This document shows, in pieces, positions 1-64,000 of a DNA stretch of 64,000 bases. The stretch comes from Elusimicrobiaceae bacterium. Its GTDB lineage: Bacteria > Elusimicrobiota > Elusimicrobia > Elusimicrobiales > Elusimicrobiaceae. Numbering within the stretch: the first letter of the stretch is position 1; every line of letters starts with the position of its first letter. Where the stretch lies: positions 1 through 64,000 of the forward strand of contig JAGCWX010000020.1 of NCBI GenBank assembly GCA_017961585.1. Reading direction: 5' to 3'. A program made the translations under genes and the position numbers. The notes beneath the pieces were generated by a model. It was not told the origin of the DNA, made no database searches, and saw only the letters and a program-made list of their open reading frames with translations.

Positions 1-354
1 GGCTTGTGTTGGCGCGTGCCCTGCCACTTGCCCTGTTTTGCTGCCTATCGTTTGAAAATGAGTTACCTGCGGTGCCACGCGTGCGGTGGTGTGGGTTGCC
101 GCGGAAACAGCCGCCTGCCTGGACGCATTACGCCCGGCTTGTACGGCGCGGCTTGCCGTGTTGCCGGCCACGCGGCGGGTGCGGCGCACTTCCCCCAATG
201 TGGTCTTACGTTCAACCCCTGCTTTTTGCTGAACTTTGGCTTTACCTGCGTTGATTTTTTTGGGCTTTGGGGTAACAGCATAGGCCGGCATCAATCCGGA
301 AAAAATCAATACACTGCTTAATACAACGCACAAAATTTGTTTAAGTTTAGACAT
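1..354 (-). CDS. Exported basic protein, C-terminus cut by window edge
   Basis: The reading frame is open from the ATG at 354 to the window edge (118 codons seen). The start is supported by an AGGAGA ribosome-binding site just upstream. The N-terminus is a clear signal peptide: Lys-containing start, a hydrophobic stretch LCVVLSSVLIFSGLM, and a likely cleavage after PAYA. The visible mature part is rich in Arg, Ala, Gln and Thr with no Cys and no recognisable domain, so it may be a disordered or surface-associated segment. It is transcribed away from pnp from the two-box promoter at 371-436. Function unknown; the rest of the protein lies outside the window. Confidence 0.75.
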   Translation of the reverse strand, partial: MSKLKQILCVVLSSVLIFSGLMPAYAVTPKPKKINAGKAKVQQKAGVERKTTLGEVRRTRRVAGNTASRAVQAGRNASRQAAVSAATHTTARVAPQVTHFQTIGSKTGQVAGHAPTQA

Positions 355-370
355 AGTTTCTCCTATCTAT

Positions 371-436
371 ATCCTAAACAACATCCGTGCGTTTTTCCAG
401 GGCCAAAAGGCCTATTGCAAATTAGGTCTTTGTACC
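371..436 (-). promoter_or_regulatory. Two-box promoter element A
   Basis: Read on the minus strand: distal box GGTACAAAGACC (425-436), 12 bp, proximal box GGCCTTTTGGCC (401-412), 24 bp beginning CTGG, then -10 hexamer TAGGAT (371-376). No -35 consensus is present. It drives the exported-protein gene starting at 354. It follows the full 12-12-12-24-6 spacing also seen at elements G, H, I and J. Confidence 0.8.
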
Positions 437-439
437 CAT

Positions 440-470
440 AAAAAAAAGCCCCGCTATAAGCGGGGCCTTT
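440..470 (-). terminator. Intrinsic terminator of rpsO-pnp
   Basis: Inverted repeat GCCCCGC / GCGGGGC around a short AT loop, followed on the minus strand by a run of eight T. It lies 19 bp past the pnp stop codon. Confidence 0.9.
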
Positions 471-488
471 GTCTAGAGATTAACTTCT

Positions 489-2606
489 TTATTTGAGTAG
501 GGCCTTGCGGGAAAGCCGTACTTTACCGTTATTATCAATTTCGACGCACTTCACTTCAACAATTTCGCCAAGTTTCAGTACGTCTTCTACCTTGTTAATA
601 CGGTGTTTAGCAATTTCAGAGATGTGCAATAATCCATCTTTGCCGGGCAAGATTTCTACAAACGCACCAAAGGGTTGAATGGAAACCACTTTACCTTTGT
701 AAATTTTATTTACTTCCGGTTCGGCAGTTAACATTTCAATTTCAGCTTTGGCTTGGGTCAATTTTTCGGCATTGGCAGCGGCAATCGTTACCACACCGTT
801 TTCTTCAATGTCAATCTTGGTGCCGGTAGTTTCGGTAATACGTTTGATGTTTTTACCGCCGGGCCCAATGACAGCCCCAATCTTGTCCACAGAGATTTGC
901 ATTTTGTAAATTACAGGTGCATACGGAGACACTTCTTTGCGAGGTTCGGCAATCGTTTTCTCCATATGGTCCATAATGAACATGCGGCCTTCAGTGGCTT
1001 GTTTGATGGCTTGGCGCAAAACGTCCAACGGCATACCCGTTTTAAGTTTTACGTCCATTTGGAAGGCCGTAATCCCTTTGCGGGAACCGGTCAATTTAAA
1101 GTCCATATCGCCCAGGTGGTCTTCCAAGCCCATAATGTCGGAAAGTACTACAAATTTTCCTTCCCCACTAATGGCACCCATGGCAATACCCGAGCAGGGC
1201 GACTTCATCGGCACGCCTGCATCAAACAGGGCTAACGAACCGCCACACACAGAGGCCATGGAAGAAGAACCGTTGGATTCCGTAATGTCCGATACTACAC
1301 GAATGGTATACGGAAATTCTTCTTCAGACGGGATTAACGGCAGTAACGCACGGCGGGCAAGTTCCCCGTGGCCGATTTCGCGGCGGCCCGGAGAGCGGTC
1401 CGGTTTGCATTCCCCCGTAGCAAAACCCGGGAAGTTATAGTGCAACATAAACCGTTCGTAGGAAGTATCTTCCAACCCTTCCACCATTTGTTGGTCATCT
1501 TTGGTACCCAAGGTAGCTACAGCCAAAGATTGGGTTTGCCCGCGGGTAAACACGGCAGAACCGTGAGCACGCGGCAAATAACCCACTAATGAGCTAAGCG
1601 GGCGGATTTCGGTCGGTTTGCGGCCGTCCACACGCACGCCTTCGTGCAAGACCAAATTGCGGGATTCTTCATACATAATGTTTTCCAACGCAATCCCGGC
1701 ATAGATGGCGGCATTGTCGCCATATTGTTCGGTAAGTTGGTCCGTAAAGGTCTTTTTGAGTTGGGCTACTTGCAAGTCGCGCGTTTGTTTATCGCTAAAA
1801 GCGTGCAAGATTTTTTTGGCTTCTTCGCGGAAAGAACCGTTGGCCAAATCTACTACTTCTTGCGGCAATTTTTCTACCACATATTCAAATTTCGGCTTAC
1901 CGGCTAACTCACGCAACCGAAGTTGCGCGGCACACATTTTGTCAATTTCCGGTTTGGCTACTTCCATCGCTTTAATGATGGATTCTTCTTCTACTTCTTT
2001 TGCGCCACCTTCTACCATCAAGATGCCCTGCGCAGAACCTGCAATGGTCAAGTCCATATCACATTCAGGCAAAGCTTGTTCTTCTTTGGTAGGGTTGACA
2101 ATATATTCCCCGTTGATGCGGCCGATGCGTACAGCAGCCACCGGTTCATTAAACGGAATAGAAGAAATAACCACAGAAGCGGACGAAGCGAGCACGGCTA
2201 AAATTTCAGCATCGTTGTTCGGATCGGCCGAAACAACCATCGCCGTTACGTTGGTTTCGCAAGCAAATCCTTCCGGGAAAATCGGGCGCATAGTGCGGTC
2301 GATAATACGGGAAGATAAGGTTTCTTTTTTGCTCGGTTTTCCTTCGCGTTTAAAAAACCCACCCGGGATTTTCCCCGCCGCGTACGTTCTTTCTTTATAG
2401 TTGACGGTCAAGGGAGTAAAATCGGAAATCCCCGGTTTTTGTTCTTTGGTGGAAACGGCCGTGGCCAAAATACGGGTATCCCCCATGCTGGCTACCACAG
2501 CCCCATCGGCCTGTTTGGCAATTAAACCGGTTTCCAGTTTAATTGTATCGCGGCCGACAGTTACTTCCACGCTTTGGATGTCAAAGTTATGGTTAAAATT
2601 AGGCAT
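489..2606 (-). CDS. pnp: Polyribonucleotide nucleotidyltransferase (PNPase)
   Basis: A 705-residue PNPase, the phosphorolytic 3'-to-5' exoribonuclease of RNA turnover. Domain order is standard: first RNase PH domain (about 1-210), helical linker, second RNase PH domain (about 315-540) with the catalytic-region motifs GDMDF and FQMDVK, a KH domain with [10 protein letters not shown] near residue 560-575, and a C-terminal S1 domain ending RLSRKALLK. Length is typical of the family. It lies 5 bp downstream of rpsO, the classic rpsO-pnp operon, and ends at a strong terminator. Nothing is missing from the catalytic core. Confidence 0.98.
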
Positions 2607-2611
2607 GTAGT

Positions 2612-2881
2612 TTATTTCCTCAATTTAAGTTCTTTGGTTACTACTTGGTATTTTTCAAAGTCCGTGCGTTTCAAATAAGCTAACAGACGTTTGCGTTGAC
2701 CTACCAATTTGTTGAGGCCCGTTTCGCCTGCAAAGTCTTTCGGATTGGCTTTGAGGTGATTGGAAATGTATTGAATGCGTTCCGTGATAAGCGCAATTTG
2801 CACAGCGGCAGAGCCGGTATCGTTAGCGCTAGCTTGGAATTTGCTGATAATGTCTTTTCTGTCTTGATTGGATAATACCAT
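2612..2881 (-). CDS. rpsO: 30S ribosomal protein S15
   Basis: An 89-residue S15 when started at the ATG at 2881 (MVLSNQDRK...), which matches the usual family length; an in-frame start 12 bases upstream would add MYKK and is less likely. Family motifs include ITERIQYISNHLK and GQRKRLLAYLK. S15 binds 16S rRNA and nucleates the 30S platform. No good Shine-Dalgarno precedes either start, but an unusual GC-rich leader does (see 2894-2965), so translation may be controlled by that leader. It is co-transcribed with pnp. Confidence 0.97.
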   Translation of the reverse strand: MVLSNQDRKDIISKFQASANDTGSAAVQIALITERIQYISNHLKANPKDFAGETGLNKLVGQRKRLLAYLKRTDFEKYQVVTKELKLRK

Positions 2882-2893
2882 TTTTTTGTACAC

Positions 2894-3008
2894 TTAGAGC
2901 TGCAACCTGCCGACCAAGCCGCATTTATCCCAAAAACGACCGAGCCGGAGCGGAGCCCTTCTCCTTTTTAATTTTATACTTAACCTAAAGTACACCTTAT
3001 TATAGCAA
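2894..3008 (-). promoter_or_regulatory. rpsO promoter and GC-rich leader
   Basis: On the minus strand a -10-like TATAAT lies at about 2999-3004 with no clear -35. It is followed by a leader of about 110 nt holding two near-repeats, GGCTCGGTCG and GGCTTGGTCGG, about 27 bp apart. There is a possible AGGAGA early in the leader but no Shine-Dalgarno near the rpsO start. This is compatible with S15 autoregulation, which is known in other bacteria through unrelated leader structures. The regulatory role is inference. Confidence 0.4.
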
Positions 3009-3010
3009 AT

Positions 3011-3036
3011 AAAAAGCGCCCTGTGGGGCGCCTTTT
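3011..3036 (-). terminator. Intrinsic terminator of DUF805 gene
   Basis: Stem GGCGCCCC / (GG)GGCGC with a T-run on the minus strand, 18 bp after the stop of the 3054-3548 gene and immediately upstream of the rpsO promoter. Confidence 0.8.
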
Positions 3037-3053
3037 AAATGGAACAATAGAAG

Positions 3054-3548
3054 CTATTTGATTTCGTCTATGCCGTCTACTTCGGCAAACAATTTGCGCC
3101 GGACGGATTCTTGGACCTCCCCAGCATCCAATAACGGCGCCGGATTTTCCGCAGGAGCCGGACCGTATTGGTTTTTTTCCTGCCCCCCCTCTTCTTGGGC
3201 CAATACTTGCCAAAAACGAGGGTTCATAACCAAAGAAGAAATAGATTCCCCACTGGGGATTTTGATATCCAAATCATGCCATCGGCGTGCAGCTGCACAG
3301 GCAAAGGCCAATATTAAGACCAATTCAAACAATCCACACAACACCCAGCAGGCCGTATCGGAAATAGCTAACCAATCCCGCACAAACATAACGGCCAATT
3401 TATTACGCCACAAGCAAATACAAACGCCTGCTAAGGCCAGCACAAAAAACCCACGGTAGATGTCACGGTAGGTGCAACGGCTATCTCGGCCGTCGGTAGT
3501 TAAGCAATGGGTAATCCCATACATATTGTGTTTAATAAAGCTTTTCAT
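3054..3548 (-). CDS. DUF805-family membrane protein
   Basis: Started at the ATG at 3548 (164 residues); a GTG at 3572 would extend it by eight residues. Two or three hydrophobic segments (about GFFVLALAGVCICLW and VLCGLFELVLILAFAC) are followed by the ARRWHDLD motif, which matches the RRxHD signature of DUF805 inner-membrane proteins, and by YGPAPAEN, resembling the family's C-terminal NxYGPxP. The start is probably leaderless: TATATT lies exactly 6 bp before the ATG, with TTTACA as a possible -35. A second family member lies at 5361-6008. Molecular function of DUF805 proteins is unknown. Confidence 0.7.
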   Translation of the reverse strand: MKSFIKHNMYGITHCLTTDGRDSRCTYRDIYRGFFVLALAGVCICLWRNKLAVMFVRDWLAISDTACWVLCGLFELVLILAFACAAARRWHDLDIKIPSGESISSLVMNPRFWQVLAQEEGGQEKNQYGPAPAENPAPLLDAGEVQESVRRKLFAEVDGIDEIK

Positions 3549-3594
3549 AAGTAGAATATAACATTTCTTCACTGAATTTGTAAAGGATTACCGG

Positions 3595-3660
3595 TAAAAA
3601 GGGCCTATTCCTCATCTAGGCCCAAAGTCCCTTGAAAAAATCGCATATTTCCCTTATTCT
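3595..3660 (+). promoter_or_regulatory. Two-box promoter element B
   Basis: Proximal box GGCCCAAAGTCC (3619-3630), 24 bp starting CTTG, then -10 TATTCT (3655-3660). The distal box near 3593-3605 is degenerate (GGTAAAAAGGGCC, one extra base). It drives the exported protein starting at 3692. Confidence 0.7.
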
Positions 3661-3691
3661 TAAGATAGAAGAGAATTTAGGAGAGAATAAA

Positions 3692-4981
3692 ATGATGAAA
3701 CGATATAAACTTGCCGTCTTAAGTGTTTTAACCCTATTGGTACTAAATATGCCCTTGGCCGCCCAAAAACGTGCACGCGTAATTCCCCAGCCCCACGTAT
3801 TGGAAGAACAATTTGCACACGGAGGCATTGTATGGGAACAATTCGTAGCGAACAACGAGCAAGAATCCGTACGTATTAAAACCATTTCCAATCTGCTCAA
3901 TCAAATTGCAGCCACGGAAACAAATTTAGATTCTCAATTTAGCTTACAACAACAAGCCGGAACCCCCACCTATGACAATTTGCCGGAAAACGTCAAATAT
4001 ATTTACATTGGTGAACACCATGGCGTAGCAAGCATGCAGGACGAAGTCCAAACCATCTTACATAAAATCCGCCAAAAATATCCTAACAAAAAAATACTCT
4101 TGGCAACGGAATTTGTCAAATTACGCAATCCGTCCAAATCCCCTTTATTGACCAATCCTCAACCCCAGTGGAGAGAATATTTAAAACCTTCTTATGGGTT
4201 TATCAAACAAACTGCTTTTGAGCTCAGCATGGACGTACTGGCTCTTGAAGAAGATATATCAGAATTTTCCGTAGAAAAAAATCATATATTAGTTAAAGTA
4301 GGGGATCAAATTATTAAAATTAACCCCGCTCTTCCGCAGGTACAAAATCTATTGCAACCCTTTGATACAGGTACAGAAGGCAGTATAGTACGTTGTAAAA
4401 AACTCGCTACGCATGCCACCCTCCCCTTTGACAATGCTCTATACCAAAACTGTTTAGGGCAGGATCACACCTTTAATTTACAACAAGTAATTAAAATTTC
4501 CGATTGGGGAACCGATCAACGCACCAAGTATTGGCACACACTCTTGCAAAAATTTCAAGACAATTATGACTTGATCATTGTTTGGGGTGGGGCTGCCCAT
4601 ATTACCGGGGTTCCGTCAACTATTGTAGATTTGATGAATCAGCCGGCAGTTGTAATCACATTTGAACCTATAAATAACAATTTACAAGTCAATAACCAAG
4701 ACGTACTAGATCTAATGGGGCAGGCCTATCATCAAGCAGGGATGCAATTTACTTATATCAAACCTTCTGCCCAACGCCAAGAGCAAGAGGCACAAGCTTG
4801 GGCCAGCTTACCTGCCGTGGACGAAACGGCCCCACACTTTCGACTTAAAACACGCAAGGCCCAAATGGGGGTGGTAGACCCTGCAGTAGAAGGATTACAG
4901 CAACGTTTAAACCAAGTAGCAGGGCTAGATTCCCATGCCCAATCTCCCATTCAACAACACTACATTATCTACTTACCCTAA
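3692..4981 (+). CDS. Exported TIKI/ChaN-superfamily-like protein
   Basis: The start at 3692 is chosen for its TTTAGGAGAG ribosome-binding site and because it gives a signal peptide (RYKLAVLSVLTLLVLNM, cleavage near PLAAQ). Mature residues 104-110 read YIGEHHG, followed 30 residues on by ATEFV. A late WGGAAHITGVP lies near residue 300. GExH near the start, an acidic partner and a late His/Gly motif are the pattern of the TIKI superfamily (ChaN, EreA, TraB/GumN), whose characterised members bind haem or act as metal-dependent hydrolases. The family assignment rests on motifs only. It has its own terminator and is monocistronic. Confidence 0.6.
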   Translation: MMKRYKLAVLSVLTLLVLNMPLAAQKRARVIPQPHVLEEQFAHGGIVWEQFVANNEQESVRIKTISNLLNQIAATETNLDSQFSLQQQAGTPTYDNLPENVKYIYIGEHHGVASMQDEVQTILHKIRQKYPNKKILLATEFVKLRNPSKSPLLTNPQPQWREYLKPSYGFIKQTAFELSMDVLALEEDISEFSVEKNHILVKVGDQIIKINPALPQVQNLLQPFDTGTEGSIVRCKKLATHATLPFDNALYQNCLGQDHTFNLQQVIKISDWGTDQRTKYWHTLLQKFQDNYDLIIVWGGAAHITGVPSTIVDLMNQPAVVITFEPINNNLQVNNQDVLDLMGQAYHQAGMQFTYIKPSAQRQEQEAQAWASLPAVDETAPHFRLKTRKAQMGVVDPAVEGLQQRLNQVAGLDSHAQSPIQQHYIIYLP

Positions 4982-5000
4982 AGACGATTCACTCAAACAG

Positions 5001-5036
5001 AACTCCCCGGGATTCCAACCCACGGGGAGTTTTTTA
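5001..5036 (+). terminator. Intrinsic terminator after the TIKI-like gene
   Basis: Stem ACTCCCCG / CGGGGAGT followed by six T, 20 bp past the stop at 4981. Confidence 0.9.
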
Positions 5037-5041
5037 CTATA

Positions 5042-5080
5042 TAAAAAGGGGCGCCCGCCGGTTGGAGGGGTGGCGGGCGC
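5042..5080 (-). terminator. Intrinsic terminator of the 38-residue mini-gene
   Basis: Nine-bp perfect stem GCGCCCGCC / GGCGGGCGC, followed on the minus strand by CCCC and a T-run. It closes a transcript of about 220 nt that begins near 5267. Confidence 0.85.
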
Positions 5081-5114
5081 TTGGGACTCTTTCTTGTAGG
5101 AGGTTTGAGTTCAC

Positions 5115-5231
5115 TTATAAAAGGAATAAATCTGTGTCCTCTAGCAGATCTTTAATCCAGGCAAATTCGCGTTCGAGGCGGATTTGCTTTGTTTTTTGAA
5201 TTATCTTATTTTCATGGTCTTTACCGGGCAT
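5115..5231 (-). CDS. Small 38-residue protein
   Basis: A 38-codon frame beginning MPGKDHENKIIQKTKQ and ending DLLEDTDLFLL. Support comes from a very strong ribosome-binding site (AAAGGAGGT, 8 bp before the ATG), a dedicated two-box promoter (5273-5361) and a strong terminator directly after it. The peptide is charged and probably helical (basic first half, acidic end), with no signal peptide, so it is the only cytoplasmic-looking product of that promoter class in the window. No family recognised. It could equally be a small RNA with an incidental frame, but the ideal ribosome-binding site argues for translation. Confidence 0.65.
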   Translation of the reverse strand: MPGKDHENKIIQKTKQIRLEREFAWIKDLLEDTDLFLL

Positions 5232-5272
5232 ACGGTCCACCTCCTTTCTTAATGTTACCTGCTTACACTTAT

Positions 5273-5361
5273 ATACTAGTGGTTTTTAGGCAAAAAAAAC
5301 AGGGTCATAAGACCCAGTTTTTCGCAGAAATATGACCTAGTACAAATTAGGACTTTAGACC
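5273..5361 (-). promoter_or_regulatory. Three-box promoter element C
   Basis: Minus strand: GGTCTAAAGTCC (5350-5361), 12 bp, half-conserved GGTCATATTTCT (5326-5337), 11 bp, proximal GGTCTTATGACC (5303-5314), 24 bp starting CTGT, and -10 TAGTAT (5273-5278). The distal box overlaps the stop codon of the upstream DUF805 gene. It drives the 38-residue mini-gene. Confidence 0.75.
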
Positions 5362-6008
5362 TACTTTTGTGTATTTTTCCAATCCATCTTATCCCATATC
5401 AAAGGGGGCTGAAATTCGTCGGCACGCCCGGAGAGTAAATAATTATTTTCAGCCGGAGCGGAACCATACAAATTGGCAAAAGGGCTACCTTTGTTGCTGC
5501 ACAAAATAGACCACGTATGTGTCTTTTCTCCGTTTAGATCAAAACGTTTATTTAAGTATTTTAAAAGGTGGGCTCCCAACAGGTAGGATTGCATAGATTC
5601 CAAAGCCCCAAATCCGAAATCATGCCCGCGCCGGATAATAACGCAATATAAAGCGGCACTGGCGCAAAGCAGTAATCCTCCCCCCAAAAACAAGGGGACG
5701 TACACCCAACGGCTATGACTCAACATAGCCGTGGCCAAGATAATAGCCAGCACCGTAGAACAGCGCAATACTTGCAACGGATAGTAAACGGATAAAAATT
5801 CTTCCCGGCCGATACGGCCACGATATTCCGTAGGATTCCGAAGCACCTCAAAGATAGCCCGGCGCGCATCCGCACTGCTTATAAACCCACAAACAACTAG
5901 CACCAACGCCAGGATCCATATCGTCCATATCAACCAACCGGCAGAGTCTTGTTGCGGGGTTTGCATACACTGAGTAGTTTGTTGACATATTTCTACAAAT
6001 TTATTCAT
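5361..6008 (-). CDS. DUF805-family membrane protein
   Basis: A 215-residue protein with an N-terminal hydrophobic helix (LIWTIWILALVLVVCGF), then the DUF805 landmark YRGRIGREEF (about 81-90), two further membrane helices, and IIRRGHDFGFGA, matching the RRxHDxG signature. A YGSAPAEN motif lies near residue 180, like YGPAPAEN in the 3054-3548 paralogue. The start appears leaderless: TACAAT sits 6 bp before the ATG with no ribosome-binding site. It is divergent from hydE with only 37 bp between starts. Function of the family is unknown. Confidence 0.75.
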   Translation of the reverse strand: MNKFVEICQQTTQCMQTPQQDSAGWLIWTIWILALVLVVCGFISSADARRAIFEVLRNPTEYRGRIGREEFLSVYYPLQVLRCSTVLAIILATAMLSHSRWVYVPLFLGGGLLLCASAALYCVIIRRGHDFGFGALESMQSYLLGAHLLKYLNKRFDLNGEKTHTWSILCSNKGSPFANLYGSAPAENNYLLSGRADEFQPPLIWDKMDWKNTQK

Positions 6009-6045
6009 ATTTTCATTGTATCAAAATTTGCTACACTACTAATAT

Positions 6046-7083
6046 ATGAAAGACCTGCTTGAAAAAGCCACCCGCGCACACACTCTTACTCGCACAGAAA
6101 TAGTTTCCTTGTTAGCGTGTTCAGAATCGCAACTCTTGTTCCAAGCGGCCGACTTTGTGCGCAAAAACTATGTAGGAGACGGAGTTTACCTGCGTGGGCT
6201 GATTGAATTTTCAAACTACTGCAAAAATGATTGTTTTTACTGCGGGTTACGGCGTTCCAATACCCAGGCGCAGCGTTATCGTTTAACGCCGCAGCAAATT
6301 ATCGCTACGGCTCAGCAAGCTGCGCAGTATGGTTATAAAACGGTCGTTTTACAAAGTGGGGAGGACCCACAATTTGACACCGATAAAATGTGTCATATTA
6401 TCCGTGAAATTAAAAAGTACGATTTAGCCCTCACCCTAAGCATTGGCGAAAAGACACGCGAGGAATATGCCGCTTACAAACAGGCCGGTGCGGACCGCTA
6501 TCTGCTTCGTATTGAAACCACGGATAAGGCCCTGTATGAAAAATTAGACCCCGCTATGAGCTGGGACAATCGTGTGCGTTGTTTGAACGATTTAAAAGAG
6601 CTGGGATACGAGGTGGGCTCGGGCTCGTTAGTGGGTTTACCGGGTCAAACTTTAGAAAGTTTAGCCGACGATTTATTATTTTTTAAAAAGCTGCCTGTAG
6701 ACATGGCAGGCATCGGGCCGTTTATCCCCCACCCGCACACGCCACTGGCTAATGAAAAAACAGCAGGTCATTTTGAATTATCGCTCAAAATGATGTCCCT
6801 CATGCGCTTGTTGTTACCGGATATCAACATCCCCGCTACCACCGCCATGGAAACCCTGCACCCGCAAGGCCGGCTTTTGGCCCTTCAGTGCGGGGCCAAC
6901 GTCGTAATGCCCAACGTAACTCAGGGTGAATTCCGCAAAAAGTACGAACTGTATCCCGGTAAAATTTGCACAGGGGAATCGCCCGAGCAATGCCGGGGAT
7001 GTATTCAAGCCAAAATTGAATCCATCGGACGATTTGTAGCTCCCGGAAAAGGATTCCACGGCGATTTTCTAAAAAACAAATAA
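6046..7083 (+). CDS. hydE: [FeFe]-hydrogenase maturase HydE (radical SAM)
   Basis: A 345-residue radical SAM enzyme. The cluster motif CKNDCFYC lies at residues 59-66 inside LIEFSNYCKNDCFYCGLR, a hallmark of HydE. Further HydE-like features are LQSGEDP, LSIGEK and the C-terminal CxGC (CRGC). HydE helps build the dithiomethylamine-bearing H-cluster together with HydF and HydG, neither of which is in this window, so a hydrogenase elsewhere in the genome is inferred. A -10-like TACACT lies 8 bp before the ATG, so the message is nearly leaderless. The related radical SAM enzymes BioB and PylB are less likely. Confidence 0.88.
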   Translation: MKDLLEKATRAHTLTRTEIVSLLACSESQLLFQAADFVRKNYVGDGVYLRGLIEFSNYCKNDCFYCGLRRSNTQAQRYRLTPQQIIATAQQAAQYGYKTVVLQSGEDPQFDTDKMCHIIREIKKYDLALTLSIGEKTREEYAAYKQAGADRYLLRIETTDKALYEKLDPAMSWDNRVRCLNDLKELGYEVGSGSLVGLPGQTLESLADDLLFFKKLPVDMAGIGPFIPHPHTPLANEKTAGHFELSLKMMSLMRLLLPDINIPATTAMETLHPQGRLLALQCGANVVMPNVTQGEFRKKYELYPGKICTGESPEQCRGCIQAKIESIGRFVAPGKGFHGDFLKNK

Positions 7084-8256
7084 TTATTCCTCTGACGGAA
7101 AAATTTCTTGCGGATCATATACCGGCAAGTTATAAATAGCATTCACCTTTTCTTGTTCTTCGTCGGAAATATCTCTTTTCCTTTTCGTGTTATATAAACG
7201 GCGGGCTAACTGGACTTCTTCCAACTCTGCAGCACTTAAATATCTTTTAGAAGCGATGATTCCCTTATGGTAGATAGTTCCTCGGGGGCGTCTATCGTGA
7301 TGGTCTGCGATCCACTGATATAGGTTCTCCCAAAAATCTGATACATCCATTTTTGGACGTTGCAGCATTTTTTCAATCATTTGCACTACTTCATTGTAAT
7401 AACGAGGATCTGCTTGGGCAGTTTTAACAATTCTATAAGCAACACGTGCTAAGCGGACCTCTTTACGCTCGTTCTGAGAAAGGTTGCTTGAAGGGGTATA
7501 TTTGTATTGGCGCGTAATCACATTCCGGGGCGGACGTCCGTATTCTTGCAAAAATTGCGTTAACTCCTGCAATATTTGCCGTTGTTCTTTTTGAATCGCA
7601 TCGGCACGCGTTTCCATGCGAACGTGGGCAACAAATCGTTCCAGCTCAACAAGCTTAGCATCTTGAATGGACGCCTTGCGATTGCGGGCCAAGGTGGATA
7701 CCATCTGAGAACCCAATTTTGTTTCCTCATATTGTTTCTCCGTCATATCCGCCACTTTCAAACGGATTTTGTCTTTATTGATAGACTCTCGCGGAACTTT
7801 GCTATAAGTCTGCACATACTGTGTAACTCGCTCCCCTAACTCTTGGTGTTGAATCCGAAGCGGTTTCTCTCGTATACGGCCATAATGTGGAACCGGGTAC
7901 GATTCAAACAATTTTTTCATTTCTTCAAACTCAGGGGTTCCCTCATACTTTTCCGGATTATAAAGCATGTAATAAACCGAACGTCCCAGCACAATTTCTT
8001 CCCGTTGTTTGGGGGTCATCTGCTCATAAGAGAGTACTCTCTTTGGCGGTTTTGTGATAGTGGAGCGGGGCCTACGGCCATGATGTTTGATAAACCGGCG
8101 CAATTTGGGCAAAGCAGCGGCAGGGCTTTTTATAAACGAAATCTTCTTCGCTTGCCTTGCTGCTTTTACAATGGGCCCCGTTTGTCCCCATCCATTGCAA
8201 AAGGAGAAACTAATCACACCTAAACAAATAATCCATTTTAAACCTTTCATACTCAT
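7084..8256 (-). CDS. Exported protein with four tandem GRRPR-type repeats
   Basis: A signal peptide (GLKWIICLGVISFSFCNGWGQ) precedes a basic helical protein of 390 residues. Four repeat units can be aligned by eye at about 52-120, 143-205, 233-300 and 313-380. Each starts with an aromatic/hydrophobic segment and a (G)RRPR-like motif (HGRRPR, YSKVPR, YGRPPR, DRRPR) and continues with an ExxEExxLxR helix. The second unit is the most diverged. A resemblance to helicase-associated repeats is superficial. The start is either ATG 8256 or ATG 8250; the second lies 6 bp after a TAAAAT. It is driven by promoter element D. Function unknown. Confidence 0.7.
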   Translation of the reverse strand: MSMKGLKWIICLGVISFSFCNGWGQTGPIVKAARQAKKISFIKSPAAALPKLRRFIKHHGRRPRSTITKPPKRVLSYEQMTPKQREEIVLGRSVYYMLYNPEKYEGTPEFEEMKKLFESYPVPHYGRIREKPLRIQHQELGERVTQYVQTYSKVPRESINKDKIRLKVADMTEKQYEETKLGSQMVSTLARNRKASIQDAKLVELERFVAHVRMETRADAIQKEQRQILQELTQFLQEYGRPPRNVITRQYKYTPSSNLSQNERKEVRLARVAYRIVKTAQADPRYYNEVVQMIEKMLQRPKMDVSDFWENLYQWIADHHDRRPRGTIYHKGIIASKRYLSAAELEEVQLARRLYNTKRKRDISDEEQEKVNAIYNLPVYDPQEIFPSEE

Positions 8257-8324
8257 ATTTTATCTTTTCCCTCTAGCCAGTCCACAAGGGCCAAAAGACC
8301 TAAACGTTTCTAGGCCCTTGGCTA
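8257..8324 (-). promoter_or_regulatory. Two-box promoter element D
   Basis: Minus strand: degenerate distal box (8313-8324, conserved only in its CCAAGGGCC-like half), 12 bp, proximal box GGTCTTTTGGCC (8289-8300), CTTG, then GATAAA at the usual 24-bp distance or TAAAAT two bases further (8257-8262). It drives the four-repeat exported protein. Confidence 0.6.
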
Positions 8325-8424
8325 GGTTTTGCTTTCCTTTTAGCCCAAAAATTACTACAATATATAGGAATATTCATGTGCGTTCCTCTACGGGCGTGCT
8401 AATTTACTCAATAGGGAGAATACC

Positions 8425-11253
8425 ATGGTTAAAAAAACCACCAAAAAAGCTACCGCAAAGAAAGCGGCCGCTAAAAAAACTGCTGTCAAAAAACCAGTTT
8501 CTAAAAAAATTAAAAATGTAAAATACGTTTATTCTTTCGGTGCAGGAAAAGCCGAAGGCAACGGAAAAATGAAAGAACTGCTAGGCGGAAAAGGCGCAAA
8601 CTTGGCTGAAATGTCCGGCCAATTAAAATTGCCCGTCCCCCCCGGTTTCACTATTACTACCGAAGTCTGCACCTACTACTGGAACAACAAAAAAACCTAT
8701 CCTAAAACCTTAAAAGCCGATGTAGAAGCCAACCTCAAAAAAGTTGAAAAAGAAACCAAAAAAGAATTTGGTTCCGCCACCAATCCCTTGCTCGTATCCG
8801 TACGCTCGGGGGCGCGTGCTTCCATGCCGGGTATGATGGAAACCATTTTGAACATCGGCCTTACCGAAAAGACCATCCCGGGTATGATTGCCAAAACCAA
8901 CAACCCGCGTTTTGTATACGATGCTTACCGCCGCTTAATTATGATGTATTCCGACGTTGTAATGGAAAAAGCCGCCGGCATTGAACCCAAAGATGGCGAA
9001 GGCATCCGCAAAATTTTAGATGGTATGATGGCCAAGAAAAAAGCGCAACTCAAAGTAAAAGACGATACGCAAATCCCGGCCGAAGAACTCAAAAAACTGT
9101 GCGTAGAATTCAAAAAAACCGTCAAAAAAGTACTCGGCAAAGATTTCCCGGATAACCCGATGGAACAACTTTGGGGTGCTATTGGTGCCGTGTTTGCTTC
9201 TTGGAACGGCAAACGCGCCATTGCTTACCGCGCGATTGAAAACATTCCCAACGATTGGGGTACCGCTGTAAACGTTCAAACCATGGTATTTGGGAACATG
9301 GGCAACACCAGCGCTACCGGCGTGGCCTTTACCCGCAACCCCGGCAATGGGGATTCTCACTTCTACGGTGAATATTTAATTAACGCCCAAGGCGAAGACG
9401 TAGTAGCCGGTATCCGCACTCCGTCCCCGATGAACAAATGGTCCACGAATGCTCACTCGGCCCACTTGCCCACCTTGGAAAAAGTAATGCCCAAAGTCTA
9501 CAAACAATTAGACGATATTCAAAAGAAATTGGAAAAGCACTTCCACGATATGCTTGATATTGAATTTACCATTGAGCACGAACGCTTGTGGATGTTGCAA
9601 TGCCGCGTGGGTAAACGCAACGGGATTGCTGCCGTGCAAATGGCGTTGGACATGGTAAAGGAAAGACTCATTACCAAAGAAGAAGCCGTTTTGCGTGTAA
9701 CTCCCACCCAACTGGGCGAACTGTTACTGCCCGCCATTGATCCGGCTGCCGAAAAGAACGCCAAAGCCATTGCGCAAGGTTTGCCGGCCGGCCCGGGCGG
9801 TGCGTGTGGTAAAATTGTTTTTAACTCCAATGATGCAATCGCGCTATCCGAAAAAGGCATCCCCGCTATTTTAGTGCGCGAAGAAACCAACCCTGAAGAT
9901 ATTGAAGGGATGCGTGCCGCACAAGGTATTTTAACCCAACGCGGCGGTATGACCTCTCACGCAGCGTTAGTAGCCCGCGGTTGGGGTAAATGCTGCATCG
10001 TAGGTTGCGGCGAATTGGAAATTGACTTAGCCAAAAAAACCGTCAAGATGGGTGGCAAAACCTTCAAAGAAGGCGACGAACTGACCCTCAACGGTACCAA
10101 AGGTTACGTCTATGCAGGCGCTCTCAAAATGTTAGGCGCCGGCGAAGGCAACAAAAATTTAGCCAACTTCTTGGCGCTGTGCGACAAAGTGCGCGTTTTG
10201 AAAGTGCGCGCCAATGCAGACACGGAAGACGATGCCAAAAAAGCCCGCAAATTTGGGGCTGAAGGTATTGGTTTATTCCGCATTGAGCACATGTTCTACG
10301 GTAAAAATTCCGAAACTCCGCTTTTCATCTTACGCAAGATGATTTTGTCCGGCAACGAAGCCGAACGCAAAGCGGCCGTGGAAGAATTATTCCCGCACAT
10401 GAAGAAAGAAATCAAAGCCACCATGAAAGCCATGGCCGGCTACGGCGTAACCGTTCGTTTGATGGACCCGCCGCTTCATGAATTTGTGCCCACCTTGCCC
10501 AACAAACAGCAAGAACTCGCCAAGGCCTTAAACATTTCTATGGATACGTTCAAAGAACGCGCCGCCGGTTTGCACGAAGTCAACCCGATGATGGGTCACC
10601 GCGGTATCCGCTTAGGCGTAACATACCCCGAAATTACCAAAATGCAAGCCCGCGCGATTTTTGAATCTGCCGCCGAGCTCATTAAAGAAGGCGTCAAAGC
10701 CGAACCGGAAGTGATGATCCCGCTTACCTGCGATAAGAACGAAATCATTTCGCAGAAAAAGCTCATCCGCGCCGCGTATGACGAAGTTGTCGCCAAGACC
10801 AAAATGAAAAAGTTGAAATTCTCCGTAGGCACCATGATTGAAATTCCGCGTGCCGCTATCTTAGCCGCGGACGTTGCCACGGAAGCCGATTTCTTCTCTT
10901 TCGGTACCAACGACCTTACGCAAATGACGTTTGGTTTCTCGCGCGATGATATTGGTGCGTTCCTGCCCGAATACCTCAAACAAGGTATTTTGGAGCACGA
11001 TCCGTTCCAAACCTTGGATCAACACGGTGTGGGCCGCTTAATTGAGCACGCTGTGATTGAAAGCCGCGAAGTCAAACCGACCTTGAAGATCGGTATCTGC
11101 GGTGAACACGGTGGGGATCCGGAAAGTGTGGAATTCTGCCACCGCGAAGGATTCACCTACGTTTCTTGCTCGGCCTTCCGCGTGCCGATAGCGCGCCTCG
11201 CCGCTGCGCAAGCCGCCGCCAAAGACGTCTTGGCCAAAAAGAAACGCAAATAA
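8425..11253 (+). CDS. ppdK: Pyruvate, phosphate dikinase
   Basis: A 942-residue PPDK interconverting pyruvate, ATP and Pi with PEP, AMP and PPi, a central step of PPi-linked glycolysis in many anaerobes. The ATP-grasp domain is N-terminal (GGKGANLAEMS, RSGARASMPGMMETILN). The phosphohistidine domain carries GGMTSHAALVARG, with the catalytic His near residue 513. The C-terminal PEP-binding barrel ends with the catalytic Cys in GICGEHGGDP near residue 892. The start has an AGGGAGA ribosome-binding site. Unusual is an extra N-terminal tail of about 30 residues built from Lys, Ala and Thr (KKATAKKAAAKKTAVKK), like histone H1-type tails. Monocistronic, closed by a terminator. Confidence 0.97.
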   Translation: MVKKTTKKATAKKAAAKKTAVKKPVSKKIKNVKYVYSFGAGKAEGNGKMKELLGGKGANLAEMSGQLKLPVPPGFTITTEVCTYYWNNKKTYPKTLKADVEANLKKVEKETKKEFGSATNPLLVSVRSGARASMPGMMETILNIGLTEKTIPGMIAKTNNPRFVYDAYRRLIMMYSDVVMEKAAGIEPKDGEGIRKILDGMMAKKKAQLKVKDDTQIPAEELKKLCVEFKKTVKKVLGKDFPDNPMEQLWGAIGAVFASWNGKRAIAYRAIENIPNDWGTAVNVQTMVFGNMGNTSATGVAFTRNPGNGDSHFYGEYLINAQGEDVVAGIRTPSPMNKWSTNAHSAHLPTLEKVMPKVYKQLDDIQKKLEKHFHDMLDIEFTIEHERLWMLQCRVGKRNGIAAVQMALDMVKERLITKEEAVLRVTPTQLGELLLPAIDPAAEKNAKAIAQGLPAGPGGACGKIVFNSNDAIALSEKGIPAILVREETNPEDIEGMRAAQGILTQRGGMTSHAALVARGWGKCCIVGCGELEIDLAKKTVKMGGKTFKEGDELTLNGTKGYVYAGALKMLGAGEGNKNLANFLALCDKVRVLKVRANADTEDDAKKARKFGAEGIGLFRIEHMFYGKNSETPLFILRKMILSGNEAERKAAVEELFPHMKKEIKATMKAMAGYGVTVRLMDPPLHEFVPTLPNKQQELAKALNISMDTFKERAAGLHEVNPMMGHRGIRLGVTYPEITKMQARAIFESAAELIKEGVKAEPEVMIPLTCDKNEIISQKKLIRAAYDEVVAKTKMKKLKFSVGTMIEIPRAAILAADVATEADFFSFGTNDLTQMTFGFSRDDIGAFLPEYLKQGILEHDPFQTLDQHGVGRLIEHAVIESREVKPTLKIGICGEHGGDPESVEFCHREGFTYVSCSAFRVPIARLAAAQAAAKDVLAKKKRK

Positions 11254-11278
11254 GTGCTTGTTAAGAAGTAACTTTAAA

Positions 11279-11302
11279 CCCACCCGCGAGGGTGGGTTTT
11301 TA
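11279..11302 (+). terminator. Intrinsic terminator of ppdK
   Basis: Stem CCCACCC / GGGTGGG with GCGA loop followed by a T-run, about 25 bp past the ppdK stop. Confidence 0.9.
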
Positions 11303-11365
11303 ATTGTTATTCTGAACTTGGCGAAGGTGTTTACAACCTCCCTCTATATTTACTAAAATATCAAT

Positions 11366-11959
11366 ATGAAGGCCTTTCCGATTATTGTTTCGTCCCCCTC
11401 CGGTGCGGGCAAAACTACTATTGTGGACGCGGTTCTCAAAAAAAATAAAACCGTCGCGCGCGTAGTAACCGCCACCACCCGTGCGCCGCGCAAAGGCGAA
11501 AAGAACGGTAAAGATTACCACTTTTGGACGATTAAACAATTTGAACAAGCCATCAAAAAACACCAAATGTTGGAGTGGGCCCAAGTGCATACGCACTACT
11601 ACGGCATCCCTAAAAAATCCGTAGATGACCTGCTCAAAAAAGGCATCTGCCCCATTTTGGTGATTGACGTACAAGGCGCACGCACCGTTAAAATGCAGTA
11701 TCCGCAAGCGGCAATGGTGTTTATCGTCCCCCCCTCGCTTAAAGAGCTTAAAAAGCGTATTTTGGGCCGCAACGATAACACGCAAGACATTGAAATCCGC
11801 CTGGAAACTGCCAAGAAAGAAATGAAAGAAATTGACAAGTATAACTATGCCTTGTTAAATGACGATTTGCAAGAAGCCATTACCAAAATGGCGGGTATTA
11901 TCGCAGCCGAACAATCCCGCGTGGAACGGCAAGATAAAAAAATAAAACTTTTAAAATAG
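11366..11959 (+). CDS. gmk: Guanylate kinase
   Basis: A 197-residue kinase converting GMP and ATP to GDP and ADP. The P-loop SSPSGAGKTT is at residues 7-16, with TTRAPRKGEKNGKDYHF as the GMP-binding region and VIDVQGA downstream. Length is typical. There is no ribosome-binding site: TAAAAT (11354-11359) lies exactly 6 bp before the ATG, so the mRNA is probably leaderless. It is the first gene of a run gmk-rpoZ-udg-priA with tight spacing, a common arrangement for gmk and rpoZ. Confidence 0.96.
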   Translation: MKAFPIIVSSPSGAGKTTIVDAVLKKNKTVARVVTATTRAPRKGEKNGKDYHFWTIKQFEQAIKKHQMLEWAQVHTHYYGIPKKSVDDLLKKGICPILVIDVQGARTVKMQYPQAAMVFIVPPSLKELKKRILGRNDNTQDIEIRLETAKKEMKEIDKYNYALLNDDLQEAITKMAGIIAAEQSRVERQDKKIKLLK

Positions 11960-11974
11960 TTGTAAGGAGCCATT

Positions 11975-12271
11975 ATGTCCGTAAAAAACGACCAAGAATT
12001 AGCCGCAAAACTGACCGACTTTGACGGAGACCGCTACGACGTTGTTGTGCTGGCCTCAATGTACGCCAAAGAGCTCAAAAAGAAACCGGAGTTTAAAAAC
12101 AGACCTACCGCTGCGGTAATCAAAGAAGCGTTGGATGCTATCTTGTCCAAACGCATTAGCCGGGAAGAAATTTTAAACATCAGCACCGCCAACTACGCTG
12201 CTGAACAAAAGGCCGCCGAAGAAGCCCGCTTAGAGGCCGAACGCAAAGCCAAAGAACCCATGAAACTGTAA
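11975..12271 (+). CDS. rpoZ: RNA polymerase omega subunit
   Basis: A 98-residue protein with an omega/Rpb6-like core (DRYDVVVLASMYAKELKKK, RPTAAVIKEALDAIL) and a charged Ala/Glu-rich helical tail. Omega helps assemble the beta' subunit. The identification is supported by position, 15 bp after gmk as in many genomes, and by an AAGGAG ribosome-binding site. It is diverged, so part of the confidence comes from context. Confidence 0.8.
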   Translation: MSVKNDQELAAKLTDFDGDRYDVVVLASMYAKELKKKPEFKNRPTAAVIKEALDAILSKRISREEILNISTANYAAEQKAAEEARLEAERKAKEPMKL

Positions 12272-12273
12272 TT

Positions 12274-13146
12274 ATGGGGCACCAAGTACGGGACCTGGCG
12301 CGCGAACTTAAGCGCTTTTTGGCCGCCCAAGATGAAGACGAATTCTTACTGACGGCTGCACCTTCACGTGCAGCCGCTGTTGCACCCGCGGCGTCCTCAA
12401 AAACTGTGCCGGGCTCATTACCCCCCATGGCTCAGGATTCCACGCTGGAAGTGGATTTCCCGCGTGCAGCAGCTGTGCAACCGGCTGCCACTTCTCAAGA
12501 GGATCTTACCGTGAAAAAGGCCGACAAAACCCGTTCGTTGGATGAATTAGCCCAAGTCATTAAATCGTGTACGCGCTGCCCACTGGGGGCCACACGCTTA
12601 AACGCCGTACCCGGCGAAGGCAACGTCAATGCCGATGTTATGTTTGTGGGCGAAGGCCCCGGCTTTGATGAAGACCGCCAAGGCCGCCCGTTCGTCGGCA
12701 GGGCCGGGCAACTATTAGACAAAATGATTGCGGCTATGGGCCTGGCGCGCGAGCAAGTATTTATTGCCAACATCGCCAAATGCCACCCCATGACCGACCC
12801 CTTACATCCCGAAAAACACGGCAACGACCGCGCCCCCAACGCAGAGGAAATCGCTTGCTGCCGCAAATATATTGAGCAACAAATTGCCATCATCTGCCCC
12901 AAATACGTCATTGCGCTAGGCGGCGTGGCAGCCAAGGCGCTGATTGGGGATGCCGGCTCTTTAGGGGCGCTTCGCGGCAAATTTCACAACTTACATTTAG
13001 ACTCCGTAGAACTTCAAAAGTCCGTACAAATCATTGCCACTTTCCACCCGGCGGCGCTGCTGCGCAACCCGAATTGGAAAAAAGATGCCTGGCAAGATTT
13101 GCAAATGGTAATGGACAAACTGGGGCTAAAGGGCGCACGCAAATAA
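12274..13146 (+). CDS. Family 4 uracil-DNA glycosylase (Fe-S)
   Basis: A 290-residue protein whose C-terminal 190 residues form a family 4 uracil-DNA glycosylase, removing uracil from DNA in base-excision repair. Visible motifs are the Cys pair CTRCPLG (about 98-104), the catalytic-loop region GEGPGFDEDRQGRPFVGRAG, AKCHP, further cysteines in EIACC, and the late HPAALLR. The four-cysteine pattern fits a 4Fe-4S cluster. The first 90 residues are a low-complexity Ala/Pro-rich extension of the kind also annotated in 'phage polymerase-like' members. It starts 2 bp after the rpoZ stop, suggesting translational coupling. Confidence 0.88.
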   Translation: MGHQVRDLARELKRFLAAQDEDEFLLTAAPSRAAAVAPAASSKTVPGSLPPMAQDSTLEVDFPRAAAVQPAATSQEDLTVKKADKTRSLDELAQVIKSCTRCPLGATRLNAVPGEGNVNADVMFVGEGPGFDEDRQGRPFVGRAGQLLDKMIAAMGLAREQVFIANIAKCHPMTDPLHPEKHGNDRAPNAEEIACCRKYIEQQIAIICPKYVIALGGVAAKALIGDAGSLGALRGKFHNLHLDSVELQKSVQIIATFHPAALLRNPNWKKDAWQDLQMVMDKLGLKGARK

Positions 13147-13147
13147 T

Positions 13148-15115
13148 ATGTTTTGCAAGGTGGTTTTTGACGTACCGCTGGACCGCGATTTTGACTATCT
13201 AATTCCGCCGGAACTGGAAAGCCAAGTCGTCCCCGGCGTGCGCGTAACCGCGCCCTTTGGGCGGATGCTTACGTGTGGACTAGTACTTTCCGTGAGCGAA
13301 ATTTCCACCGTAAGTTCAAAAATTACCTTAAAACCCATTACTGCCGTCCTGGATAAAAAACCGCTTTTCGGCTCGGATCTATTTCCGCTCATGCGTTTTA
13401 TGAAAAACCATTGGGGCGGGCCTATCGGGCAAATCCTTTTTGCGTTGGTTCCGCCGCAAGCGTATTTCAAATTAAATCCTCCACCGGCGGCGCTTGAATT
13501 ACCTTCGGTGAATAAACCTTTTTACGCCACTTCCAATCAATCCAACGCGCTGGATAAACTGCAAAAAGCCGCCGAGGGATCCTTTCAAGCATTTTTGTTA
13601 AGCGGCCCGGCTTATACAGGCAAAACACAAACCGTGTTGCACGCGGCAGAAAATGCATTAAGCAATTACGGGCAGGTGCTTATCACCGTGCCGGATATCG
13701 TGGCCGCCCGGCAGTTTATTGAGCAAGCACAAACCCGTTTTGGCGCGTCCAACGTATATTGCTGGCACAGCCGCATGCTGCTAAGCCACAAAAAACAATA
13801 CTTTTCCAATATCTCAAACGGTGTGCCGTGCGTAGTAATTGCCACCCGCTCCGGGACGTTGTTACCCTTTAAAAACTTGCGCTTTTGCGCAATGTTTGAC
13901 GAGCAGGACGAAAATTATAAGCAAGAAGAAAACAAACCCTACTTCCACGCGCGCGACGTACTGTTCTTCCGGGCGCAAACCCATGGGGCGGTGCTTGCGT
14001 ACGTTTCGGCTACGCCCAGTGCACAAATGCTCAAGTGGGTGCAAGATAAAAAAGTAACGGTTTTACCTTTTGATACCCCCGTCGTAAAAACGTACGTACC
14101 GCAAATCAAATTTGCCGAAAAGAAAAGTGAAAAATCACGCTATTTTTCGCAAACGTTGCTAGCTCAGTTGCAAGAAAATTTAGCCCACAAACATCCCGCG
14201 CTACTCATTTTAAACCGCCGCGGATATGCCAACGCCTACTATTGTTTGAATTGCGGAGCGTATGCCAAATGCAAAAAATGCGGTGCCATTTTGACGCACG
14301 AAAAACTAGACGACGGCACCGAGCGTTTACATTGCAAAAAATGTGGCGCGGTGGAAACCCTTCAGCAAAAATGCCCCAAGTGTCAAAACCTAATCTTTAA
14401 ATCTCGCGGCGGCGGCACACAAAAAATTGTCACCGAACTGGCCAAACTACTTCCGCAAGCCAAGGTACTTCGCTTGGATTCCGATTCCCTTAAAACCAAA
14501 GCAGGCCAGGGCTTTGAGGCCTTAACGGCCCTTAAAACCGGGCAAGCGGACATTGTTGTAGGTACGCGGCTTGCGTCGGGTGCGCTGCGCGGTTCACGCG
14601 TGAATTTGGCGGCCGTGCTGGATGCCGAATTGGAGCTGGACGGGCCGGATTTCCGCGCCAGCGAAAAATTTGGGCAATTACTTTTTGAACTGCAAGGACA
14701 TTTAACCACACTTTCAAACGGGCGGCTGATTATCCAAACCGCCGATCAAACCGCGTACGATTACGCCCCCCTCTTGGCCGGGGATTATCAAGCGGCGGCA
14801 GAAAACGAGCTCGCGCTGCGCGAATCGTTTGGGTACCCCCCCTTCACACACCTCATCCGCGTAACGATTAAAGCCAAAGAACTGGGCGTTCTGCAAGCAG
14901 AAACCGCGCGCCTGAAAGAAGTGGGCCAGGGGCGCGCGTTGGAAGTACTGGGCCCGGTGTGGTGCGCCAAAAAGACGGATAAACTCAAAAAGCAGTACCT
15001 CTTGTTTAAGACGGACGATGCCCGCTATTTGGATTTACTGGCCCAGCTGGATAGTTTTGAACCCGCCAAAAAGGCCAGCGTACAAATTTCGGCCGACCCC
15101 TATAATTTTTACTAA
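13148..15115 (+). CDS. priA: Primosomal replication restart helicase PriA
   Basis: A 655-residue PriA, somewhat shorter than the E. coli protein. The N-terminal DNA-binding domain opens VVFDVPLDRDFDYLIP. The helicase part has a Walker A variant SGPAYTGKT (the family usually has VTGSGKT) and a Walker B/motif II region DEQDENYKQEE. Zinc-binding cysteines are present as CLNCGAYAKCKKCG and CKKCG...CPKC. PriA reloads the replisome at stalled forks. It starts one base after the glycosylase stop, so the two are probably co-translated. The altered Walker A keeps the essential GKT. Confidence 0.95.
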   Translation: MFCKVVFDVPLDRDFDYLIPPELESQVVPGVRVTAPFGRMLTCGLVLSVSEISTVSSKITLKPITAVLDKKPLFGSDLFPLMRFMKNHWGGPIGQILFALVPPQAYFKLNPPPAALELPSVNKPFYATSNQSNALDKLQKAAEGSFQAFLLSGPAYTGKTQTVLHAAENALSNYGQVLITVPDIVAARQFIEQAQTRFGASNVYCWHSRMLLSHKKQYFSNISNGVPCVVIATRSGTLLPFKNLRFCAMFDEQDENYKQEENKPYFHARDVLFFRAQTHGAVLAYVSATPSAQMLKWVQDKKVTVLPFDTPVVKTYVPQIKFAEKKSEKSRYFSQTLLAQLQENLAHKHPALLILNRRGYANAYYCLNCGAYAKCKKCGAILTHEKLDDGTERLHCKKCGAVETLQQKCPKCQNLIFKSRGGGTQKIVTELAKLLPQAKVLRLDSDSLKTKAGQGFEALTALKTGQADIVVGTRLASGALRGSRVNLAAVLDAELELDGPDFRASEKFGQLLFELQGHLTTLSNGRLIIQTADQTAYDYAPLLAGDYQAAAENELALRESFGYPPFTHLIRVTIKAKELGVLQAETARLKEVGQGRALEVLGPVWCAKKTDKLKKQYLLFKTDDARYLDLLAQLDSFEPAKKASVQISADPYNFY

Positions 15116-15154
15116 TTTGCTAAAATGTAAGTATATTTTTTAGGAGCATTTTTT

Positions 15155-16315
15155 ATGACCATTGATGAACAAATTTCTTTTTTAACACGCGGGTGCGTGG
15201 ACGTCGTTTCCAAGGCCGATTTAGCCAAAAAGCTGGAATCGGGCAAAACCTTAAAAATTAAACTCGGGTGCGACCCAACGTCGGCCGACTTACACCTGGG
15301 CCACAGCGTGGCGCTCTCGCTGCTGCGCCGCTTCCAGGATTTAGGGCACATGGCTGTACTCGTCATTGGGGATTTTACCGCCGCTATCGGCGACCCGTCC
15401 GGCCGCGATTCTACCCGCCCCGTCCTCGGGCGCGAGCAAATTTTGGCCAATGCCAAAACCTATACGGACCAGGCCTTCAAAGTGCTTGATCCCGCCAAGA
15501 CCGAAGTGTGCTTTAACAGCAAATGGCTAGATCCGTTTGTCTCCGGGCGCGATTTACTGACCACCTTGCAACACGTAACCGTGGCCCAAGTGTTAGAGCG
15601 TGACGACTTCAAAAAACGTATGGCCGCCGGCAACCCGATTAGCATGCTGGAGGTTTTATACAGCTTGTTCCAAGGGCAAGATTCCGTGGCGCTTAAAGCC
15701 GACGTGGAATTGGGTGGAACCGATCAAATTTTCAACTTACTCGTCGGCCGGCAACTCCAAAAAAATAACGGGCAAGAACCGCAAGTGGCTATCACCGTGC
15801 CGCTGTTGGTCGGTTTGGACGGCGTAAAAAAGATGAGCAAATCCTACAAAAACTACGTGGGGCTTACCGACGCGCCGGAAGATATGTTTGGCAAAATTAT
15901 GTCCATTGCCGATGAAGTAATGCCTATGTATTACGAACTTTTAACTACGGAAAATTTAGACGAAATCAAAGCCATGCACCCCATGCAAGCCAAAAAGGAA
16001 TTGGCGCACTTGCTGGTGGCGCGCTTTCACAATGAAGAGGCCGCCAACGCCGCGCAAACTCATTTTGAAACGGTATTTTCCAAAAAAGAACTCCCCACGG
16101 ATATGCCGCAATATAAGCCCGAAGCCGGGGCACTCTTGTCCGCCGTCATTTTTGCGGCCGGCGGGGCTGAGAGCAAAAACAAAGCCCGCGGTTTAATCAC
16201 CCAAGGGGCCGTTCGCTTAAAAGGCGAAAAAGTAACGCAGGACGGGCCGCTTTCTTTTGAAAACGGCGACGTGTTGCAAATTGGCAAGCGCCATTTCTTC
16301 AAACTGGTGAAATGA
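15155..16315 (+). CDS. tyrS: Tyrosyl-tRNA synthetase
   Basis: A 386-residue class I synthetase charging tRNA-Tyr. The HIGH-type motif is HLGHS (about 47-51), the KMSKS motif is KKMSKSYKN (about 228-236), and the C-terminal 70 residues form an S4-like RNA-binding domain (ARGLITQGAVRLKGEKV). A good ribosome-binding site (TTAGGAGC) precedes the ATG. The gene follows priA by 39 bp, with a possible -10 (TAAAAT) inside the gap. Confidence 0.97.
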   Translation: MTIDEQISFLTRGCVDVVSKADLAKKLESGKTLKIKLGCDPTSADLHLGHSVALSLLRRFQDLGHMAVLVIGDFTAAIGDPSGRDSTRPVLGREQILANAKTYTDQAFKVLDPAKTEVCFNSKWLDPFVSGRDLLTTLQHVTVAQVLERDDFKKRMAAGNPISMLEVLYSLFQGQDSVALKADVELGGTDQIFNLLVGRQLQKNNGQEPQVAITVPLLVGLDGVKKMSKSYKNYVGLTDAPEDMFGKIMSIADEVMPMYYELLTTENLDEIKAMHPMQAKKELAHLLVARFHNEEAANAAQTHFETVFSKKELPTDMPQYKPEAGALLSAVIFAAGGAESKNKARGLITQGAVRLKGEKVTQDGPLSFENGDVLQIGKRHFFKLVK

Positions 16316-17277
16316 AAAAATTCATTATTCTCAGCGTACTTTTACTTGCATGTATAGCCGCCGGAATTTGGGCGGCCAAAGTCTATTTCTTCAGTAAAGG
16401 GCCGCTGGTGATGGTGCAAATCCGCCCCGGGCAAACCGGCAATGAAGTTGCCCGCCTACTTAAGGCCAAAGGGGTCATCCGCAGTGAACTTCTCTTTAAA
16501 ATTTTATTCCGTTTGACCGCCGACAAAAATGACCTCAAAGCCGGCCGCTTTGACCTGCGCCGCAACACGCCTGACCTGGAAGTGATCAGCTGCATTAAAA
16601 CCGGCCAATGCACCCATTACGAAAAAGTAACCATTTTGGAAGGTTGGCGCAGCGAAGAAATTGCCAGCGAATTAGGTGCCCACGGCGTGACCGACCCGCA
16701 GGCCTTCTTAAATATCGTGCGCGAAAAAGATTTAGAAGGCCATTTATTCCCCTCCACTTATTTGTTTTCCGATAGCACTTCGGCGCAAAAAGTGGTGGAT
16801 CAAATGTTGGCGCAATACGACAAAAACATTGCCCCTTTGTTCAAAAAATATAAGACGGACCTGACCGAACGCCAAGTGCTCACGTTGGCCTCTATCGTGG
16901 AACGGGAAGCCCTAGTGCACGACGAACGCCCCAAAATTGCGGCGGTCTATTTAAATCGTTTCCGCATCGGCAAACGCCTGGAGGCAGACCCAACTGTACA
17001 ATATGCCTTGGGCTTTACGCTTAAAGAGAATCGCTTTTGGAAAAAGGGGCTTACCTTCAAAGATTTGCGGGTAGATTCCCCTTATAACACGTACCGCAAC
17101 GCCGGCCTTCCGCCCGGGCCTATTTGCAACCCGGGGGCCAAATCCGTAGAGGCCGTGCTCAATCCGCAACCGGATTTTAATGCTATTTACTTTGTAGCGG
17201 ACCGCACGGGCCGGCACGCGTTCTCCCGCACGTTTGAAGAACATAAGAATAATATCAAACGAATCCGCGGGCGATAA
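16312..17277 (+). CDS. mltG: Endolytic murein transglycosylase MltG
   Basis: A 321-residue YceG-like protein with one N-terminal membrane helix (IILSVLLLACIAAGIWAA), so anchored in the inner membrane with its catalytic domain in the periplasm. The LysM-like subdomain is followed by the catalytic region ASIVEREALV, which holds the conserved Glu, and by PYNTYRNAGLPPGPICNPG, a family hallmark. MltG cleaves nascent glycan strands and sets their length. It overlaps tyrS by 4 bp (ATGA), showing translational coupling. Confidence 0.95.
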   Translation: MKKFIILSVLLLACIAAGIWAAKVYFFSKGPLVMVQIRPGQTGNEVARLLKAKGVIRSELLFKILFRLTADKNDLKAGRFDLRRNTPDLEVISCIKTGQCTHYEKVTILEGWRSEEIASELGAHGVTDPQAFLNIVREKDLEGHLFPSTYLFSDSTSAQKVVDQMLAQYDKNIAPLFKKYKTDLTERQVLTLASIVEREALVHDERPKIAAVYLNRFRIGKRLEADPTVQYALGFTLKENRFWKKGLTFKDLRVDSPYNTYRNAGLPPGPICNPGAKSVEAVLNPQPDFNAIYFVADRTGRHAFSRTFEEHKNNIKRIRGR

Positions 17278-17351
17278 TGAGGTTGTGCCCCTTGCATAAA
17301 TTCAAAAAAATGCTATACTATGTAAGAAGGATCATTACACAGGAGGAAGTT

Positions 17352-17831
17352 ATGAAAGGTTTTACGTTAATTGAGTTAATGGTAGTAGTCATTATCATCG
17401 GTATTTTGTCCGCCATTGCCTTGCCACAGTACGAACTGGCAGTGGAAAAATCTCGCGCGGCCGAGGCCATGATCAACGCTAAAGCAATTTTAGATGCAAT
17501 GCAACGCCACGATCAAGAATTCCCGGGGGAAGCCGTAACGAATTGTTCACAAATTGCAGATGTACAGTTAAAGGGCGGTTCATGGGGTGCTTCCTGTAAC
17601 ACTTCTGCTGGCACTGGAGGCCGCTGCTCTGGAACCATGAATACTTTTAGCACTAAGAACTTTTGCTATCACATTAACGGGACGACTTTGGATGTCTCTC
17701 GTGTGGACGGAGATGATGACCTTTATATTATAACCTATACCCAACCTACCGGAGGGGTTACCCCGACAGCTTCTGCTGATCAATGTGGGGAAGATTACGA
17801 ACAGGTTTGTAAATTATTTACAGACTTATAA
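17352..17831 (+). CDS. Type IV pilin-like protein
   Basis: Started at 17352, where AGGAGG precedes the ATG; the frame is open further upstream but without support. The N-terminus is a class III prepilin signal: MKG then FTLIELMVVVIIIGILSAIA, with cleavage between Gly3 and Phe4 and the conserved Glu5 of the mature pilin. The 159-residue product has a globular C-terminal part with several Cys, including a closing CGEDYEQVC pair that could form a D-region disulfide. A separate promoter (TTGCAT, 16 bp, TATACT) and a terminator show a monocistronic unit. It could be a type II secretion pseudopilin; no assembly genes are nearby. Confidence 0.9.
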   Translation: MKGFTLIELMVVVIIIGILSAIALPQYELAVEKSRAAEAMINAKAILDAMQRHDQEFPGEAVTNCSQIADVQLKGGSWGASCNTSAGTGGRCSGTMNTFSTKNFCYHINGTTLDVSRVDGDDDLYIITYTQPTGGVTPTASADQCGEDYEQVCKLFTDL

Positions 17832-17845
17832 TCAGCAAGTTTAGA

Positions 17846-17886
17846 TAAAAAAACACCGCCCGGTTTAAGCCGGGCGGTATTTTTTA
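17846..17886. terminator. Bidirectional terminator between pilin and murG
   Basis: Nine-bp stem ACCGCCCGG / CCGGGCGGT flanked by an A-run on one side and a T-run on the other, serving the convergent pilin and murG transcripts. Confidence 0.92.
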
Positions 17887-18960
17887 TAAATTCATGAGCA
17901 ACTTTGCAATATTTTCTGTGGCGTGTAAGGGGTCCGGCACCGGCAAATTATTATACGCCTGGCGCATAGCCGCTAATTTCTCAGGGGTGCATTCACGCAA
18001 GGCCTGCTGCAAATTTGCGGCCAGTTCGGGGCCTTCCACAATTAATTGCGCACACCCACTGTCCGCCAATACTTTGGCATTGAAATACTGGTGGTTTGCC
18101 GCCGCGTACGGGAACGGCACCAATACCGCGGGCACTTTGCAGGCAATAACTTCGGCCAAGGTGCTTGCCCCACTGCGGCAAATCATTAAATCCACCGATT
18201 TCATCAGCCGATAAATACCTTCGCAATAATCCAACACTTTCACGTTAGGTAAACCCTTATACGCCTGGGCTTGCGGTTCATACCAACGTTTACCCGTAAT
18301 GTGAATAAATTGCCAGGTGGGCAGGGCTTTAATCACGCTAATAAGGGCCTGATTGAGCCCTTTGGCCCCTTGGCTTCCCCCCATCACTAAAACGGTAGGG
18401 AGCGAGGATTTTAGCCCCAGCTGACTTAGTGCCGTTTCGCGCGAAACGGATTGGCCGAATTCCGGGCGAATGGGGGTACTTGTCAAAACAGCGTTTTTAA
18501 ATGTTTTCTGCATTGGCAACCCCATTAAACGCAACGTAGCAAACCGCGCGCAAATTTTATTGGCCAGCCCCCACAAGGCGTTGGACTCGTGCACAGCAGT
18601 TTTTACACCCATCCGGTGAGAACAAAAAATAAGCGGAAAGGACACGTATCCCCCCATTCCCAGGGTTACATCCGGCTGAAAATCTTTAATCAGCGCGGAC
18701 GTCTGCCGGAAAGAAGCCAACAATTGCTTGATAAACCGAATATGGCGCAAAGGGTTGATACTGCGCGGCAGGCCGGTTTGCAAAGCAAGCTGGGTATACG
18801 GCAAATTTTGCTCTTCCAGCACATCAGAGGCCGGATCATCCTGGCGCACCACAAACAGCACGCGCGCGCCGTGTTCATGCAAAAATTTCCCCAAGGCAAA
18901 ACCCGGGTAAAAATGTCCGCCGGTTCCGCCTGAAGCAATTAGAAAACGTGTGTTTTTCAT
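17884..18960 (-). CDS. murG: UDP-GlcNAc lipid I transferase MurG
   Basis: A 358-residue GT-B glycosyltransferase that makes lipid II from lipid I at the inner face of the inner membrane. Family motifs are SGGTGGHFYPG at residues 9-19, MGGYVSFP, GGSQGAKGLN and the donor-binding RSGASTLAEV. It is the last gene of the leftward cell-wall cluster, its start touching the ftsW stop, and it ends at the shared terminator. Confidence 0.97.
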   Translation of the reverse strand: MKNTRFLIASGGTGGHFYPGFALGKFLHEHGARVLFVVRQDDPASDVLEEQNLPYTQLALQTGLPRSINPLRHIRFIKQLLASFRQTSALIKDFQPDVTLGMGGYVSFPLIFCSHRMGVKTAVHESNALWGLANKICARFATLRLMGLPMQKTFKNAVLTSTPIRPEFGQSVSRETALSQLGLKSSLPTVLVMGGSQGAKGLNQALISVIKALPTWQFIHITGKRWYEPQAQAYKGLPNVKVLDYCEGIYRLMKSVDLMICRSGASTLAEVIACKVPAVLVPFPYAAANHQYFNAKVLADSGCAQLIVEGPELAANLQQALRECTPEKLAAMRQAYNNLPVPDPLHATENIAKLLMNL

Positions 18961-20177
18961 TATTTATTCCTATTTTTGTAATGAGTTACATCACTGCGTA
19001 AATTATTTTGGGTATGATCCACCGCCACTACATTGAGCACAATCCCCATCATCACCAAAGTCATCACCACCGAAGATCCCCCGTACGAAAAGAAGGGTAA
19101 CGCAATCCCTTTGGTGGGTAGGAGCCCAATCGCCATGGCCATATTAAAAAATGCTTGGGAACAAATGGTCAGCGTCAGCCCAAAGATCACCAAACTATTA
19201 AAAGTAGTTTTGGCGATACGCGCCAAGGCAATCCCTCGGTACAAAAGCCAAGCAAAACCAAATACTACAATCAGTACAAATAGCCCTGCCTCTTCGCACA
19301 TGACGGAGAAAATAAAATCCGTATGAGCCGCCGGCAAATATTGCATTTTAAGCTCGCTGTTTCCAAGGCCTTTGCCCAACCATCCGCCGGAACCCACCGC
19401 CATAAAAGATTGCCTTACTTGGTAACTAATGGTCTCTTCGGCACTGCCTCCCATGTGCAAGAACGACAACACACGCGCGCGACGGTACGGCTCTGCCAGT
19501 AAAGCGATAACGCCGCCTAAACCGGCTACTAACACCGGCACCCCTAAATGCAGTAAGCGCGCCCCTGCCACAAAAAGCATACAAAAGAAAACACCGCCCA
19601 TCAGCAGTGGGGTTCCTAAATCTTTCTCCAGCAAAATAAGGAATAACGTAATCCCCCCCACTCCCATAGGTGGGATCAATAACTGCCAGTTCTTAGCCAG
19701 TTTGCCCGCTGTTTTTTCTAAATAATCGGCCAAGTAAATTACCAACGTTACTTTCGCAATTTCGGACGGTTGCAATTTAATAAAACCCAGGTCAATCCAA
19801 CGGTGCGTGTGCGCTTGCGTACGGGTAAAGAGAACGATAATCAGCAGCACCCAAGTTAAATACATTAAATTCATAGGGCGGAAAATTTTAAATTGTAAAA
19901 TCCGCGTAAACGTTTGGGACAAAAACAACGCCGCGCCAATCCCCACCAAATCAAACACAACTTGCCGTTTTACGTAGGCACTGGTTTCAAACGCACTGGC
20001 CGAGTAAGTAAACAGCAATCCAATCAACACAAATGCCAAGCTGATAAATGCCAGCGTGCTGTCTAACTTTAACGGCTGCCAACCTTCCTGGCGCGGGCGG
20101 CTGGGCCGAAACGCAGTAGACCGGGCCAACACAGGCCGCCGACGGGGATTTTTTGTATTTGCAGAAAATAAACTCAT
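18960..20177 (-). CDS. ftsW: Division SEDS glycosyltransferase FtsW
   Basis: A 405-residue multi-spanning SEDS protein, the peptidoglycan polymerase of the divisome. About ten hydrophobic helices follow a basic 35-residue cytoplasmic N-terminus. Motifs include LQPSEIAKV, GGSAEETISYQVRQS and the family ending FFSYGGSSVVM. FtsW rather than RodA is supported by its position between mraY and murG. Confidence 0.94.
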   Translation of the reverse strand: MSLFSANTKNPRRRPVLARSTAFRPSRPRQEGWQPLKLDSTLAFISLAFVLIGLLFTYSASAFETSAYVKRQVVFDLVGIGAALFLSQTFTRILQFKIFRPMNLMYLTWVLLIIVLFTRTQAHTHRWIDLGFIKLQPSEIAKVTLVIYLADYLEKTAGKLAKNWQLLIPPMGVGGITLFLILLEKDLGTPLLMGGVFFCMLFVAGARLLHLGVPVLVAGLGGVIALLAEPYRRARVLSFLHMGGSAEETISYQVRQSFMAVGSGGWLGKGLGNSELKMQYLPAAHTDFIFSVMCEEAGLFVLIVVFGFAWLLYRGIALARIAKTTFNSLVIFGLTLTICSQAFFNMAMAIGLLPTKGIALPFFSYGGSSVVMTLVMMGIVLNVVAVDHTQNNLRSDVTHYKNRNK

Positions 20178-20179
20178 AA

Positions 20180-21265
20180 TTACCTAATCTTCAGTGACGC
20201 TAATGAAATCAACATCAAAACAACACCCACAATCCAAAAACGTACAATTACTTTGGGCTCTGGGATTCCCTTCAACTCAAAATGGTGGTGAATCGGAGCC
20301 ATTTTAAACAAACGCTTACCGTGAGTTATCTTAAAATATCCCATTTGCAGCATGACAGAGGCCGTTTCAATCAAAAACAGGCCACCGGAAATCGGCAACA
20401 AAAGTTCTTGCTTGACACACAAGGCCGCTGTACCAATCACACCACCCAAGAACAGGGAGCTGGTATCCCCCATAAATACTTGAGCCGGGTAAGCATTGAA
20501 CCACAAAAACCCCATACACGCGCCGATCAATGCCCCCATAAACACGGCAATTTCCCCCGCGCCGGGCACGTAAATAATTTTCAAATAATCAGCAAAGTTT
20601 ACGTTCCCTGCTACGTAGGCAAAAATGCCGTACGTTACAGCCGTAAACACCATACATCCGCTGGCAAGCCCGTCCAAACCGTCTGTTAAATTCGTCGCGT
20701 TGGAAGTACCCACAATCACTAACATGGCAAACGCAAAATAAAATATGGACAAATTGATAAACATTTTACTCATATACGGAATAATTAACGACGTGGCATA
20801 CTGCGCATTGGGTGGGTTTATCGCCAAATATCCCACCACAATCAAAGCTGTAATCAGTTGGATAGCCAACTTGATAGAAGACTTCATTCCTTCCGGGTTC
20901 TTCTTCACCAGCTTTGTATAATCATCCATTACTCCGGCGAAACCCAAGCTGATTGTAGTAAATATAAGTAGCCAAATGTATGCATTGGAAAGCTGCGCCC
21001 AAAATAACACACTAACCAGCAAGCTGACCAAGATGAGGATCCCCCCCATGGTAGGGGTACCGCTTTTGGAGAGGTGAGAAGCCGGGCCGTAATCCCGTTC
21101 AATTTGCTGAATTTTGTACGAACGCAATTTGCGTACCACCGCTGGCCCTATTAAAAGCGTCAACAAAAACGAAGTAAAAATGGCCGCCCCGGTACGAAAC
21201 GTAATATAGTTAAAAATGTTTAAGAAACTAAAATGTCCCGTTAAATGTGAAAGGTAATAAAACAT
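20180..21265 (-). CDS. mraY: Phospho-MurNAc-pentapeptide transferase MraY
   Basis: A 361-residue integral membrane enzyme making lipid I from UDP-MurNAc-pentapeptide and undecaprenyl phosphate. The start at 21265 is chosen because AAGGAG lies 9 bp upstream, inside the end of murF, whose stop codon is one base before this ATG. Conserved motifs: GTPTMGG, VMDDYTK with the catalytic Asp pair, NATNLTDGLDGLASG, and the histidine motif PIHHHFELKG. About ten membrane helices. Confidence 0.97.
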   Translation of the reverse strand: MFYYLSHLTGHFSFLNIFNYITFRTGAAIFTSFLLTLLIGPAVVRKLRSYKIQQIERDYGPASHLSKSGTPTMGGILILVSLLVSVLFWAQLSNAYIWLLIFTTISLGFAGVMDDYTKLVKKNPEGMKSSIKLAIQLITALIVVGYLAINPPNAQYATSLIIPYMSKMFINLSIFYFAFAMLVIVGTSNATNLTDGLDGLASGCMVFTAVTYGIFAYVAGNVNFADYLKIIYVPGAGEIAVFMGALIGACMGFLWFNAYPAQVFMGDTSSLFLGGVIGTAALCVKQELLLPISGGLFLIETASVMLQMGYFKITHGKRLFKMAPIHHHFELKGIPEPKVIVRFWIVGVVLMLISLASLKIR

Positions 21266-21266
21266 A

Positions 21267-22613
21267 TTATATCTCCTTATAAACCGCTTCAAAATTCATA
21301 CTGTGTGAAGCTTTTATTAAACAAGTACCGCCCTTTTCGCGCAGTACTTTTTTTAAGGTGGGCAACCATTCTTGAGGTTTGTTCCCGTACCACACTTTGA
21401 GCCCGGTCATTTCCTGCAACACTTCGTAAGCGGCTTGCATTTCAGGCCCGGCCAAAAACACATATTCCGCCCCGTTATCTAAAAGTTGCCGGGCTACCAA
21501 CCGGTGGTATTGTTTAGAAGTAGCCCCTAATTCTTTCATATCTCCCAACACAGCCACCCGCGGAAATTTCTTTTCACGGCCTAAAATTTCCAAGGCATTT
21601 TTCATGCTGGCCGGGTTGGCATTGTAACAATCCAAAATAAACTGCGTATTGGCTTTGGTTTGGCGTTCCAAACGCATGGGCATCGGTGTAAAAGACGTTA
21701 GCCCCGTTTTAATAGCGTCCATGCCAATCCCCAATGCAATTGCCGCGGCACAAGCACAAGCGGCATTTTGCTTATCGTGGCGTTCCAATTTTAACTCAAA
21801 CAAATAAGCTTGCCCTTTGTAGGTAAAGGCAAATTTTTCCGTCTCCAAAATATGCAAATCGGCCTGTTCATGGAAACCAATAGAAATAGCTTTGCCCTTA
21901 TACTCCTTGGATAATCTAGCCAAATATTCATTATCCATATTATACACTAACGTGCCGCCTTCTTTTAAACAACGGGCAATTTCTATTTTCGTTTTGTAAA
22001 CGGTTTCCAAATCGTGAAAAAACTCCAAGTGAGAAGGCCCCACATTGGTAATTACCGCCACGTCCGGCACAGCCAAAGAGGCAATTTCCAAAATGTCTCC
22101 CGGGTGGGAAGCACCCAATTCAAACACGCCATACTTATGTTTGGGTTGAATTTCAAGCAGTGAGAAAGGAACCCCGTACTGATTGTTTAAATTGCCTACA
22201 TTGGCCACCGTAGAACCGGCTGCTTGGCAAATAGCACATAAAATTTGTTTGGTGGTGCTTTTCCCGTTGGAACCCGTAATAGCAGCCACTTTTAACGGGT
22301 TATGAAAACGATGATACTTCGCCAACGCCTGCAATGCTTTTAGCGGATCTTCCACCCAAATAAAACTAGCATCTTTTGGACAAGGGCCCGTATATCCCTT
22401 TTGGGCAATCACCACTCCGGCGCCCTGACTAATAACCTGCGGAATAAATTGCCGCGCATCAAAATTAGACCCTTTTAACGCAATAAAACCATCCCCCGGG
22501 GTAACCACGCGCGAATCGGTAACCAGGGTAGTAATCAAGGCATCCGGCGTGTTGGTTTGCAACTCCCCGTGCGTAATCTCTGCTATTTTACGTAACGTCC
22601 AATTTAATTTCAT
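21267..22613 (-). CDS. murF: UDP-MurNAc-tripeptide D-Ala-D-Ala ligase MurF
   Basis: A 448-residue Mur ligase adding D-alanyl-D-alanine to the stem peptide in the cytoplasm. The N-terminal substrate domain includes DSRVVTPGDGFIALKG. The central domain has the P-loop ITGSNGKSTTK, and the C-terminal domain has LDCYNANPASM and LGDMKELG, both typical of MurF. It follows ftsI directly; murE, which commonly sits between the two, is absent here. Confidence 0.96.
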   Translation of the reverse strand: MKLNWTLRKIAEITHGELQTNTPDALITTLVTDSRVVTPGDGFIALKGSNFDARQFIPQVISQGAGVVIAQKGYTGPCPKDASFIWVEDPLKALQALAKYHRFHNPLKVAAITGSNGKSTTKQILCAICQAAGSTVANVGNLNNQYGVPFSLLEIQPKHKYGVFELGASHPGDILEIASLAVPDVAVITNVGPSHLEFFHDLETVYKTKIEIARCLKEGGTLVYNMDNEYLARLSKEYKGKAISIGFHEQADLHILETEKFAFTYKGQAYLFELKLERHDKQNAACACAAAIALGIGMDAIKTGLTSFTPMPMRLERQTKANTQFILDCYNANPASMKNALEILGREKKFPRVAVLGDMKELGATSKQYHRLVARQLLDNGAEYVFLAGPEMQAAYEVLQEMTGLKVWYGNKPQEWLPTLKKVLREKGGTCLIKASHSMNFEAVYKEI

Positions 22614-22628
22614 AAAAACTCCTTGTCT

Positions 22629-24329
22629 TTATTCAAAATCAGTTTGATCCGGTGCAACTCCCTGCATGGCAAGCAACGGTTCCGCAATTTCTTTAAATAC
22701 AGGGGCAGCGCCCGTGCTCCCAAAGGCATATACTTCCGGATTATCCAAAATAACTAAAATTACAAATTCAGGTTTCGTAGCGGGCACCATTCCGACAAAA
22801 GAAACCACGTGGCTGCGCTTACCGTATCCCCCCTCTTGGGATAACTTCTCCGCTGTTCCTGTTTTCCCGGCCACGTTATAGCCCTTAATTTGGGCCCGTT
22901 TCCCCGAGCCCACTTCCACCACGGTCTGCAAGAGCTCGCGCATGGTTTGAGAGGTTTGCGCACTGATTACACGCCGGATTTTAACGGGTTTAGACAGTTT
23001 TTCTACTTTCCCGTTGGTATACACAATACGGTCTACCAAATGCGGCTGCATCAAAATTCCACCGTTTGCAATGGCTGAGTAAGCCGTAATCAGCTGAATA
23101 GGCGTTACCGAAACCCCATATCCATACCCTTTGGTTACTAAGTCCACCTTCGTCCACGTATTATAGGGCGGGATACTCCCCTTGGATTCCCCGTTAAAAT
23201 TCACATCCGTCTTACCGCCAAAACCAAATGCTTTAAAATAAGAAAATAATGTTTTGGCCCCTATTTCCAGGGCCACTTTCCCGGCCCCAATGTTGGAAGA
23301 TAATTGCAAAATTTCCGCCAAGGTTAAATAATCTTTTTGATGTTGTTTATCGTGAATAACAAACCCTTTGGTTACTTCCCAATTGCGCCCTTCCATGTAA
23401 ACAGAAGCATTGGGCGGGAGCGTCCCGGAGTCAATAGCGGTGGCTACGGCTATACTTTTAAATGTAGAACCTGGCTCGTAGGTAAATTGGAACGCTAGGG
23501 ATTGCCCGTCCTTTACGGGGTAAGAAGCGGCGGCCAAAATATGCCCCGTGTTGGGGTTCTGAACCAGGGCAATAGCCCGTTGCGGTTTTAGTTTTTCCAC
23601 GGCATTATTTAACGCACGTTCTGCATAAAATTGGGCGGTAGAATCTATCGTCAAATACACATTGGCCACATTTATTTTTTCTTTCAAGCTGCGGTCATAA
23701 ATAATTTCCCCGCGGCCGGAGCGTTTGGCACGTTTTTTGCTAACGTCTTGTGTCATGGGGTCGTTGTACATCTGCTCAATGCCCGACAGCCCCACATTTT
23801 TAGAATTGGCGGCTCCCAATATATCCAAAGCACTTTGTCCAAAGGGGTGTATCCGTTCGTATTCCGGGGTCAATTCCATTCCTTGACCTAGGTCTTGGCG
23901 TCGCACTTGGGCCAGTTGCATATACACGTCCGGTTTAATCCGCTTGGCCACAAAGAAGAAATTTTTAGATTGATTCCATTTGTCCGCAATTTGCTTTTTG
24001 GGAATATTCAAAGTTTCTGCCAAAAAAGTAAAAGTAGCATCTTTATCTTTCACATAACGTTTTACGATTCCACAGGAGTGCGTACGCACAGATTCCGCCA
24101 AAGAACGCCCGTTTACGTCGTAAATTCCGCCCCGGACACGATCCTCCGCCAAATAGTTATAAATGGCACGTTCTGCCTTGGAGGAATATTCTTCATGCCG
24201 GAATAATTGCAAATAGAACAACTTTCCCGTAATCAACGCAGGAGCTAAAAACATGACACCAAGCACCCAACTCATTCTTTTTTTAACGTTGAAAACACCG
24301 GGAGCGGAAAAAGGCGTGCGTCTAATCAT
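22629..24329 (-). CDS. ftsI: Division transpeptidase (penicillin-binding protein, FtsI/PBP3 type)
   Basis: A 566-residue class B penicillin-binding protein. One N-terminal membrane anchor (MSWVLGVMFLAPALITGKLFYLQLF) is followed by a pedestal domain and a transpeptidase domain with the three active-site motifs: EPGSTFKS (catalytic Ser), SSN and KTGTAEK. It crosslinks septal peptidoglycan in the periplasm. There is no PASTA domain. It overlaps ftsL by 4 bp, and the neighbourhood supports FtsI rather than an elongation PBP2. Confidence 0.94.
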   Translation of the reverse strand: MIRRTPFSAPGVFNVKKRMSWVLGVMFLAPALITGKLFYLQLFRHEEYSSKAERAIYNYLAEDRVRGGIYDVNGRSLAESVRTHSCGIVKRYVKDKDATFTFLAETLNIPKKQIADKWNQSKNFFFVAKRIKPDVYMQLAQVRRQDLGQGMELTPEYERIHPFGQSALDILGAANSKNVGLSGIEQMYNDPMTQDVSKKRAKRSGRGEIIYDRSLKEKINVANVYLTIDSTAQFYAERALNNAVEKLKPQRAIALVQNPNTGHILAAASYPVKDGQSLAFQFTYEPGSTFKSIAVATAIDSGTLPPNASVYMEGRNWEVTKGFVIHDKQHQKDYLTLAEILQLSSNIGAGKVALEIGAKTLFSYFKAFGFGGKTDVNFNGESKGSIPPYNTWTKVDLVTKGYGYGVSVTPIQLITAYSAIANGGILMQPHLVDRIVYTNGKVEKLSKPVKIRRVISAQTSQTMRELLQTVVEVGSGKRAQIKGYNVAGKTGTAEKLSQEGGYGKRSHVVSFVGMVPATKPEFVILVILDNPEVYAFGSTGAAPVFKEIAEPLLAMQGVAPDQTDFE

Positions 24330-24586
24330 TTGGTCCCTTCCAATACAATAACTTGATGAGGTTTTACTTCAACCATCCCCAAATTTTGCTCCGCAAATTG
24401 GGTCACTTCCTGCGGGCTAGATAAACGAGAAATTTCCAATTCTTCATATTGGTTGCGGGCTTCTTTGATGGCCACCTCATTTTGCAATTGACTAATAACC
24501 CGCCCGGAACGTGCAATTCCTATATGGATAGAAATCATAATAAAAGCAAATACAAAGAAAATCAGCAACCAACCTACGTATTTCAT
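24326..24586 (-). CDS. ftsL: FtsL-like division protein
   Basis: An 86-residue single-pass protein: one membrane helix (YVGWLLIFFVFAFIMISIHI) followed by a coiled-coil-like segment (VISQLQNEVAIKEARNQYEELE) and a short tail resembling the family's 'EQNLGM' ending. Sequence conservation in FtsL is low. The call rests on this topology and on its place between rsmH and ftsI with overlapping ends on both sides. Confidence 0.85.
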   Translation of the reverse strand: MKYVGWLLIFFVFAFIMISIHIGIARSGRVISQLQNEVAIKEARNQYEELEISRLSSPQEVTQFAEQNLGMVEVKPHQVIVLEGTK

Positions 24587-25464
24587 AAGCGTTCAATTAT
24601 CCTCAGTTTAGCACTCCGCGCGCGACGGTTTTGGTATATTTCTTCCCGGGAAGGAGCCAAGGCATGTTTGTTGACTAGTTTCCACCCTCCCCCGGACACC
24701 AACGTTTTAAAAGCGTTTTTGATCAGACGGTCTTCCAACGAATGGAATGTCAGCACGGCTCCGCGCGCACCGGGCTTTAAAATCTGAGCCAACACTTCGG
24801 GGATTTTGGCTACATGCTCTAATTCCTGGTTGCAAGCGATCCGAAGGGCCTGAAACATCTGCGTGGCCGGATGAATGCGGCCGCGTTGCGGGCCCAACAC
24901 TTGCTGGGCAATTTGTTTTAATTGCCCGGTGGTTTCAATCCGCTGCGTACGACGAGCCGTTACAATGGCATGAGCCAATTGCATGGCACGGCGTTCCTCT
25001 CCGTAATCGGCAAAAACGCGGGCCAAATCTTCTATTCCCCATGTATTGACCACGTCCGCCGCACTAAGCGCAGCCGACGAGTCAAAACGCATATCCAGCG
25101 GGCCGTCCGCCAAGATACTAAATCCACGAGAAGGATCATCTAATTGATATGAGCTAAGCCCCAAATCAAACAAAGCTCCGTCCACCTCTTTCACGCCGTA
25201 ATCAGCCAATACTTGCGCGGCTTGTGCGTAACTGGCATGGCACGTCGTTAAGCGTGTATCCGCCGTACGTTGCTGTGCCATAGCGAGGGCTTTTGCATCC
25301 CGGTCAAATCCAAAGATTCGGGCCTGCGGGGAAAGTTTCTGCAAAAAATAGCGAGTATGCCCACCCAAGCCAAGTGTGCCGTCCACGTATATGCCTTGCG
25401 GATTGATCAGCAAGTATGAAGCAATTTCAGGGGCCATAATCGGGATATGAGTCCAGGTTGTCAT
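24583..25464 (-). CDS. rsmH: 16S rRNA m4C1402 methyltransferase RsmH
   Basis: A 293-residue SAM-dependent methyltransferase (formerly MraW). Typical motifs are HIPIMAPE at the start, VDGTLGLGGHTRYFL, FDLGLSSYQLDDPSRGFS, and TFHSLEDRLIKN near the end. It N4-methylates C1402 of 16S rRNA. It overlaps both neighbours by 4 bp, consistent with one transcript from mnmE to murG. Confidence 0.97.
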   Translation of the reverse strand: MTTWTHIPIMAPEIASYLLINPQGIYVDGTLGLGGHTRYFLQKLSPQARIFGFDRDAKALAMAQQRTADTRLTTCHASYAQAAQVLADYGVKEVDGALFDLGLSSYQLDDPSRGFSILADGPLDMRFDSSAALSAADVVNTWGIEDLARVFADYGEERRAMQLAHAIVTARRTQRIETTGQLKQIAQQVLGPQRGRIHPATQMFQALRIACNQELEHVAKIPEVLAQILKPGARGAVLTFHSLEDRLIKNAFKTLVSGGGWKLVNKHALAPSREEIYQNRRARSAKLRIIERL

Positions 25465-26627
25465 TTGGAACCTCCCGGTTGGGCAAATTGCAATCGTCCC
25501 TCTTTGTATGCTTTTTGCAAATCATGCAACCAAACATTTTGCAGGGTACTTACTTTGTTAAAAGGCATTCCATATCCCCGATAGAGGGCCTGATAAATGG
25601 GGGTTCCTTTTTTAAGCTCCTCACACATTTTGTAAAATTCATCGCGTGAGCGCGTATTGAGCAAATAATCCACCACGCTATACGCTTGCGTATACCACAC
25701 TTCCGCTTTATCATGGGAATAATTTTTGAGCGTTTCGGCAGACATCATTTCTTCAAACGGAATCACTTTTCCTGTTTGAACGATTTGTGTAAGTCTTTTT
25801 TCTACATAGCTGGGGCGCTTTTTACTGGCGTATACCTGCATATACACTGCCATTCCTTCTGAAAGCCATAATGGGGACAATTTAGGCAAAAAATATTGAT
25901 CAAAATACAAGTGAGTCAACTCATGTACGGTTAGGGCATAAAATCCGGTCTTTTCAATTACATACATGGTATCGGATTGCAAATCCGAGGAGGCCCCGCT
26001 CCACGCCGGCCGTTTGGTAAAGTCCATATAAGATTCTTTGGCATTAAACAACATCACCAAAATTTTACTGGGTTTAACTACGATAGTAAACGGAGTCAAA
26101 TCCAACATTAAATTCCCGTGGATTGTATCCAATACATTTTTAACTTTAGGGGTAACGGGGTCTTTTTCCCGGTAGATGAGGTAATTGAAAGTATCCCCGG
26201 TTAAGAAACCTGGCGGCGGCGGTACCCAACGCACTTTTTGAGCGGAATTAAGAGGACGATAGGCCTCGGTAGGAATTTCTTCCATATCTCCAACCGGAGC
26301 CACTGCTGAAATTTGCTCCAGTCCGCTTATCAACCCTTCCATTTGCGAAGCCGGGGCTTCCTGCACCGTACTGGGGGCAGGCGTATCGGTCTGCGCGGGC
26401 GGAGGAACGGAAATATCCGGGCGCATTTGTTGGGCATGTCCGCGGTAATCATTATCGCTAGGAGGTGCCACTACGGTACTATGATCGGCCGGATGACTTT
26501 GAAAACGTTTGGGTTCTTGTGTTAAATTGCGCGCGATATCCCGCAAGCTCATGGCATGCGAAGCACTTCCTGCCAAAAGCAGAGCAACCGTTCCTATCAA
26601 ACCCCTAAATACGCGTTCCATTTTCAT
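25461..26627 (-). CDS. Exported peptidase MA-like metalloprotease
   Basis: A 388-residue protein with a signal peptide (VFRGLIGTVALLLAGSASHA), a Pro-rich linker of about 120 residues (VPPPAQTDTPAPS and similar), and a C-terminal gluzincin-like domain. Zinc motif HELTH lies near residue 237, and the third ligand is probably the Glu in LWLSEGMAVYM about 20 residues later, the pattern of peptidase MA/DUF1570-type proteins. It is embedded between rsmG and rsmH with 4- and 23-bp overlaps, an unusual place for a protease, and may act on envelope or wall proteins. The substrate is unknown. Confidence 0.75.
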   Translation of the reverse strand: MKMERVFRGLIGTVALLLAGSASHAMSLRDIARNLTQEPKRFQSHPADHSTVVAPPSDNDYRGHAQQMRPDISVPPPAQTDTPAPSTVQEAPASQMEGLISGLEQISAVAPVGDMEEIPTEAYRPLNSAQKVRWVPPPPGFLTGDTFNYLIYREKDPVTPKVKNVLDTIHGNLMLDLTPFTIVVKPSKILVMLFNAKESYMDFTKRPAWSGASSDLQSDTMYVIEKTGFYALTVHELTHLYFDQYFLPKLSPLWLSEGMAVYMQVYASKKRPSYVEKRLTQIVQTGKVIPFEEMMSAETLKNYSHDKAEVWYTQAYSVVDYLLNTRSRDEFYKMCEELKKGTPIYQALYRGYGMPFNKVSTLQNVWLHDLQKAYKEGRLQFAQPGGSK

Positions 26628-27231
26628 CTTTCTTATATGATACTAAATGCCGGGTTTTATCGTCCCAAGGAAGTGTATATTCTTCCACAGTTCCTTTTCC
26701 CCACGAAGGGGCCTGTTCTCCCTGAAAAGCCAAGAAAATCCCCCCCGGCTTTAAGGCAGACAAGCATAGCGGCCCGATTTGCACAAGTGGGCCCATGGCA
26801 CGTTCCGTCAATACATCAAACTGAAAATGAGTTCCCTGTCCTAAACGGACATTCTTAATTTGTACATTCCCAATATTAGATTGCATAGCCGCCCAGTTCA
26901 TAAATTTACAACGCCGCTCTAAACTTTCAATTAGCGTAACCTGCACCTGTGGCAAGCAAACAGCCAGGGTCATTCCGATATATCCGCACCCGGCTCCGGC
27001 ATCCGCCACTTGCAAGGCCTCGGGATGTTTTTTAGCAATCCATGCGGCGGCTACCATACCATCGCAAATATGACGCAATAGAATTTCCTCTAAACTTTGG
27101 GCACTGGTCAAATTTAAAAAATCTTTTTTCTCCCACACACAGCGAGCGTACGCACGCAAAAGGCCTATTTGAGCATCCGTTAAATTAAGCTCTAACGTTT
27201 GGGCAAAGTTAACTAGCTTTTTGTGTGGCAT
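26605..27231 (-). CDS. rsmG: 16S rRNA m7G527 methyltransferase RsmG
   Basis: A 208-residue Rossmann-fold methyltransferase with the SAM-binding motif VADAGAGCGYIGMTLA (about 76-91), ERRCKFMNW, and TERAMGPL downstream. It modifies G527 of 16S rRNA. It overlaps mnmG by 23 bp upstream, the usual mnmG-rsmG pairing, and the exported peptidase gene by 23 bp downstream. Confidence 0.93.
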   Translation of the reverse strand: MPHKKLVNFAQTLELNLTDAQIGLLRAYARCVWEKKDFLNLTSAQSLEEILLRHICDGMVAAAWIAKKHPEALQVADAGAGCGYIGMTLAVCLPQVQVTLIESLERRCKFMNWAAMQSNIGNVQIKNVRLGQGTHFQFDVLTERAMGPLVQIGPLCLSALKPGGIFLAFQGEQAPSWGKGTVEEYTLPWDDKTRHLVSYKKDENGTRI

Positions 27232-28996
27232 TTTTCAGTCTCCTAAAGCGTTCTATATGAACGGCCAAAAGCTGAATATCCGCCGGGGTTACCCCGGGGA
27301 TACGGCTAGCTTGCCCCAAAGTTTGTGGTTTAACTTCCCGTAGTTTTTGGGCACTTTCAAACAAAAGCCCTTTTACGGAAGCAGGGTCAAATCCTGCGGG
27401 TATTTTAACGTGTTCCATTTCGGTTAATTTTTGTGCATCTTTCACGTTACGCTCAAAATAACCGGCATATTTTTCTTGCACAGCGGCGTAATGTTGTGCC
27501 TTTTGCAAAGACCACGGTCCCAAATCCTCCGCCGAAGTAATTTTTTTACCGGCACAAAGTTCCTGGCACAAATGCCGATAATTTTCAAATGCTGTTTTGT
27601 ATTTTGCGTCTACCAACCCCAACGACAAACCGTACGGAGTAAGGCGCAAGTCCGCATTGTCATTACGCAGCAAGATACGATATTCCGCCCGGGAAGTAAA
27701 CATCCGGTACGGTTCATTAACCCCGCGGGTAACTAAATCATCAATCAGCACTCCAATGTATGCTTCATCTCTACGCAGGACAAACGGTTCCTGCTCCTGC
27801 ACCCAACGGGCTGCATTGATACCGGCTAGTAGCCCTTGTCCACCGGCCTCTTCGTAACCCGTGGTTCCGTTGATTTGTCCGGCTAAAAACAATCCGGGCA
27901 CTTGTTTATGCTGCAAAGAAGGATACAAATCGCGCGGGTCGGAAAAATCATACTCCACAGCATATCCCGGGCGTGTGATAGAGGCCTTCTCCATCCCGGG
28001 CACAGAGGCAATTAACGCACGCTGCACATCTTCGGGCATGCTGGTTGAAAAGCCCTGGATATAATATTCTTCCGTGTGGAAACCTTCCGGTTCTAAAAAT
28101 AACGGGTGTGAAGTAACTTCCGGGAATTTTTTAATTTTATCTTCTACGGAAGGGCAATAGCGCGGCCCCTGGCTATGGATATTGCCACCATACAAAGCGG
28201 AACGCTGGAAATTCTCGCGCAGGATTTTATCGGTTGCCAACGTGGTATGCGTAATAAAGCACTGGCCGAAGGTTCTATTTTCGTGCAACGAGCTTTGTGT
28301 AAAGTGACTCATACGCCAGGGTGGATTATCGCTAGGTTGCGGCCGAAACTGCGTAAAATCCAACCCGCGCGCGTTGATACGCATGGGGGTTCCCGTCTTA
28401 AAGCGCCGAATCTGCAGCCCCAATTCTTCGCGCAAGTTTTTGGAAAGCTCATTAGACGGCATATCATTATACCGCCCGCCGGGGGTCATCACCGTGCCGA
28501 TATGAATGGTGCCGGCCAAAAAGGTACCTGTAGTTAAAATAACGGCCCGGGTATGATAGAAAGTATTACGCAAGGTAAGCACGCCTTCCACCGCCGTATC
28601 GGAAGTGACTATTTTTACCGCTTCATCTTGCATAATATCCAAGTTGGGTTGTTTCTCTAAAGCGTGTTTGAAAGCAAATTGATATATTTTTTTATCACAC
28701 TGCACCCGTGGCGAGTGGACCGCCGGGCCTTTGCCGGTATTTAGCATATGATAGTGCAGGGCCGCAATATCGGTAATTTTACCCATTTCGCCGCCTAAAG
28801 CATCTATTTCCCGTACAATTTGCCCTTTGGCAATGCCGCCAATGGACGGATTGCAAGACATCTGCGCAATGGTATCTAAATTTTGCGTTAAAAGCAGGGT
28901 GCGCGCCCCTAACCGTGCACTGGCCAAGGCCGCTTCACAGCCGGCGTGTCCGCCCCCTATCACAATTACATCATACTGAGTCGTGCAAACAAACAT
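27209..28996 (-). CDS. mnmG: tRNA uridine 5-carboxymethylaminomethyl modification enzyme MnmG
   Basis: A 595-residue FAD enzyme that with MnmE modifies U34 of certain tRNAs. The FAD-binding motif VIGGGHAGCEAA is at residues 12-23, followed by MSCNPSIGGIAKGQ, TGTFL, and the GQINGTTGYEEAGGQG signature. The C-terminal helical domain is complete (IPGVTPADIQLL). It starts at the base after the mnmE stop. Confidence 0.97.
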   Translation of the reverse strand: MFVCTTQYDVIVIGGGHAGCEAALASARLGARTLLLTQNLDTIAQMSCNPSIGGIAKGQIVREIDALGGEMGKITDIAALHYHMLNTGKGPAVHSPRVQCDKKIYQFAFKHALEKQPNLDIMQDEAVKIVTSDTAVEGVLTLRNTFYHTRAVILTTGTFLAGTIHIGTVMTPGGRYNDMPSNELSKNLREELGLQIRRFKTGTPMRINARGLDFTQFRPQPSDNPPWRMSHFTQSSLHENRTFGQCFITHTTLATDKILRENFQRSALYGGNIHSQGPRYCPSVEDKIKKFPEVTSHPLFLEPEGFHTEEYYIQGFSTSMPEDVQRALIASVPGMEKASITRPGYAVEYDFSDPRDLYPSLQHKQVPGLFLAGQINGTTGYEEAGGQGLLAGINAARWVQEQEPFVLRRDEAYIGVLIDDLVTRGVNEPYRMFTSRAEYRILLRNDNADLRLTPYGLSLGLVDAKYKTAFENYRHLCQELCAGKKITSAEDLGPWSLQKAQHYAAVQEKYAGYFERNVKDAQKLTEMEHVKIPAGFDPASVKGLLFESAQKLREVKPQTLGQASRIPGVTPADIQLLAVHIERFRRLKNATQKAS

Positions 28997-30349
28997 TTAT
29001 TTACCCATACAAAATTTTGAAAATATAATTCCCAATACATCATCGGGGGTTACTTCCCCCAATAAATCTTGCAGATAGAACAAGGCCTTGCGTAGATGTT
29101 CAGCCAAAAATTCTCCGCCGCTGTTTACCTTCAACAGGGCTTCTTCCAAATCGGTTTGCGCACGCAGCAAGGCCTCATAATGGCGCAAATTAGAAATTAA
29201 AATTCCGTCTTCACTTTCGGCATGAGTCATTTGTTCTACTAAAGCATTTTTTAGTTCCGCTACCCCTTGCCCTGTTTTGCAAGAAATAGCAAAAGGAGTA
29301 AGCCCTTTCAAATCGGCGGGCAAATCCAAGGGAGCCACCGTTCGGTCCATTTTATTGCGCACCAAAAGGATCCGTTTATTTTGCTGTTTAATTTGCTGCC
29401 ACAACGTTTCTTCCGCCGCGCTTAAACTTAATGAACCGTCCGTCACCCACACGATAACATCAGCATTTTCCATGGCACGCACGCTGCGGCGCATTCCTTC
29501 CTGCTCCGCTACATCCACGGCGTGATCGCGGATACCTGCCGTATCCGTCAAAATCACTTTTTGCCCGTTGATATCCAGTATTTCTTCTACCGTATCGCGG
29601 GTAGTGCCGGCCGCCTCGGTTACAATAGCGCGGTCAAAACCTACCAACGCATTGAGCAAGCTGGATTTTCCGCTGTTGGGCACCCCCACCAGAGCTACTT
29701 TTAACCCGTCTTTAATCAAGCGGCCGACGGAAAATGTAGCCGCCAATGCTTGGATATGGGTTAAAACGATTTGAATTTGCTGCGTAATAAACGGCCCTTC
29801 CAGCGGAGCCATCTCTTCATCCACGTCATCCAAACGCACTTCTATCTGAGCCAACAATTCAGCCAACGTTTGTTTCATTTCCTGCAAACGTTTAGACAGT
29901 TTCCCTTCTAAAGAGCCCATAGCCAGCCGGTGCGCCGCTTTATTTCCGGCAGCAATTACATCACAAATGCCTTGAGCTTCAATCAAATCCAATTTCCCGT
30001 TGAGAAACGCCCGTTGCGAAAATTCCCCCCGCTTAGCCGGGCGCGCGCCGTAAGCACATAAAATTTCCAACAGCCGGCCCTTGATATAGTCCGACCCGTG
30101 CACAGCAAATTCCACCACATCCTGCCCAGTAAACGAAGCCGGCGCCGCGAAATAAGTAACCAGGGCCTTATCCAATATCTCTGCGCCGTCTAAAAGGGTG
30201 CAAAAATACTGATGCCGCGGCTCCCACGCACGCGCGCGCGATACAACCCTGTTTAAAATTTCCAGGGATTTCGGGCCGGACACACGCACCACCGCCACTG
30301 CCCCACGGGCTGGGCCGGTAGCAACTGCACAAATCGTATCGGATAGCAT
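28997..30349 (-). CDS. mnmE: tRNA modification GTPase MnmE
   Basis: A 450-residue GTPase. The N-terminal tetrahydrofolate-binding domain is followed by a helical domain and an inserted G domain with G1 GVPNSGKSS, G3 DTAG and G4 NKMD. The C-terminus is CMGK, matching the conserved C(I/L/M)GK ending. It heads the leftward cluster that runs to murG. TAAAAT lies 8 bp before the ATG and there is no ribosome-binding site, so the transcript is nearly leaderless. Confidence 0.96.
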   Translation of the reverse strand: MLSDTICAVATGPARGAVAVVRVSGPKSLEILNRVVSRARAWEPRHQYFCTLLDGAEILDKALVTYFAAPASFTGQDVVEFAVHGSDYIKGRLLEILCAYGARPAKRGEFSQRAFLNGKLDLIEAQGICDVIAAGNKAAHRLAMGSLEGKLSKRLQEMKQTLAELLAQIEVRLDDVDEEMAPLEGPFITQQIQIVLTHIQALAATFSVGRLIKDGLKVALVGVPNSGKSSLLNALVGFDRAIVTEAAGTTRDTVEEILDINGQKVILTDTAGIRDHAVDVAEQEGMRRSVRAMENADVIVWVTDGSLSLSAAEETLWQQIKQQNKRILLVRNKMDRTVAPLDLPADLKGLTPFAISCKTGQGVAELKNALVEQMTHAESEDGILISNLRHYEALLRAQTDLEEALLKVNSGGEFLAEHLRKALFYLQDLLGEVTPDDVLGIIFSKFCMGK

Positions 30350-30390
30350 ATAGTTATATTTTACTAATTTTAGAACGCGCGCGCACGAAA

Positions 30391-30421
30391 CAAAAAACCC
30401 CGCCCTAGGGCGGGGTTTGCA
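30391..30421 (-). terminator. Intrinsic terminator of the acidic exported protein gene
   Basis: Ten-bp stem AACCCCGCCC / GGGCGGGGTT with a two-base loop and a T-run on the minus strand, between the 30486 gene and the mnmE start. Confidence 0.9.
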
Positions 30422-30485
30422 GTCAAAAGACAGGTTTATGCACTTTGTATGAATTTACTGGGTCTCTTCCAGTGGCACTTTTGTT

Positions 30486-31736
30486 TTATTTTGTTTTACT
30501 TGCTTTCTTTTTCTTGGGGGTGTGCCACTTTCTTACCAAGTGTTTTTGTTGGTCCGGGGTGAGACTCTCCCAATATTTTTGTGCTTCATAATCCAAGGAT
30601 CTTTCGCGTGCAGGCCCATTTTCTACTTCTTCCATCAAGGCGGCGTTTTGCGGGTCTTTTACTGCCAATTCAGCGGCCCGCTTTTCCACGCGCACGTTCC
30701 ACTGAACGCTGCTCATCTTCTTTTCCAAAAGATAGATACGAACATGTTTTTCATCATTGGCGTTTAAGGTACCGGCCCGGTCATCTTCCAAGCTATTTTG
30801 GGCAAATTCGGCCATAATGCTCCAGGTGCTAAAAGCATTACCCTGCCCGTATTTTGACACACGAATAAGATCCGGGGTATTGGCATCATATTCTTCACCG
30901 GGCATCAAAATAGCACGCGTTTTAAAGAAGTTATACATATTCTTGTAGAGGGTAAGGATGTCCGGATTGACTTCTACCAATTTGTTAAAAGTATCTTCAT
31001 CCAACAAGAGTAGCAAGAACGGCTTCTTTACCTCAATGGCAATCGCTAACCCGGCCAACGTTAATTTGGTCATTTTGTCAAACGAGTGTTTACGCGCTGC
31101 ATTTTCAAGGTTTTGGACAAGTTCATCGCTGAGGTTTTCAACTACATCATCCACGCTACCTATGTGGGCTTCTAAATTAACACGCAGGGGTTTAGTTAAA
31201 GAATTTACCCCGGAACACGCCATCCGCAAACGACGGAAAAAGCTCATATCCCGGTACGTTAATTTCAGCCCCGTTTTCCAGTTTACATCCCGCACAAAGG
31301 TTAGGAATGCTTCTTGCACATCTTCAAAATCTGTTGATCCGTCAAAATCAACATCTTTGAGGTTTTCGTGCTTTTCCCGCGTATAGCCGGATTCATCATC
31401 CTTTCCAAAAAGAGCTTGCAAGAGTTGTTGGGATCCTTTGATCGTGTTGGGGTCAACACCGTCGCCTCCTTGGTCCGAGTTGGTATCATCCCCCTCAGGG
31501 TTATCGTCATCCTTCACACCGGGTTTATCATCGTCATTTACACTCGGTTTATCGTCGTCTTCATCTCCGGGTGGATCATCCGGCAGACCTACCAAACTCA
31601 TTAAGCGTTGGGCAGAGCGGCAATCCGTTGCTTCTACAACCAATTGGCCATTATCGGTACGGTAAAAATTTACCGCTGCATGTGCAGGCATTCCAATAAG
31701 GCAAATGCCTACAAGTAGCATTCCTATTTTCTTCAT
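30486..31736 (-). CDS. Exported acidic protein with EF-hand-like motif
   Basis: The ATG at 31736 is chosen for its GAGAGG ribosome-binding site (a GTG six bases earlier is less likely). A signal peptide (IGMLLVGICLIGMPAHA) leads to a short domain, then an Asp-rich tract of about 45 residues (repeats of DDDKPG type, residues 55-100), then DVDFDGSTDFED, which matches a calcium-binding EF-hand/dockerin loop. The remaining 280 residues are helical with a basic KKKKASKTK tail. Calcium binding is inference. It is divergent from the serine-protease-like gene at 31884, and the two share regulatory boxes. Confidence 0.65.
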   Translation of the reverse strand: MKKIGMLLVGICLIGMPAHAAVNFYRTDNGQLVVEATDCRSAQRLMSLVGLPDDPPGDEDDDKPSVNDDDKPGVKDDDNPEGDDTNSDQGGDGVDPNTIKGSQQLLQALFGKDDESGYTREKHENLKDVDFDGSTDFEDVQEAFLTFVRDVNWKTGLKLTYRDMSFFRRLRMACSGVNSLTKPLRVNLEAHIGSVDDVVENLSDELVQNLENAARKHSFDKMTKLTLAGLAIAIEVKKPFLLLLLDEDTFNKLVEVNPDILTLYKNMYNFFKTRAILMPGEEYDANTPDLIRVSKYGQGNAFSTWSIMAEFAQNSLEDDRAGTLNANDEKHVRIYLLEKKMSSVQWNVRVEKRAAELAVKDPQNAALMEEVENGPARERSLDYEAQKYWESLTPDQQKHLVRKWHTPKKKKASKTK

Positions 31737-31769
31737 ACACACCTCTCTGTGATGGTTAAATACTCTTTC

Positions 31770-31847
31770 ATTATAAATAATTTTTTAAAAGACAAAATGG
31801 GCCAAAAGGCCTAATTTTGTCAAAACAAAGACCTAGGACTTAAGACC
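31770..31847 (-). promoter_or_regulatory. Two-box promoter element E
   Basis: Minus strand: distal box GGTCTTAAGTCC (31836-31847), 24 bp holding a half-box GGTCTTTG, proximal box GGCCTTTTGGCC (31800-31811), 24 bp, and -10 TATAAT (31770-31775). The distal box here is the proximal box of divergent element F. Confidence 0.75.
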
Positions 31848-31877
31848 CTGGTCAAGCAAACTAAAACAGGTTATAAT
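31800..31877 (+). promoter_or_regulatory. Two-box promoter element F
   Basis: Distal GGCCAAAAGGCC (31800-31811), 24 bp, proximal GGACTTAAGACC (31836-31847), 24 bp starting CTGG, -10 TATAAT (31872-31877). The -10 is exactly 6 bp before the ATG at 31884, so the message is predicted to be leaderless. Confidence 0.8.
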
Positions 31878-31883
31878 GATAGT

Positions 31884-32978
31884 ATGAAAATATTTTTAAG
31901 TGCCTTAATGATCGTTTTGTGTGGGCTCCCTTTGCATGCGCAGCGTATCAAAAAGCCGCGTGTACCCAAAGTGCCCTCAAAAGCAGTGTCCTTGCAACGC
32001 GGATTACAAAATAAAATTCGCTTACCCGTTAAACCCGCTGTCCAAGCAACAAGATTCGTCCCGCTTAAACCGGCAGAAATTTTTGATCTTTCCCGCCCGG
32101 CTGCCTTTCGCGCACCTACCCCGGCCAACAATTCATTTTCAGGCACAATTTTTAAAGTTCAACGCAACGGGAAAACCGAAATTTTTGGAGCCGTGGCCGT
32201 TCACGCCTTGTTGGATGAATATCTCACCCCCGGTTCTTTGGGAAAGAATTTTCAGGCATTGGTTCAAATGGACGAAAAAATCACCGCACTTCCCGTAGAA
32301 GTCGTTCAGCTTTCCTCTGCCAAGGCCCTGGATATTGCCCTGATTAAATTCCGTCCGCAAGATGAACCCTTGTTGCGGCCGCTTAGTTTGGAAAGTGCTT
32401 CTCCATCCCCGGGGAATTTTCTCTACGCCCAAGGTTTTGCGCGCAACGAACTGTTGCAAGAGGAAATTATGCTTCGTCCGCGCACATCCTCGTTGGGGAT
32501 GAGGCAGGCCTCACTCTCGTTTTCCAATATGCAAGCGCGGTTGGGATTTTGCGGCAGCCCGGTAGTTAACGATAAAGCCGAACTTTCCGGCGTGTTTGTA
32601 GGGGTTGGGCGAGAGCCCTACATCGGTTTTATGGCCTCCGCCACGCACTTGGACAAATTGGTACAGGCCTATCACAATCCCGGCAAAGCCCTAGTTGAAA
32701 TCAAGCTGCAAGGCAAAGAACTCTTGCGTCTGCCGGTGGACGAATATGTATCTCAGTTTGAATTATTAGATGAAAACCAACACTTACTGTGGATTGGAAA
32801 CACGTCTCAAAAAATGACTACCACGCCTGTAGAACAGGCCTTGTGGAAAAACCCAAGAACCCGTTATGTACGGTTCACTATTGGGAAAACAACTTGGAAA
32901 GAAGTAAATGGAACGTGGGTAGTCAGCACAAATACAAATTTCCGGTCCGAAACAGTACCCTTTTCCCCCGCAAATTAG
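31884..32978 (+). CDS. Exported trypsin-fold serine protease-like protein
   Basis: A 364-residue protein with a signal peptide (IFLSALMIVLCGLPLHAQ) and a basic linker. Residues 85-260 show the spacing of a chymotrypsin/HtrA fold: His107 in GAVAVHALL, Asp150 in ALDIALIKF (a classic DIAL motif), and Ser225 in GFCGSPVV, where the family usually has GxSGSP or GDSGGP. The final 100 residues form a separate domain with no match I recognise. Cys in place of the residue two before the catalytic Ser is unusual; activity is likely but unproven. The start has no ribosome-binding site. Confidence 0.65.
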   Translation: MKIFLSALMIVLCGLPLHAQRIKKPRVPKVPSKAVSLQRGLQNKIRLPVKPAVQATRFVPLKPAEIFDLSRPAAFRAPTPANNSFSGTIFKVQRNGKTEIFGAVAVHALLDEYLTPGSLGKNFQALVQMDEKITALPVEVVQLSSAKALDIALIKFRPQDEPLLRPLSLESASPSPGNFLYAQGFARNELLQEEIMLRPRTSSLGMRQASLSFSNMQARLGFCGSPVVNDKAELSGVFVGVGREPYIGFMASATHLDKLVQAYHNPGKALVEIKLQGKELLRLPVDEYVSQFELLDENQHLLWIGNTSQKMTTTPVEQALWKNPRTRYVRFTIGKTTWKEVNGTWVVSTNTNFRSETVPFSPAN

Positions 32979-34342
32979 CGCAGTTTGAGGGATAAGTCGT
33001 TCAAATCGGCTACCTCCAGCAAAGACAACTTGCCTAATTTGGCCTTTTCCTGCGGAGTTACCGGAGCACAAAAAGCTTTTTTAAAGCCCAAGCGTTGGGC
33101 TTCTTCCAATCGGCGATCAATCAACGGCACTTTTGCCGCTTGGCCCAAAATACCTACCTCGGCCATAAATACATAATCAAAAGGAATGGCAATATCCTTG
33201 CACGAAGAAATCACCGCCGCACAAATAGCTAAGTCCAGCGCGGGATCTTTTAATTTCACCCCCCCGGCCAAGCTCACATAAATATCCTTATTGTCTAGCG
33301 GCAAGCCGATATGCTTTTCCAGTGCGGCAAACAACACTAGACAACGGTTTAAATCCACCCCGGTAGCTACCCGGCGCGGATAGGGGTAATGCGTGGGTGA
33401 AACCAGGGCTTGAATCTCGGTTAGCAACGGGCGTGCTCCTTCCAAGGCAAGCGAATAAGCCCGGCCTTTGAGGGCCTTATCGCGCGACGATTGAGAAAAA
33501 TATTCACTGGGATTATCCACGGATTCTAAACCGCGCCCCGTCATTTTGAATAGCCCTATTTCCCCCGTAGAACCAAAACGGTTTTTGTGTGGACGCAACA
33601 GGCGCAACACATTATCTTTTTCCGTATCAAAATATAATACGGTGTCTACCATATGCTCTAAAATTTTGGGGCCGGCTAGTTCGCCATCTTTTGTAACGTG
33701 CCCCAAAATAAACGTCATAATACCCAGCGGCTTGCATAAGCGCACTAACTCGCTGGTACATTCGCGCACTTGGGCTACCGTTCCGGCCGAGGAGGTAAAT
33801 TCCGGGTGATAAACTGTTTGGATGGAATCCAAAATCAGTACTTCGGGTTTTACTTGCTGTACTGATTCCACAATTTTTTGAATATCCGTTTCACAATGCA
33901 GGAAAATATTATCCCCTTTCACGCCTAACCGTTCGGCTCGGCCCGAAATTTGATTAACACTTTCCTCACCGGAAATGTAGAGTACTTTTTTATCTTTAGA
34001 AAGTTCGGCCGCCACTTGCAACATCAGCGTACTTTTGCCAATGCCCGGCGCGCCTGCCAACAGGGTTAGCTGCCCCTTTACAAGCCCACCGCCCAGCAGG
34101 CGGTCAAATTCGTTGATATGCGTAAGCAGACGTTCTTCGTGCACGGATTTGCTATCCGCCAGCTTAACTACTTCGCTGGAAAATTCCGTAAAGCTGCGTG
34201 TGCGGGCGGCTGGCTTTTTACTTTCCTGCGCCTTTACTTCTTCCACCAGCGAGTTCCACTCCCCACAGTCCGGGCATTTGCCCGCCCACTTGAGGGATTC
34301 AAACCCGCACTTTTGACACACGAAGACCGTTTTAAATTTCAT
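32975..34342 (-). CDS. radA: DNA repair protein RadA
   Basis: A 455-residue RadA/Sms branch-migration ATPase of homologous recombination. The zinc finger CQKCG...CPDCG is at the N-terminus, followed by the RecA-like core with Walker A GAPGIGKST, the RadA-specific HKNRFGSTGE, and a C-terminal Lon-like domain. It overlaps the divergent-end neighbour by 4 bp at 32975 (convergent with the protease-like gene) and starts at the base of the mlaD stop. Confidence 0.96.
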   Translation of the reverse strand: MKFKTVFVCQKCGFESLKWAGKCPDCGEWNSLVEEVKAQESKKPAARTRSFTEFSSEVVKLADSKSVHEERLLTHINEFDRLLGGGLVKGQLTLLAGAPGIGKSTLMLQVAAELSKDKKVLYISGEESVNQISGRAERLGVKGDNIFLHCETDIQKIVESVQQVKPEVLILDSIQTVYHPEFTSSAGTVAQVRECTSELVRLCKPLGIMTFILGHVTKDGELAGPKILEHMVDTVLYFDTEKDNVLRLLRPHKNRFGSTGEIGLFKMTGRGLESVDNPSEYFSQSSRDKALKGRAYSLALEGARPLLTEIQALVSPTHYPYPRRVATGVDLNRCLVLFAALEKHIGLPLDNKDIYVSLAGGVKLKDPALDLAICAAVISSCKDIAIPFDYVFMAEVGILGQAAKVPLIDRRLEEAQRLGFKKAFCAPVTPQEKAKLGKLSLLEVADLNDLSLKLR

Positions 34343-35616
34343 TATTTCGTCCCTGCCACAGCGGCTAACCCAAAGAAGGAAGAAATATCCTGATCATTGA
34401 AAGCCACATTGGCGCGGATCGCGAAGTTGTTGGTTTCCAGCGCATCCCGTGCCCAGGCCCCCACGGAGAAGTACTTGTTGAAACGGAAGTCCACCCCGTA
34501 GCTGATATTGGGTTTGTCAAACTTTCTTCCATTGATGATACGGTCGCGTCCCCAGTCCGAGAATTCCCCCGTAAAGGTAAAGCGATCCAAGAATTCCACG
34601 TCGTGGAAGGGGCGCAATTCCAGGGCCACCCCGCCCGCTCCGCGGATTAAACCGGCCGAGAATTTGGCCCACTTGTTGTAAAGCCCCAAACGCACATCCA
34701 GTTTATTCTTTTCAATATAGTCTTTGCTATCCAGGGAATCATCTTCATTGCCCAGATTGGCCATCCCCACGTGGTAGAACGTATATCCACTGGGCGTGTA
34801 AATATCAATACCCAAATCGCTGGTAGACAAATTCGGTTCCGGCATGTAGAAGAAATCATAATCCCAATACACTTGGAACCGGCCCATTTTACCCACCACG
34901 GTTCTCACTTCACTCATGGTAGAGCGCAAGTCGGAAACCGTTTGTTTAACTTCTTCTTGCATTTCTTGATCTTTTAACAAACTACCAATAACGCCGTCGC
35001 CCTGGTTAATGCTGGTCAGCAAGGCCGAAAGTTTTTCGGTAGCCACATCCAAATTTTGTACAGAGCTCGTTAAGTACGGGCGCATCGCCGCAATCATTTG
35101 GTTGAGGTTAATGGAAAGTTGGCGCAACTCATTCATAGTTTGATTGAGCTGGGCACCCATTTGTCCGTTATTGTTTACACTGTCTACAAATTCTTTGATA
35201 CTTCCCATGGTTTGGGCAATCATCACATCCATGGGCACATCATTTACCCCATCAACATAAGAATCCGGCGTCAATACGGGAGCCCCCGGGAAACCTTGTA
35301 CTATTTTTAGGTATTTACTGCCGATAATCCCCGTCATGACCACGCTAAATTGGGCCCCTTTGCGGATAGCCACCCCGTCGTGAATTTCGGCTACCACAAT
35401 CACATCTTCGCCTTCTATTTTTATCTTTTTTACTTTTCCTACTTCCACCCCGGCCAATTTGATAGGGGCTTTAACAGGCAAGCCGGACACGTCGTCAAAC
35501 TTAATGTTCAAATCGTACGTGCGCGTGACGGATAATCCGCCCAAAAAGTAGAGTGAAAAGCCAAAGAGAACTAACCCTATGACGGTAAAAATACCTAATT
35601 TTGTTTCTGGTTTCAT
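34342..35616 (-). CDS. mlaD: MCE-domain lipid transport protein with C-terminal barrel-like domain
   Basis: A 424-residue protein. An N-terminal membrane anchor (LGIFTVIGLVLFGFSLYFLGG) is followed by one MCE domain (about 38-115, including VKAPIKLAGVEVGKV), then a long helical/coiled segment, and from about residue 240 an extended region of alternating aromatic/polar strands (VYWDYDFFYMPEP, TFYHVGMANLG, ISYGVDFRFNKYFSVGAWA). The C-terminal region looks like an outer-membrane beta-barrel. Proteobacterial MlaD is much shorter and lacks this; the MlaD of the diderm Firmicute Veillonella is reported to have such a fusion and to bridge the envelope. Operon with mlaE and mlaF. Confidence 0.85.
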   Translation of the reverse strand: MKPETKLGIFTVIGLVLFGFSLYFLGGLSVTRTYDLNIKFDDVSGLPVKAPIKLAGVEVGKVKKIKIEGEDVIVVAEIHDGVAIRKGAQFSVVMTGIIGSKYLKIVQGFPGAPVLTPDSYVDGVNDVPMDVMIAQTMGSIKEFVDSVNNNGQMGAQLNQTMNELRQLSINLNQMIAAMRPYLTSSVQNLDVATEKLSALLTSINQGDGVIGSLLKDQEMQEEVKQTVSDLRSTMSEVRTVVGKMGRFQVYWDYDFFYMPEPNLSTSDLGIDIYTPSGYTFYHVGMANLGNEDDSLDSKDYIEKNKLDVRLGLYNKWAKFSAGLIRGAGGVALELRPFHDVEFLDRFTFTGEFSDWGRDRIINGRKFDKPNISYGVDFRFNKYFSVGAWARDALETNNFAIRANVAFNDQDISSFFGLAAVAGTK

Positions 35617-35620
35617 AATT

Positions 35621-36385
35621 TTATTCCTTCATTAGTTTCATTTGAATAGGCCCTTTGCTAGAACCTGCTACAAACTGCTTTACGTAGGGATTATCCGTTT
35701 TTCTAAACTCGTCCGGCGTTCCCTGCAAAAGCATATTCCCTTCATATAAAAATGCAATTTTATCGGCAATTTTAAAGGCCGAGTGCATATCGTGCGTAAT
35801 CACAACCGAGGTAACCCCCAGTTTGTTTTTTAAGTCAATAATCAAATCGCTAATAATGTCGGACATAATCGGGTCCAACCCGGTGGTGGGCTCGTCGTAT
35901 AAAATCACTTCGGGCTCCACGGCCAGCACGCGTGCCAAAGACACACGTTTCTTCATCCCGCCGGAAAGTTCACTGGGGTTTAATTTGGCCACTTCTTCTT
36001 TGAGCCCCACCAAGGCCAACTTTTCTTTGATAATTTTGGGATAGTCAGCTTCCGGCACATCGGTTAAATATTTAAGCCCAAAGGTTACATTTTCGCCCAC
36101 GGTCATGGAATCAAACAGGGCCCCTTCTTGGAACAAATACCCAAATCGCCGGCGTACAGCGGCCAGCTTCATTTCACTTTTAATTTTAGTAATATCACGG
36201 CCGTCTACTAAAATTTGGCCACCCGTCGTTTCCAGCAGTCCAATTAAACACTTAATGAGCGTGCTTTTTCCCGAGCCGGAACCGCCCAAAATACAGGTGG
36301 TTTTACCTTTTTCAATGGTCAGGTTCACATCTTTGAGGACGTGTTTTTCACCAAATGATTTTTGCAAGTGTTTAATCTCTATCAT
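35621..36385 (-). CDS. mlaF: Lipid transport ABC ATPase MlaF
   Basis: A 254-residue ABC ATPase when started at MIEIKH (36385). Walker A GGSGSGKST, signature LSGGMKKR, Walker B ILYDEPTTGLDP and the switch His (VITHDMH) are intact. It energises MlaE-MlaD lipid movement. No MlaB-like STAS gene is nearby. Spacing to mlaE and mlaD is a few bases. Confidence 0.94.
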   Translation of the reverse strand: MIEIKHLQKSFGEKHVLKDVNLTIEKGKTTCILGGSGSGKSTLIKCLIGLLETTGGQILVDGRDITKIKSEMKLAAVRRRFGYLFQEGALFDSMTVGENVTFGLKYLTDVPEADYPKIIKEKLALVGLKEEVAKLNPSELSGGMKKRVSLARVLAVEPEVILYDEPTTGLDPIMSDIISDLIIDLKNKLGVTSVVITHDMHSAFKIADKIAFLYEGNMLLQGTPDEFRKTDNPYVKQFVAGSSKGPIQMKLMKE

Positions 36386-36386
36386 G

Positions 36387-37163
36387 TTAAATTCCAAAGG
36401 CCGTTAAAATAGCCGTTAAGAAATAATCCAACACCAAAATAAGCACAATGGTGGTTACCACGGCGCCGGTGGTGGATTTCCCTACGCCCTCGGCTCCGCC
36501 GCGGGTGCTAATCCCTTTATAGCAACATACGGTCCCAATCATAAAAGCAAAAGCAAAGGTTTTAATAAACCCGTGCATAAAATCCGAAACTCCCATGTAG
36601 GAAGTAATATCCGTCAAGTACACTTCCCCGGGCACATTCAGCGCGTACACAGACACTAAATACCCGCCGATAATACCAAACAAATTAGAAAATAACGTAA
36701 GGATAGGAAGCGTAAACACAAAGGCACACATACGCGGAATTACCAAATAACGTATGGGGTTGGTTCCTAACGTGTAAAGGGCATCAATTTGTTCAGTTAC
36801 GGCCATGGTCCCAATTTGAGCGGTTACGGCAGCACCGGCCCGCCCGGAAACTACTACGCTGGTCAGCACCGGGCCCAATTCACGAATCAAAGAAAATGTA
36901 ACAATGGTTCCTACAAAAATCGGGTCGCCAAAAATATTGCCAATGGTATTACCGGCTTGCAAGGCCAGCACCATCCCCGTGAACAAGCTGGTAAGCGCCG
37001 TAACACCCAGGGATTCTACGCCGATGATAACACATTGTTGGGCGGTTTGGTGCCATTCAAATTTAGAACGCCACAACCAAAACATGCACGAGCGTAACAT
37101 TTCGGTGCAACCGCCTATTTCGCCGAAAAACCCCATCATGTATTTACCAATGGATGTAAACAT
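36387..37163 (-). CDS. mlaE: Lipid transport ABC permease MlaE
   Basis: A 258-residue permease with five or so membrane helices and the family segment TGMVLALQAGNTIG, ELGPVLTSVVVSGRAGAAVTA and EQIDALYTLGTNPIRYLV, all typical of MlaE/YrbE. It forms the inner-membrane channel of the MCE system. It starts 2 bp after the alr stop. Confidence 0.95.
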   Translation of the reverse strand: MFTSIGKYMMGFFGEIGGCTEMLRSCMFWLWRSKFEWHQTAQQCVIIGVESLGVTALTSLFTGMVLALQAGNTIGNIFGDPIFVGTIVTFSLIRELGPVLTSVVVSGRAGAAVTAQIGTMAVTEQIDALYTLGTNPIRYLVIPRMCAFVFTLPILTLFSNLFGIIGGYLVSVYALNVPGEVYLTDITSYMGVSDFMHGFIKTFAFAFMIGTVCCYKGISTRGGAEGVGKSTTGAVVTTIVLILVLDYFLTAILTAFGI

Positions 37164-37165
37164 AA

Positions 37166-38263
37166 TTATTTATAAATCCTCGGTACACGCGCATTAAGCT
37201 GGGTACAAATTTCATAATCAATAGTACCCGCCAAATCAGCCAATTCCTTTAGGGAAATTTCTTCCGATCCTTGCCGTCCCACTGCTACCACTTCATCCCC
37301 CACACAGCAACCCGGCACGTGAGAAATATCCACCATCATCATATCCATAGTAACATTCCCCAGCACCCGGCAGCGTACGCCGCGGATTAACACATCCGCT
37401 TTATTGGATAAAGCACGTAAATATCCATCCCCATATCCCAGGGGAAGTGTGGCTACTTTCATGGGCTCTTTGGCACGGAAACTACGGTTATAACTTACGC
37501 TAAAACCGGCGGGGATATCTTTGACGTACACCACGCGGGTTTTTAACGATAAAATGGGCTCATATCCCGGTTCCAACCCGTAAATACTATGCCCGGGGCG
37601 AACCAAACTAAAATGGATATCCGGCCGCGCCACCAAAGCCGCCGAAGCGGCCAAATGCACGTGCGGAATGGGAATATTTCTAAGTTGTAAACCGGTGAGC
37701 GTATCGCGCAGATAACCAACTTGTTGTTGGGTAAAATCCGGGTCCGTATCCACGCTGGATAAATGGGAATAAAGTCCATCCAGCACCGCGTTGGGGTTGC
37801 GGTGCAAAAATTCAATCACTCTTATGGTTCCGCCGCGGCGCGTACCGATGCGCCCCATTCCGGTATCTTGTTTAACGTGGCATAAGGCGGGTTTACCCAC
37901 TTTTTGGGCCGCATCGCAAACGGCTTGAGCCGCCGCCAAACTGGCGATGGTTACCGCCAAATCATATTTGACAGCATACTCAAAGGCCTCAAAGGGATAA
38001 ATACTGCCCAGCACCAAAATGGGGGTTTTGATTCCGGCCTCGCGCAAGGCCAGTCCTTCTTCCACCGAGGCCACGCCAAACCACTGGGCCAACTGATTTT
38101 CTTCAATAAAAGAACCTAGTTTTTGCGCACCGTGACCATAAGCATTGGCTTTTAAAATAGCCAACAGCTCTACTTTATCCCCCACTTGGCTGCGTACGCT
38201 GCGCAAGTTGCGGGAAAATTTTTTAAGGTCAATTTCAGCTACAGTTGGGCGCAAAATAGGCAT
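37166..38263 (-). CDS. alr: Alanine racemase
   Basis: A 365-residue fold-type III PLP enzyme producing D-alanine for peptidoglycan. The PLP lysine is in LLAILKANAYGHGA (about 35-48). The C-terminal domain includes PLGYGDGYLRALSN and the active-site region NVTMDMMMVDI. It starts one base after the dnaB stop, so dnaB, alr and the mla genes are probably co-transcribed. Confidence 0.96.
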   Translation of the reverse strand: MPILRPTVAEIDLKKFSRNLRSVRSQVGDKVELLAILKANAYGHGAQKLGSFIEENQLAQWFGVASVEEGLALREAGIKTPILVLGSIYPFEAFEYAVKYDLAVTIASLAAAQAVCDAAQKVGKPALCHVKQDTGMGRIGTRRGGTIRVIEFLHRNPNAVLDGLYSHLSSVDTDPDFTQQQVGYLRDTLTGLQLRNIPIPHVHLAASAALVARPDIHFSLVRPGHSIYGLEPGYEPILSLKTRVVYVKDIPAGFSVSYNRSFRAKEPMKVATLPLGYGDGYLRALSNKADVLIRGVRCRVLGNVTMDMMMVDISHVPGCCVGDEVVAVGRQGSEEISLKELADLAGTIDYEICTQLNARVPRIYK

Positions 38264-38264
38264 T

Positions 38265-39686
38265 TTATTCCGGAATCTCCATCACGGTATCCATTCCCAC
38301 CGATTCAGAAGCTTGTTCGGTAGCTTCGGGAGCGGGGTTGGTAAATAGGGCATATTCGCCAAAGAATGCCAAATCAATATCTCCTACAGGACCGTTGCGC
38401 TGTTTGGCAATAATCAGCGTGGCTTTGCGTTTAAGGGCGTCGTCATCACGCTTATAGTAAGATTCGCGGTGAATGAGGGCTACCACGTCGGCATCCTGTT
38501 CAATGGAGCCCGATTCGCGCAAGTCAGAAAGCATAGGTTTATTGTCCACGCGGGTTTTGTCTTCATTCTTACGGCTCAGCTGAGAAAGTGCCAACACCGG
38601 CACATCCAACGTGCGGGCCAAATCTTTAAGCATACGGGAAATTTCGCTCACTTCCTGTTGGCGCGATTCCGAACGTCGTTCTCCGCCGCGGATGAGTTGC
38701 AAATAGTCAATTACAATCAGCCCCAATTCTTTGCCTTGTTTTTTCAGTTCGGTGGCCAAGCGGCGCGAGCGCATACGCAACTCGGTAATGGAAATACCGG
38801 ATGTATCGTCAATGTACAATGGGGCTTTGGAAAGGCGGTCCATTTCGCGGGTTAAATCGCGCCATTTATCTTTTTCAAAGTATCCGGTGCGCAATTTATG
38901 GATTTCGGCCATAGCTGCCGCACCCAGCATACGTTCGTAAATGATATGCCGGCCCATTTCCAGGGAGAAGAACGCCACCGGAATGTTGCAATCCACACTG
39001 GCATGGTGGGCGATGTTTAAGGCCAAGGCGGTTTTCCCCTGGCTGGGGCGCGCGCCTAAAATGATCAAGTCGGACTTACGCAACCCGCCCGTTTTATGAT
39101 CAAATTCGCTAAGCCCCGTGGGAACACCTTGAATGGTATTTTTATTTTTGAAAGCCCGCTCCAACATTTCCAACACTTCTGGGGCCAATTCTTTGGAAGA
39201 AACAAATCCGGAAAGTTTTTGACGTTGGCTAAGTTTATAAATTTGGTCGGCGGCTTGATCAATTAATGCTTGAGGTTCGTCTTCTTCCTCTTTGTAGCAG
39301 CGTTGCACCAAGGAAGTAGCCGTGCGGATCAAATCGCGCACGACAAACTTCTTATACACAATTTCTGCGTAATATTTGGCATGGGCCGCGGTGGAAACTT
39401 TTTCTTCCAGCTGGGCCAAATACACTTCTCCCCCCACTTTGCTCAGGGCTTTGGCACGCTTAAGCTCTTCAGTTACGGTAACAATATCCACCGCCTGATT
39501 GCGGTCCGCCATATCTTTGATAACGGCAAAAATCACTTGGTGAGCGTCTTTGTAAAAATGTTCCGGCTTTAAAATTTCCAGGGCGTCTTGCAGAGCATCC
39601 TTATCTAGCATCATAGACCCCAAAACGGCCATCTCTGCATCTAGGGCCTGGGGTGGAATGCGTTCTTCTAATAAATGGGCAGCCAT
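38265..39686 (-). CDS. dnaB: Replicative DNA helicase DnaB
   Basis: A 473-residue hexameric helicase. The N-terminal domain opens IPPQALDAEMAVLGSMM, and the RecA-like domain holds Walker A GARPSQGKT, FFSLEM and IVIDYLQLIR. Length is normal and no intein is seen. It is the first gene of the leftward dnaB-alr-mlaEFD-radA run, with an AGAGGT ribosome-binding site and a TACAAT -10-like sequence upstream. Confidence 0.97.
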   Translation of the reverse strand: MAAHLLEERIPPQALDAEMAVLGSMMLDKDALQDALEILKPEHFYKDAHQVIFAVIKDMADRNQAVDIVTVTEELKRAKALSKVGGEVYLAQLEEKVSTAAHAKYYAEIVYKKFVVRDLIRTATSLVQRCYKEEEDEPQALIDQAADQIYKLSQRQKLSGFVSSKELAPEVLEMLERAFKNKNTIQGVPTGLSEFDHKTGGLRKSDLIILGARPSQGKTALALNIAHHASVDCNIPVAFFSLEMGRHIIYERMLGAAAMAEIHKLRTGYFEKDKWRDLTREMDRLSKAPLYIDDTSGISITELRMRSRRLATELKKQGKELGLIVIDYLQLIRGGERRSESRQQEVSEISRMLKDLARTLDVPVLALSQLSRKNEDKTRVDNKPMLSDLRESGSIEQDADVVALIHRESYYKRDDDALKRKATLIIAKQRNGPVGDIDLAFFGEYALFTNPAPEATEQASESVGMDTVMEIPE

Positions 39687-39751
39687 AAAGTACCTCTTTG
39701 GATATAAAACGATATATTTTTATTGTAGCAATTTATACAAGGTTTTTCTAT

Positions 39752-39776
39752 AAAAAAAGGGGCCTGTTCGGCCCCC
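39752..39776 (-). terminator. Intrinsic terminator of the rpmH-jag operon
   Basis: Stem GGGGCC / GGCCCC around TGTTC with a T-run on the minus strand, 23 bp beyond the jag stop. Confidence 0.88.
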
Positions 39777-39798
39777 GGTAAAAATAGCTTACAATACC

Positions 39799-40923
39799 CT
39801 ATTTCGTTTCGGAAGTTTCACTCTCTGGTTGGGCAGATTCTGTGGTAACTACCACGGAATGTTCTTCCACAACGTGCCCGTCCGTTTCTATAACGGTATG
39901 CGAAACCGTTTGCGCAACGGTTTGCGTGGCCATTTTTTGGGTAGGGGTTTCGTCAGTAGTTGTTTCCGTTTGGGCATCGGTTTGCGCGGATTCTTGGGGG
40001 ATATCTTCGCCAATTACTCCGGGCACAAAATCCGCAGGCGCGGTGCCGGCTTTGGCCTCATCCAACGCTTTTTGCGTGGGGCGGAAAGTAACTTTGCGCC
40101 ATTTTCCTTCCCCTTCAGAGGCGGTTTGTACATATTCGTTGCCTTCCACAGCGCGGTGAATGTAGCGGCGCAGTTGAGAACTCATCGGGCGGAAACGGAA
40201 AACGGAAGCCCCGTTTTTAATCATATCCACGCCTCTTTCAATGTCAACCAAAATTTTATCTTCCGCTTTGCGCCAGTAGTTTTGTGTATCGGCCACTACG
40301 GAAATAGGCATATCAAATTGCCGGGTTACGGCCAAAGTGGACAAATATTCAATAGCTTCCAGCGTTTTCCCTTCTTTGCCGATAACAATTGCCGGCTTGT
40401 CGCAATCAAACGTTACCAAAATACGTTGTTGTTTTTCATCCCACCAAACGTTTACATTTTCCGGTTTTACGCCCATGTGCGTGAGTACATTGATGATGTA
40501 CTCCTTGGCTTGGGACATCGGGGCTTGTAGTTTTTCCGGGATGACGGCGTTTTGAATCGCTTCGCTAGGCAAAAGCTGGGGTTCGTTGGCTTTGGGAGTG
40601 TGCACCCGCGGCTGACGAGGTTCGCGCATTTCGCGGCTTTCGCTGCGCTTGTTAGAACGGCGTGCATTGCGGCGCCCACCCTTGCGGCCGCCTCTGCGGT
40701 GCTTGGGAACGTCCATGTAAATTTCAGCATCCAAATTGCTGGAATTCCAGCGCTTTTTGTGTACTTCTACCACGGCAGGTTTGGAACCAAACCCCAAAAA
40801 ACCTTTTTTAGGTTGTTCCAGCACCTTCACATCCACTTGATCACGGCGTAGGTGCAATTCTTTAAGCCCTTTTGCAATGGCTTCTGCTACGGTTTTACCT
40901 TGTACTTTTACTTTAGATAACAT
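39799..40923 (-). CDS. jag: RNA-binding protein Jag/KhpB
   Basis: A 374-residue protein with a Jag N-terminal domain (GKTVAEAIAKGLKELHL, VLEQPKKGFLGFGSK), a very basic Arg-rich linker (about 75-100), a KH domain with VIGKEGKTLEAIEYL, and an R3H domain (SSQLRRYIHRAV...TASEGEGKWRKV). A Thr/Gln/Glu-rich tail of about 70 residues follows and is longer than in most homologues. Jag/KhpB binds RNA and influences cell elongation in Firmicutes. It follows yidC, the usual neighbour. Confidence 0.93.
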   Translation of the reverse strand: MLSKVKVQGKTVAEAIAKGLKELHLRRDQVDVKVLEQPKKGFLGFGSKPAVVEVHKKRWNSSNLDAEIYMDVPKHRRGGRKGGRRNARRSNKRSESREMREPRQPRVHTPKANEPQLLPSEAIQNAVIPEKLQAPMSQAKEYIINVLTHMGVKPENVNVWWDEKQQRILVTFDCDKPAIVIGKEGKTLEAIEYLSTLAVTRQFDMPISVVADTQNYWRKAEDKILVDIERGVDMIKNGASVFRFRPMSSQLRRYIHRAVEGNEYVQTASEGEGKWRKVTFRPTQKALDEAKAGTAPADFVPGVIGEDIPQESAQTDAQTETTTDETPTQKMATQTVAQTVSHTVIETDGHVVEEHSVVVTTESAQPESETSETK

Positions 40924-40932
40924 AAATTTCTC

Positions 40933-42534
40933 CTATTGTGCGTTAATTATTTTTTTGTTGACCAGGGTTTGAATTCCATACGTTAAGAGACTGTTGGTCA
41001 GCCAGTATAGTACGAGCCCCGACGGAAAATTCATAAACAGCAGCGTAAAAATCAGCGGCATATATTTAAACATAGCGGCTTGCGCCGGGTCGGTTCCGGC
41101 CGGGATATTGCCGCGCTGTTGCAAGAACATCACAGCCCCCATGAGGATAGGCAAAATGTAGTACGGGTCCTTGGCGGACAAGTCCGTAAGCCACCATACA
41201 AACTTGGCCCCGTGCAACGCCCACGACGTGCGCAACGCGTTAAACAACGCCAAGAAAATAGGCAACTGTATCAAGAGCGGCAAACAACCCATCAGCGGAT
41301 TGACATTGTATTTTTTGTACAAGGCCAACGTTTCGCGCTGTAGGGAAGCCGGGTCGTTTTTGTACTTGTCTTGGATGCGCTTTACTTCGGGCTGAATTTT
41401 TTTCATTTGGGCAGCGGATTTGAGTTGCAAGAACGTAAAGCGGCACAAAATCAACTGCAACAAGATGGTAATCATAATGATTGCCACGCCGTAATTTCCC
41501 GTCCATTTGTAGAACAGCTCCAGCACGTTGCGCGCAATTTTACCTAACGCCCCAAAGAATCCAAACGCAATGCTGCGTTCAAAGTGATAAGGCGTATAAT
41601 CGGCCGTTTGGAAAAGCTGATAATCTTTCGGCCCGATGTAGAAAACCGAATCGTACGATTTGGATTCCCCTGCATTGAGCACTTCCCCCGGTACGGTAAT
41701 TTGCAACCGCGGGCCTTTTAAATCGCCTTCGCTAAGCCCCAGCCATTCTTTCTTTTTGCCGATGACCACTTTTTCGGTCGTCAGTTGACCGGGTTTCCAG
41801 TTTTGCGGGACCAATACCGTCAAGAAATAACGGTTTTCCAACCCGGCCCACAACCACGGCAGTTGGGGTTGCTTTTCGTTCTTGGTGAAGGTTTCCAAGG
41901 TTGGGTTTTTCTTGTCGGATTCCTGCACCAAATAGACCGCTTTGCTTTCGCGCTCGTTATCTTTCATTTCGCTCTTAACGGTCGCTAAACCGGGGCCGAA
42001 ATTCCACTGCCAATCAGCCAACGTAACCGCACCCGAGGTACGGTTATCAAAGCGTACGCTTACCCGCTCTATTCCATTTTCGGAAAACTGATACGTTTTA
42101 GAAACTTTTACGCCGGGAATGATATCCCCGCTTAACGTAATGGAATCCTGCGTGCGGGCAGATTCAGTAAAATCCACTTTTGGCAAAGTAGCCAAATACC
42201 CTTCACCCGCATACGGGGTCAAATCCACCGGTCCTAAAATATCCTTAAATAAGTAGGTTTTGATCCCCCCGCCTTTGGACGAAAACGTAATATCCGCTTT
42301 CGGCAAAGAGAGCGTATAGAGTTCCTCGGGTTTGGGTGCGGCGGGAGATTGCTGGGCAAAATATTCTTCCCCCACCAAGGCGGCGGGTTGTTCTTGGGCG
42401 GCCTGCTTTTTTGCCAGTTCGGCCTCGGCTGCTTGTTGGGCGGCGCGGGCTCTGGGCAAGGCCACAAACTGATTATACCCCGTAATTACCAAGAGAAAAA
42501 ACATCGCGGTAATTAGGAATTGTCGGTTATTCAT
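40933..42534 (-). CDS. yidC: Membrane protein insertase YidC
   Basis: A 533-residue YidC started at MNNRQFLI (42534), where TAGGAG precedes the ATG. A first membrane helix, a large periplasmic beta domain (about 70-320) and the conserved five-helix insertase core (YKWTGNYGVAIIMITILL, KMKKIQPEVKRIQDKYKNDP, NPLMGCLPLLIQLPIFLAL) are visible. The large periplasmic domain is the form found in Gram-negative bacteria, supporting a diderm host. Confidence 0.96.
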   Translation of the reverse strand: MNNRQFLITAMFFLLVITGYNQFVALPRARAAQQAAEAELAKKQAAQEQPAALVGEEYFAQQSPAAPKPEELYTLSLPKADITFSSKGGGIKTYLFKDILGPVDLTPYAGEGYLATLPKVDFTESARTQDSITLSGDIIPGVKVSKTYQFSENGIERVSVRFDNRTSGAVTLADWQWNFGPGLATVKSEMKDNERESKAVYLVQESDKKNPTLETFTKNEKQPQLPWLWAGLENRYFLTVLVPQNWKPGQLTTEKVVIGKKKEWLGLSEGDLKGPRLQITVPGEVLNAGESKSYDSVFYIGPKDYQLFQTADYTPYHFERSIAFGFFGALGKIARNVLELFYKWTGNYGVAIIMITILLQLILCRFTFLQLKSAAQMKKIQPEVKRIQDKYKNDPASLQRETLALYKKYNVNPLMGCLPLLIQLPIFLALFNALRTSWALHGAKFVWWLTDLSAKDPYYILPILMGAVMFLQQRGNIPAGTDPAQAAMFKYMPLIFTLLFMNFPSGLVLYWLTNSLLTYGIQTLVNKKIINAQ

Positions 42535-42582
42535 AATACTCCTATCGGTTGGTTTCACGGATGTGAAACGTAAGAGAGAACC

Positions 42583-42825
42583 TTAAGGAACGGGATCGTA
42601 GCCGCCGTCGTGCCAGGGATGGCACTTAGACAAGCGCTTGAGGGCTAGCCAACTACCTTTGCACCAACCGTACTTTTGTACGGCTTGCTTTGCATATTGA
42701 CTACAGGTAGGTGTGAATCGGCACACCCCGCGCGGCCCCAGCAACGGGCGCACGCACTGATATCCTGCGGCCAACAACCCTAGCGCATAACGACGCAAAA
42801 GAAGCGAAAATGGTTCCTTACTCAT
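42583..42825 (-). CDS. yidD: Membrane protein insertion factor YidD
   Basis: An 80-residue YidD with the family core [20 protein letters not shown] and the ending [13 protein letters not shown]. It assists YidC-dependent insertion. It sits between rnpA and yidC as in most bacteria. Confidence 0.95.
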
Positions 42826-42829
42826 AAAG

Positions 42830-43180
42830 CTACTTACGGGCGGCTAAACCGCCAAGTGACGTGAGCGCCAATTGCGCTGCTTGCACGGTAGGTAGCTTTT
42901 CGCTATCCAGGGGCTTTACAATAAAATCGGCCCCTTGTGTAAAACGGACATCACTGGTCCGAAAGGCTTCTCTTAAAATGCGTTTGGTGCGGTTGCGTAC
43001 AACCGCCGGGCCTAGCTTTTTAGACACCACTACCGCAAAACGCGCAGAACCTGTCCCTCGGGTAAAATCCGCCCATAAAACAAGTCCGCTTTGTTCAAAT
43101 TTTCGGCCGCCCTGAATGATACGCTTAAAATCGCGTTTTAAATGGAGGCGGCAACTTGGCGGTAGACCTTGCGTGCGCAT
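42830..43180 (-). CDS. rnpA: Ribonuclease P protein component
   Basis: A 116-residue basic protein with the RNR signature [15 protein letters not shown] (about 55-70). It is the protein subunit of RNase P, which removes tRNA 5' leaders. It starts 3 bp after the rpmH stop. Confidence 0.95.
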
Positions 43181-43183
43181 GGT

Positions 43184-43324
43184 TTAGGCGGCGCGGATGA
43201 GTTCGTGGCGGTCTTTAGCACGACGAGAACTTAATACTTTGCGCCCACCGGCAGTGGCCATACGGGCCCGGAATCCGATGTGTTTGGCACGTCTTCTTTT
43301 GTTGGGTCTATAAGTCGGTAACAT
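43184..43324 (-). CDS. rpmH: 50S ribosomal protein L34
   Basis: A 46-codon frame opening [20 protein letters not shown] and ending ELIRAA, the standard length and sequence pattern of L34 ([18 protein letters not shown]). It is the first gene of the rpmH-rnpA-yidD-yidC-jag operon. The 5' leader is about 90 nt and GC-rich close to the gene, with no good ribosome-binding site at the ATG. Confidence 0.97.
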
Positions 43325-43419
43325 AATTTTTACATACACGCGCGCGGTGCTTTACAACGCAGCCGCGTGCGGGTAAACTCCTTATACTAATTTAAAATGG
43401 GTTTTAAAACCACAGTAAT

Positions 43420-43448
43420 ATTATAGCTTTTCTGAAACGTTTTTGCAA
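43420..43448 (-). promoter_or_regulatory. Sigma-70-type promoter of rpmH operon
   Basis: Minus strand TTGCAA (43443-43448), 17 bp, TATAAT (43420-43425): a near-consensus housekeeping promoter, useful as a contrast to the two-box promoters that lack a -35. Confidence 0.85.
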
Positions 43449-43490
43449 AGGCATTGGGCGGTTTGCTTTGCTTTTCGTCAAAAGCCGAAG

Positions 43491-44762
43491 TTAAAAGTGG
43501 GCCTCTATGTAAACGCCTCTTAAAGATTCGCGGCGCATCAACTGGCTTTTTCCCGTATTGATATCATAGAGGATGACTTCGTTTTGCGGATTAAGTATAC
43601 GCGGGGCTTGCTCTCCCAATCTATATGTAAGCCCATATACCGGGATTTCGTAGACAAACACTTTCTTCCCTAAAAGCCAATTATGCACGATGGGGGCATC
43701 CCCATGATAGTACACATGCAATATATCCCCCAATTCATCAGCGGTGGTAAACGTCCAGGGCCGGCCGTGCAAACGCCACCAGTTTTCCCCCCAGCCCATC
43801 GCGCGGGCATGTTCTGCAATTTTTTGATATTCATCCAATAGTTCAACGGCCGTTTTCGGGTAGTTTCCGCTAAAACGGCTCATATGTTCCAAATCTTCAA
43901 TTTCAAAACGGCCTTGTTCAATCCCTTTAACAATATCGCTCCATTTAAAAATTTGAGTGCCCTGGGCGGTTTTAAACACAGCATATTTTTCCGGTTTGAG
44001 AATCAGCGGCTCATATCCTTGCGGCGCGTAGCGGATTTCTTCCACCGGTAACCGATAGAGGGCTCCCGATTGCTCCTTCCAATGGTCCATCACACGCGGA
44101 GCATCTTTCCCGTAGAAGTTTTCCAACGCCCGCCCCAATTCTTCAGTATTCGTGTAATTATAAGGGGGCGTATCGCGCGTGACTGCACGCCAATAGCTTT
44201 CGTTAATCCCCAAAAAAACGCGGTAGTTATCTTGCAACGCATAGTCTCTTAAAACGTCCACACTTTGCTCTATTTGTGCAATCGTTCTTCTTCCCAGCCC
44301 AATCTTCAGTGAGTCTTTCTCCGGCAATACAGCCCCCATACCGGGCAAAACAGGTTCCTCGCTCTTTATGGTAAGATCAACAGGTTTGGCGGCTTTAGGT
44401 TGGGCAGCACTGCCGGTTAAAATATCAGTTGGGATAGTGGGAAAGACCACTGTCGTTTGCGGAACTATATAGGTAGCGCGGGGAGAAGTGGCCAGCACTT
44501 GCCGTTCCAGGCGCGGAGCCAGCGCCAAGGCAACGGCACGATCTCTCATCCCGTTGCGAGTGGACGGAATTGCTTTTTGGGGCATTCTCGGCCGGGGGCG
44601 TGGGCTTGTCGGCTTTCTAGGGATTCTAATCCCCTCGTTTCCCGGACGAATGATCCGCACGGGTTTTTTAGGCAATCTAGGGATAAGCTTTTGTGCCTCT
44701 GCGGACACGCTTGCCCCAACTAAGATAAAAAATGCAACTAGTCCCACAAAAATTTTTTTCAT
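43491..44762 (-). CDS. Exported protein with two tandem domains
   Basis: A 423-residue protein with a signal peptide (IFVGLVAFFILVGASVSAEA) and a basic Pro/Arg-rich stretch (about 25-65). Two diverged copies of a domain of about 110 residues can be aligned: residues 165-278 and 304-412. Shared landmarks are TNTEELGRALENFYGKDAP versus FTTADELGDILHVYYHGDAP, then an LPVEEIRY / IPVYGLTY strand. No known family recognised. It has a plain -10 (TATATA) and a GAGG ribosome-binding site but not the two-box promoter, though the product type is the same. Confidence 0.65.
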   Translation of the reverse strand: MKKIFVGLVAFFILVGASVSAEAQKLIPRLPKKPVRIIRPGNEGIRIPRKPTSPRPRPRMPQKAIPSTRNGMRDRAVALALAPRLERQVLATSPRATYIVPQTTVVFPTIPTDILTGSAAQPKAAKPVDLTIKSEEPVLPGMGAVLPEKDSLKIGLGRRTIAQIEQSVDVLRDYALQDNYRVFLGINESYWRAVTRDTPPYNYTNTEELGRALENFYGKDAPRVMDHWKEQSGALYRLPVEEIRYAPQGYEPLILKPEKYAVFKTAQGTQIFKWSDIVKGIEQGRFEIEDLEHMSRFSGNYPKTAVELLDEYQKIAEHARAMGWGENWWRLHGRPWTFTTADELGDILHVYYHGDAPIVHNWLLGKKVFVYEIPVYGLTYRLGEQAPRILNPQNEVILYDINTGKSQLMRRESLRGVYIEAHF

Positions 44763-44841
44763 ATCATTTTCCTCTTTATATAATGGACTACAACTGATAG
44801 AGCCAAAATTAATTTTCTACATTTGATATAATATTAATGAT

Positions 44842-45723
44842 ATGAAACACGGAATGAATTTTCAAGATATTATTGCCGCTCTCAACGAATATTGGACGAG
44901 CCAAGGTTGCATTTTAGTACAACCCTACGATTTAGAAAAAGGTGCTGGTACCTATAATCCCGAAACATTTTTCGGCTCTTTAACTTCCAAGCCAGTGAAA
45001 CGCGCTTATGTGGAACCCTGCCGCCGGCCGGCCGATGGCCGCTATGGCGAGAACCCCAACCGCTTGGGCAAATATTATCAATACCAAGTAATTCTTAAAC
45101 CGGCGCCCGAAAATGTACAACAAATTTATTTAAATTCCTTAAAAGCCATCGGGCTGGACCCCAAAGAACACGACGTCCGTTGGATTGAGGACGATTGGCA
45201 ATCCCCCACGCTAGGGGCTTCCGGCGTCGGGTGGGAAATTTGGCTGGACGGTATGGAAATCACCCAGTTTACTTATTTCCAAAATATGGCGGGCTACAGC
45301 TTGCACCCCATCACGGCCGAAATTACTTACGGGCTGGAACGCATTGCAATGTACTGTCAAAAAGTAGATAACGTTTTTGATTTGCGCTGGAATGACGAAG
45401 TTACCTATCGCGACGTGCACCTGGAACAAGAAAAACAATTCTCTCATTATTATTTTGAAGAAACCAACGTGGAACGTTTGCGCCGCTACATTCAAGAATG
45501 CGAGGAAGAATGCTATGCCCTGTGCAAAAAGGGGCTCTATCTACCGGCGTATGATGACACGATGAAACTTTCACAATATTTTAATATGTTAGAGGCACGC
45601 GGCGCCATTTCCGTGTCCGAACGTACCAATAACATTACCAAAATCCGCAACTTAGCCAAGGCCTGCGCTAGGGCCTACGTAGAAAGCGTGGAAAAGAAAC
45701 CCAACGAGGAAAAATCAAAATGA
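44842..45723 (+). CDS. glyQ: Glycyl-tRNA synthetase alpha subunit
   Basis: A 293-residue class II catalytic subunit. Typical sequence: FQDIIAALNEYWTSQGCILV, GAGTYNPETFF, EPCRRPADGRYGENPNRL, and the ITYGLERI motif 3 region. With GlyS it forms the bacterial two-subunit enzyme. TATAAT lies 9 bp before the ATG and no ribosome-binding site is seen. Confidence 0.98.
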   Translation: MKHGMNFQDIIAALNEYWTSQGCILVQPYDLEKGAGTYNPETFFGSLTSKPVKRAYVEPCRRPADGRYGENPNRLGKYYQYQVILKPAPENVQQIYLNSLKAIGLDPKEHDVRWIEDDWQSPTLGASGVGWEIWLDGMEITQFTYFQNMAGYSLHPITAEITYGLERIAMYCQKVDNVFDLRWNDEVTYRDVHLEQEKQFSHYYFEETNVERLRRYIQECEEECYALCKKGLYLPAYDDTMKLSQYFNMLEARGAISVSERTNNITKIRNLAKACARAYVESVEKKPNEEKSK

Positions 45724-47798
45724 CTTTGAAAAATGCATTATTAGAAATCGGAACCGAACACTTGCCGGCGCGTTTTGTGCGCCCGGCTTTGGCCCAACTC
45801 AAAACGTTAACGGAAACTTGCCTGGCCGAGTATCGCTTGGATTATAAAGAAGTGGAAACGTTTGGCACGTACCGCCGGCTGGTGGTATTTATCCACGGCT
45901 TGGCTGAAAAATCGGCCGATATTGAAAAAGAAGTGAAAGGTCCGCCGGCCAAATTATTAAAAGATGCCCAAGGAAATTTTACTCCGCAATCGGCAGGGTT
46001 TGCCCAAAAAAACGGTTTAGCCCCCAAGGACCTTGTCATCCAAGAAACCGACAAAGGCCCCTTCATCTATGCCCACGTTCATATCAAGGGAGAAAAGACC
46101 GCCAAGTTACTGCCCGAAATCTTTACTCGCATTGTAACAGGCCTGGAATTTGCCAAAAATATGGTATGGGAAGAAAGTGCCCTTCGCTATGGACGGCCGA
46201 TTCGTTCTCTAATCGGCTTGTATGGGGATAAAGCAATCAAATTTACGGTAGCGGGTGTAACCTCCGGGCGCACAACTCACGGAATGCTTTCCTACGGCAA
46301 CAAGCCCCTCAAAGTAGCCAGTGCCGATAAAGAGGCCTATGTGGCATTATTGCGCACCCAAACGCCCCCCATCTTGGTCCTGCCGCAAGAACGGCGCGAG
46401 GCCTTAATTAAAAGCGTATCGGCCGAAGCTAAAGTGCGGGGTTGTCAGGCCGACTTGGATGAAGATTTAATTCAAGAAACAGTTTGCTTTACCGAGCATC
46501 CTGTTGCGGTAGGCGGGGATATGGACCTAAAGGCCTTAACCCTTCCTAAACTACTTATCACCACCGTACTCAAACAGCAACTTAAAATGTTCCCTGTGCT
46601 CAACGCAAAGGGAGATTTGCAACCCTATTTTATCGCCGTGCGGGACGGTTCTTCCGCCAATCAAAATGAAGTGCGCGACGGATTTAAAAAAGTAATGTCG
46701 GCCCGTTTGTCCGACGCTGTTTTCTTCTTTGAAAACGACAAAAAAGACGGTTTGGAAACGTTCCACAACAAATTGGACCGTATCCAATTTTTAGAAGGCG
46801 TGGGCTCTTTAAAAGACAAAGCACTGCGCACGCAAGCATTGGCAAACGCTTTGTGCAACAAATTGGGCCTTGCGGACTTGATCCCCAGCGTAGATTATGC
46901 TGCTCTTCATGCTTATGACGACTTGGCCAGTCATGTCGTGTATGAATTCCCAGAATTGCAAGGTTATATGGGTGGGCAATACGCCGCTTTACACGCCAAG
47001 ACGGACGCTCAAAAACAAGCGGCCCGCGCATTGGAAGAATTTTACTGGCCGCTTACATCTTCTTCCGCACTTCCCACTACTCCGGCCGGAAACCTCGTTT
47101 CCTTGGCGGGCAAATTGGATACGTTAGCCGGCAACTTTTTAATCGGTCAAATTCCTACCGGTAGCGAAGACCCCTTCGCCCTACGCCGCCAGGCCTTTGC
47201 CATTGTGCGCATCTTGTTGGAGAATAGCTGGTCACTGACCGTGGAAGATTTACTGCAAGAAGTAAACCGTGTATACAGCGGGAAATTATCTGCAGAAGTC
47301 CTACGGGCTTTGAGTGATTTCTTACGTCAGCGTGTAAGCGGCATTTTGCAGGAACGCGGCCACAACTCCGCTTTATTAAATGCTGTTGCAAACTGGCAAC
47401 AATTGCCTTTGGCACAAGTGGAACAATTAATTGCCGCTTTGGAACAGGTGCAAAACCGCACCGAATTTGCCGCCGTGCGCGAAGCCGCAAAACGTGTCAG
47501 CAATATTTTGAAAAAATCGGGCAAAGCAACTGCCTCGGTAAAGGAATCCTTGTTTGAACTCCCTGCGGAACAAGCCCTTTTCAAAGCGGTTCAATCCTTT
47601 GTACCGTCGTCGGCCAAGACCCTGCAAGAATATCAAGCGGAACTGAAAAAATTGGAAGTATTTAAGCAACCTCTTGAGCAATTCTTCACGGATGTAATGG
47701 TAAATGTTCCTCAAGAAGATTTACGTGCCAATCGGTTGGCTTTGCTTACCCAGGTACATCAAAAAATGACTTGTGTGGCCGACATTACCGCGCTGTAG
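45720..47798 (+). CDS. glyS: Glycyl-tRNA synthetase beta subunit
   Basis: A 692-residue tRNA-binding subunit, opening KNALLEIGTEHLPARFVRPAL, with FVLPQERREALI-like and HD-like segments and a C-terminal DALR-type anticodon-binding region. It overlaps glyQ by 4 bp (ATGA). Length is normal for the family. Confidence 0.97.
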   Translation: MTLKNALLEIGTEHLPARFVRPALAQLKTLTETCLAEYRLDYKEVETFGTYRRLVVFIHGLAEKSADIEKEVKGPPAKLLKDAQGNFTPQSAGFAQKNGLAPKDLVIQETDKGPFIYAHVHIKGEKTAKLLPEIFTRIVTGLEFAKNMVWEESALRYGRPIRSLIGLYGDKAIKFTVAGVTSGRTTHGMLSYGNKPLKVASADKEAYVALLRTQTPPILVLPQERREALIKSVSAEAKVRGCQADLDEDLIQETVCFTEHPVAVGGDMDLKALTLPKLLITTVLKQQLKMFPVLNAKGDLQPYFIAVRDGSSANQNEVRDGFKKVMSARLSDAVFFFENDKKDGLETFHNKLDRIQFLEGVGSLKDKALRTQALANALCNKLGLADLIPSVDYAALHAYDDLASHVVYEFPELQGYMGGQYAALHAKTDAQKQAARALEEFYWPLTSSSALPTTPAGNLVSLAGKLDTLAGNFLIGQIPTGSEDPFALRRQAFAIVRILLENSWSLTVEDLLQEVNRVYSGKLSAEVLRALSDFLRQRVSGILQERGHNSALLNAVANWQQLPLAQVEQLIAALEQVQNRTEFAAVREAAKRVSNILKKSGKATASVKESLFELPAEQALFKAVQSFVPSSAKTLQEYQAELKKLEVFKQPLEQFFTDVMVNVPQEDLRANRLALLTQVHQKMTCVADITAL

Positions 47799-47806
47799 AG
47801 AGAAAT

Positions 47807-48367
47807 ATGAAAAAAACATTATGGATTATGTTGGGACTCCTTCTTACGTTTCCGGCAACGGTGCCGGCAGTGCCCTTATCACCCACTCAAGTAAAGCGTG
47901 TACTGGTTCGGGCCGTTCCCCCCACCTGGCAAGAAAAATTAGCCCTCATAGAAAAACAATATCACCAGGCGCGCTCTAATTATCCGAATGATCCTCTCCC
48001 TTTATGGCAAGATTCATTTGTATTTTCCAAAGATACTTTAACCTATCGCGATAGACTCATTGCCCTGCAAAAAGATATCTCTAAAAATCCGGCCTTGCGC
48101 CAGTATCGTTTTATGGCTCCTATCGCACAGGATCTAGCCCGCTTGCATGATAAAAAAATTGCTACATTACGGGCGTTCTTCCAAAATGATCCCAATGCCC
48201 CTATCGTGCAAACGCAGCGGATCCGCCCTTTTACGTTGTCTGTGCAACTGGGACAAGGGCTCAGTGCCGTAGAGATTTGGATTGATACCCCCACCAAAAA
48301 AGTATATTTAATGTCGGACAATTTCTATTCCACCGCCAAAACCAAATACAATTTGCACCTGTATTAA
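47807..48367 (+). CDS. Exported protein, paralogue of the 48457 gene
   Basis: A 186-residue protein started at 47807 (MKKTLWIMLG), giving a clean signal peptide cut near PATVPA. It lies 8 bp after glyS and is probably read through from it. The C-terminal segment IWIDTPTKKVYLMSDNFY matches LWIDVTTHKVYVLKGPKYY in the next gene, and the central helix with NPALRQYRFM matches NNSVIKGYQVV. The pair form an unrecognised family of small exported proteins. Confidence 0.65.
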   Translation: MKKTLWIMLGLLLTFPATVPAVPLSPTQVKRVLVRAVPPTWQEKLALIEKQYHQARSNYPNDPLPLWQDSFVFSKDTLTYRDRLIALQKDISKNPALRQYRFMAPIAQDLARLHDKKIATLRAFFQNDPNAPIVQTQRIRPFTLSVQLGQGLSAVEIWIDTPTKKVYLMSDNFYSTAKTKYNLHLY

Positions 48368-48369
48368 TA

Positions 48370-48435
48370 GGTACAAAGACCCACCTCTGCTTAGGTCCAA
48401 AGACCCTGGTTGTGTGAATAAAAACTTCCTATACT
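48370..48435 (+). promoter_or_regulatory. Two-box promoter element G
   Basis: Distal GGTACAAAGACC (48370-48381), 12 bp, proximal GGTCCAAAGACC (48394-48405), 24 bp starting CTGG, -10 TATACT (48430-48435). Full spacing rule; no -35. Confidence 0.85.
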
Positions 48436-48456
48436 AATGAGGTAAGGAGGATACAC

Positions 48457-49056
48457 ATGAACTACAAATCTACATTAAACGTTATTTTAAGCACCTTGCT
48501 ACTAAGCACAGGCATGGCCGTCCAAGCCGCCAATACGTCTTTACAAGACCGCGTACAACACGCCGTAGCGCAAGCTCAAATCCAAAAACCCAAACCTGAA
48601 ATTATTGTCATCAATTGGGGCGACCAAGTAAAACATGTTGAAAGAACTCTTGAATATCTTACCGAACAAGGCAAAAAAATCGTTACTCCCTCTTTCAAAC
48701 AGCTCCCCGTCAAACGCAAACATGAAGTGTTTAATGCGCGCTTAGGGAAATTACGCAAAGCCGTAGCAAACAATTCCGTAATCAAAGGGTATCAGGTCGT
48801 CGTGCCGGATCCCGAAGTATTGATCTCTATGAACGAAGCCGATTTGAACAAGGCCGTTCGGATGTTTGAATCGCACAAAATGTCTTTGTACAATTTTGTA
48901 CCGTGTTCTCGTCCGGTAAAAGGGGTGGTTGCCATCTCTATGATCCAAGAACCGGTACGCGATCACATCCACGTGCTCTACAACTTATGGATTGATGTAA
49001 CCACCCATAAAGTGTACGTACTTAAAGGCCCCAAATATTACGGCATACAACCCTAA
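48457..49056 (+). CDS. Exported protein, paralogue of the 47807 gene
   Basis: A 199-residue protein with a signal peptide (LNVILSTLLLSTGMAVQA) and an AAGGAGG ribosome-binding site. The mature part is alpha/beta with a conserved final strand pair LWIDVTTHKVYVL shared with the preceding gene. Unlike that gene it has its own two-box promoter and terminator, so the two copies are controlled differently. Function unknown. Confidence 0.7.
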   Translation: MNYKSTLNVILSTLLLSTGMAVQAANTSLQDRVQHAVAQAQIQKPKPEIIVINWGDQVKHVERTLEYLTEQGKKIVTPSFKQLPVKRKHEVFNARLGKLRKAVANNSVIKGYQVVVPDPEVLISMNEADLNKAVRMFESHKMSLYNFVPCSRPVKGVVAISMIQEPVRDHIHVLYNLWIDVTTHKVYVLKGPKYYGIQP

Positions 49057-49073
49057 AATACCCTCATTTTTAG

Positions 49074-49106
49074 AAAAAACCCGCATATTTTTATGCGGGT
49101 TTTTTC
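49074..49106 (+). terminator. Intrinsic terminator of the 48457 gene
   Basis: Stem CCCGCAT / ATGCGGG flanked by A- and T-runs, 18 bp after the stop. Confidence 0.9.
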
Positions 49107-49149
49107 GTCGAGAAAAACAATATTTTTAAAAAATTTTTAAAATTACCCC

Positions 49150-49177
49150 TTGACAAATTGAAGTTTTCCATTATACT
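49150..49177 (+). promoter_or_regulatory. Consensus promoter of the candidate ncRNA
   Basis: TTGACA (49150-49155), 16 bp, TATACT (49172-49177), the strongest-looking promoter in the window. Transcription should start near 49184. No convincing reading frame follows. Confidence 0.85.
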
Positions 49178-49183
49178 ATGGGT

Positions 49184-49605
49184 ATGGAAGTTCAACTGTA
49201 GTTCGCTAGGCGTGGTTGGAAAGGGCGAAAGCCCACCGCACTTGAAGCACCTTGTAGGGGCGAGAGCGGTTACCAACGAGTGTAGTTGCCAGCGGTTGTA
49301 GGGTAGTCGCAGTGCAAAGACGTTGGCGGTTAACACGGTTGTTCTGTTGGTTACTTGACTGCTGGAGTCTGCAAGGCGCGCTTAGAAAGCTGTAGTGTAG
49401 GGTTCTGGGGTGTGTGGAGCCGTAGGGTCCGGACGGAACGGACGAGACGGCGTGTTCTGGGGGTTGATGTGTTGCTTCGGCTTGCGGAACATGTACGACG
49501 ACATAAGTCCTGGCGGTAATCCCAGAGGAAAAGGAGTAATGATGAGTAGTTGTAAAATAGAGCAGTAGAACCCCCTTGGTTGGATAAACTAAGGGGGCTT
49601 TTTTT
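49184..49605 (+). ncRNA. Candidate structured non-coding RNA, about 420 nt
   Basis: This 681-base gap between genes holds a complete transcription unit: a consensus promoter, about 390 nt of G-rich sequence, and a strong terminator. Only a five-codon frame (MEVQL) starts near the 5' end. Hairpin features include GGGC-GAAA-GCCC (GNRA tetraloop, near 49223), GC-TTCG-GC (UUCG loop, near 49475) and a GTTGG / CCAAC long-range pair. I looked for the conserved motifs of RNase P RNA, tmRNA, SRP RNA and 6S RNA and did not find them. Identity unknown. It ends 130 bp before an exported-protein gene that has its own promoter. Confidence 0.65.
49570..49605 (+). terminator. Terminator of the candidate ncRNA
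   Basis: Eleven-position stem CCCCCTTGGTT / AACTAAGGGGG (one G-U pair) followed by seven T. Confidence 0.92.
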
Positions 49606-49636
49606 GGCCTTTTTACCCCCTTTTTAAGCAATTATA

Positions 49637-49702
49637 GGCCTTTGGGCCTAGGAATGCCTAGGTCCAAAGACCCTGGAAATTTTCACGTGAAAACTTTAGA
49701 AT
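49637..49702 (+). promoter_or_regulatory. Two-box promoter element H
   Basis: Distal GGCCTTTGGGCC (49637-49648), 12 bp, proximal GGTCCAAAGACC (49661-49672), 24 bp starting CTGG, -10 TAGAAT (49697-49702). A TTTTCACGTGAAAA palindrome lies between proximal box and -10. Confidence 0.85.
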
Positions 49703-49737
49703 AAGTATAGACAGAAATAGAAATTCTGGAGGAATCT

Positions 49738-50466
49738 ATGCTTAAAAAAACACTTTTAGTTGCCATGCTCTTTGTGCTAGCCACTACTACGTTTGCACAA
49801 ACCCACCGACGTTCTGCCCGTCGTCACCACCCGCAGCAATCTATTGCCAATAACGTAACCCGCCGGGTAGCACAAACTACTCCCCGTCTATTCCGTTTAG
49901 ACGAACCTGGTTCATTTAACCGCAACAGTGAAGCTTGGTATATATGGAACAACATGTCCCAACCGGGAATTATCCTCCAAGATGCTATCATAGAATTTTA
50001 TAAAGAAACCGATGCAGGTCTAGCGGCTCGCAAAACCGCCGCCGCCCAAGCCAATTATCTAGCCGAAATGCTTGAAAAACATGACATGTTGGCTCAATAC
50101 AAGACGTATGTAAAAGGCCAGACCCAAGCTCTAACGGATCTTAAACTTGGGTTATTGGCGGAACAAAGTAATTCTTCTCCATCGTTGTGGGACATGTTTA
50201 TGCATTTCCCTGGTTTGTATCAAACCATTGCTTACTTCGCCAATCGTGGCAAAACCGTAGCACCTCAAGTACAATTGGAAGCAAAGAAGACGGAAATCTT
50301 TAAAGAAGGGAGTTTGTTGCTAGACCGTTTTGAAATAGCGGAAATGTACGATTTTATGCAAAAGAACAAGGCCCAACTCTCCAAGAAGAACCTCGCCGTA
50401 CTAACGAAATACAAATCCATGAGTGAGGATGGGCACCGCGCGCGCAAATACTTAATTAGTCTTTAA
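49738..50466 (+). CDS. Exported protein of unknown function
   Basis: A 242-residue protein with a signal peptide (LLVAMLFVLATTTFAQ), a basic His/Arg-rich stretch (THRRSARRHHPQQS) at the mature N-terminus and an otherwise helical body with no Cys. A GGAGG ribosome-binding site lies 6-7 bp before the ATG. It is monocistronic between element H and a convergent terminator. No family recognised. Confidence 0.7.
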   Translation: MLKKTLLVAMLFVLATTTFAQTHRRSARRHHPQQSIANNVTRRVAQTTPRLFRLDEPGSFNRNSEAWYIWNNMSQPGIILQDAIIEFYKETDAGLAARKTAAAQANYLAEMLEKHDMLAQYKTYVKGQTQALTDLKLGLLAEQSNSSPSLWDMFMHFPGLYQTIAYFANRGKTVAPQVQLEAKKTEIFKEGSLLLDRFEIAEMYDFMQKNKAQLSKKNLAVLTKYKSMSEDGHRARKYLISL

Positions 50467-50490
50467 TTTGCCGATCTAACCCTCTAGAAT

Positions 50491-50521
50491 AAAACTCCCC
50501 GGTATAATACCGGGGAGTTTT
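50491..50521. terminator. Bidirectional terminator between convergent genes
   Basis: Long stem AAACTCCCCGG / CCGGGGAGTTT around a TATAATA loop, serving the 49738 gene and the 50543 lipoprotein gene. The ACTCCCCGG arm also occurs in the terminators at 5001 and 59436. Confidence 0.9.
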
Positions 50522-50542
50522 GTTCGCCAAAAACTTTGCAAA

Positions 50543-50845
50543 TTACGCAGCGGATAATACACTGGGTTGCGGAAGTTCGTCCTCGTCGTTTTGGGCCGAA
50601 GAAGAACCTGTGTCATTTTCGTTTTCTTCGTCGGGCAGAGGGGTAATTACCTCTTCTTCGTAAGAACGATCCGGAAGAGGATCCAAAGATTCTTCCATGA
50701 CCACGGGAGTTTGGGGCACTACCGTGCGTTGGGCCTCGTTTTGTTCCACGCTGCCGTAGCGGTTATTGGGGTTCCACCACGCCGGCGGATTGCCCGCACA
50801 AGCGGCTAATAAAAAAGCCAATAAACATACGCTTATTTGTTTCAT
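50543..50845 (-). CDS. Small lipoprotein
   Basis: A 100-residue protein with a lipoprotein signal peptide: ISVCLLAFLLAAC with the lipobox Cys at about residue 16. The rest is short, acidic and Pro/Glu-rich, so probably disordered (PLPDEENENDTGSS). It is likely anchored to the outer membrane. TATAAT lies 8 bp before the ATG without a ribosome-binding site. It lies just after lipA on the same strand but seems to have its own promoter. Function unknown. Confidence 0.7.
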   Translation of the reverse strand: MKQISVCLLAFLLAACAGNPPAWWNPNNRYGSVEQNEAQRTVVPQTPVVMEESLDPLPDRSYEEEVITPLPDEENENDTGSSSAQNDEDELPQPSVLSAA

Positions 50846-50854
50846 ATAGGATTA

Positions 50855-51745
50855 TTATACTTTATTTTCCCACGCTTGTTTATAGAGTAATCCCGCGTGA
50901 TAGCTACTGCGTACCAACGGCCCGCTGGCTACGGCTTTAAAGCCCAGGGAAAGTGCCTCTTGCTTCCACGCTTCATACTCGGCCGGTTCAGGATAGCGTG
51001 CTACCGGATAGTGTGCGACCGACGGGGCTAAATATTGCCCAATGGTCAACAAATCCACGCCTACGCCCCGCAAATCTTTCATTAGCTGAGTAATTTGCGC
51101 GGAGGTTTCGCCTAGCCCCACCATAAAGCCCGTTTTGGTAAACACGCCAGGCGCCAATTTTTTGGAAGTTTCCAACAAGGTAAGCGTACGCGTGTAATCT
51201 GCGCCGATACGCACCTGTGCGTAAAGCGGGGCTACCGTTTCTACATTATGGGCTAGCACGTCGGGATGAGCGTTTAAAATGAGTTGTAAGGCATCTTTGT
51301 TGCCGTGTAAATCGGAAATAAGCGGCTCCGTTTTGACGGCAGGCGTACACGTATGAATCGCGTTTAGCACCTGGGCAAAATGGGAAGCACCACCGTCGGA
51401 TAGATCGTCGCGCGTGGGCATGGTAAGCACCGCATAGCGGATATTCCACTCTTTAATAGCATCCGCCACCCGCTGAGGTTCTGCCGGGTCCGGCGGGAGA
51501 GGGCGCTTCTTGTCCACAGCGCAAAAGCGGCATCCACGCGTGCAAATATCCCCCAAAATCATAAAAGTAGCATCCCCGCAATTAAAGCATTCCCCCCGAT
51601 TCGGGCAATGAGCGGCGTGACACACCGTATGCAGAGCATGCGCAGAAATGGAATCTTCCGCCCGCAATGCCTGGGCACTGCGTAGGGCGGCTTTATTTTT
51701 ACCTACCAATTCTTTAAGCCAAGTCGGCACGGGAAGTGTACTCAT
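50855..51745 (-). CDS. lipA: Lipoyl synthase
   Basis: A 296-residue radical SAM enzyme inserting sulfur into octanoyl groups to make lipoyl cofactor. The auxiliary cluster cysteines appear as CHAAHCPNRGEC, and the SAM cluster motif as GDICTRGCRFCAV. The final RSSYHAG resembles the family's RSSY. The start at 51745 (MSTLPVP) is chosen because TATAAT is exactly 6 bp upstream, making a leaderless message; the frame extends five codons further but that would overlap the -10. No lipB or lplA is nearby. Confidence 0.95.
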   Translation of the reverse strand: MSTLPVPTWLKELVGKNKAALRSAQALRAEDSISAHALHTVCHAAHCPNRGECFNCGDATFMILGDICTRGCRFCAVDKKRPLPPDPAEPQRVADAIKEWNIRYAVLTMPTRDDLSDGGASHFAQVLNAIHTCTPAVKTEPLISDLHGNKDALQLILNAHPDVLAHNVETVAPLYAQVRIGADYTRTLTLLETSKKLAPGVFTKTGFMVGLGETSAQITQLMKDLRGVGVDLLTIGQYLAPSVAHYPVARYPEPAEYEAWKQEALSLGFKAVASGPLVRSSYHAGLLYKQAWENKV

Positions 51746-51790
51746 ACAGATATTATACAAAAAGGTATAATAATAAGAAGGGATGAAATC

Positions 51791-53854
51791 ATGAAACGTT
51801 TGGCCGGGATATTACTCTTTTTATTATCTGTTCCTAACGCTTTTGGTGCGGCTTATACCGTGCCGGAACGCTTGCAGGAAGCCGCCGACCTCTACTTTAA
51901 CCACAAACCCAACGAAGCGTTGGAAAAATATGTAGAACTTTCCAAAGAGAATGGGAACCGAACCGCTTTTTTAAACGCAATCTTCATTGCGATGGAGCAA
52001 AATAAGCCCAAAGAAGCCGTGGACATTGCCCTGGCCGCCAACCGGCTTTATTCGCAAGATGATGAAATTATGGAAATGGCGGCAGAAGCCCTACTGGCAG
52101 ACGGTCAATACGCCGCGGCGGAACGGTTACTTTCTTTCTTGCCTGAAAGCAACCAAACGGCCGGGTTTTTTCATATCAATTTAGCCCGTGCTCAATTGGG
52201 TATCGGTGAAAAAAAATTGGCCAAATATAATTTAAAGCGTGCTGTAAAAGCGGGATCTCACCCGGGGTTATCCAATTTTTTGCTGGGCCAAGTTTACGAG
52301 GAAGAAAAAGATTTTAAACACGCGGCTACTGCTTACAAACAAGCCCTGGATTATGACCATCAGTTTATTGAGGCCCGCTTGGGTTACGCCCGCACGTTGG
52401 AGGCCTCGCGCCAATATAACGAGGCCTACCGCCAATATAAGATGATCTTTGCCGCCGACAAGAAAAACACAAAGGCCCAAGCTGCGTTAGTACGTTTAAA
52501 GCCCAAAATTACCAAGCCCGAAAAAGAATTGGCACCCGGTATTTCGGTGGCGGAACATACCCCCGTTTTGCCATTGATTCTCCCCCCGGGGCAAGAAGAA
52601 CCGGTAGAAATTAAAATTGGGTTGGGCGTTACCCAAAACGGGAAACCTTCCCCGCGCAATCAAGTGGTTTTTAGTCCTTCGCACCCTTTTAGCGTGTTAA
52701 ACGCCAACGGAAAACTGATCACTTCCGCTTCCGGGGGAGAAACGTGGAGTGCCGTGCTAGAAGGCAAACAAGCTTATTTGGTGAGCCCAAAGGGCAAAAA
52801 ATTCCCCTTTTCCAAGCATATTACCGTTGTCCCGGCGGCAGATTCTCCCACCCAGGCCCCTACTATTTTAGTCAAAAATATTTTAAGCGGTGCGGGAATG
52901 AGCTGGGCCAACATAGGGGATAAAGAATACCGCGGCGAGTTGCAAATTATTCACAACCCTTCTCTGCGTACTTTGGTGCCCGTCAACAAAGTAACGCTTG
53001 ACGAATATGTACAAGGGATTATCGCTTCCGAAATGCCGGCCGGGTTCCCCCCTCAAGCCCTAAATGCTCAGGCCGTTTTAGCCCGCACGTATGCGCTAAA
53101 ACACATAGGTAAACACAAAGCGTACGGATACGATTTGTGTGATACCCAAAATTGCCAAGTATATGGCGGCGTACTGGCCGAAACTCCCGCCGGGAACGCT
53201 GCTGTGGAAGAAACCTTTGGCCAAGTACTCATTTATCATAACAAGCCCATTGAGAGCGTATTTTCTGCTAACTGCGGGGGAGCCACCCAAAGTGCCAAAG
53301 ATGCCGGTTGGAACGAAACCCCCTATTTAAATACGGTATCCGATTACCAAGAATTTGATTTTGAAAAACTAGAGCCCTATCACTTTAAAAAACTACTACA
53401 ATATCCCCCGGCCGCGTATAGCAAATACGATAAACACGTCAGCTTGGCGGCGTTTCGGTGGGCACGCGTCGTCAGTGAGCCGGAACTGCGGCAAGTAATT
53501 AAAAATCAGAAGAAAGATATTGGCCAAATTACAGCCCTGATCCCTCTGCAACGCAGCCGGGCCGGCTATGTAACCCAATTGCTGGTCAAAGGCACCAAGG
53601 GCAGCATAACGCTTAATAAAGAGAACGTTATCCGCAATAACTTAAGCTTGGGGATGCTACGCAGCAGTTATTTTATTGTACAGCCCAATTATGAAAACCG
53701 CCAACTTAAATACTTTGTATTTTACGGCGGGGGCTGGGGACACGGAGTAGGGTTCTGTCAAACCGGTGCTGCCGGACGGGCGGATGCCGGGCAGGACTAT
53801 AAAACCATTCTAGAGCACTATTTCCCCTTGGCACAACTGCAAAACGCCCAATAA
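51791..53854 (+). CDS. TPR plus SpoIID/LytB-domain exported protein
   Basis: A 687-residue protein with a signal peptide (LAGILLFLLSVPNAFGA). TPR-like helical repeats occupy about residues 30-235, followed by a linker and a SpoIID-type domain from about 395 (VTLDEYVQGIIASEMPAGFP, ALNAQAVLARTYALKH, FSANCGGATQSAKDAGW, and GGGWGHGVGFCQTGA near the end). SpoIID of spore-formers is a lytic transglycosylase acting on denuded glycans; related LytB-type domains occur in non-spore-formers, where they probably act in wall remodelling. It is divergent from lipA, with promoter TATAAT at 51765-51770. Confidence 0.88.
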   Translation: MKRLAGILLFLLSVPNAFGAAYTVPERLQEAADLYFNHKPNEALEKYVELSKENGNRTAFLNAIFIAMEQNKPKEAVDIALAANRLYSQDDEIMEMAAEALLADGQYAAAERLLSFLPESNQTAGFFHINLARAQLGIGEKKLAKYNLKRAVKAGSHPGLSNFLLGQVYEEEKDFKHAATAYKQALDYDHQFIEARLGYARTLEASRQYNEAYRQYKMIFAADKKNTKAQAALVRLKPKITKPEKELAPGISVAEHTPVLPLILPPGQEEPVEIKIGLGVTQNGKPSPRNQVVFSPSHPFSVLNANGKLITSASGGETWSAVLEGKQAYLVSPKGKKFPFSKHITVVPAADSPTQAPTILVKNILSGAGMSWANIGDKEYRGELQIIHNPSLRTLVPVNKVTLDEYVQGIIASEMPAGFPPQALNAQAVLARTYALKHIGKHKAYGYDLCDTQNCQVYGGVLAETPAGNAAVEETFGQVLIYHNKPIESVFSANCGGATQSAKDAGWNETPYLNTVSDYQEFDFEKLEPYHFKKLLQYPPAAYSKYDKHVSLAAFRWARVVSEPELRQVIKNQKKDIGQITALIPLQRSRAGYVTQLLVKGTKGSITLNKENVIRNNLSLGMLRSSYFIVQPNYENRQLKYFVFYGGGWGHGVGFCQTGAAGRADAGQDYKTILEHYFPLAQLQNAQ

Positions 53855-53922
53855 ACCTGTAAAATCCCATAAAAATTGTGTCATTACACTAAATTTGGTA
53901 TAATATGTCAAGGGATTTTTAT

Positions 53923-54636
53923 ATGCAACGGGAAGAAATTGTGTTACAAAATTGGAAGGCCGTAAATTCTTCCCTAGCACAAGCGTGCAAACGAAGCAAT
54001 CGAAGTCCACAAGAGGTTACGCTCTTAGCCGTTACAAAATATGCACAAGATTGTGACGTGCTTACCTTACTTAACAAGGGTGTACTAAGCGATATTGGCG
54101 AGTCCCGCGTCCAGCAGGCCTGGGCCCGTTGGCGTGAAAACCCGGCATTTGCCCCTTTTGTGCAGGTGCGCAAACATTTTATTGGGCATTTGCAAAAGAA
54201 TAAGGCAGCCAAGGCAGCCGCGCTGTTTGACTGGATTGACTGTATTGATGACTTTGAGACGGTTCGTTTATTAAGTACGCATGCCCCTAAAGGCAAACAG
54301 CTACGCGTGCTGGTGCAGGTCAAATTGACTCACCGGGACACCCAGGCGGGATTACCCCTCCCGCAGGCCCGCGAGTTAGTTAAAAAGCTACAGGGCGCGT
54401 TTGAAAATATAGCCGTATGCGGATATATGGCCATTGCCCCACAAGGGGCCAGCCCAGCCGATTTAAGGGCCTTGTTTCGCACGGTAAAAGAAGCATTTGA
54501 CCAAGATTTTAAAGGGGTACCCCAGGCGCAGCTTTCCCTGGGGATGAGTGAAGATTTTGAAGTAGCGGTGGAAGAGGGTTCCACCCTGCCGCGTATCGGC
54601 AGTTTATTGTTTACATCCAATTTGGAGGGACTATGA
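53923..54636 (+). CDS. yggS: PLP homeostasis protein (YggS/PROSC family)
   Basis: A 237-residue alanine-racemase-like barrel without the second domain. The lysine region is VTLLAVTKYAQD; other motifs are HFIGHLQKNK and LSMGMSEDFEVAVEEGST-like LSLGMSEDF. The start at 53923 is preferred because the earlier ATG at 53905 abuts the -10 TATAAT, while this one has AAGGGA upstream. The family keeps PLP levels in balance. Confidence 0.92.
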   Translation: MQREEIVLQNWKAVNSSLAQACKRSNRSPQEVTLLAVTKYAQDCDVLTLLNKGVLSDIGESRVQQAWARWRENPAFAPFVQVRKHFIGHLQKNKAAKAAALFDWIDCIDDFETVRLLSTHAPKGKQLRVLVQVKLTHRDTQAGLPLPQARELVKKLQGAFENIAVCGYMAIAPQGASPADLRALFRTVKEAFDQDFKGVPQAQLSLGMSEDFEVAVEEGSTLPRIGSLLFTSNLEGL

Positions 54637-54899
54637 TTATTAAAGTACGTTTAATCCCGGGGGCGGAGCGCAATGAAGTGATCAGCCGCATTGGCAGCGT
54701 GTTGCGTGTAAAAATTAAAACTAAAAAAGTGGATGATGACCCCGCCAACGCCATGATGAAAGTGTTTTTGGCCGATTTCTTTAACGTGAAAGAAGGCAGC
54801 ATTATTTTAGTGAAAGGGGCCAAAGGAAAAGAAAAAACTGTAGAAGTGCGCGATAAAAGCGAAGAAGAATTGCGCGAGATTATGGATTCAATTCCGTAG
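54633..54899 (+). CDS. DUF167 (YggU-type) protein
   Basis: An 88-residue protein with the family pattern IKVRLIPGAERNEV, DDPANAMMKVFLADFF and VKGAKGKEKTVEV. It overlaps yggS by 4 bp. DUF167 proteins commonly occur beside yggS/yggT genes; molecular function is not established. Confidence 0.9.
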   Translation: MIIKVRLIPGAERNEVISRIGSVLRVKIKTKKVDDDPANAMMKVFLADFFNVKEGSIILVKGAKGKEKTVEVRDKSEEELREIMDSIP

Positions 54900-54920
54900 G
54901 ATATTCCACAATAACGTATT

Positions 54921-54948
54921 AAACCGGACCTAACAGGCCCGGTTTTTT
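54921..54948 (+). terminator. Intrinsic terminator of yggS-DUF167
   Basis: Stem AACCGGACCT / AGGCCCGGTT with one mismatch, followed by six T. Confidence 0.85.
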
Positions 54949-54963
54949 ATGGAAAATTTCATA

Positions 54964-55029
54964 GGTCTTTAGGCCCAGATGACTTTGGGCCCAAAGGCCC
55001 TGGAAAGTGAGCTGTATTTACCATATACT
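54964..55029 (+). promoter_or_regulatory. Two-box promoter element I
   Basis: Distal GGTCTTTAGGCC (54964-54975), 12 bp, proximal GGCCCAAAGGCC (54988-54999), 24 bp starting CTGG, -10 TATACT (55024-55029). It drives the 1442-residue exported protein. Confidence 0.85.
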
Positions 55030-55084
55030 AATGGTGTAGGAGTATAATTACCAAATTAAGGAATACGAGGATAGAGGATATTAT

Positions 55085-58000
55085 ATGAACCGTTTGATCA
55101 GCCGCTTGTTACTTGTTGTTTTTACGTTTAATTGTTTGCTTTTTACCCCGGGCGTTTCCTGGGGGCAGCAATTACCCCGCAATAATAATTCGTCTCCAAC
55201 ACAACGTTGGAATAATTTCCAATGGGGCCAACAAAATGTACAACAACCTTCTTGGACACAAGTAAGACCCAGTAATAATACTAATACCTCAAAACCCTCC
55301 TCTATCAATCCTCTTGCCAAAGCGTTAGCGGAAAAATTAGGGACTCAAACACCTTTAACACCGCAAGAGTTACAACAACGCGCGGCAGAGTTACGCAAAC
55401 CTTACGAAGAATCTTTTGAATACGAGGACATTGTGCAAAGCTCCTACGCGTTATATTCCCTCTATGTAGGACAAAACTATGCTGCACGCACGCTGAAAGA
55501 AGGTTTGGATTGGTTAAAAATTGACTCACAAAAAGGGGGCAGAGGCATTTATGCTAACAATAGCAATTTTGCCACGAAACGCAACCAAGCATTGGAAAGC
55601 ATCAAAGCCGGCAATATGGAAGGTGAGCAAATTTTAGATTTCATTGATCCTTTTGACCCTGTCAAACGCAACGATCTCAATGCTTTCTATGCCGCACAAT
55701 ATTTGACCGAAGTTTTAGCCGGTACCAACGCCATTTATCCCGGCTTGGAACAATTTTTACGCCATGCACAATTACGTATTTTGCATAGCATCCAACTGAC
55801 TAAAGATGAACCCCGTATGGACCCGCAACGGGCCCGCTTATTGGGGCAATTGGCCATTACTTATAGTTCTATACGCTTGAAATTTAAAAGCTTATACGGA
55901 AAAGACCCCATGGAAAATTTCAATGAGCACTATGCTTATGTGCAAAATACTAGCATTCCTGAAGTAGTGATTGGGGGTTCCCGTCTTGTAAGAAGAATTG
56001 ATGGAAGCGTCGTAGATGTGGACCATCATGAAGTAATTGATGACATAGAAGTAGTATATGAAAATACGGCAGAAGAAGATTATGAACAGCTTTCTAAAGA
56101 TGAATGGATCCGCAGACGTCTGATTGAAAAAATAACTGCCCTTAAAAAAGCAATTAGCGAAGATGAAAACACTCGTTATACGGCTAAAAAATTAGCGGAT
56201 ACGCTGGTAGCCCGCAACAAAACGCAAAACTTCTCTTTCGGTTCCGCGGCAGGAGATATTGCACGCGAATTTTTCCTTATCAATTTGCTTGTAGATGTCC
56301 TGGGTATTTTGGATAGTTTAATAGGGAATATGGTGGGGATGGACAAAATCACACAATTGCTTTCCTCTCCGAATATAGGGCCTTATCCAGCCCCCTCTGT
56401 TAGCTTATTAACGTTGGCCTCAACAACGGCAGAATATGACCTGATTGATCATCGTTTGTTGAACGTGCGCGAATTGATTAAATTATTGGATGCTGATAAA
56501 CTGGCTGAATCCAATCATGCCGGTACAGCTCCTGTATATTTAAATGATAACTTATATCAGGGAGTGCAACCGGCTATTGCAGAAGTATTTAATACGATCT
56601 ATGTATATGCCATTACCCCTGGCCGCTCTGCCCAAGAATGGAGCCAAATAATGGACTTACTTAAAGAATTAAGCGATCCGCATAAATACTCCATTATGGT
56701 ACGTTTGTGTGCCCTGTCCGTGGCGGCCAAATTGATTAGCTTGCGTCAACAAGCCCGCTACAGTCGTGATGTCTTGGGTGGAAACAGAGCTCAATATACC
56801 CCCAGCGAAATGCAACCCGAAATGGCCAACTATTCCTTGCCGTATGAAGATTTTGATAACATGACTTCCATTTACAGCATGCAAGCACGTCAAAATCCTA
56901 CGCAATCCAGAATGGTCCGCGAATATGAGTATTTCCGTCAAACGGGTAAAATGCCTTATAACTATGCAGATTTGATGTTGCAATACTTGATTGATTTGTA
57001 TTGGGAAATGACTGCCCCCGGTTCCGCCCATGGGATGCAATCTTATGGATTGGATGCCACACAAATGCAAGAAGTAGCCGCACAATTAGTAAAACTGTAT
57101 AACTACATTCAACCCGCAGCGGCCAATCAAGAACGCTACCCTGTGGTATTGCCTCCCGGTCAAGATCACATGGAACAAGTAACCGTTTCACAAACAACGG
57201 AAGATTACAACCACATTGATGTAAGAACTTCCACCAAAACGGTGCTGATTCACTACGGGGCTAAGGTAACTACCTCTACCGGCGTAACGGTATATATGAG
57301 CCAAACCCCTCCACTCAATTTAAACAAAAAAGTGGAAGATGGTCTTAACTTTATGAGTGAGTTTATGATGGATGTATTAACCTGGAAATTGCTCATCTCC
57401 ACCGTCCGCACGGGAATCCGCGCCGCCAAACCTCTCGTCAAATTGGTCAAAGACGGAAAACAGGTTAAATTAGGAATTAGAGAAGCATTCCGCGATGGAG
57501 GTAAATTCTCTTCGGAGCAGGCCCAACTTAATGCCCGTTACGTACTGCAGCATCCCGTTCCGCGAGTCACTAGCCGCGAAGAAGCTTTAAAATTCTTACG
57601 CCTTGGCCCGAAGGCAACCGAAGCAGAAATCAAACAAGCATTCCGCGAACTGTCTAAAAAATATCATCCGGATATGTTGCCCAAAACAACCGTACGCGGT
57701 GAAAAATACGTGAATGAACAGTTTGCCAACCTCTCAAATATAAGATCATTTGCGTTAGGTGAAAGAAACCCCAATTTAGTGATTAAACCCGGTACGCCAC
57801 GGGCTGTTACGGAAGCTGACAAAACCATGCCAATACCTTTAGTGGATGAGCAAGAACAAGCCCGTGCTGCGGCCAAAACTGCCCAACGTGTTGCCAGTGT
57901 GGAAGAAACGATGAACATCGCCGGCGGGTTTGCAACCTTCTATGCTCAAGATTATGTATTAGGTTACCCGGCTAACGCTGTAGAAGAAGAAGTAGGCAAC

Positions 58001-59413
58001 CGTACCGCTGCGCAAATCAACCAGGCCTACAATAACATTCCTACTGCCTCTGGCGAACGCTCGGAACAGCCGACCGGGTGGTTGGATGACGTGGCCGCCG
58101 ATGCGGAAACCGTACATCAAGGTGGTATCTTCCGCCTCCCCTTGGCCGCAGCTACCTTATTTGGGGATGATCTGTTCGGCCGGGATTACATTACCATAGA
58201 TACCCGCGCAAACATTGACTTGTTTGCCCAACGTGAGGCCTATGACAGAGCCGTCCAAGCCAATGATTTGGTCAAGTTCCAAAAACAAATGGACAAAGAA
58301 ATTGCTGCCATCAACAAGGAAAAAGAACAATTCTTAAAGAATTATAAAGTATTCCTGCAAGCTATCCCAAATGGTGAAAAAGAATTGAAGACGGTTTACC
58401 AAACCTATGTGCAGGGCCTCAATCGGGTGAAGAATATGGCCGCCCAAAACTTGCAAAAAGCCCAAGCCCAGCATGAAGAAGAAGCGACCAAATTCATCAA
58501 CACGCAAGCTGACCTTATGGTACGCTGTGTAAAGGCCTATACTGCCCAACAGATCCCGTTGAATATTGCGATGGATCAACAAGCTCTGCGGACGCAGTTC
58601 CCCTTCACCATGACGAAACAAATAGAAGAACAAATTAAAACCATTGTCACTCATTTCTTACGTCAAAGAGAACAAGGATTAATTGAGTTGTTTACTGCCT
58701 CCCAACGTGCTTTGCAAAACGAATCCCTCTCTGGGGAAAAATTGACCCAGCAGGCCTCGGATAAGTTGCAAAAAGCGCAACAGGAATACAACAAAAAAAT
58801 AGAAGATTTGCAGAAATCCTTGGCGAAAAAAGAGGGCATTGTACAAGCCCAAAAAGCACAAGAGTTTGTGGAAAAAGCAGTTGCATGGAAACAAGCGGCT
58901 TTGGATGGCGTTGTGGCGAAAATGGTAAAGAAAGCCGAATCTTTAGTGACCTCTTGGATTCAATTTGATGCCTATGCCGTGGAACAGTATAATGCGCTGC
59001 TCTCCCAATTCCAGGAAGAAGTGAACAATGCGTTCCTGACGACGATCACTCAAGAAGAGTTCAACAAGGCCTATGCCCAGGCAGAAGCCCGCTTGGATAA
59101 AGGATACCTGGAATTTACCAATAACTTGTGCAAACAAGGCAAAGGGCAAATTATCTTACTCCCACAAGCGGTTGCCCTTTATAGTCAAAAAGCAGATAAA
59201 TTCTATATGGATAACAATCAAGAACTATCCCCTATGGAAAAAGAGTTATTCCAAGCATTCAATGATGACTTAACCAACGCTGCTTATACAGCTACTTCAA
59301 AGGCAGATTTTGACAAACGTGTCAAAGAGGCGGAAAAACTCTTGGATCAAGGGCTCCAAAAAGCAAAGGAAATTGCCCCTAATCAAACCGTCCAACCGAT
59401 TATGTATCATTAG
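55085..59413 (+). CDS. Giant exported protein with an internal J-domain
   Basis: A 1442-residue protein with a signal peptide (LISRLLLVVFTFNCLLFTPG, cleavage near VSWG/Q) and an Asn/Gln-rich mature start. Residues about 100-800 form a helical region of unknown type with a short hydrophobic patch (LLVDVLGILDSLIGNMVGM, about 398-416). Residues about 828-890 form a DnaJ-like J-domain: ATEAEIKQAFRELSKKY followed by HPD at 861-863. From about 1060 to the end the protein is strongly helical, Gln/Lys/Glu-rich and probably coiled coil. J-domains normally recruit cytoplasmic Hsp70, so one in an exported protein is unexpected. Monocistronic. Confidence 0.75.
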   Translation: MNRLISRLLLVVFTFNCLLFTPGVSWGQQLPRNNNSSPTQRWNNFQWGQQNVQQPSWTQVRPSNNTNTSKPSSINPLAKALAEKLGTQTPLTPQELQQRAAELRKPYEESFEYEDIVQSSYALYSLYVGQNYAARTLKEGLDWLKIDSQKGGRGIYANNSNFATKRNQALESIKAGNMEGEQILDFIDPFDPVKRNDLNAFYAAQYLTEVLAGTNAIYPGLEQFLRHAQLRILHSIQLTKDEPRMDPQRARLLGQLAITYSSIRLKFKSLYGKDPMENFNEHYAYVQNTSIPEVVIGGSRLVRRIDGSVVDVDHHEVIDDIEVVYENTAEEDYEQLSKDEWIRRRLIEKITALKKAISEDENTRYTAKKLADTLVARNKTQNFSFGSAAGDIAREFFLINLLVDVLGILDSLIGNMVGMDKITQLLSSPNIGPYPAPSVSLLTLASTTAEYDLIDHRLLNVRELIKLLDADKLAESNHAGTAPVYLNDNLYQGVQPAIAEVFNTIYVYAITPGRSAQEWSQIMDLLKELSDPHKYSIMVRLCALSVAAKLISLRQQARYSRDVLGGNRAQYTPSEMQPEMANYSLPYEDFDNMTSIYSMQARQNPTQSRMVREYEYFRQTGKMPYNYADLMLQYLIDLYWEMTAPGSAHGMQSYGLDATQMQEVAAQLVKLYNYIQPAAANQERYPVVLPPGQDHMEQVTVSQTTEDYNHIDVRTSTKTVLIHYGAKVTTSTGVTVYMSQTPPLNLNKKVEDGLNFMSEFMMDVLTWKLLISTVRTGIRAAKPLVKLVKDGKQVKLGIREAFRDGGKFSSEQAQLNARYVLQHPVPRVTSREEALKFLRLGPKATEAEIKQAFRELSKKYHPDMLPKTTVRGEKYVNEQFANLSNIRSFALGERNPNLVIKPGTPRAVTEADKTMPIPLVDEQEQARAAAKTAQRVASVEETMNIAGGFATFYAQDYVLGYPANAVEEEVGNRTAAQINQAYNNIPTASGERSEQPTGWLDDVAADAETVHQGGIFRLPLAAATLFGDDLFGRDYITIDTRANIDLFAQREAYDRAVQANDLVKFQKQMDKEIAAINKEKEQFLKNYKVFLQAIPNGEKELKTVYQTYVQGLNRVKNMAAQNLQKAQAQHEEEATKFINTQADLMVRCVKAYTAQQIPLNIAMDQQALRTQFPFTMTKQIEEQIKTIVTHFLRQREQGLIELFTASQRALQNESLSGEKLTQQASDKLQKAQQEYNKKIEDLQKSLAKKEGIVQAQKAQEFVEKAVAWKQAALDGVVAKMVKKAESLVTSWIQFDAYAVEQYNALLSQFQEEVNNAFLTTITQEEFNKAYAQAEARLDKGYLEFTNNLCKQGKGQIILLPQAVALYSQKADKFYMDNNQELSPMEKELFQAFNDDLTNAAYTATSKADFDKRVKEAEKLLDQGLQKAKEIAPNQTVQPIMYH

Positions 59414-59435
59414 TCCTCCATCCTCCTTAACGCAC

Positions 59436-59471
59436 AAAAACTCCCCGGGTAATTTACCCGGGGAGTTTTAG
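59436..59471. terminator. Bidirectional terminator between the giant gene and tig
   Basis: Long stem AAACTCCCCGGGTAA / TTACCCGGGGAGTTT, serving the two convergent transcripts. Confidence 0.92.
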
Positions 59472-59487
59472 TTAAAGCTGCTTAAGA

Positions 59488-60774
59488 CTATTTGTATTTG
59501 GCTTCTTTTTTGAGGAAATCAAATACCTTGCGTTCCGTTAGCGTGGCAATGATTTGGTCTTTGCGTTCGGCAAAGAAGGTTTTAATCTTCTTTTCTTCGG
59601 ATTTTTGCTTGCTTTCCGCTAAGCTTTTGTCCAATTCGGCTTGCCAATCGGCCTCGGTAGCTTGGAGGTTTTCTTTCTTGGCAATGGCATGGATCATATA
59701 CCCAATGCGCAAGTCCTTCTCCACGCTGGGGCGGATACGTTCTTCAAACATTTTGTGTTGCTCAGCCGTCAATTTGTGCGGATCCAGCTGGGTCATGCTG
59801 TGCACAAAATTGTGCAAGGAAGATTCGGTATATTCTTCTACCAAGCTTTGGGGAAGGTCAAAGTTGTTGGCCTTTACCAAGGCATTTTCAATTTGGGTAA
59901 TTTCATCGCGCTCGGAAGCACGTTTGGCTTCGTTATCCAAGTTTTCTTTCACTTTGGCTTTCAGTTGATCCAGCGTTTCAAAGCCCATATCTTTGGCAAA
60001 ATTGTCATCCAAGGCCGGTACTTTTTTGTATTTGATATCATCTACCGTCACGTGGAAAGAAAGGGTATCCTCCCCCTCTTTGGTTTCAATGTCTTTCACG
60101 TCGCCTTTTTTGAGCCCTTTGAGGCCTTCGGCCAAGCCGGGCATGGTTTGCGGGGCAGACATATCAATAAGTTCGCTATCGGCAGAGAGTTTGTAATCAT
60201 CCGTACCGTTGCGTTTGCCGCTGTAGTGTACCACGGCATAGCAGGTATCATCAATGGTGGCACCGTCCTGCGCGCTTTCTAAGCGGGCATTGGCATCCAA
60301 TACGCGGTTTAAGTTATCGGTAACGTCCTGTTCGGTGGCGGTATCGGTCTTTTTGGTGATTTCAATCCCTTTATAACCGGTTACGTCAAATTCGGGCGCT
60401 ACATCTACCGCCATTTCAAAGGTAAAGGGCTGGCCGTCATTAAACGTGTTAAAATCGGCCTTGGTCAAGGTTGGCATGGCTACAGCATCCACTTTAGACT
60501 GCGCCAAGGCAGCGTTAATAGCGGATTTTACCGCTAAATCCAATGCACGTTCTTTGATATGCCCGGCAAAATTTTGTTTTACTAAATCCAACGGCACTTT
60601 GCCCGCACGAAAGCCCTGCATTTGGGCACGCGATTGCACCTGAATAGCTGCGTTTTGAAAGGCCGTAGTAATGAGGGAAGGAGCCGCCTCTACCGATAAG
60701 GTAACCCGGCAGCCCTCTTTGGAAATTTGGCTGGTTTTTACTTCCCCCTCTTGGGCAGTTTTGAAAATAGACAT
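59488..60774 (-). CDS. tig: Trigger factor
   Basis: A 428-residue ribosome-bound chaperone and prolyl isomerase. The start at 60774 (MSIFKTAQ) has an AAGGAGA site; the frame stays open upstream only because it runs through the tRNA-Leu gene. The N-terminal ribosome-binding domain has RAQMQGFRAGKVPLDLVK, close to the GFRxGKxP signature. A PPIase domain (about 155-240, with TMPGLAEGLKGLKKGD) and a helical C-terminal arm follow. It lies 40 bp after tRNA-Leu, likely in one transcript with the two tRNAs. Confidence 0.93.
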   Translation of the reverse strand: MSIFKTAQEGEVKTSQISKEGCRVTLSVEAAPSLITTAFQNAAIQVQSRAQMQGFRAGKVPLDLVKQNFAGHIKERALDLAVKSAINAALAQSKVDAVAMPTLTKADFNTFNDGQPFTFEMAVDVAPEFDVTGYKGIEITKKTDTATEQDVTDNLNRVLDANARLESAQDGATIDDTCYAVVHYSGKRNGTDDYKLSADSELIDMSAPQTMPGLAEGLKGLKKGDVKDIETKEGEDTLSFHVTVDDIKYKKVPALDDNFAKDMGFETLDQLKAKVKENLDNEAKRASERDEITQIENALVKANNFDLPQSLVEEYTESSLHNFVHSMTQLDPHKLTAEQHKMFEERIRPSVEKDLRIGYMIHAIAKKENLQATEADWQAELDKSLAESKQKSEEKKIKTFFAERKDQIIATLTERKVFDFLKKEAKYK

Positions 60775-60813
60775 GTGATACTTCTCCTTATGCTTCGGAC
60801 GAACCGAAAGATA

Positions 60814-60895
60814 TGGACGGAGAGGGACTTGAACCCTCACGGTGTGAACCATACGCTCCTAAGGCGTACGCGTCTACCAATTCCGCCATCCGTCC
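60814..60895 (-). tRNA. tRNA-Leu(UAG)
   Basis: Acceptor GGACGGA / TCCGTCC, anticodon stem TACGC / GCGTA with loop CTTAGGA (anticodon TAG), a long variable arm as expected for leucine, and the T-arm AGGGTTCAAGTCCCT. CCA is not encoded. Confidence 0.95.
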
Positions 60896-60915
60896 TATTG
60901 GTTGTTTTGAAAATG

Positions 60916-60988
60916 TGGGCCATGTGAGGCTCGAACTCACGACCTTACGCTTAAGAGGCGTCTGCTCTACCAACTGAGCTAATGGCCC
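60916..60988 (-). tRNA. tRNA-Lys(CUU)
   Basis: Acceptor GGGCCAT / ATGGCCC, D-arm GCTCAGTTGGTAGAGC, anticodon loop CTCTTAA (anticodon CTT), T-arm GTGAGTTCGAGCCTCAC. CCA is not encoded. It is the first gene of the tRNA-Lys, tRNA-Leu, tig run; TATAAT on the minus strand at about 61002-61007 is the likely -10. Confidence 0.95.
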
Positions 60989-61046
60989 GAACGATACTTT
61001 ATTATAGCATATTTGCAGAGGGAAAACGAGCCCTGTGATAAGCACC

Positions 61047-61075
61047 ACCTCCCCTTGTGTGACACAAGGGGAGGT
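61047..61075. repeat. Perfect 13-bp inverted repeat
   Basis: Arms ACCTCCCCTTGTG / CACAAGGGGAGGT with a 3-base loop, between the end of the receiver-domain gene and the tRNA promoter. There is no T-run on either side, so it may be a Rho-type or mRNA-end-stabilising hairpin rather than a standard terminator. Confidence 0.7.
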
Positions 61076-61101
61076 ATATTTATCCGCAAATTTTATGGAT
61101 T

Positions 61102-62673
61102 CTAACGGCTCCAACCGTGCAGATTTTTGTAATAGTAGTAGTTCTTCATCTGACGTAAATATTGGATATACCCGTAAGAACCGTTGTTTAAATTGTTGTT
61201 ATACCACATATATCCGTCCAACCCGGCGTGGAAATAATCTTCGGTAGTGAGCACCTCTTTGCCGGACTCAGTTTTAATTACATCCCCGTCGTTGGGTTCA
61301 AACTTACTGGAGGCAATTACCGCCACGTTTGGATCCAACCGGCGCAGCTCTTCCATCATGGCAATTCCCCCTTCTGGGACTAACAGATCTGTAATAACCA
61401 AGTCATATTGGGAGCCGGAACGCACCCGATTTAAAAAAGTTCTTCCTTCGGAAAAAGTTTCCACTCTGGCCCCTTTGCCCAAAAGCCCTTTTTTGCCCCA
61501 TGCTTCAAAATTGAGACGAGGGTTCAAATCGTCATTAATGAAGGCAATGTGTAAATTTTCGGGGATGTGTGTTAATAATTCATCTGCCTCATCGGTAAAT
61601 TTCATCATAGCGGCGTCGTGCGCACGTTCCGCAGCACGCTGTGCCATTTTCTGCTCGGCAGACATAGCGGTTGTATAGTCCTCTTCATCATACTCATCTT
61701 CCCAATCGGCGTCTTGTTCGCCGGCAATCATAGTGGACGACCCGGGCAAATATGGGGAGGAATGGTCCGGATTATAAAGAATAAATTCGTGCACATTGTA
61801 GATTCTATGATCCGGACGAGAAATTCTTAAGCTCGTCAGCACCCCCTTTAACATAGGGACATAAGCCGCACGCATTTGATCCCAATATTGCTGTTGAGCC
61901 ATGATAAAAGGATCCTTAATAAAAGCATTGCGCAATTTTAAGACGTCAGTAGTCATTTTATAGATAAAACTATTGATGCGCGTGCGATCCCCAAATTCAA
62001 GGGCATAATCCTCACTTGCAAAATAACCGAGCCGGCTTATGAGATAGGAATTTATCTCTTTAGAATTAATAATAAAGTCCTCATATTCCTTAGACAACGA
62101 TTTCCACGTTTCCATGGGCACTTCGTGCGTGAGGTAACCAAAACGTAACGAAGGTGGAGTAACTTCCATTTTCCGCCAAAGGTATCCCAAAGTTTCTCTG
62201 GATTCTTTCCATGGGACACGATCACGCCATGAACCAATGAGATATCCTTTATCATAATCAAACCCTGTACGTTTAATGGCCAATTCCACATCCATTCCGC
62301 TTTTGATAGCATCGGAACTGGCATAGGCAAGCGTACCAGAAGGCATAATGGAATGGCGCTTATTCGCACTTGAAGCCGACGTGGAAATAGCTACCCGCCG
62401 TTCCAAATCCACCCCGGTTCTTTCCAGGAAAAAATTCCGTTTTTCGTTAGCATCCCAATTCAAATTTTCCAGCAATATAGGTTCACGTTTGGTTGAATTT
62501 TTTAATTTATAAGATTTTTTGATTCTCCCAAAGGTTTTGCGAGGGGCTCTTGTTGTGTATGATTTTTTAAATTTAAACTTCCGAGGTTTGGGGAGCACGG
62601 CTTCTGCATTTAACAAATTCCCACCTATCACCAAACACATCACGATTGCGAACCAACGGACGATTGTATGCAT
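61102..62673 (-). CDS. Exported protein with receiver-like (response-regulator) domain
   Basis: A 523-residue protein with a signal peptide (TIVRWFAIVMCLVIGGNLLNAEA) and a basic Lys/Arg-rich segment (30-65). A helical region of about 240 residues precedes an acidic linker (DADWEDEYDEED). The C-terminal domain, about 374-495, follows the receiver plan: acidic pair D381-D382 in FINDDLN, phospho-acceptor-like D429 in YDLVITDL, Ser455 in VIASS, and AGLDGYMW in the place of the usual AGADGYLxKP, where the conserved Lys is lost. Receiver domains are cytoplasmic in known systems. No histidine kinase is nearby. It is driven by element J. Confidence 0.7.
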   Translation of the reverse strand: MHTIVRWFAIVMCLVIGGNLLNAEAVLPKPRKFKFKKSYTTRAPRKTFGRIKKSYKLKNSTKREPILLENLNWDANEKRNFFLERTGVDLERRVAISTSASSANKRHSIMPSGTLAYASSDAIKSGMDVELAIKRTGFDYDKGYLIGSWRDRVPWKESRETLGYLWRKMEVTPPSLRFGYLTHEVPMETWKSLSKEYEDFIINSKEINSYLISRLGYFASEDYALEFGDRTRINSFIYKMTTDVLKLRNAFIKDPFIMAQQQYWDQMRAAYVPMLKGVLTSLRISRPDHRIYNVHEFILYNPDHSSPYLPGSSTMIAGEQDADWEDEYDEEDYTTAMSAEQKMAQRAAERAHDAAMMKFTDEADELLTHIPENLHIAFINDDLNPRLNFEAWGKKGLLGKGARVETFSEGRTFLNRVRSGSQYDLVITDLLVPEGGIAMMEELRRLDPNVAVIASSKFEPNDGDVIKTESGKEVLTTEDYFHAGLDGYMWYNNNLNNGSYGYIQYLRQMKNYYYYKNLHGWSR

Positions 62674-62706
62674 AATACTTGCTCCTGTTTTAAAAACTTA
62701 TATTTT

Positions 62707-62772
62707 AGTTTACCACAATTGCTTCCTACACGCCAGGGTCTAAAGGCCCAACTGTGTATAGGTCTTTTTACC
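62707..62772 (-). promoter_or_regulatory. Two-box promoter element J
   Basis: Minus strand: distal GGTAAAAAGACC (62761-62772), 12 bp, proximal GGCCTTTAGACC (62737-62748), 24 bp starting CTGG, -10 TAAACT (62707-62712). Full spacing rule. Confidence 0.85.
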
Positions 62773-62791
62773 TATTTAGCGTAATTTTTTA

Positions 62792-62820
62792 TTGACAATG
62801 CCCCTCGTAAACAATAAAAT
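62792..62820 (+). promoter_or_regulatory. Sigma-70-type promoter of the DUF885-like gene
   Basis: TTGACA (62792-62797), 17 bp, TAAAAT (62815-62820). It lies 20 bp from the distal box of divergent element J, so a bound regulator there could affect both genes. Confidence 0.8.
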
Positions 62821-62842
62821 ATAAGTGGAGTATTTTATATCA

Positions 62843-64000
62843 ATGAACAGGACTCGTGTACAAACTATGAATAAAAAATTATTGTGTTTTGTGCTTTTTG
62901 TCTTGGGTTTGGCCAGTGTAGCCACAAAGGCCGATGCCCAATCAGGGTTAGAAGTGGGCAGTATCAACGCCATTTTGGAAGATAATTCCTTGCGCGACGC
63001 TGCCACCCGCTACGTATCCGTATTTTCTTATTTCTTTCCGGAAGAAGCTACCCGTTTAGGGTTTTCTGCCGGCAACAACTTGCTCAATGACCGCAGTGCC
63101 AATAGCGATGAACAAGCCCAACAGGCATTAGAAGCTGTGGTACGGGATTTGAACTTAATTGATATTTCCAATCTTTCCGAAAACAAGAAGGCCGAATATC
63201 ACCTGCTTAAGCAAACGGTGCAGAGCAATCTGTGGCAATTACAACAGAACCGCTTAACCAAAAACCCGCTTTATTATGCACAAGCCCTGGATGCCGTGTA
63301 TGATTTGTTGTTGGTTCCGCAAAGCAACTTACGCACCAAACGCCTCAATTTGCTGGGACGTGTTTCTGCGCTACCCCTGGTAGCACAGCAAGCCCAGGAA
63401 AACTTGGAAGATGTTTCCCCTCACTTGGCCCGGTTAGCCATGGAAAAGGCCTACTACGCCTATATTTCGTTTGACGAAGTAGCAAAATTAATTACCGAGG
63501 GGCCGGCTCTATCCAATGATTCCAATGATGCCCCCAAAGCAGAAGGTGCCGTTCAGAAGGCCAAAGTTGCCATCCGCCAATTATTTGACTTGTTTAAACA
63601 ACTTTCCCAACAAGAAAGTGCCACCCAGGATTTCCGTTTGGGAGAAGACGCTTATGCCCAAATGTTAAAAGACACTTACCAAATTACGGAAAAATCTTCC
63701 GCCCTAGGCAAAGCGCTGGAAAAACAATTTGATCAAGCTCAGCACGAATTGGCCACCGCACTGGAACCGTTTGCCTTATCCGCCGAGGACGAAGAAGTAA
63801 CCGTTGTAGAAGATTTGAACGAAATTCCCTTTATTCAACGTGCGCAAAAAGAAGTGGAAAAAGATGCCAAGCCCAAAAAAGCGCAAAAACCGGAATATGT
63901 TCCCCCCACCGCCAACCAATTTTATGCGGTGGCAACGCAATTGGAATCCCCCTTTACGTTGGATGATAAAATCAACGAAGAAATCAACAAACAGGCCACT
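62843..64000 (+). CDS. Exported DUF885-like protein, C-terminus cut by window edge
   Basis: The frame is open for 386 codons to the window end. Two starts are possible: 62843 (a GGAG lies 12 bp upstream) and 62867 (MNKKLLCFVLFV), which gives the cleaner signal peptide, cut near TKADA/Q. The mature N-terminus has SYFFPEEATRLGFSAGNNLLNDRS and later RLNLLGRVSALPLVAQQAQENL, which resemble the N-terminal half of DUF885 proteins, a family of putative metalloproteases. The catalytic region would lie beyond the edge, so the assignment is tentative. Confidence 0.6.
   Translation, partial: MNRTRVQTMNKKLLCFVLFVLGLASVATKADAQSGLEVGSINAILEDNSLRDAATRYVSVFSYFFPEEATRLGFSAGNNLLNDRSANSDEQAQQALEAVVRDLNLIDISNLSENKKAEYHLLKQTVQSNLWQLQQNRLTKNPLYYAQALDAVYDLLLVPQSNLRTKRLNLLGRVSALPLVAQQAQENLEDVSPHLARLAMEKAYYAYISFDEVAKLITEGPALSNDSNDAPKAEGAVQKAKVAIRQLFDLFKQLSQQESATQDFRLGEDAYAQMLKDTYQITEKSSALGKALEKQFDQAQHELATALEPFALSAEDEEVTVVEDLNEIPFIQRAQKEVEKDAKPKKAQKPEYVPPTANQFYAVATQLESPFTLDDKINEEINKQAT

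Follow-up and report, generated by a model that had tools for sequence, protein, structure and literature searches.

A fast-evolving structured RNA of gut and rumen Elusimicrobiota with a conserved 3' mini-ORF and a possible role in ribosome docking

The gap at positions 49057-49737 of the stretch of Elusimicrobiaceae DNA analysed here (the window, 64,000 nucleotides of contig JAGCWX010000020.1) raises the question of whether it holds an RNA gene and, if so, what such an RNA might do. The original prediction had proposed a complete gene for an orphan structured RNA, and our analysis bears out the gene itself, with a near-consensus promoter, a G-rich body (35.1% G and 17.5% C in 49184-49605) and a strong terminator, in which CTTTTTTT lies directly 3' of the terminator-like hairpin 49571-49597 (Table 1). 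The transcription start was placed at about 49184, at the A seven bases past the -10 element. The folding energy calculated for 49184-49605 was -158.2 kcal/mol compared to a mean of -141.0 in 100 dinucleotide shuffles, none of which folded as well (z -3.0). We regard it as very likely that the RNA is real and structured and that it carries a mini-ORF under selection. The gap had also been called the largest of the window, which is correct as long as no gene is assigned to the stop-free antisense stretch 49206-49631 (the next gap measures 379 nt); as a protein gene this stretch was rejected, since the antisense runs range from 82 to 152 codons in 20 relatives and it is the sense strand that covaries. 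Within the gap, upstream of the RNA promoter, lies a strong hairpin flanked on either side by A/T runs (about 49079-49106), which is perhaps a terminator between the gene of a 199-aa protein and the RNA promoter. This protein was present in 8 of the 66 genomes searched, from which no explanation was gained, and none of three proteins near the RNA had a Pfam match.

Table 1. Positions of the RNA gene, its 3' module and its helices in the window, and of the aligned regulators in their loci.
Feature	Position	Strand	Remarks
A/T-rich stretch upstream of promoter, possible UP element	49115-49146	+	Putative function, from sequence
Promoter: -35 TTGACA, 16-nt spacer, -10 TATACT	49150-49177	+	11/12 consensus; -35 at 49150, -10 ends at 49177
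Type 1 RNA, predicted transcript from about +1 to terminator	49184-49605	+	Homologues in 58/66 genus genomes
Closing helix P1, 5' strand	49204-49218	+	A4 helices 1 and 2; 100% and 95.9% of cells paired
Helix 4 (49236-49243 with 49410-49417)	49236-49417	+	5/8 pairs change on both sides
Helix 5, inside helix 4	49247-49261 with 49366-49379	+	8/13 pairs change on both sides
Helix 6, inside helix 4	49265-49271 with 49305-49311	+	3/7 pairs change on both sides
Stem 49419-49423 with 49447-49451; inner stem 49427-49432 with 49438-49443	49419-49451	+	
Most conserved hairpin, GGUUGAU...GCUUCGGC	49453-49491	+	A4 helix 11; double changes in 5/14 pairs, 95.9% paired
Closing helix P1, 3' strand, with conserved ACAUAAGUCC(U/C) element	49496-49515	+	
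Shine-Dalgarno sequence AAGGAG	49531-49536	+	Read directly from the letters
Mini-ORF ATG ATG AGT AGT TGT AAA ATA GAG CAG TAG (MMSSCKIEQ*)	49539-49568	+	
Intrinsic terminator	49571-49606	+	Hairpin 49571-49597; stem starts 2 nt past mini-ORF stop codon
Aligned regulator, window's genome	L226:863-1546		
Aligned regulator	L140:1121-1819		
Aligned regulator	L146:1355-2044		
Aligned regulator	L139:2960-3646		

The proposal that the RNA stands outside known families survived the searches made. At gathering score, Rfam models matched two tRNAs only in the 64-kb window and nothing in the RNA region, while a permissive scan of 49057-49737 returned 34 low-scoring matches, none of them at gathering score; the best of these, weak leader matches, fell on the upstream hairpin (49073-49106), and a few at chance level touched the RNA. 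Likewise, five representatives scanned with permissive filters gave no Rfam match at E 0.01. The covariance model of RNase P RNA (RF00010) had no match at 49184-49605, and neither the tmRNA model (RF00023) nor the tRNA-like domain of tmRNA was found in the region. Both of these RNAs, from which the original prediction had rightly set the locus apart, are encoded elsewhere in the genome (RNase P RNA at G000:C23:22764-23090, 202 bits; tmRNA at G000:C36:33544-33887, 133.6 bits). SRP families had no match in the region, the large form being covered through the Rfam scans only. ROOL, GOLLD, OLE and raiA, which are all present in Rfam, and the other ornate RNAs of that collection gave no gathering-level match, and none at E 0.01 on the five representatives. 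A missing housekeeping RNA could nevertheless hide here, since the small SRP RNA (RF00169) was not found anywhere in the window's genome, and 6S RNA (RF00013), which had no match in this RNA, was found in 0 of the 66 genomes of the genus, while 5 of 14 control genomes were positive. Against these absences stand the Rfam searches, so that a highly diverged member of a known family, for example a large SRP RNA or another ornate RNA, appears very improbable; moreover, we know of no family of the SRP or ornate kind that has a 3' mini-ORF.

The description of the RNA as an orphan had to be abandoned, as it is one of two RNA types that have a promoter style and a 3' module in common. The type found in the window, type 1, is a conserved yet fast-evolving family. 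Nucleotide similarity alone detected fragments in 7 of the 60 genomes searched, the window's own genome apart. Model R1, which covers the 3' domain, had matches in 56 of the 66 genomes of one Elusimicrobiota genus from gut and rumen, and model R2, built from 51 loci, in 60 of the 66 and in 3 of 274 genomes elsewhere in the phylum. These three matches outside the genus (G125, G053 and G254) were weak and on inspection turned out to be coding-gene ends with terminators. Similarly, weak second matches in genus genomes resembled gene ends with terminators (L206, L209, L210, L212, L213 and L214) or a terminator-rich stretch (L215) and were left uncounted. By reading of the individual loci (51 loci, plus six, plus one), type 1 RNA is present in 58 of the 66 genomes. 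Its usual position is downstream of glyS, where R2 detected the RNA in 41 of the 56 glyS loci given to the model; these 56 were drawn from a set of 66 glyS loci, and all 41 positives come from Elusimicrobiota or gut-bacterium records. Among 24 genomes from the family's other genera, the glyS-adjacent DNA of 22 had no such module at the sensitivities used, and two terminators in this DNA had a chance mini-ORF with neither Shine-Dalgarno motif nor promoter. The genomes are mostly MAGs from rumen and gut, named for the most part Elusimicrobium sp., Elusimicrobiaceae or Elusimicrobiales; one Candidatus Avelusimicrobium contig occurs among the glyS relatives, and we infer that Avelusimicrobium falls within the genus of the window. 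All 66 genomes, whose kinship inflates this and all other counts, have at least one of the two types, which makes the housekeeping role originally suggested plausible, although type 1 was not found outside the genus at the sensitivities used.

In the window's clade, which is represented by seven full-length RNAs, the body of type 1 is multibranched and closed by the long-range helix P1 (Table 1). Both sides of the pair changed at 36 of 101 pairs, compared to 18.7 in shuffles, and none of 500 shuffles reached 36. In the same alignment 88.2% of the cells were paired, against 43-47% with the partners slid, but since the structure was predicted from these same seven RNAs the percentage is biased in the structure's favour, and the double-change counts are the stronger evidence. 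Across 51 sequences, double changes were seen at 10 of the 15 pairs that make up the terminator and the inner part of the most conserved hairpin. Base pairs thus covary beyond chance, as is typical of structured non-coding RNAs, and the same was found for type 2, so that the predicted structured RNA also withstood this second examination. The individual hairpins named at the outset fared less well. What had been taken for a UUCG hairpin, GCUUCGGC (49474-49481), does not represent a conserved UUCG tetraloop, given that relatives have GGUUCGG, GAUUCGG or GUUUCGG and that a supported helix, GGUUGA/UCGGCC, extends across the site, while the supposed GNRA hairpin does exist in the window sequence as a GAAA loop, GGGCGAAAGCCC, in place of which aligned relatives have other loops.

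The RNA had further been taken to be purely non-coding, which overlooked a conserved mini-ORF with a Shine-Dalgarno sequence at its 3' end. In every type 1 element read, the tail runs from (A)AGGAG or a similar motif through an AUG and a short series of codons to a stop codon right at the base of the terminator. Among the elements read, the mini-ORF was present in 118 of 119, comprising 58 of 58 of type 1 and 60 of 61 of type 2. An automated test, from which two false R1 matches (L148 and L152) had been removed before ORFs were counted, called it in 99 of the 103 elements examined, the two types taken together, whereas shuffling of the upstream sequence predicts 6% per element; three of the four misses (L090, L092 and L234) were due to misplaced terminators, with the ORFs visible, and only L244 is truly without one. 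The mini-ORFs comprise 4-9 codons, with 5-6 sense codons in 68 of the 72 distinct ORFs. Several type 1 tails contain AUGAUG, and when the second, better spaced AUG is taken as the start, 36 of the 40 distinct ORFs of type 1 comprise exactly five sense codons. In the window, the spacing to the Shine-Dalgarno sequence is likewise more favourable for the second ATG (49542) than for the first (49539), and with eight codons from this second ATG the mini-ORF is longer than most. The stop codon that abuts the terminator was in frame with the last ATG, chosen blindly, in 92 of 96 distinct tails, and in the four that deviate the ORF contains a second ATG in another frame. Codons and stop type differ between species while the frame is kept, with 71 distinct sequences and 64 distinct peptides among the 99 ORFs and all three stop codons in use. 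Because the ORF sequences are so diverse and the two RNA bodies cannot be aligned, this conservation of frame is convincing despite the relatedness of the genomes. In a control set of 497 terminators from 51 related contigs, a Shine-Dalgarno motif with a mini-ORF was found at 36, all of them type 1 RNAs, and the other 461 had 9 mini-ORFs, none with a Shine-Dalgarno motif; nor did any other site of the 64-kb window have the same module. A Shine-Dalgarno-like motif was present in all 54 elements of type 1 for which the automated test had called an ORF, compared to 27 expected from shuffling, and the distance from the AUG to the terminator stem was 15-22 nt in 91 of the 99.

The encoded peptides are not random, as 60 of the 72 distinct ORFs have a last sense codon that starts with A (for K, N, R, S or T), compared to 26 of 72 for the penultimate codon, and a role at the codon or peptide level is therefore possible. 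Their codons are mostly hydrophilic, with a loose bias to K, E, T, S and N, and hydrophobic residues amount to 12.6% versus 18.6% expected from base composition. Such a composition might be expected if a short hydrophilic peptide were the product of the RNA; however, the peptides differ in most elements, derive from no more than 4 to 9 codons and have no signal sequence, which makes a peptide-coding RNA quite improbable. A different use of so short a reading frame is known from the lambda bar minigenes, in which a few codons between start and stop can occupy ribosomes and tRNA. By analogy, translation of the 5-6 codons could tune translation through short peptidyl-tRNAs or peptides, and both the narrow length range and the A-initial last codon agree with this idea. 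In contrast to the bar minigenes, the mini-ORFs described here are chromosomal and lie within a large structured RNA, codon 2 and the inner codons are highly variable, and a covarying body of 300-500 nt would not be needed for such a function, so that we consider a mini-gene of this kind improbable.

Since the tail is common to both types, R1 also drew in the second RNA, type 2. Its body is not alignable with that of type 1, while the mini-ORF tail and the promoter style are common to both, a TTGNNN-16-TATA(C/A)T promoter being present in 99 of 103 elements of the two types together. A hairpin of type 2 had double changes at 15 of 19 pairs (0 of 500 shuffles), and model R3, which was built on this hairpin with the tail left out, had matches in 47 of the 66 genus genomes and in 0 of 274 others. 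The mini-ORF was found in 19 of 20 further R3 matches that had been left out of model building. Altogether type 2 occurs in 62 of the 66 genomes (R3 matches, loci downstream of the regulator described below, and G086); 61 elements were read, G085 being matched and left out of the reading. L244, from G030, is the sole type 2 element read that has no mini-ORF, its 3' end after AAGAGAGGGG apparently being replaced by unrelated sequence.

In 46 of the 47 R3-detected genomes, type 2 follows a gene for a regulator of about 230 aa on the same strand; the exception is G070, with a 2-kb locus that has no tblastn match to the regulator. The regulator has an HTH domain and a Peptidase_S24 domain (PF00717, E 1e-12) and resembles LexA in its C-terminal part. 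Of the aligned regulators, that of the window's genome keeps GDSM, the active-site serine motif of S24, which the three others lack (Table 1). Among 15 genomes with the regulator and no R3 match, 14 had a promoter, a mini-ORF and a terminator in this order downstream of the regulator, with the promoter within about 20 nt of the regulator stop, and in G071 none of these was found there. The type 2 element of the window's genome (G000:C5:213565-213930, corresponding to about 1566-1930 of L226, with the R3 match at G000:C5:213744-213849) has a TTGACA-16-TATACT promoter and a mini-ORF encoding MEQEK, and starts within about 20 nt of the stop of the HTH/Peptidase_S24 gene. With the motifs tested, no excess of Shine-Dalgarno sequences was found in type 2 (19 of 45 elements versus 20 expected by shuffling); its AUG is preceded by weaker GAGAG or GTGAG stretches and in one clade by GGGGAAGGAAA. 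Ribosome docking is consequently less secure for type 2, which probably does the same job as type 1 under other control, beside a LexA-like regulator gene.

The conserved mini-ORF set against the terminator suggests that the RNA works by engaging ribosomes. We tentatively favour, giving it not quite an even chance, the reading that type 1 is a structured and probably abundant RNA of about 420 nt, transcribed from a promoter of its own, which docks ribosomes on a throw-away 3' mini-ORF. The long 5'-3' helix that closes the body would leave a single-stranded 3' tail as the docking site, and since this tail lies outside the closed body it would be free to be bound. Just ahead of the terminator, the tail would offer a Shine-Dalgarno sequence and an AUG, with a stop after a handful of mostly hydrophilic codons. 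A 30S or 70S ribosome would be expected to initiate there, to produce a disposable peptide and to end translation up against the terminator hairpin. The 15-22 nt that mostly separate the AUG from the terminator stem come close to the distance from the P site of a ribosome to its leading edge, and an initiating ribosome would thus fit between its binding site and the hairpin. As the codons change freely while start, frame and stop are kept, being translated appears to matter more than the product, and selection would act on the engagement of ribosomes with the RNA and not on a particular peptide. The purpose might be to tether or load the RNA on ribosomes in a regulatory, hibernation-like or sensing role.

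The same pattern would, however, arise if translation of the mini-ORF only protected or matured the RNA's own 3' end, with the ribosome barring nucleases and the stop codon avoiding non-stop complexes on a Shine-Dalgarno-like tail. The proximity of the mini-ORF to the terminator in nearly all elements, the freedom of its codons to change and the convergent downstream genes all agree with such protection, whereas the AUG and the frame are kept in two RNA types with non-alignable bodies, and most stable structured RNAs need no ORF; we therefore view protection of the 3' end as possible though somewhat unlikely. The stop codon next to the terminator could alternatively belong to an attenuator leader, in which translation of the mini-ORF would control termination and hence the downstream gene, and in the window the next gene (49738) is indeed co-directional. 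Among the 65 R1 loci with a downstream ORF (from 70 tested, including the false matches L148 and L152), the nearest such ORF was on the opposite strand in 49 and co-directional in 16. In place of the conserved co-directional gene that an attenuator would have downstream, the neighbour is thus mostly convergent, and attenuation of it is highly unlikely.

The RNAs are closest in kind to ROOL, GOLLD and OLE, likewise large, structured and independently transcribed bacterial RNAs whose function is unsettled; in contrast to these, types 1 and 2 measure about 330-530 nt, match no Rfam family, have a conserved 3' mini-ORF and are confined to one Elusimicrobiota genus. As in tmRNA (SsrA), a structured RNA has its own short reading frame, but in types 1 and 2 the ORF starts at an AUG of its own and is placed beyond the body, beside the terminator, and tmRNA is separately present. 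Ribosome binding has been reported for GOLLD in a paper on ornate RNAs whose main text does not contain the string 'Elusimicro' (PMC12286853). The mini-ORF formally makes the RNA dual-function, with start, frame and stop conserved whereas the peptide is not, apart from its loose composition bias. Dual-function small RNAs likewise combine a structured or regulatory RNA with a short ORF, typically described with 10-50 amino acids (PMC5521070); unlike those with longer peptides, types 1 and 2 have an ORF of 4-9 codons that lies against the terminator and whose peptide is not conserved. Searches of the open-access literature on structured or small RNAs of Elusimicrobiota, on Avelusimicrobium and on short ORFs in structured RNAs listed no description of this RNA, although a paper elsewhere is possible, and the arrangement of a large structured RNA with a conserved 4-9 codon ORF locked between ribosome-binding site and terminator was not found there either.

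Two RNA families outside every Rfam model thus occur in nearly every genome of a poorly studied gut and rumen lineage. They make the function of ornate bacterial RNAs directly testable, by asking whether ribosomes sit on them, and they illustrate how very short ORFs can be identified through a frame that is conserved although the peptide is not. 6S RNA is a structured RNA that targets RNA polymerase, and types 1 and 2, although they have no match to it, resemble it as structured RNAs that might globally control a core machine. More speculatively, and in our view unlikely as a whole, the two types could form a new class of ribosome-docked regulatory RNAs in which the body regulates or senses, the mini-ORF parks a ribosome against the terminator hairpin, and the RNA has a part in translation comparable to that of 6S RNA in transcription; type 2 would then be linked to a LexA-like regulator and possibly to stress.

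Minor observations concern the sequence of the 3' tail itself. Of 70 distinct ORFs, 20 contain six-base palindromes such as GTCGAC, GACGTC and GTGCAC, compared to 4.9 by shuffling, the instances not being independent because they are mostly GTCGAC and GACGTC in a few clades; they possibly represent an RNA dimerisation site. Terminator loops of both types are frequently TTGGATAAA or TTGAATAAA, and this recurrence suggests that the loop itself may be recognised.

Follow-up and report, generated by a model that had tools for sequence, protein, structure and literature searches.

The window analysed here is a stretch of 64,000 nucleotides (positions 1 to 64,000 of contig JAGCWX010000020.1, assembly GCA_017961585.1, from an Elusimicrobiaceae bacterium), and we have mainly focused on a gene for a 1442-residue protein (P0001) in which a signal peptide and a J-domain occur together. 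The features of this gene and of its companions are as follows, with the kind of evidence in brackets.

54962..55003, + strand: twin-palindrome promoter element of P0001, TAGGTCTTTAGGCCC-N9-TGGGCCCAAAGGCCCTGG, with a TATACT-like -10 after it (genome pattern search)
55085..59413, + strand: P0001, a predicted 1442-aa exported J-domain protein (ORF and Pfam)
55085..55165, + strand: predicted signal peptide of P0001, residues 1-27, MNRLISRLLLVVFTFNCLLFTPGVSWG^QQ (SPase I-like site in homologues; conservation)
55562..57124, + strand: helical N-terminal half, residues ~160-680, a HEAT/ARM-like solenoid in the model (model, structure comparison)
56258..56335, + strand: hydrophobic segment peculiar to P0001, residues 392-417 (hydropathy, homologue comparison)
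57320..57454, + strand: long helix, residues 746-790, corresponding to the family 'FWIYGGEIF' helix, marginally hydrophobic with a basic C-flank (dG survey, model)
57578..57739, + strand: J-domain of P0001, helices I-III, residues 832-885 (Pfam, J-HMM, model, alignment)
57665..57673, + strand: HPD motif, residues 861-863 (sequence, alignment)
58196..59410, + strand: C-terminal long helices or coiled-coil-like region, residues ~1038-1442 (model up to residue 1226)
61102..62673, - strand: exported-type protein of 523 aa with a C-terminal pseudo-receiver domain, in the promoter class of P0001 (Pfam, family search, alignment)
62733..62774, - strand: twin-palindrome promoter element of the pseudo-receiver gene (genome pattern search)
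397-438 (-), 48368-48409 (+) and 49635-49676 (+): other twin-palindrome elements of the window (pattern search)

A first-pass annotation, made from the letters of the window, had described a frame of 1442 residues with an HPD motif at 861-863 as part of a J-domain in mid-protein, and its coordinates, length and motif position proved exact. The only Pfam family found in P0001 at E ≤ 1 is DnaJ (PF00226), at residues 836-874 (E=6.1e-8), and since its 33.1 bits lie above the gathering score of 27.8, the match is not due to chance. A J-domain profile built without P0001 (the J-HMM) still detects the domain (E=1.5e-10), and a chance HPD is ruled out by the E-values of the two profiles. An assembly fusion is ruled out as the origin of P0001 because other genomes have the same architecture. 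The Pfam match spans profile positions 4-42 of 63, i.e., helices I-III only, so that the 3' end of the P0001 J-domain is either truncated or divergent. The G/F region, Zn-finger and substrate-binding C-terminal domains of class A/B DnaJ were not found in P0001 by Pfam at E ≤ 1, and the scores against NCBIfam DnaJ equivalogs are far under cut-off. The mycoplasma terminal-organelle J-protein TopJ (NF037946), which is cytosolic, gives a weak match (E=9e-5) that lies within the J-domain and whose 21.1 bits fall far short of the cut-off (300).

A Foldseek search with the structure model of P0001 gave no match at E ≤ 0.001, and a J-domain did not surface in the second VIA comparison of this model, whose list was filled by helical repeats; the evidence for a J-fold therefore rests on the relative L091. 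The model of L091 (mean pLDDT 78.7 from 29 sequences, good for its size) leads from a helical N-terminal half through a small beta region, a long helix and a second beta region to a four-helix J-domain, which is followed by long helices. In VIA comparisons this J-domain resembles those of CbpA (Z 11.7, 2.5 A over 72 residues) and of DnaJ bound to DnaK (Z 8.4), and a search of a viral structure library gave J-domains as its confident matches. The P0001 model is weaker (mean pLDDT 64.4). In it, helices I-III of the J-domain are modelled at modest confidence (pLDDT of about 50-75 in blocks of ten residues) and helix IV was not seen. For the N-terminal half, VIA shows a likeness to HEAT/ARM proteins (Z of 10.3 at best, with an rmsd of 6.2 over 209 residues), which may mean only a common arrangement since helical repeats readily obtain high scores. 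The long helices modelled from residue ~1038 to 1226 agree with the coiled-coil-like C-terminus annotated earlier.

Using blast and profile searches, relatives of P0001 were found in 48 of the 66 genomes of the window's own Elusimicrobiaceae genus and in none of the 275 genomes searched elsewhere in the phylum; a scan of genome contigs with P0001 as the sole query gave no match. The members are about 1.05-2.44 kaa long, and the family is fast-evolving and, judged from its sequences, of exported type. Most of its genes are flanked by a phoH-like gene on one side and by two oppositely oriented genes on the other, these neighbour names being an impression from sequence. P0001 and its relatives in four genomes (G003, G015, G020 and G031) adjoin yggS instead, tig being their opposite neighbour on contigs that are long enough, and no family copy at the phoH-like location was found in the window's genome. 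One family gene (L034, G031:C39) seems split into ORFs of 1134 and 366 aa; either the copy is broken or the assembly may be wrong here.

The J-HMM finds a J-domain in 18 family members including P0001, and a truncated J remnant in one further member (L096_4467). In all of the 18 except P0001 the domain is at a common place, which in most follows the conserved block FxYWxxxxxGWxRI...EF. When these 18 domains are aligned in the numbering of E. coli DnaJ, all of them have D35, 17 have P34 and 16 have H33; the HPD is thus intact in 15, with APD in two G011 copies and HTD in one from G034, and the doubt raised beforehand about its conservation in homologues is settled in favor of the motif. The basic DnaK-contact positions are mostly kept, K or R standing at position 22 in 15/18 and at position 26 in 15/18, and position 25 is Y or F in 17/18. 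Mean identity is 34% in the J-domain and 24% in the region preceding it. Like class C J-proteins (DnaJ/CbpA-type J, PF00226), the P0001 J-domain has the HPD and the basic helix II, and the J-fold is seen in the model of L091; the P0001 domain differs from them in being of exported type, in lying mid-chain in a giant solenoid-type protein and in matching over helices I-III only. From these residues it looks like a genuine J module of class C type that selection has maintained for contact with Hsp70. Many orthologues are without a J-domain, some of them long (1.6-1.8 kaa). On a maximum-likelihood tree, where P0001 forms a long branch of unsure placement, the presence or absence of the J-domain requires 8 changes, and well-supported branches force no fewer than 5 of these; position and motif suggest one origin of the domain with repeated loss. 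In one locus (L090, G011:C4) three family members stand in tandem, and in two of them APD replaces HPD.

The signal peptide, which the first-pass annotation had also proposed, ends in P0001 at an SPase I-like site S-W-G (SWG^QQ), and a signal-peptidase-like site is present in all 47 of the N-terminally complete family members by a pattern rule rather than a dedicated signal-peptide predictor. A stricter but crude heuristic fails to pick up P0001, owing to N and T in the core of its signal peptide. Compared with 17 relatives, P0001 has 42% identity in the signal peptide and 19% in the remaining protein. F13, N16 and P20 are near-invariant in family signal peptides, an unusual degree of conservation that may point to a dedicated route, receptor or sorting signal. 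A twin-Arg is absent from the P0001 signal peptide, and therefore Sec rather than Tat is expected to serve for the presumed export of P0001. Orthologues without the J-domain have the same kind of signal peptide, so the J-domain is not required for export as such.

A J-domain is commonly read as a sign that Hsp70 is at work, and bacterial Hsp70 is taken as cytosolic. PMC3486835 describes J-proteins as obligate cochaperone partners of Hsp70, and PMC1906734 describes J-domains from the ER and from parasites as able to work with DnaK. The window's genome has one DnaK (start MAKIIGIDLG) without a signal peptide. An Hsp70 search of the 66 genomes gave one DnaK each (in pieces in some drafts) and an MreB-size match, with the single exception of G007, where the sole extra Hsp70-like protein of the genus is found (847-aa open frame, E=5e-56, G007:C1:330138-331226) and where the family member has no J-domain. 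None of the genomes that hold a J-bearing member yielded an additional full Hsp70, some of these being incomplete drafts with DnaK in pieces. A second, exported Hsp70 was considered as the partner and ruled out on this search. The paradox of an exported J-domain with no exported Hsp70, pointed out at first for P0001, holds across the genus, where it is real because both the HPD and the SPase-like site are conserved in relatives.

Because the only Hsp70 seen in the genome is the cytosolic DnaK, the J-domain is likely to work on the cytosolic side. The reading we prefer, at a probability of roughly 35%, is that it meets DnaK on the P0001 precursor before or during Sec export. Acting in cis, the J-domain would capture DnaK for the long precursor that carries it; the capture would precede or accompany SecA-driven translocation and keep the chain export-competent, and the J-domain would afterwards leave with the mature protein and be silent outside. 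Export itself, the binding of DnaK, the role in cis and its timing are what we infer. Tentatively, and at rather low odds, the family may represent an exported protein with a built-in export cochaperone, whose own J-domain recruits DnaK in cis for Sec export as a property conserved in the genus, together with the unusually well conserved signal peptide and a promoter class that serves exported proteins. To our knowledge, no Sec substrate with a built-in J-domain serving its own export is known. The many J-less orthologues, the APD and HTD variants and the truncated, long-branch J-domain of P0001 all stand against a role of the J-domain in export in cis.

Another way to bring the HPD beside the sole Hsp70 would be a type I topology, in which the N-terminal solenoid with the signal peptide is outside, transfer is halted by a helix preceding the J-domain, and this domain recruits DnaK at the cytosolic membrane face. 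An unusual topology had been suggested before, with attention to residues 398-416. The hydrophobic segment there (~392-416, KD up to 2.0) has no counterpart in homologues, so a topology switch at this place is unsupported and was ruled out; a different, conserved marginal helix followed by a basic stretch leaves room for the general idea. Most J-bearing members have this hydrophobic helix in the part that separates the J-domain from the signal peptide (predicted dG about 0 to 2), and the 40 residues after it carry 5-11 K/R and usually 0-1 D/E, much like a stop-transfer sequence. However, the helix is only marginally hydrophobic, usually with a conserved Glu, the same helix is also present in J-less members, and in P0001 and L091 it is a poor membrane segment (dG >2) modelled as one long helix, and we think a stop-transfer role somewhat unlikely. 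If the topology is right, P0001 would be comparable to DjlA-type proteins in bringing its J-domain together with DnaK at the membrane. DjlA is membrane-anchored with its J-domain in the cytosol; unlike DjlA, P0001 has a cleavable-type signal peptide and then about 800 residues before the J-domain, and the sole candidate for an anchor in its family is the marginal helix with basic flank.

Literature on Elusimicrobiota DnaJ and on periplasmic J-domains was searched, and no described case was among the papers listed. J-domains in exported proteins are known from HopI1 of P. syringae and from Plasmodium PFA0660w, to whose J-domain the L091 J model is similar (Z 9.8). Unlike these two, P0001 has a Sec signal peptide and an unrelated remainder, and a role on host Hsp70 is here only hypothetical. 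Action outside on a foreign Hsp70 (of an animal gut cell, a rumen protist or another microbe), in the manner of J-domain effectors, would fit with the fast evolution of the family and with the rumen or gut samples from which several of its genomes come, judged by their titles, and PMC6802931 describes bacterial J-domain effectors in Pseudomonas syringae. We consider this quite improbable, since the protein is very large and has only a Sec signal.

The companion protein of 523 aa has relatives in 42 of the 66 genomes, often in tandem (L166-L192). In the alignment of their receiver domains the acceptor Asp is kept and the lysine corresponding to CheY K109 is missing. The earlier view that two cytoplasmic-type domains occur in one exported set is right and can be carried further, the receiver belonging to a genus-wide pseudo-receiver family. 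This loss of the catalytic Lys with the fold kept lends some support to the explanation that the J-fold, too, is a mere helical module of a secreted structural protein and is independent of Hsp70. The altered HPD in 3 of the 18 J-domains (two APD, one HTD), the repeated switching of J-domain presence on the tree and the truncated remnant in L096_4467 point in the same direction. On the other hand, the HPD and the basic helix-II contacts are kept far above background identity, and we know of no reason for a scaffold to keep them. The suggestion of a scaffold without an Hsp70 partner, made in the first-pass annotation, is weakened because Hsp70-contact residues are kept while the remaining protein diverges, and we think it somewhat unlikely. 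Whether capture of DnaK on the precursor or another reading is right, a genus-wide exported family that keeps the HPD without an exported Hsp70 makes a J-domain role outside or en route directly testable.

P0001 and the exported receiver were also said to have the same type of promoter, and the twin palindrome is indeed upstream of both genes. The element is composed of a pair of GGnCyWWWrGnCC palindromes whose starts lie 24 bp apart, and the pattern has 14 hits in the window's genome (G000) versus 0 for a reversed-pattern control; most family genes in other genomes carry the same upstream architecture. The starts of the 12 readable genes downstream of the elements, including the ORF at 49738, resemble signal peptides by eye, and a crude signal-peptide heuristic accepts 9 of these 12 versus 16 of 46 window ORFs, so that an enrichment of signal peptides behind the elements is suggestive. 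The promoter class of P0001 is thus common to about a dozen exported-type proteins. The same kind of element is upstream of a 2.16-kaa exported-type protein that ends in a pseudo-receiver domain in G014 and G043. Together with the pseudo-receivers, the shared promoter class suggests that gut Elusimicrobiota have an entire, as yet uncharacterised set of exported proteins. Pfam searches of other members of the promoter group gave nothing useful except a trypsin-like peptidase match of 26.3 bits, below the cut-off of 27.6, in one member (L162:2792-3856, - strand).
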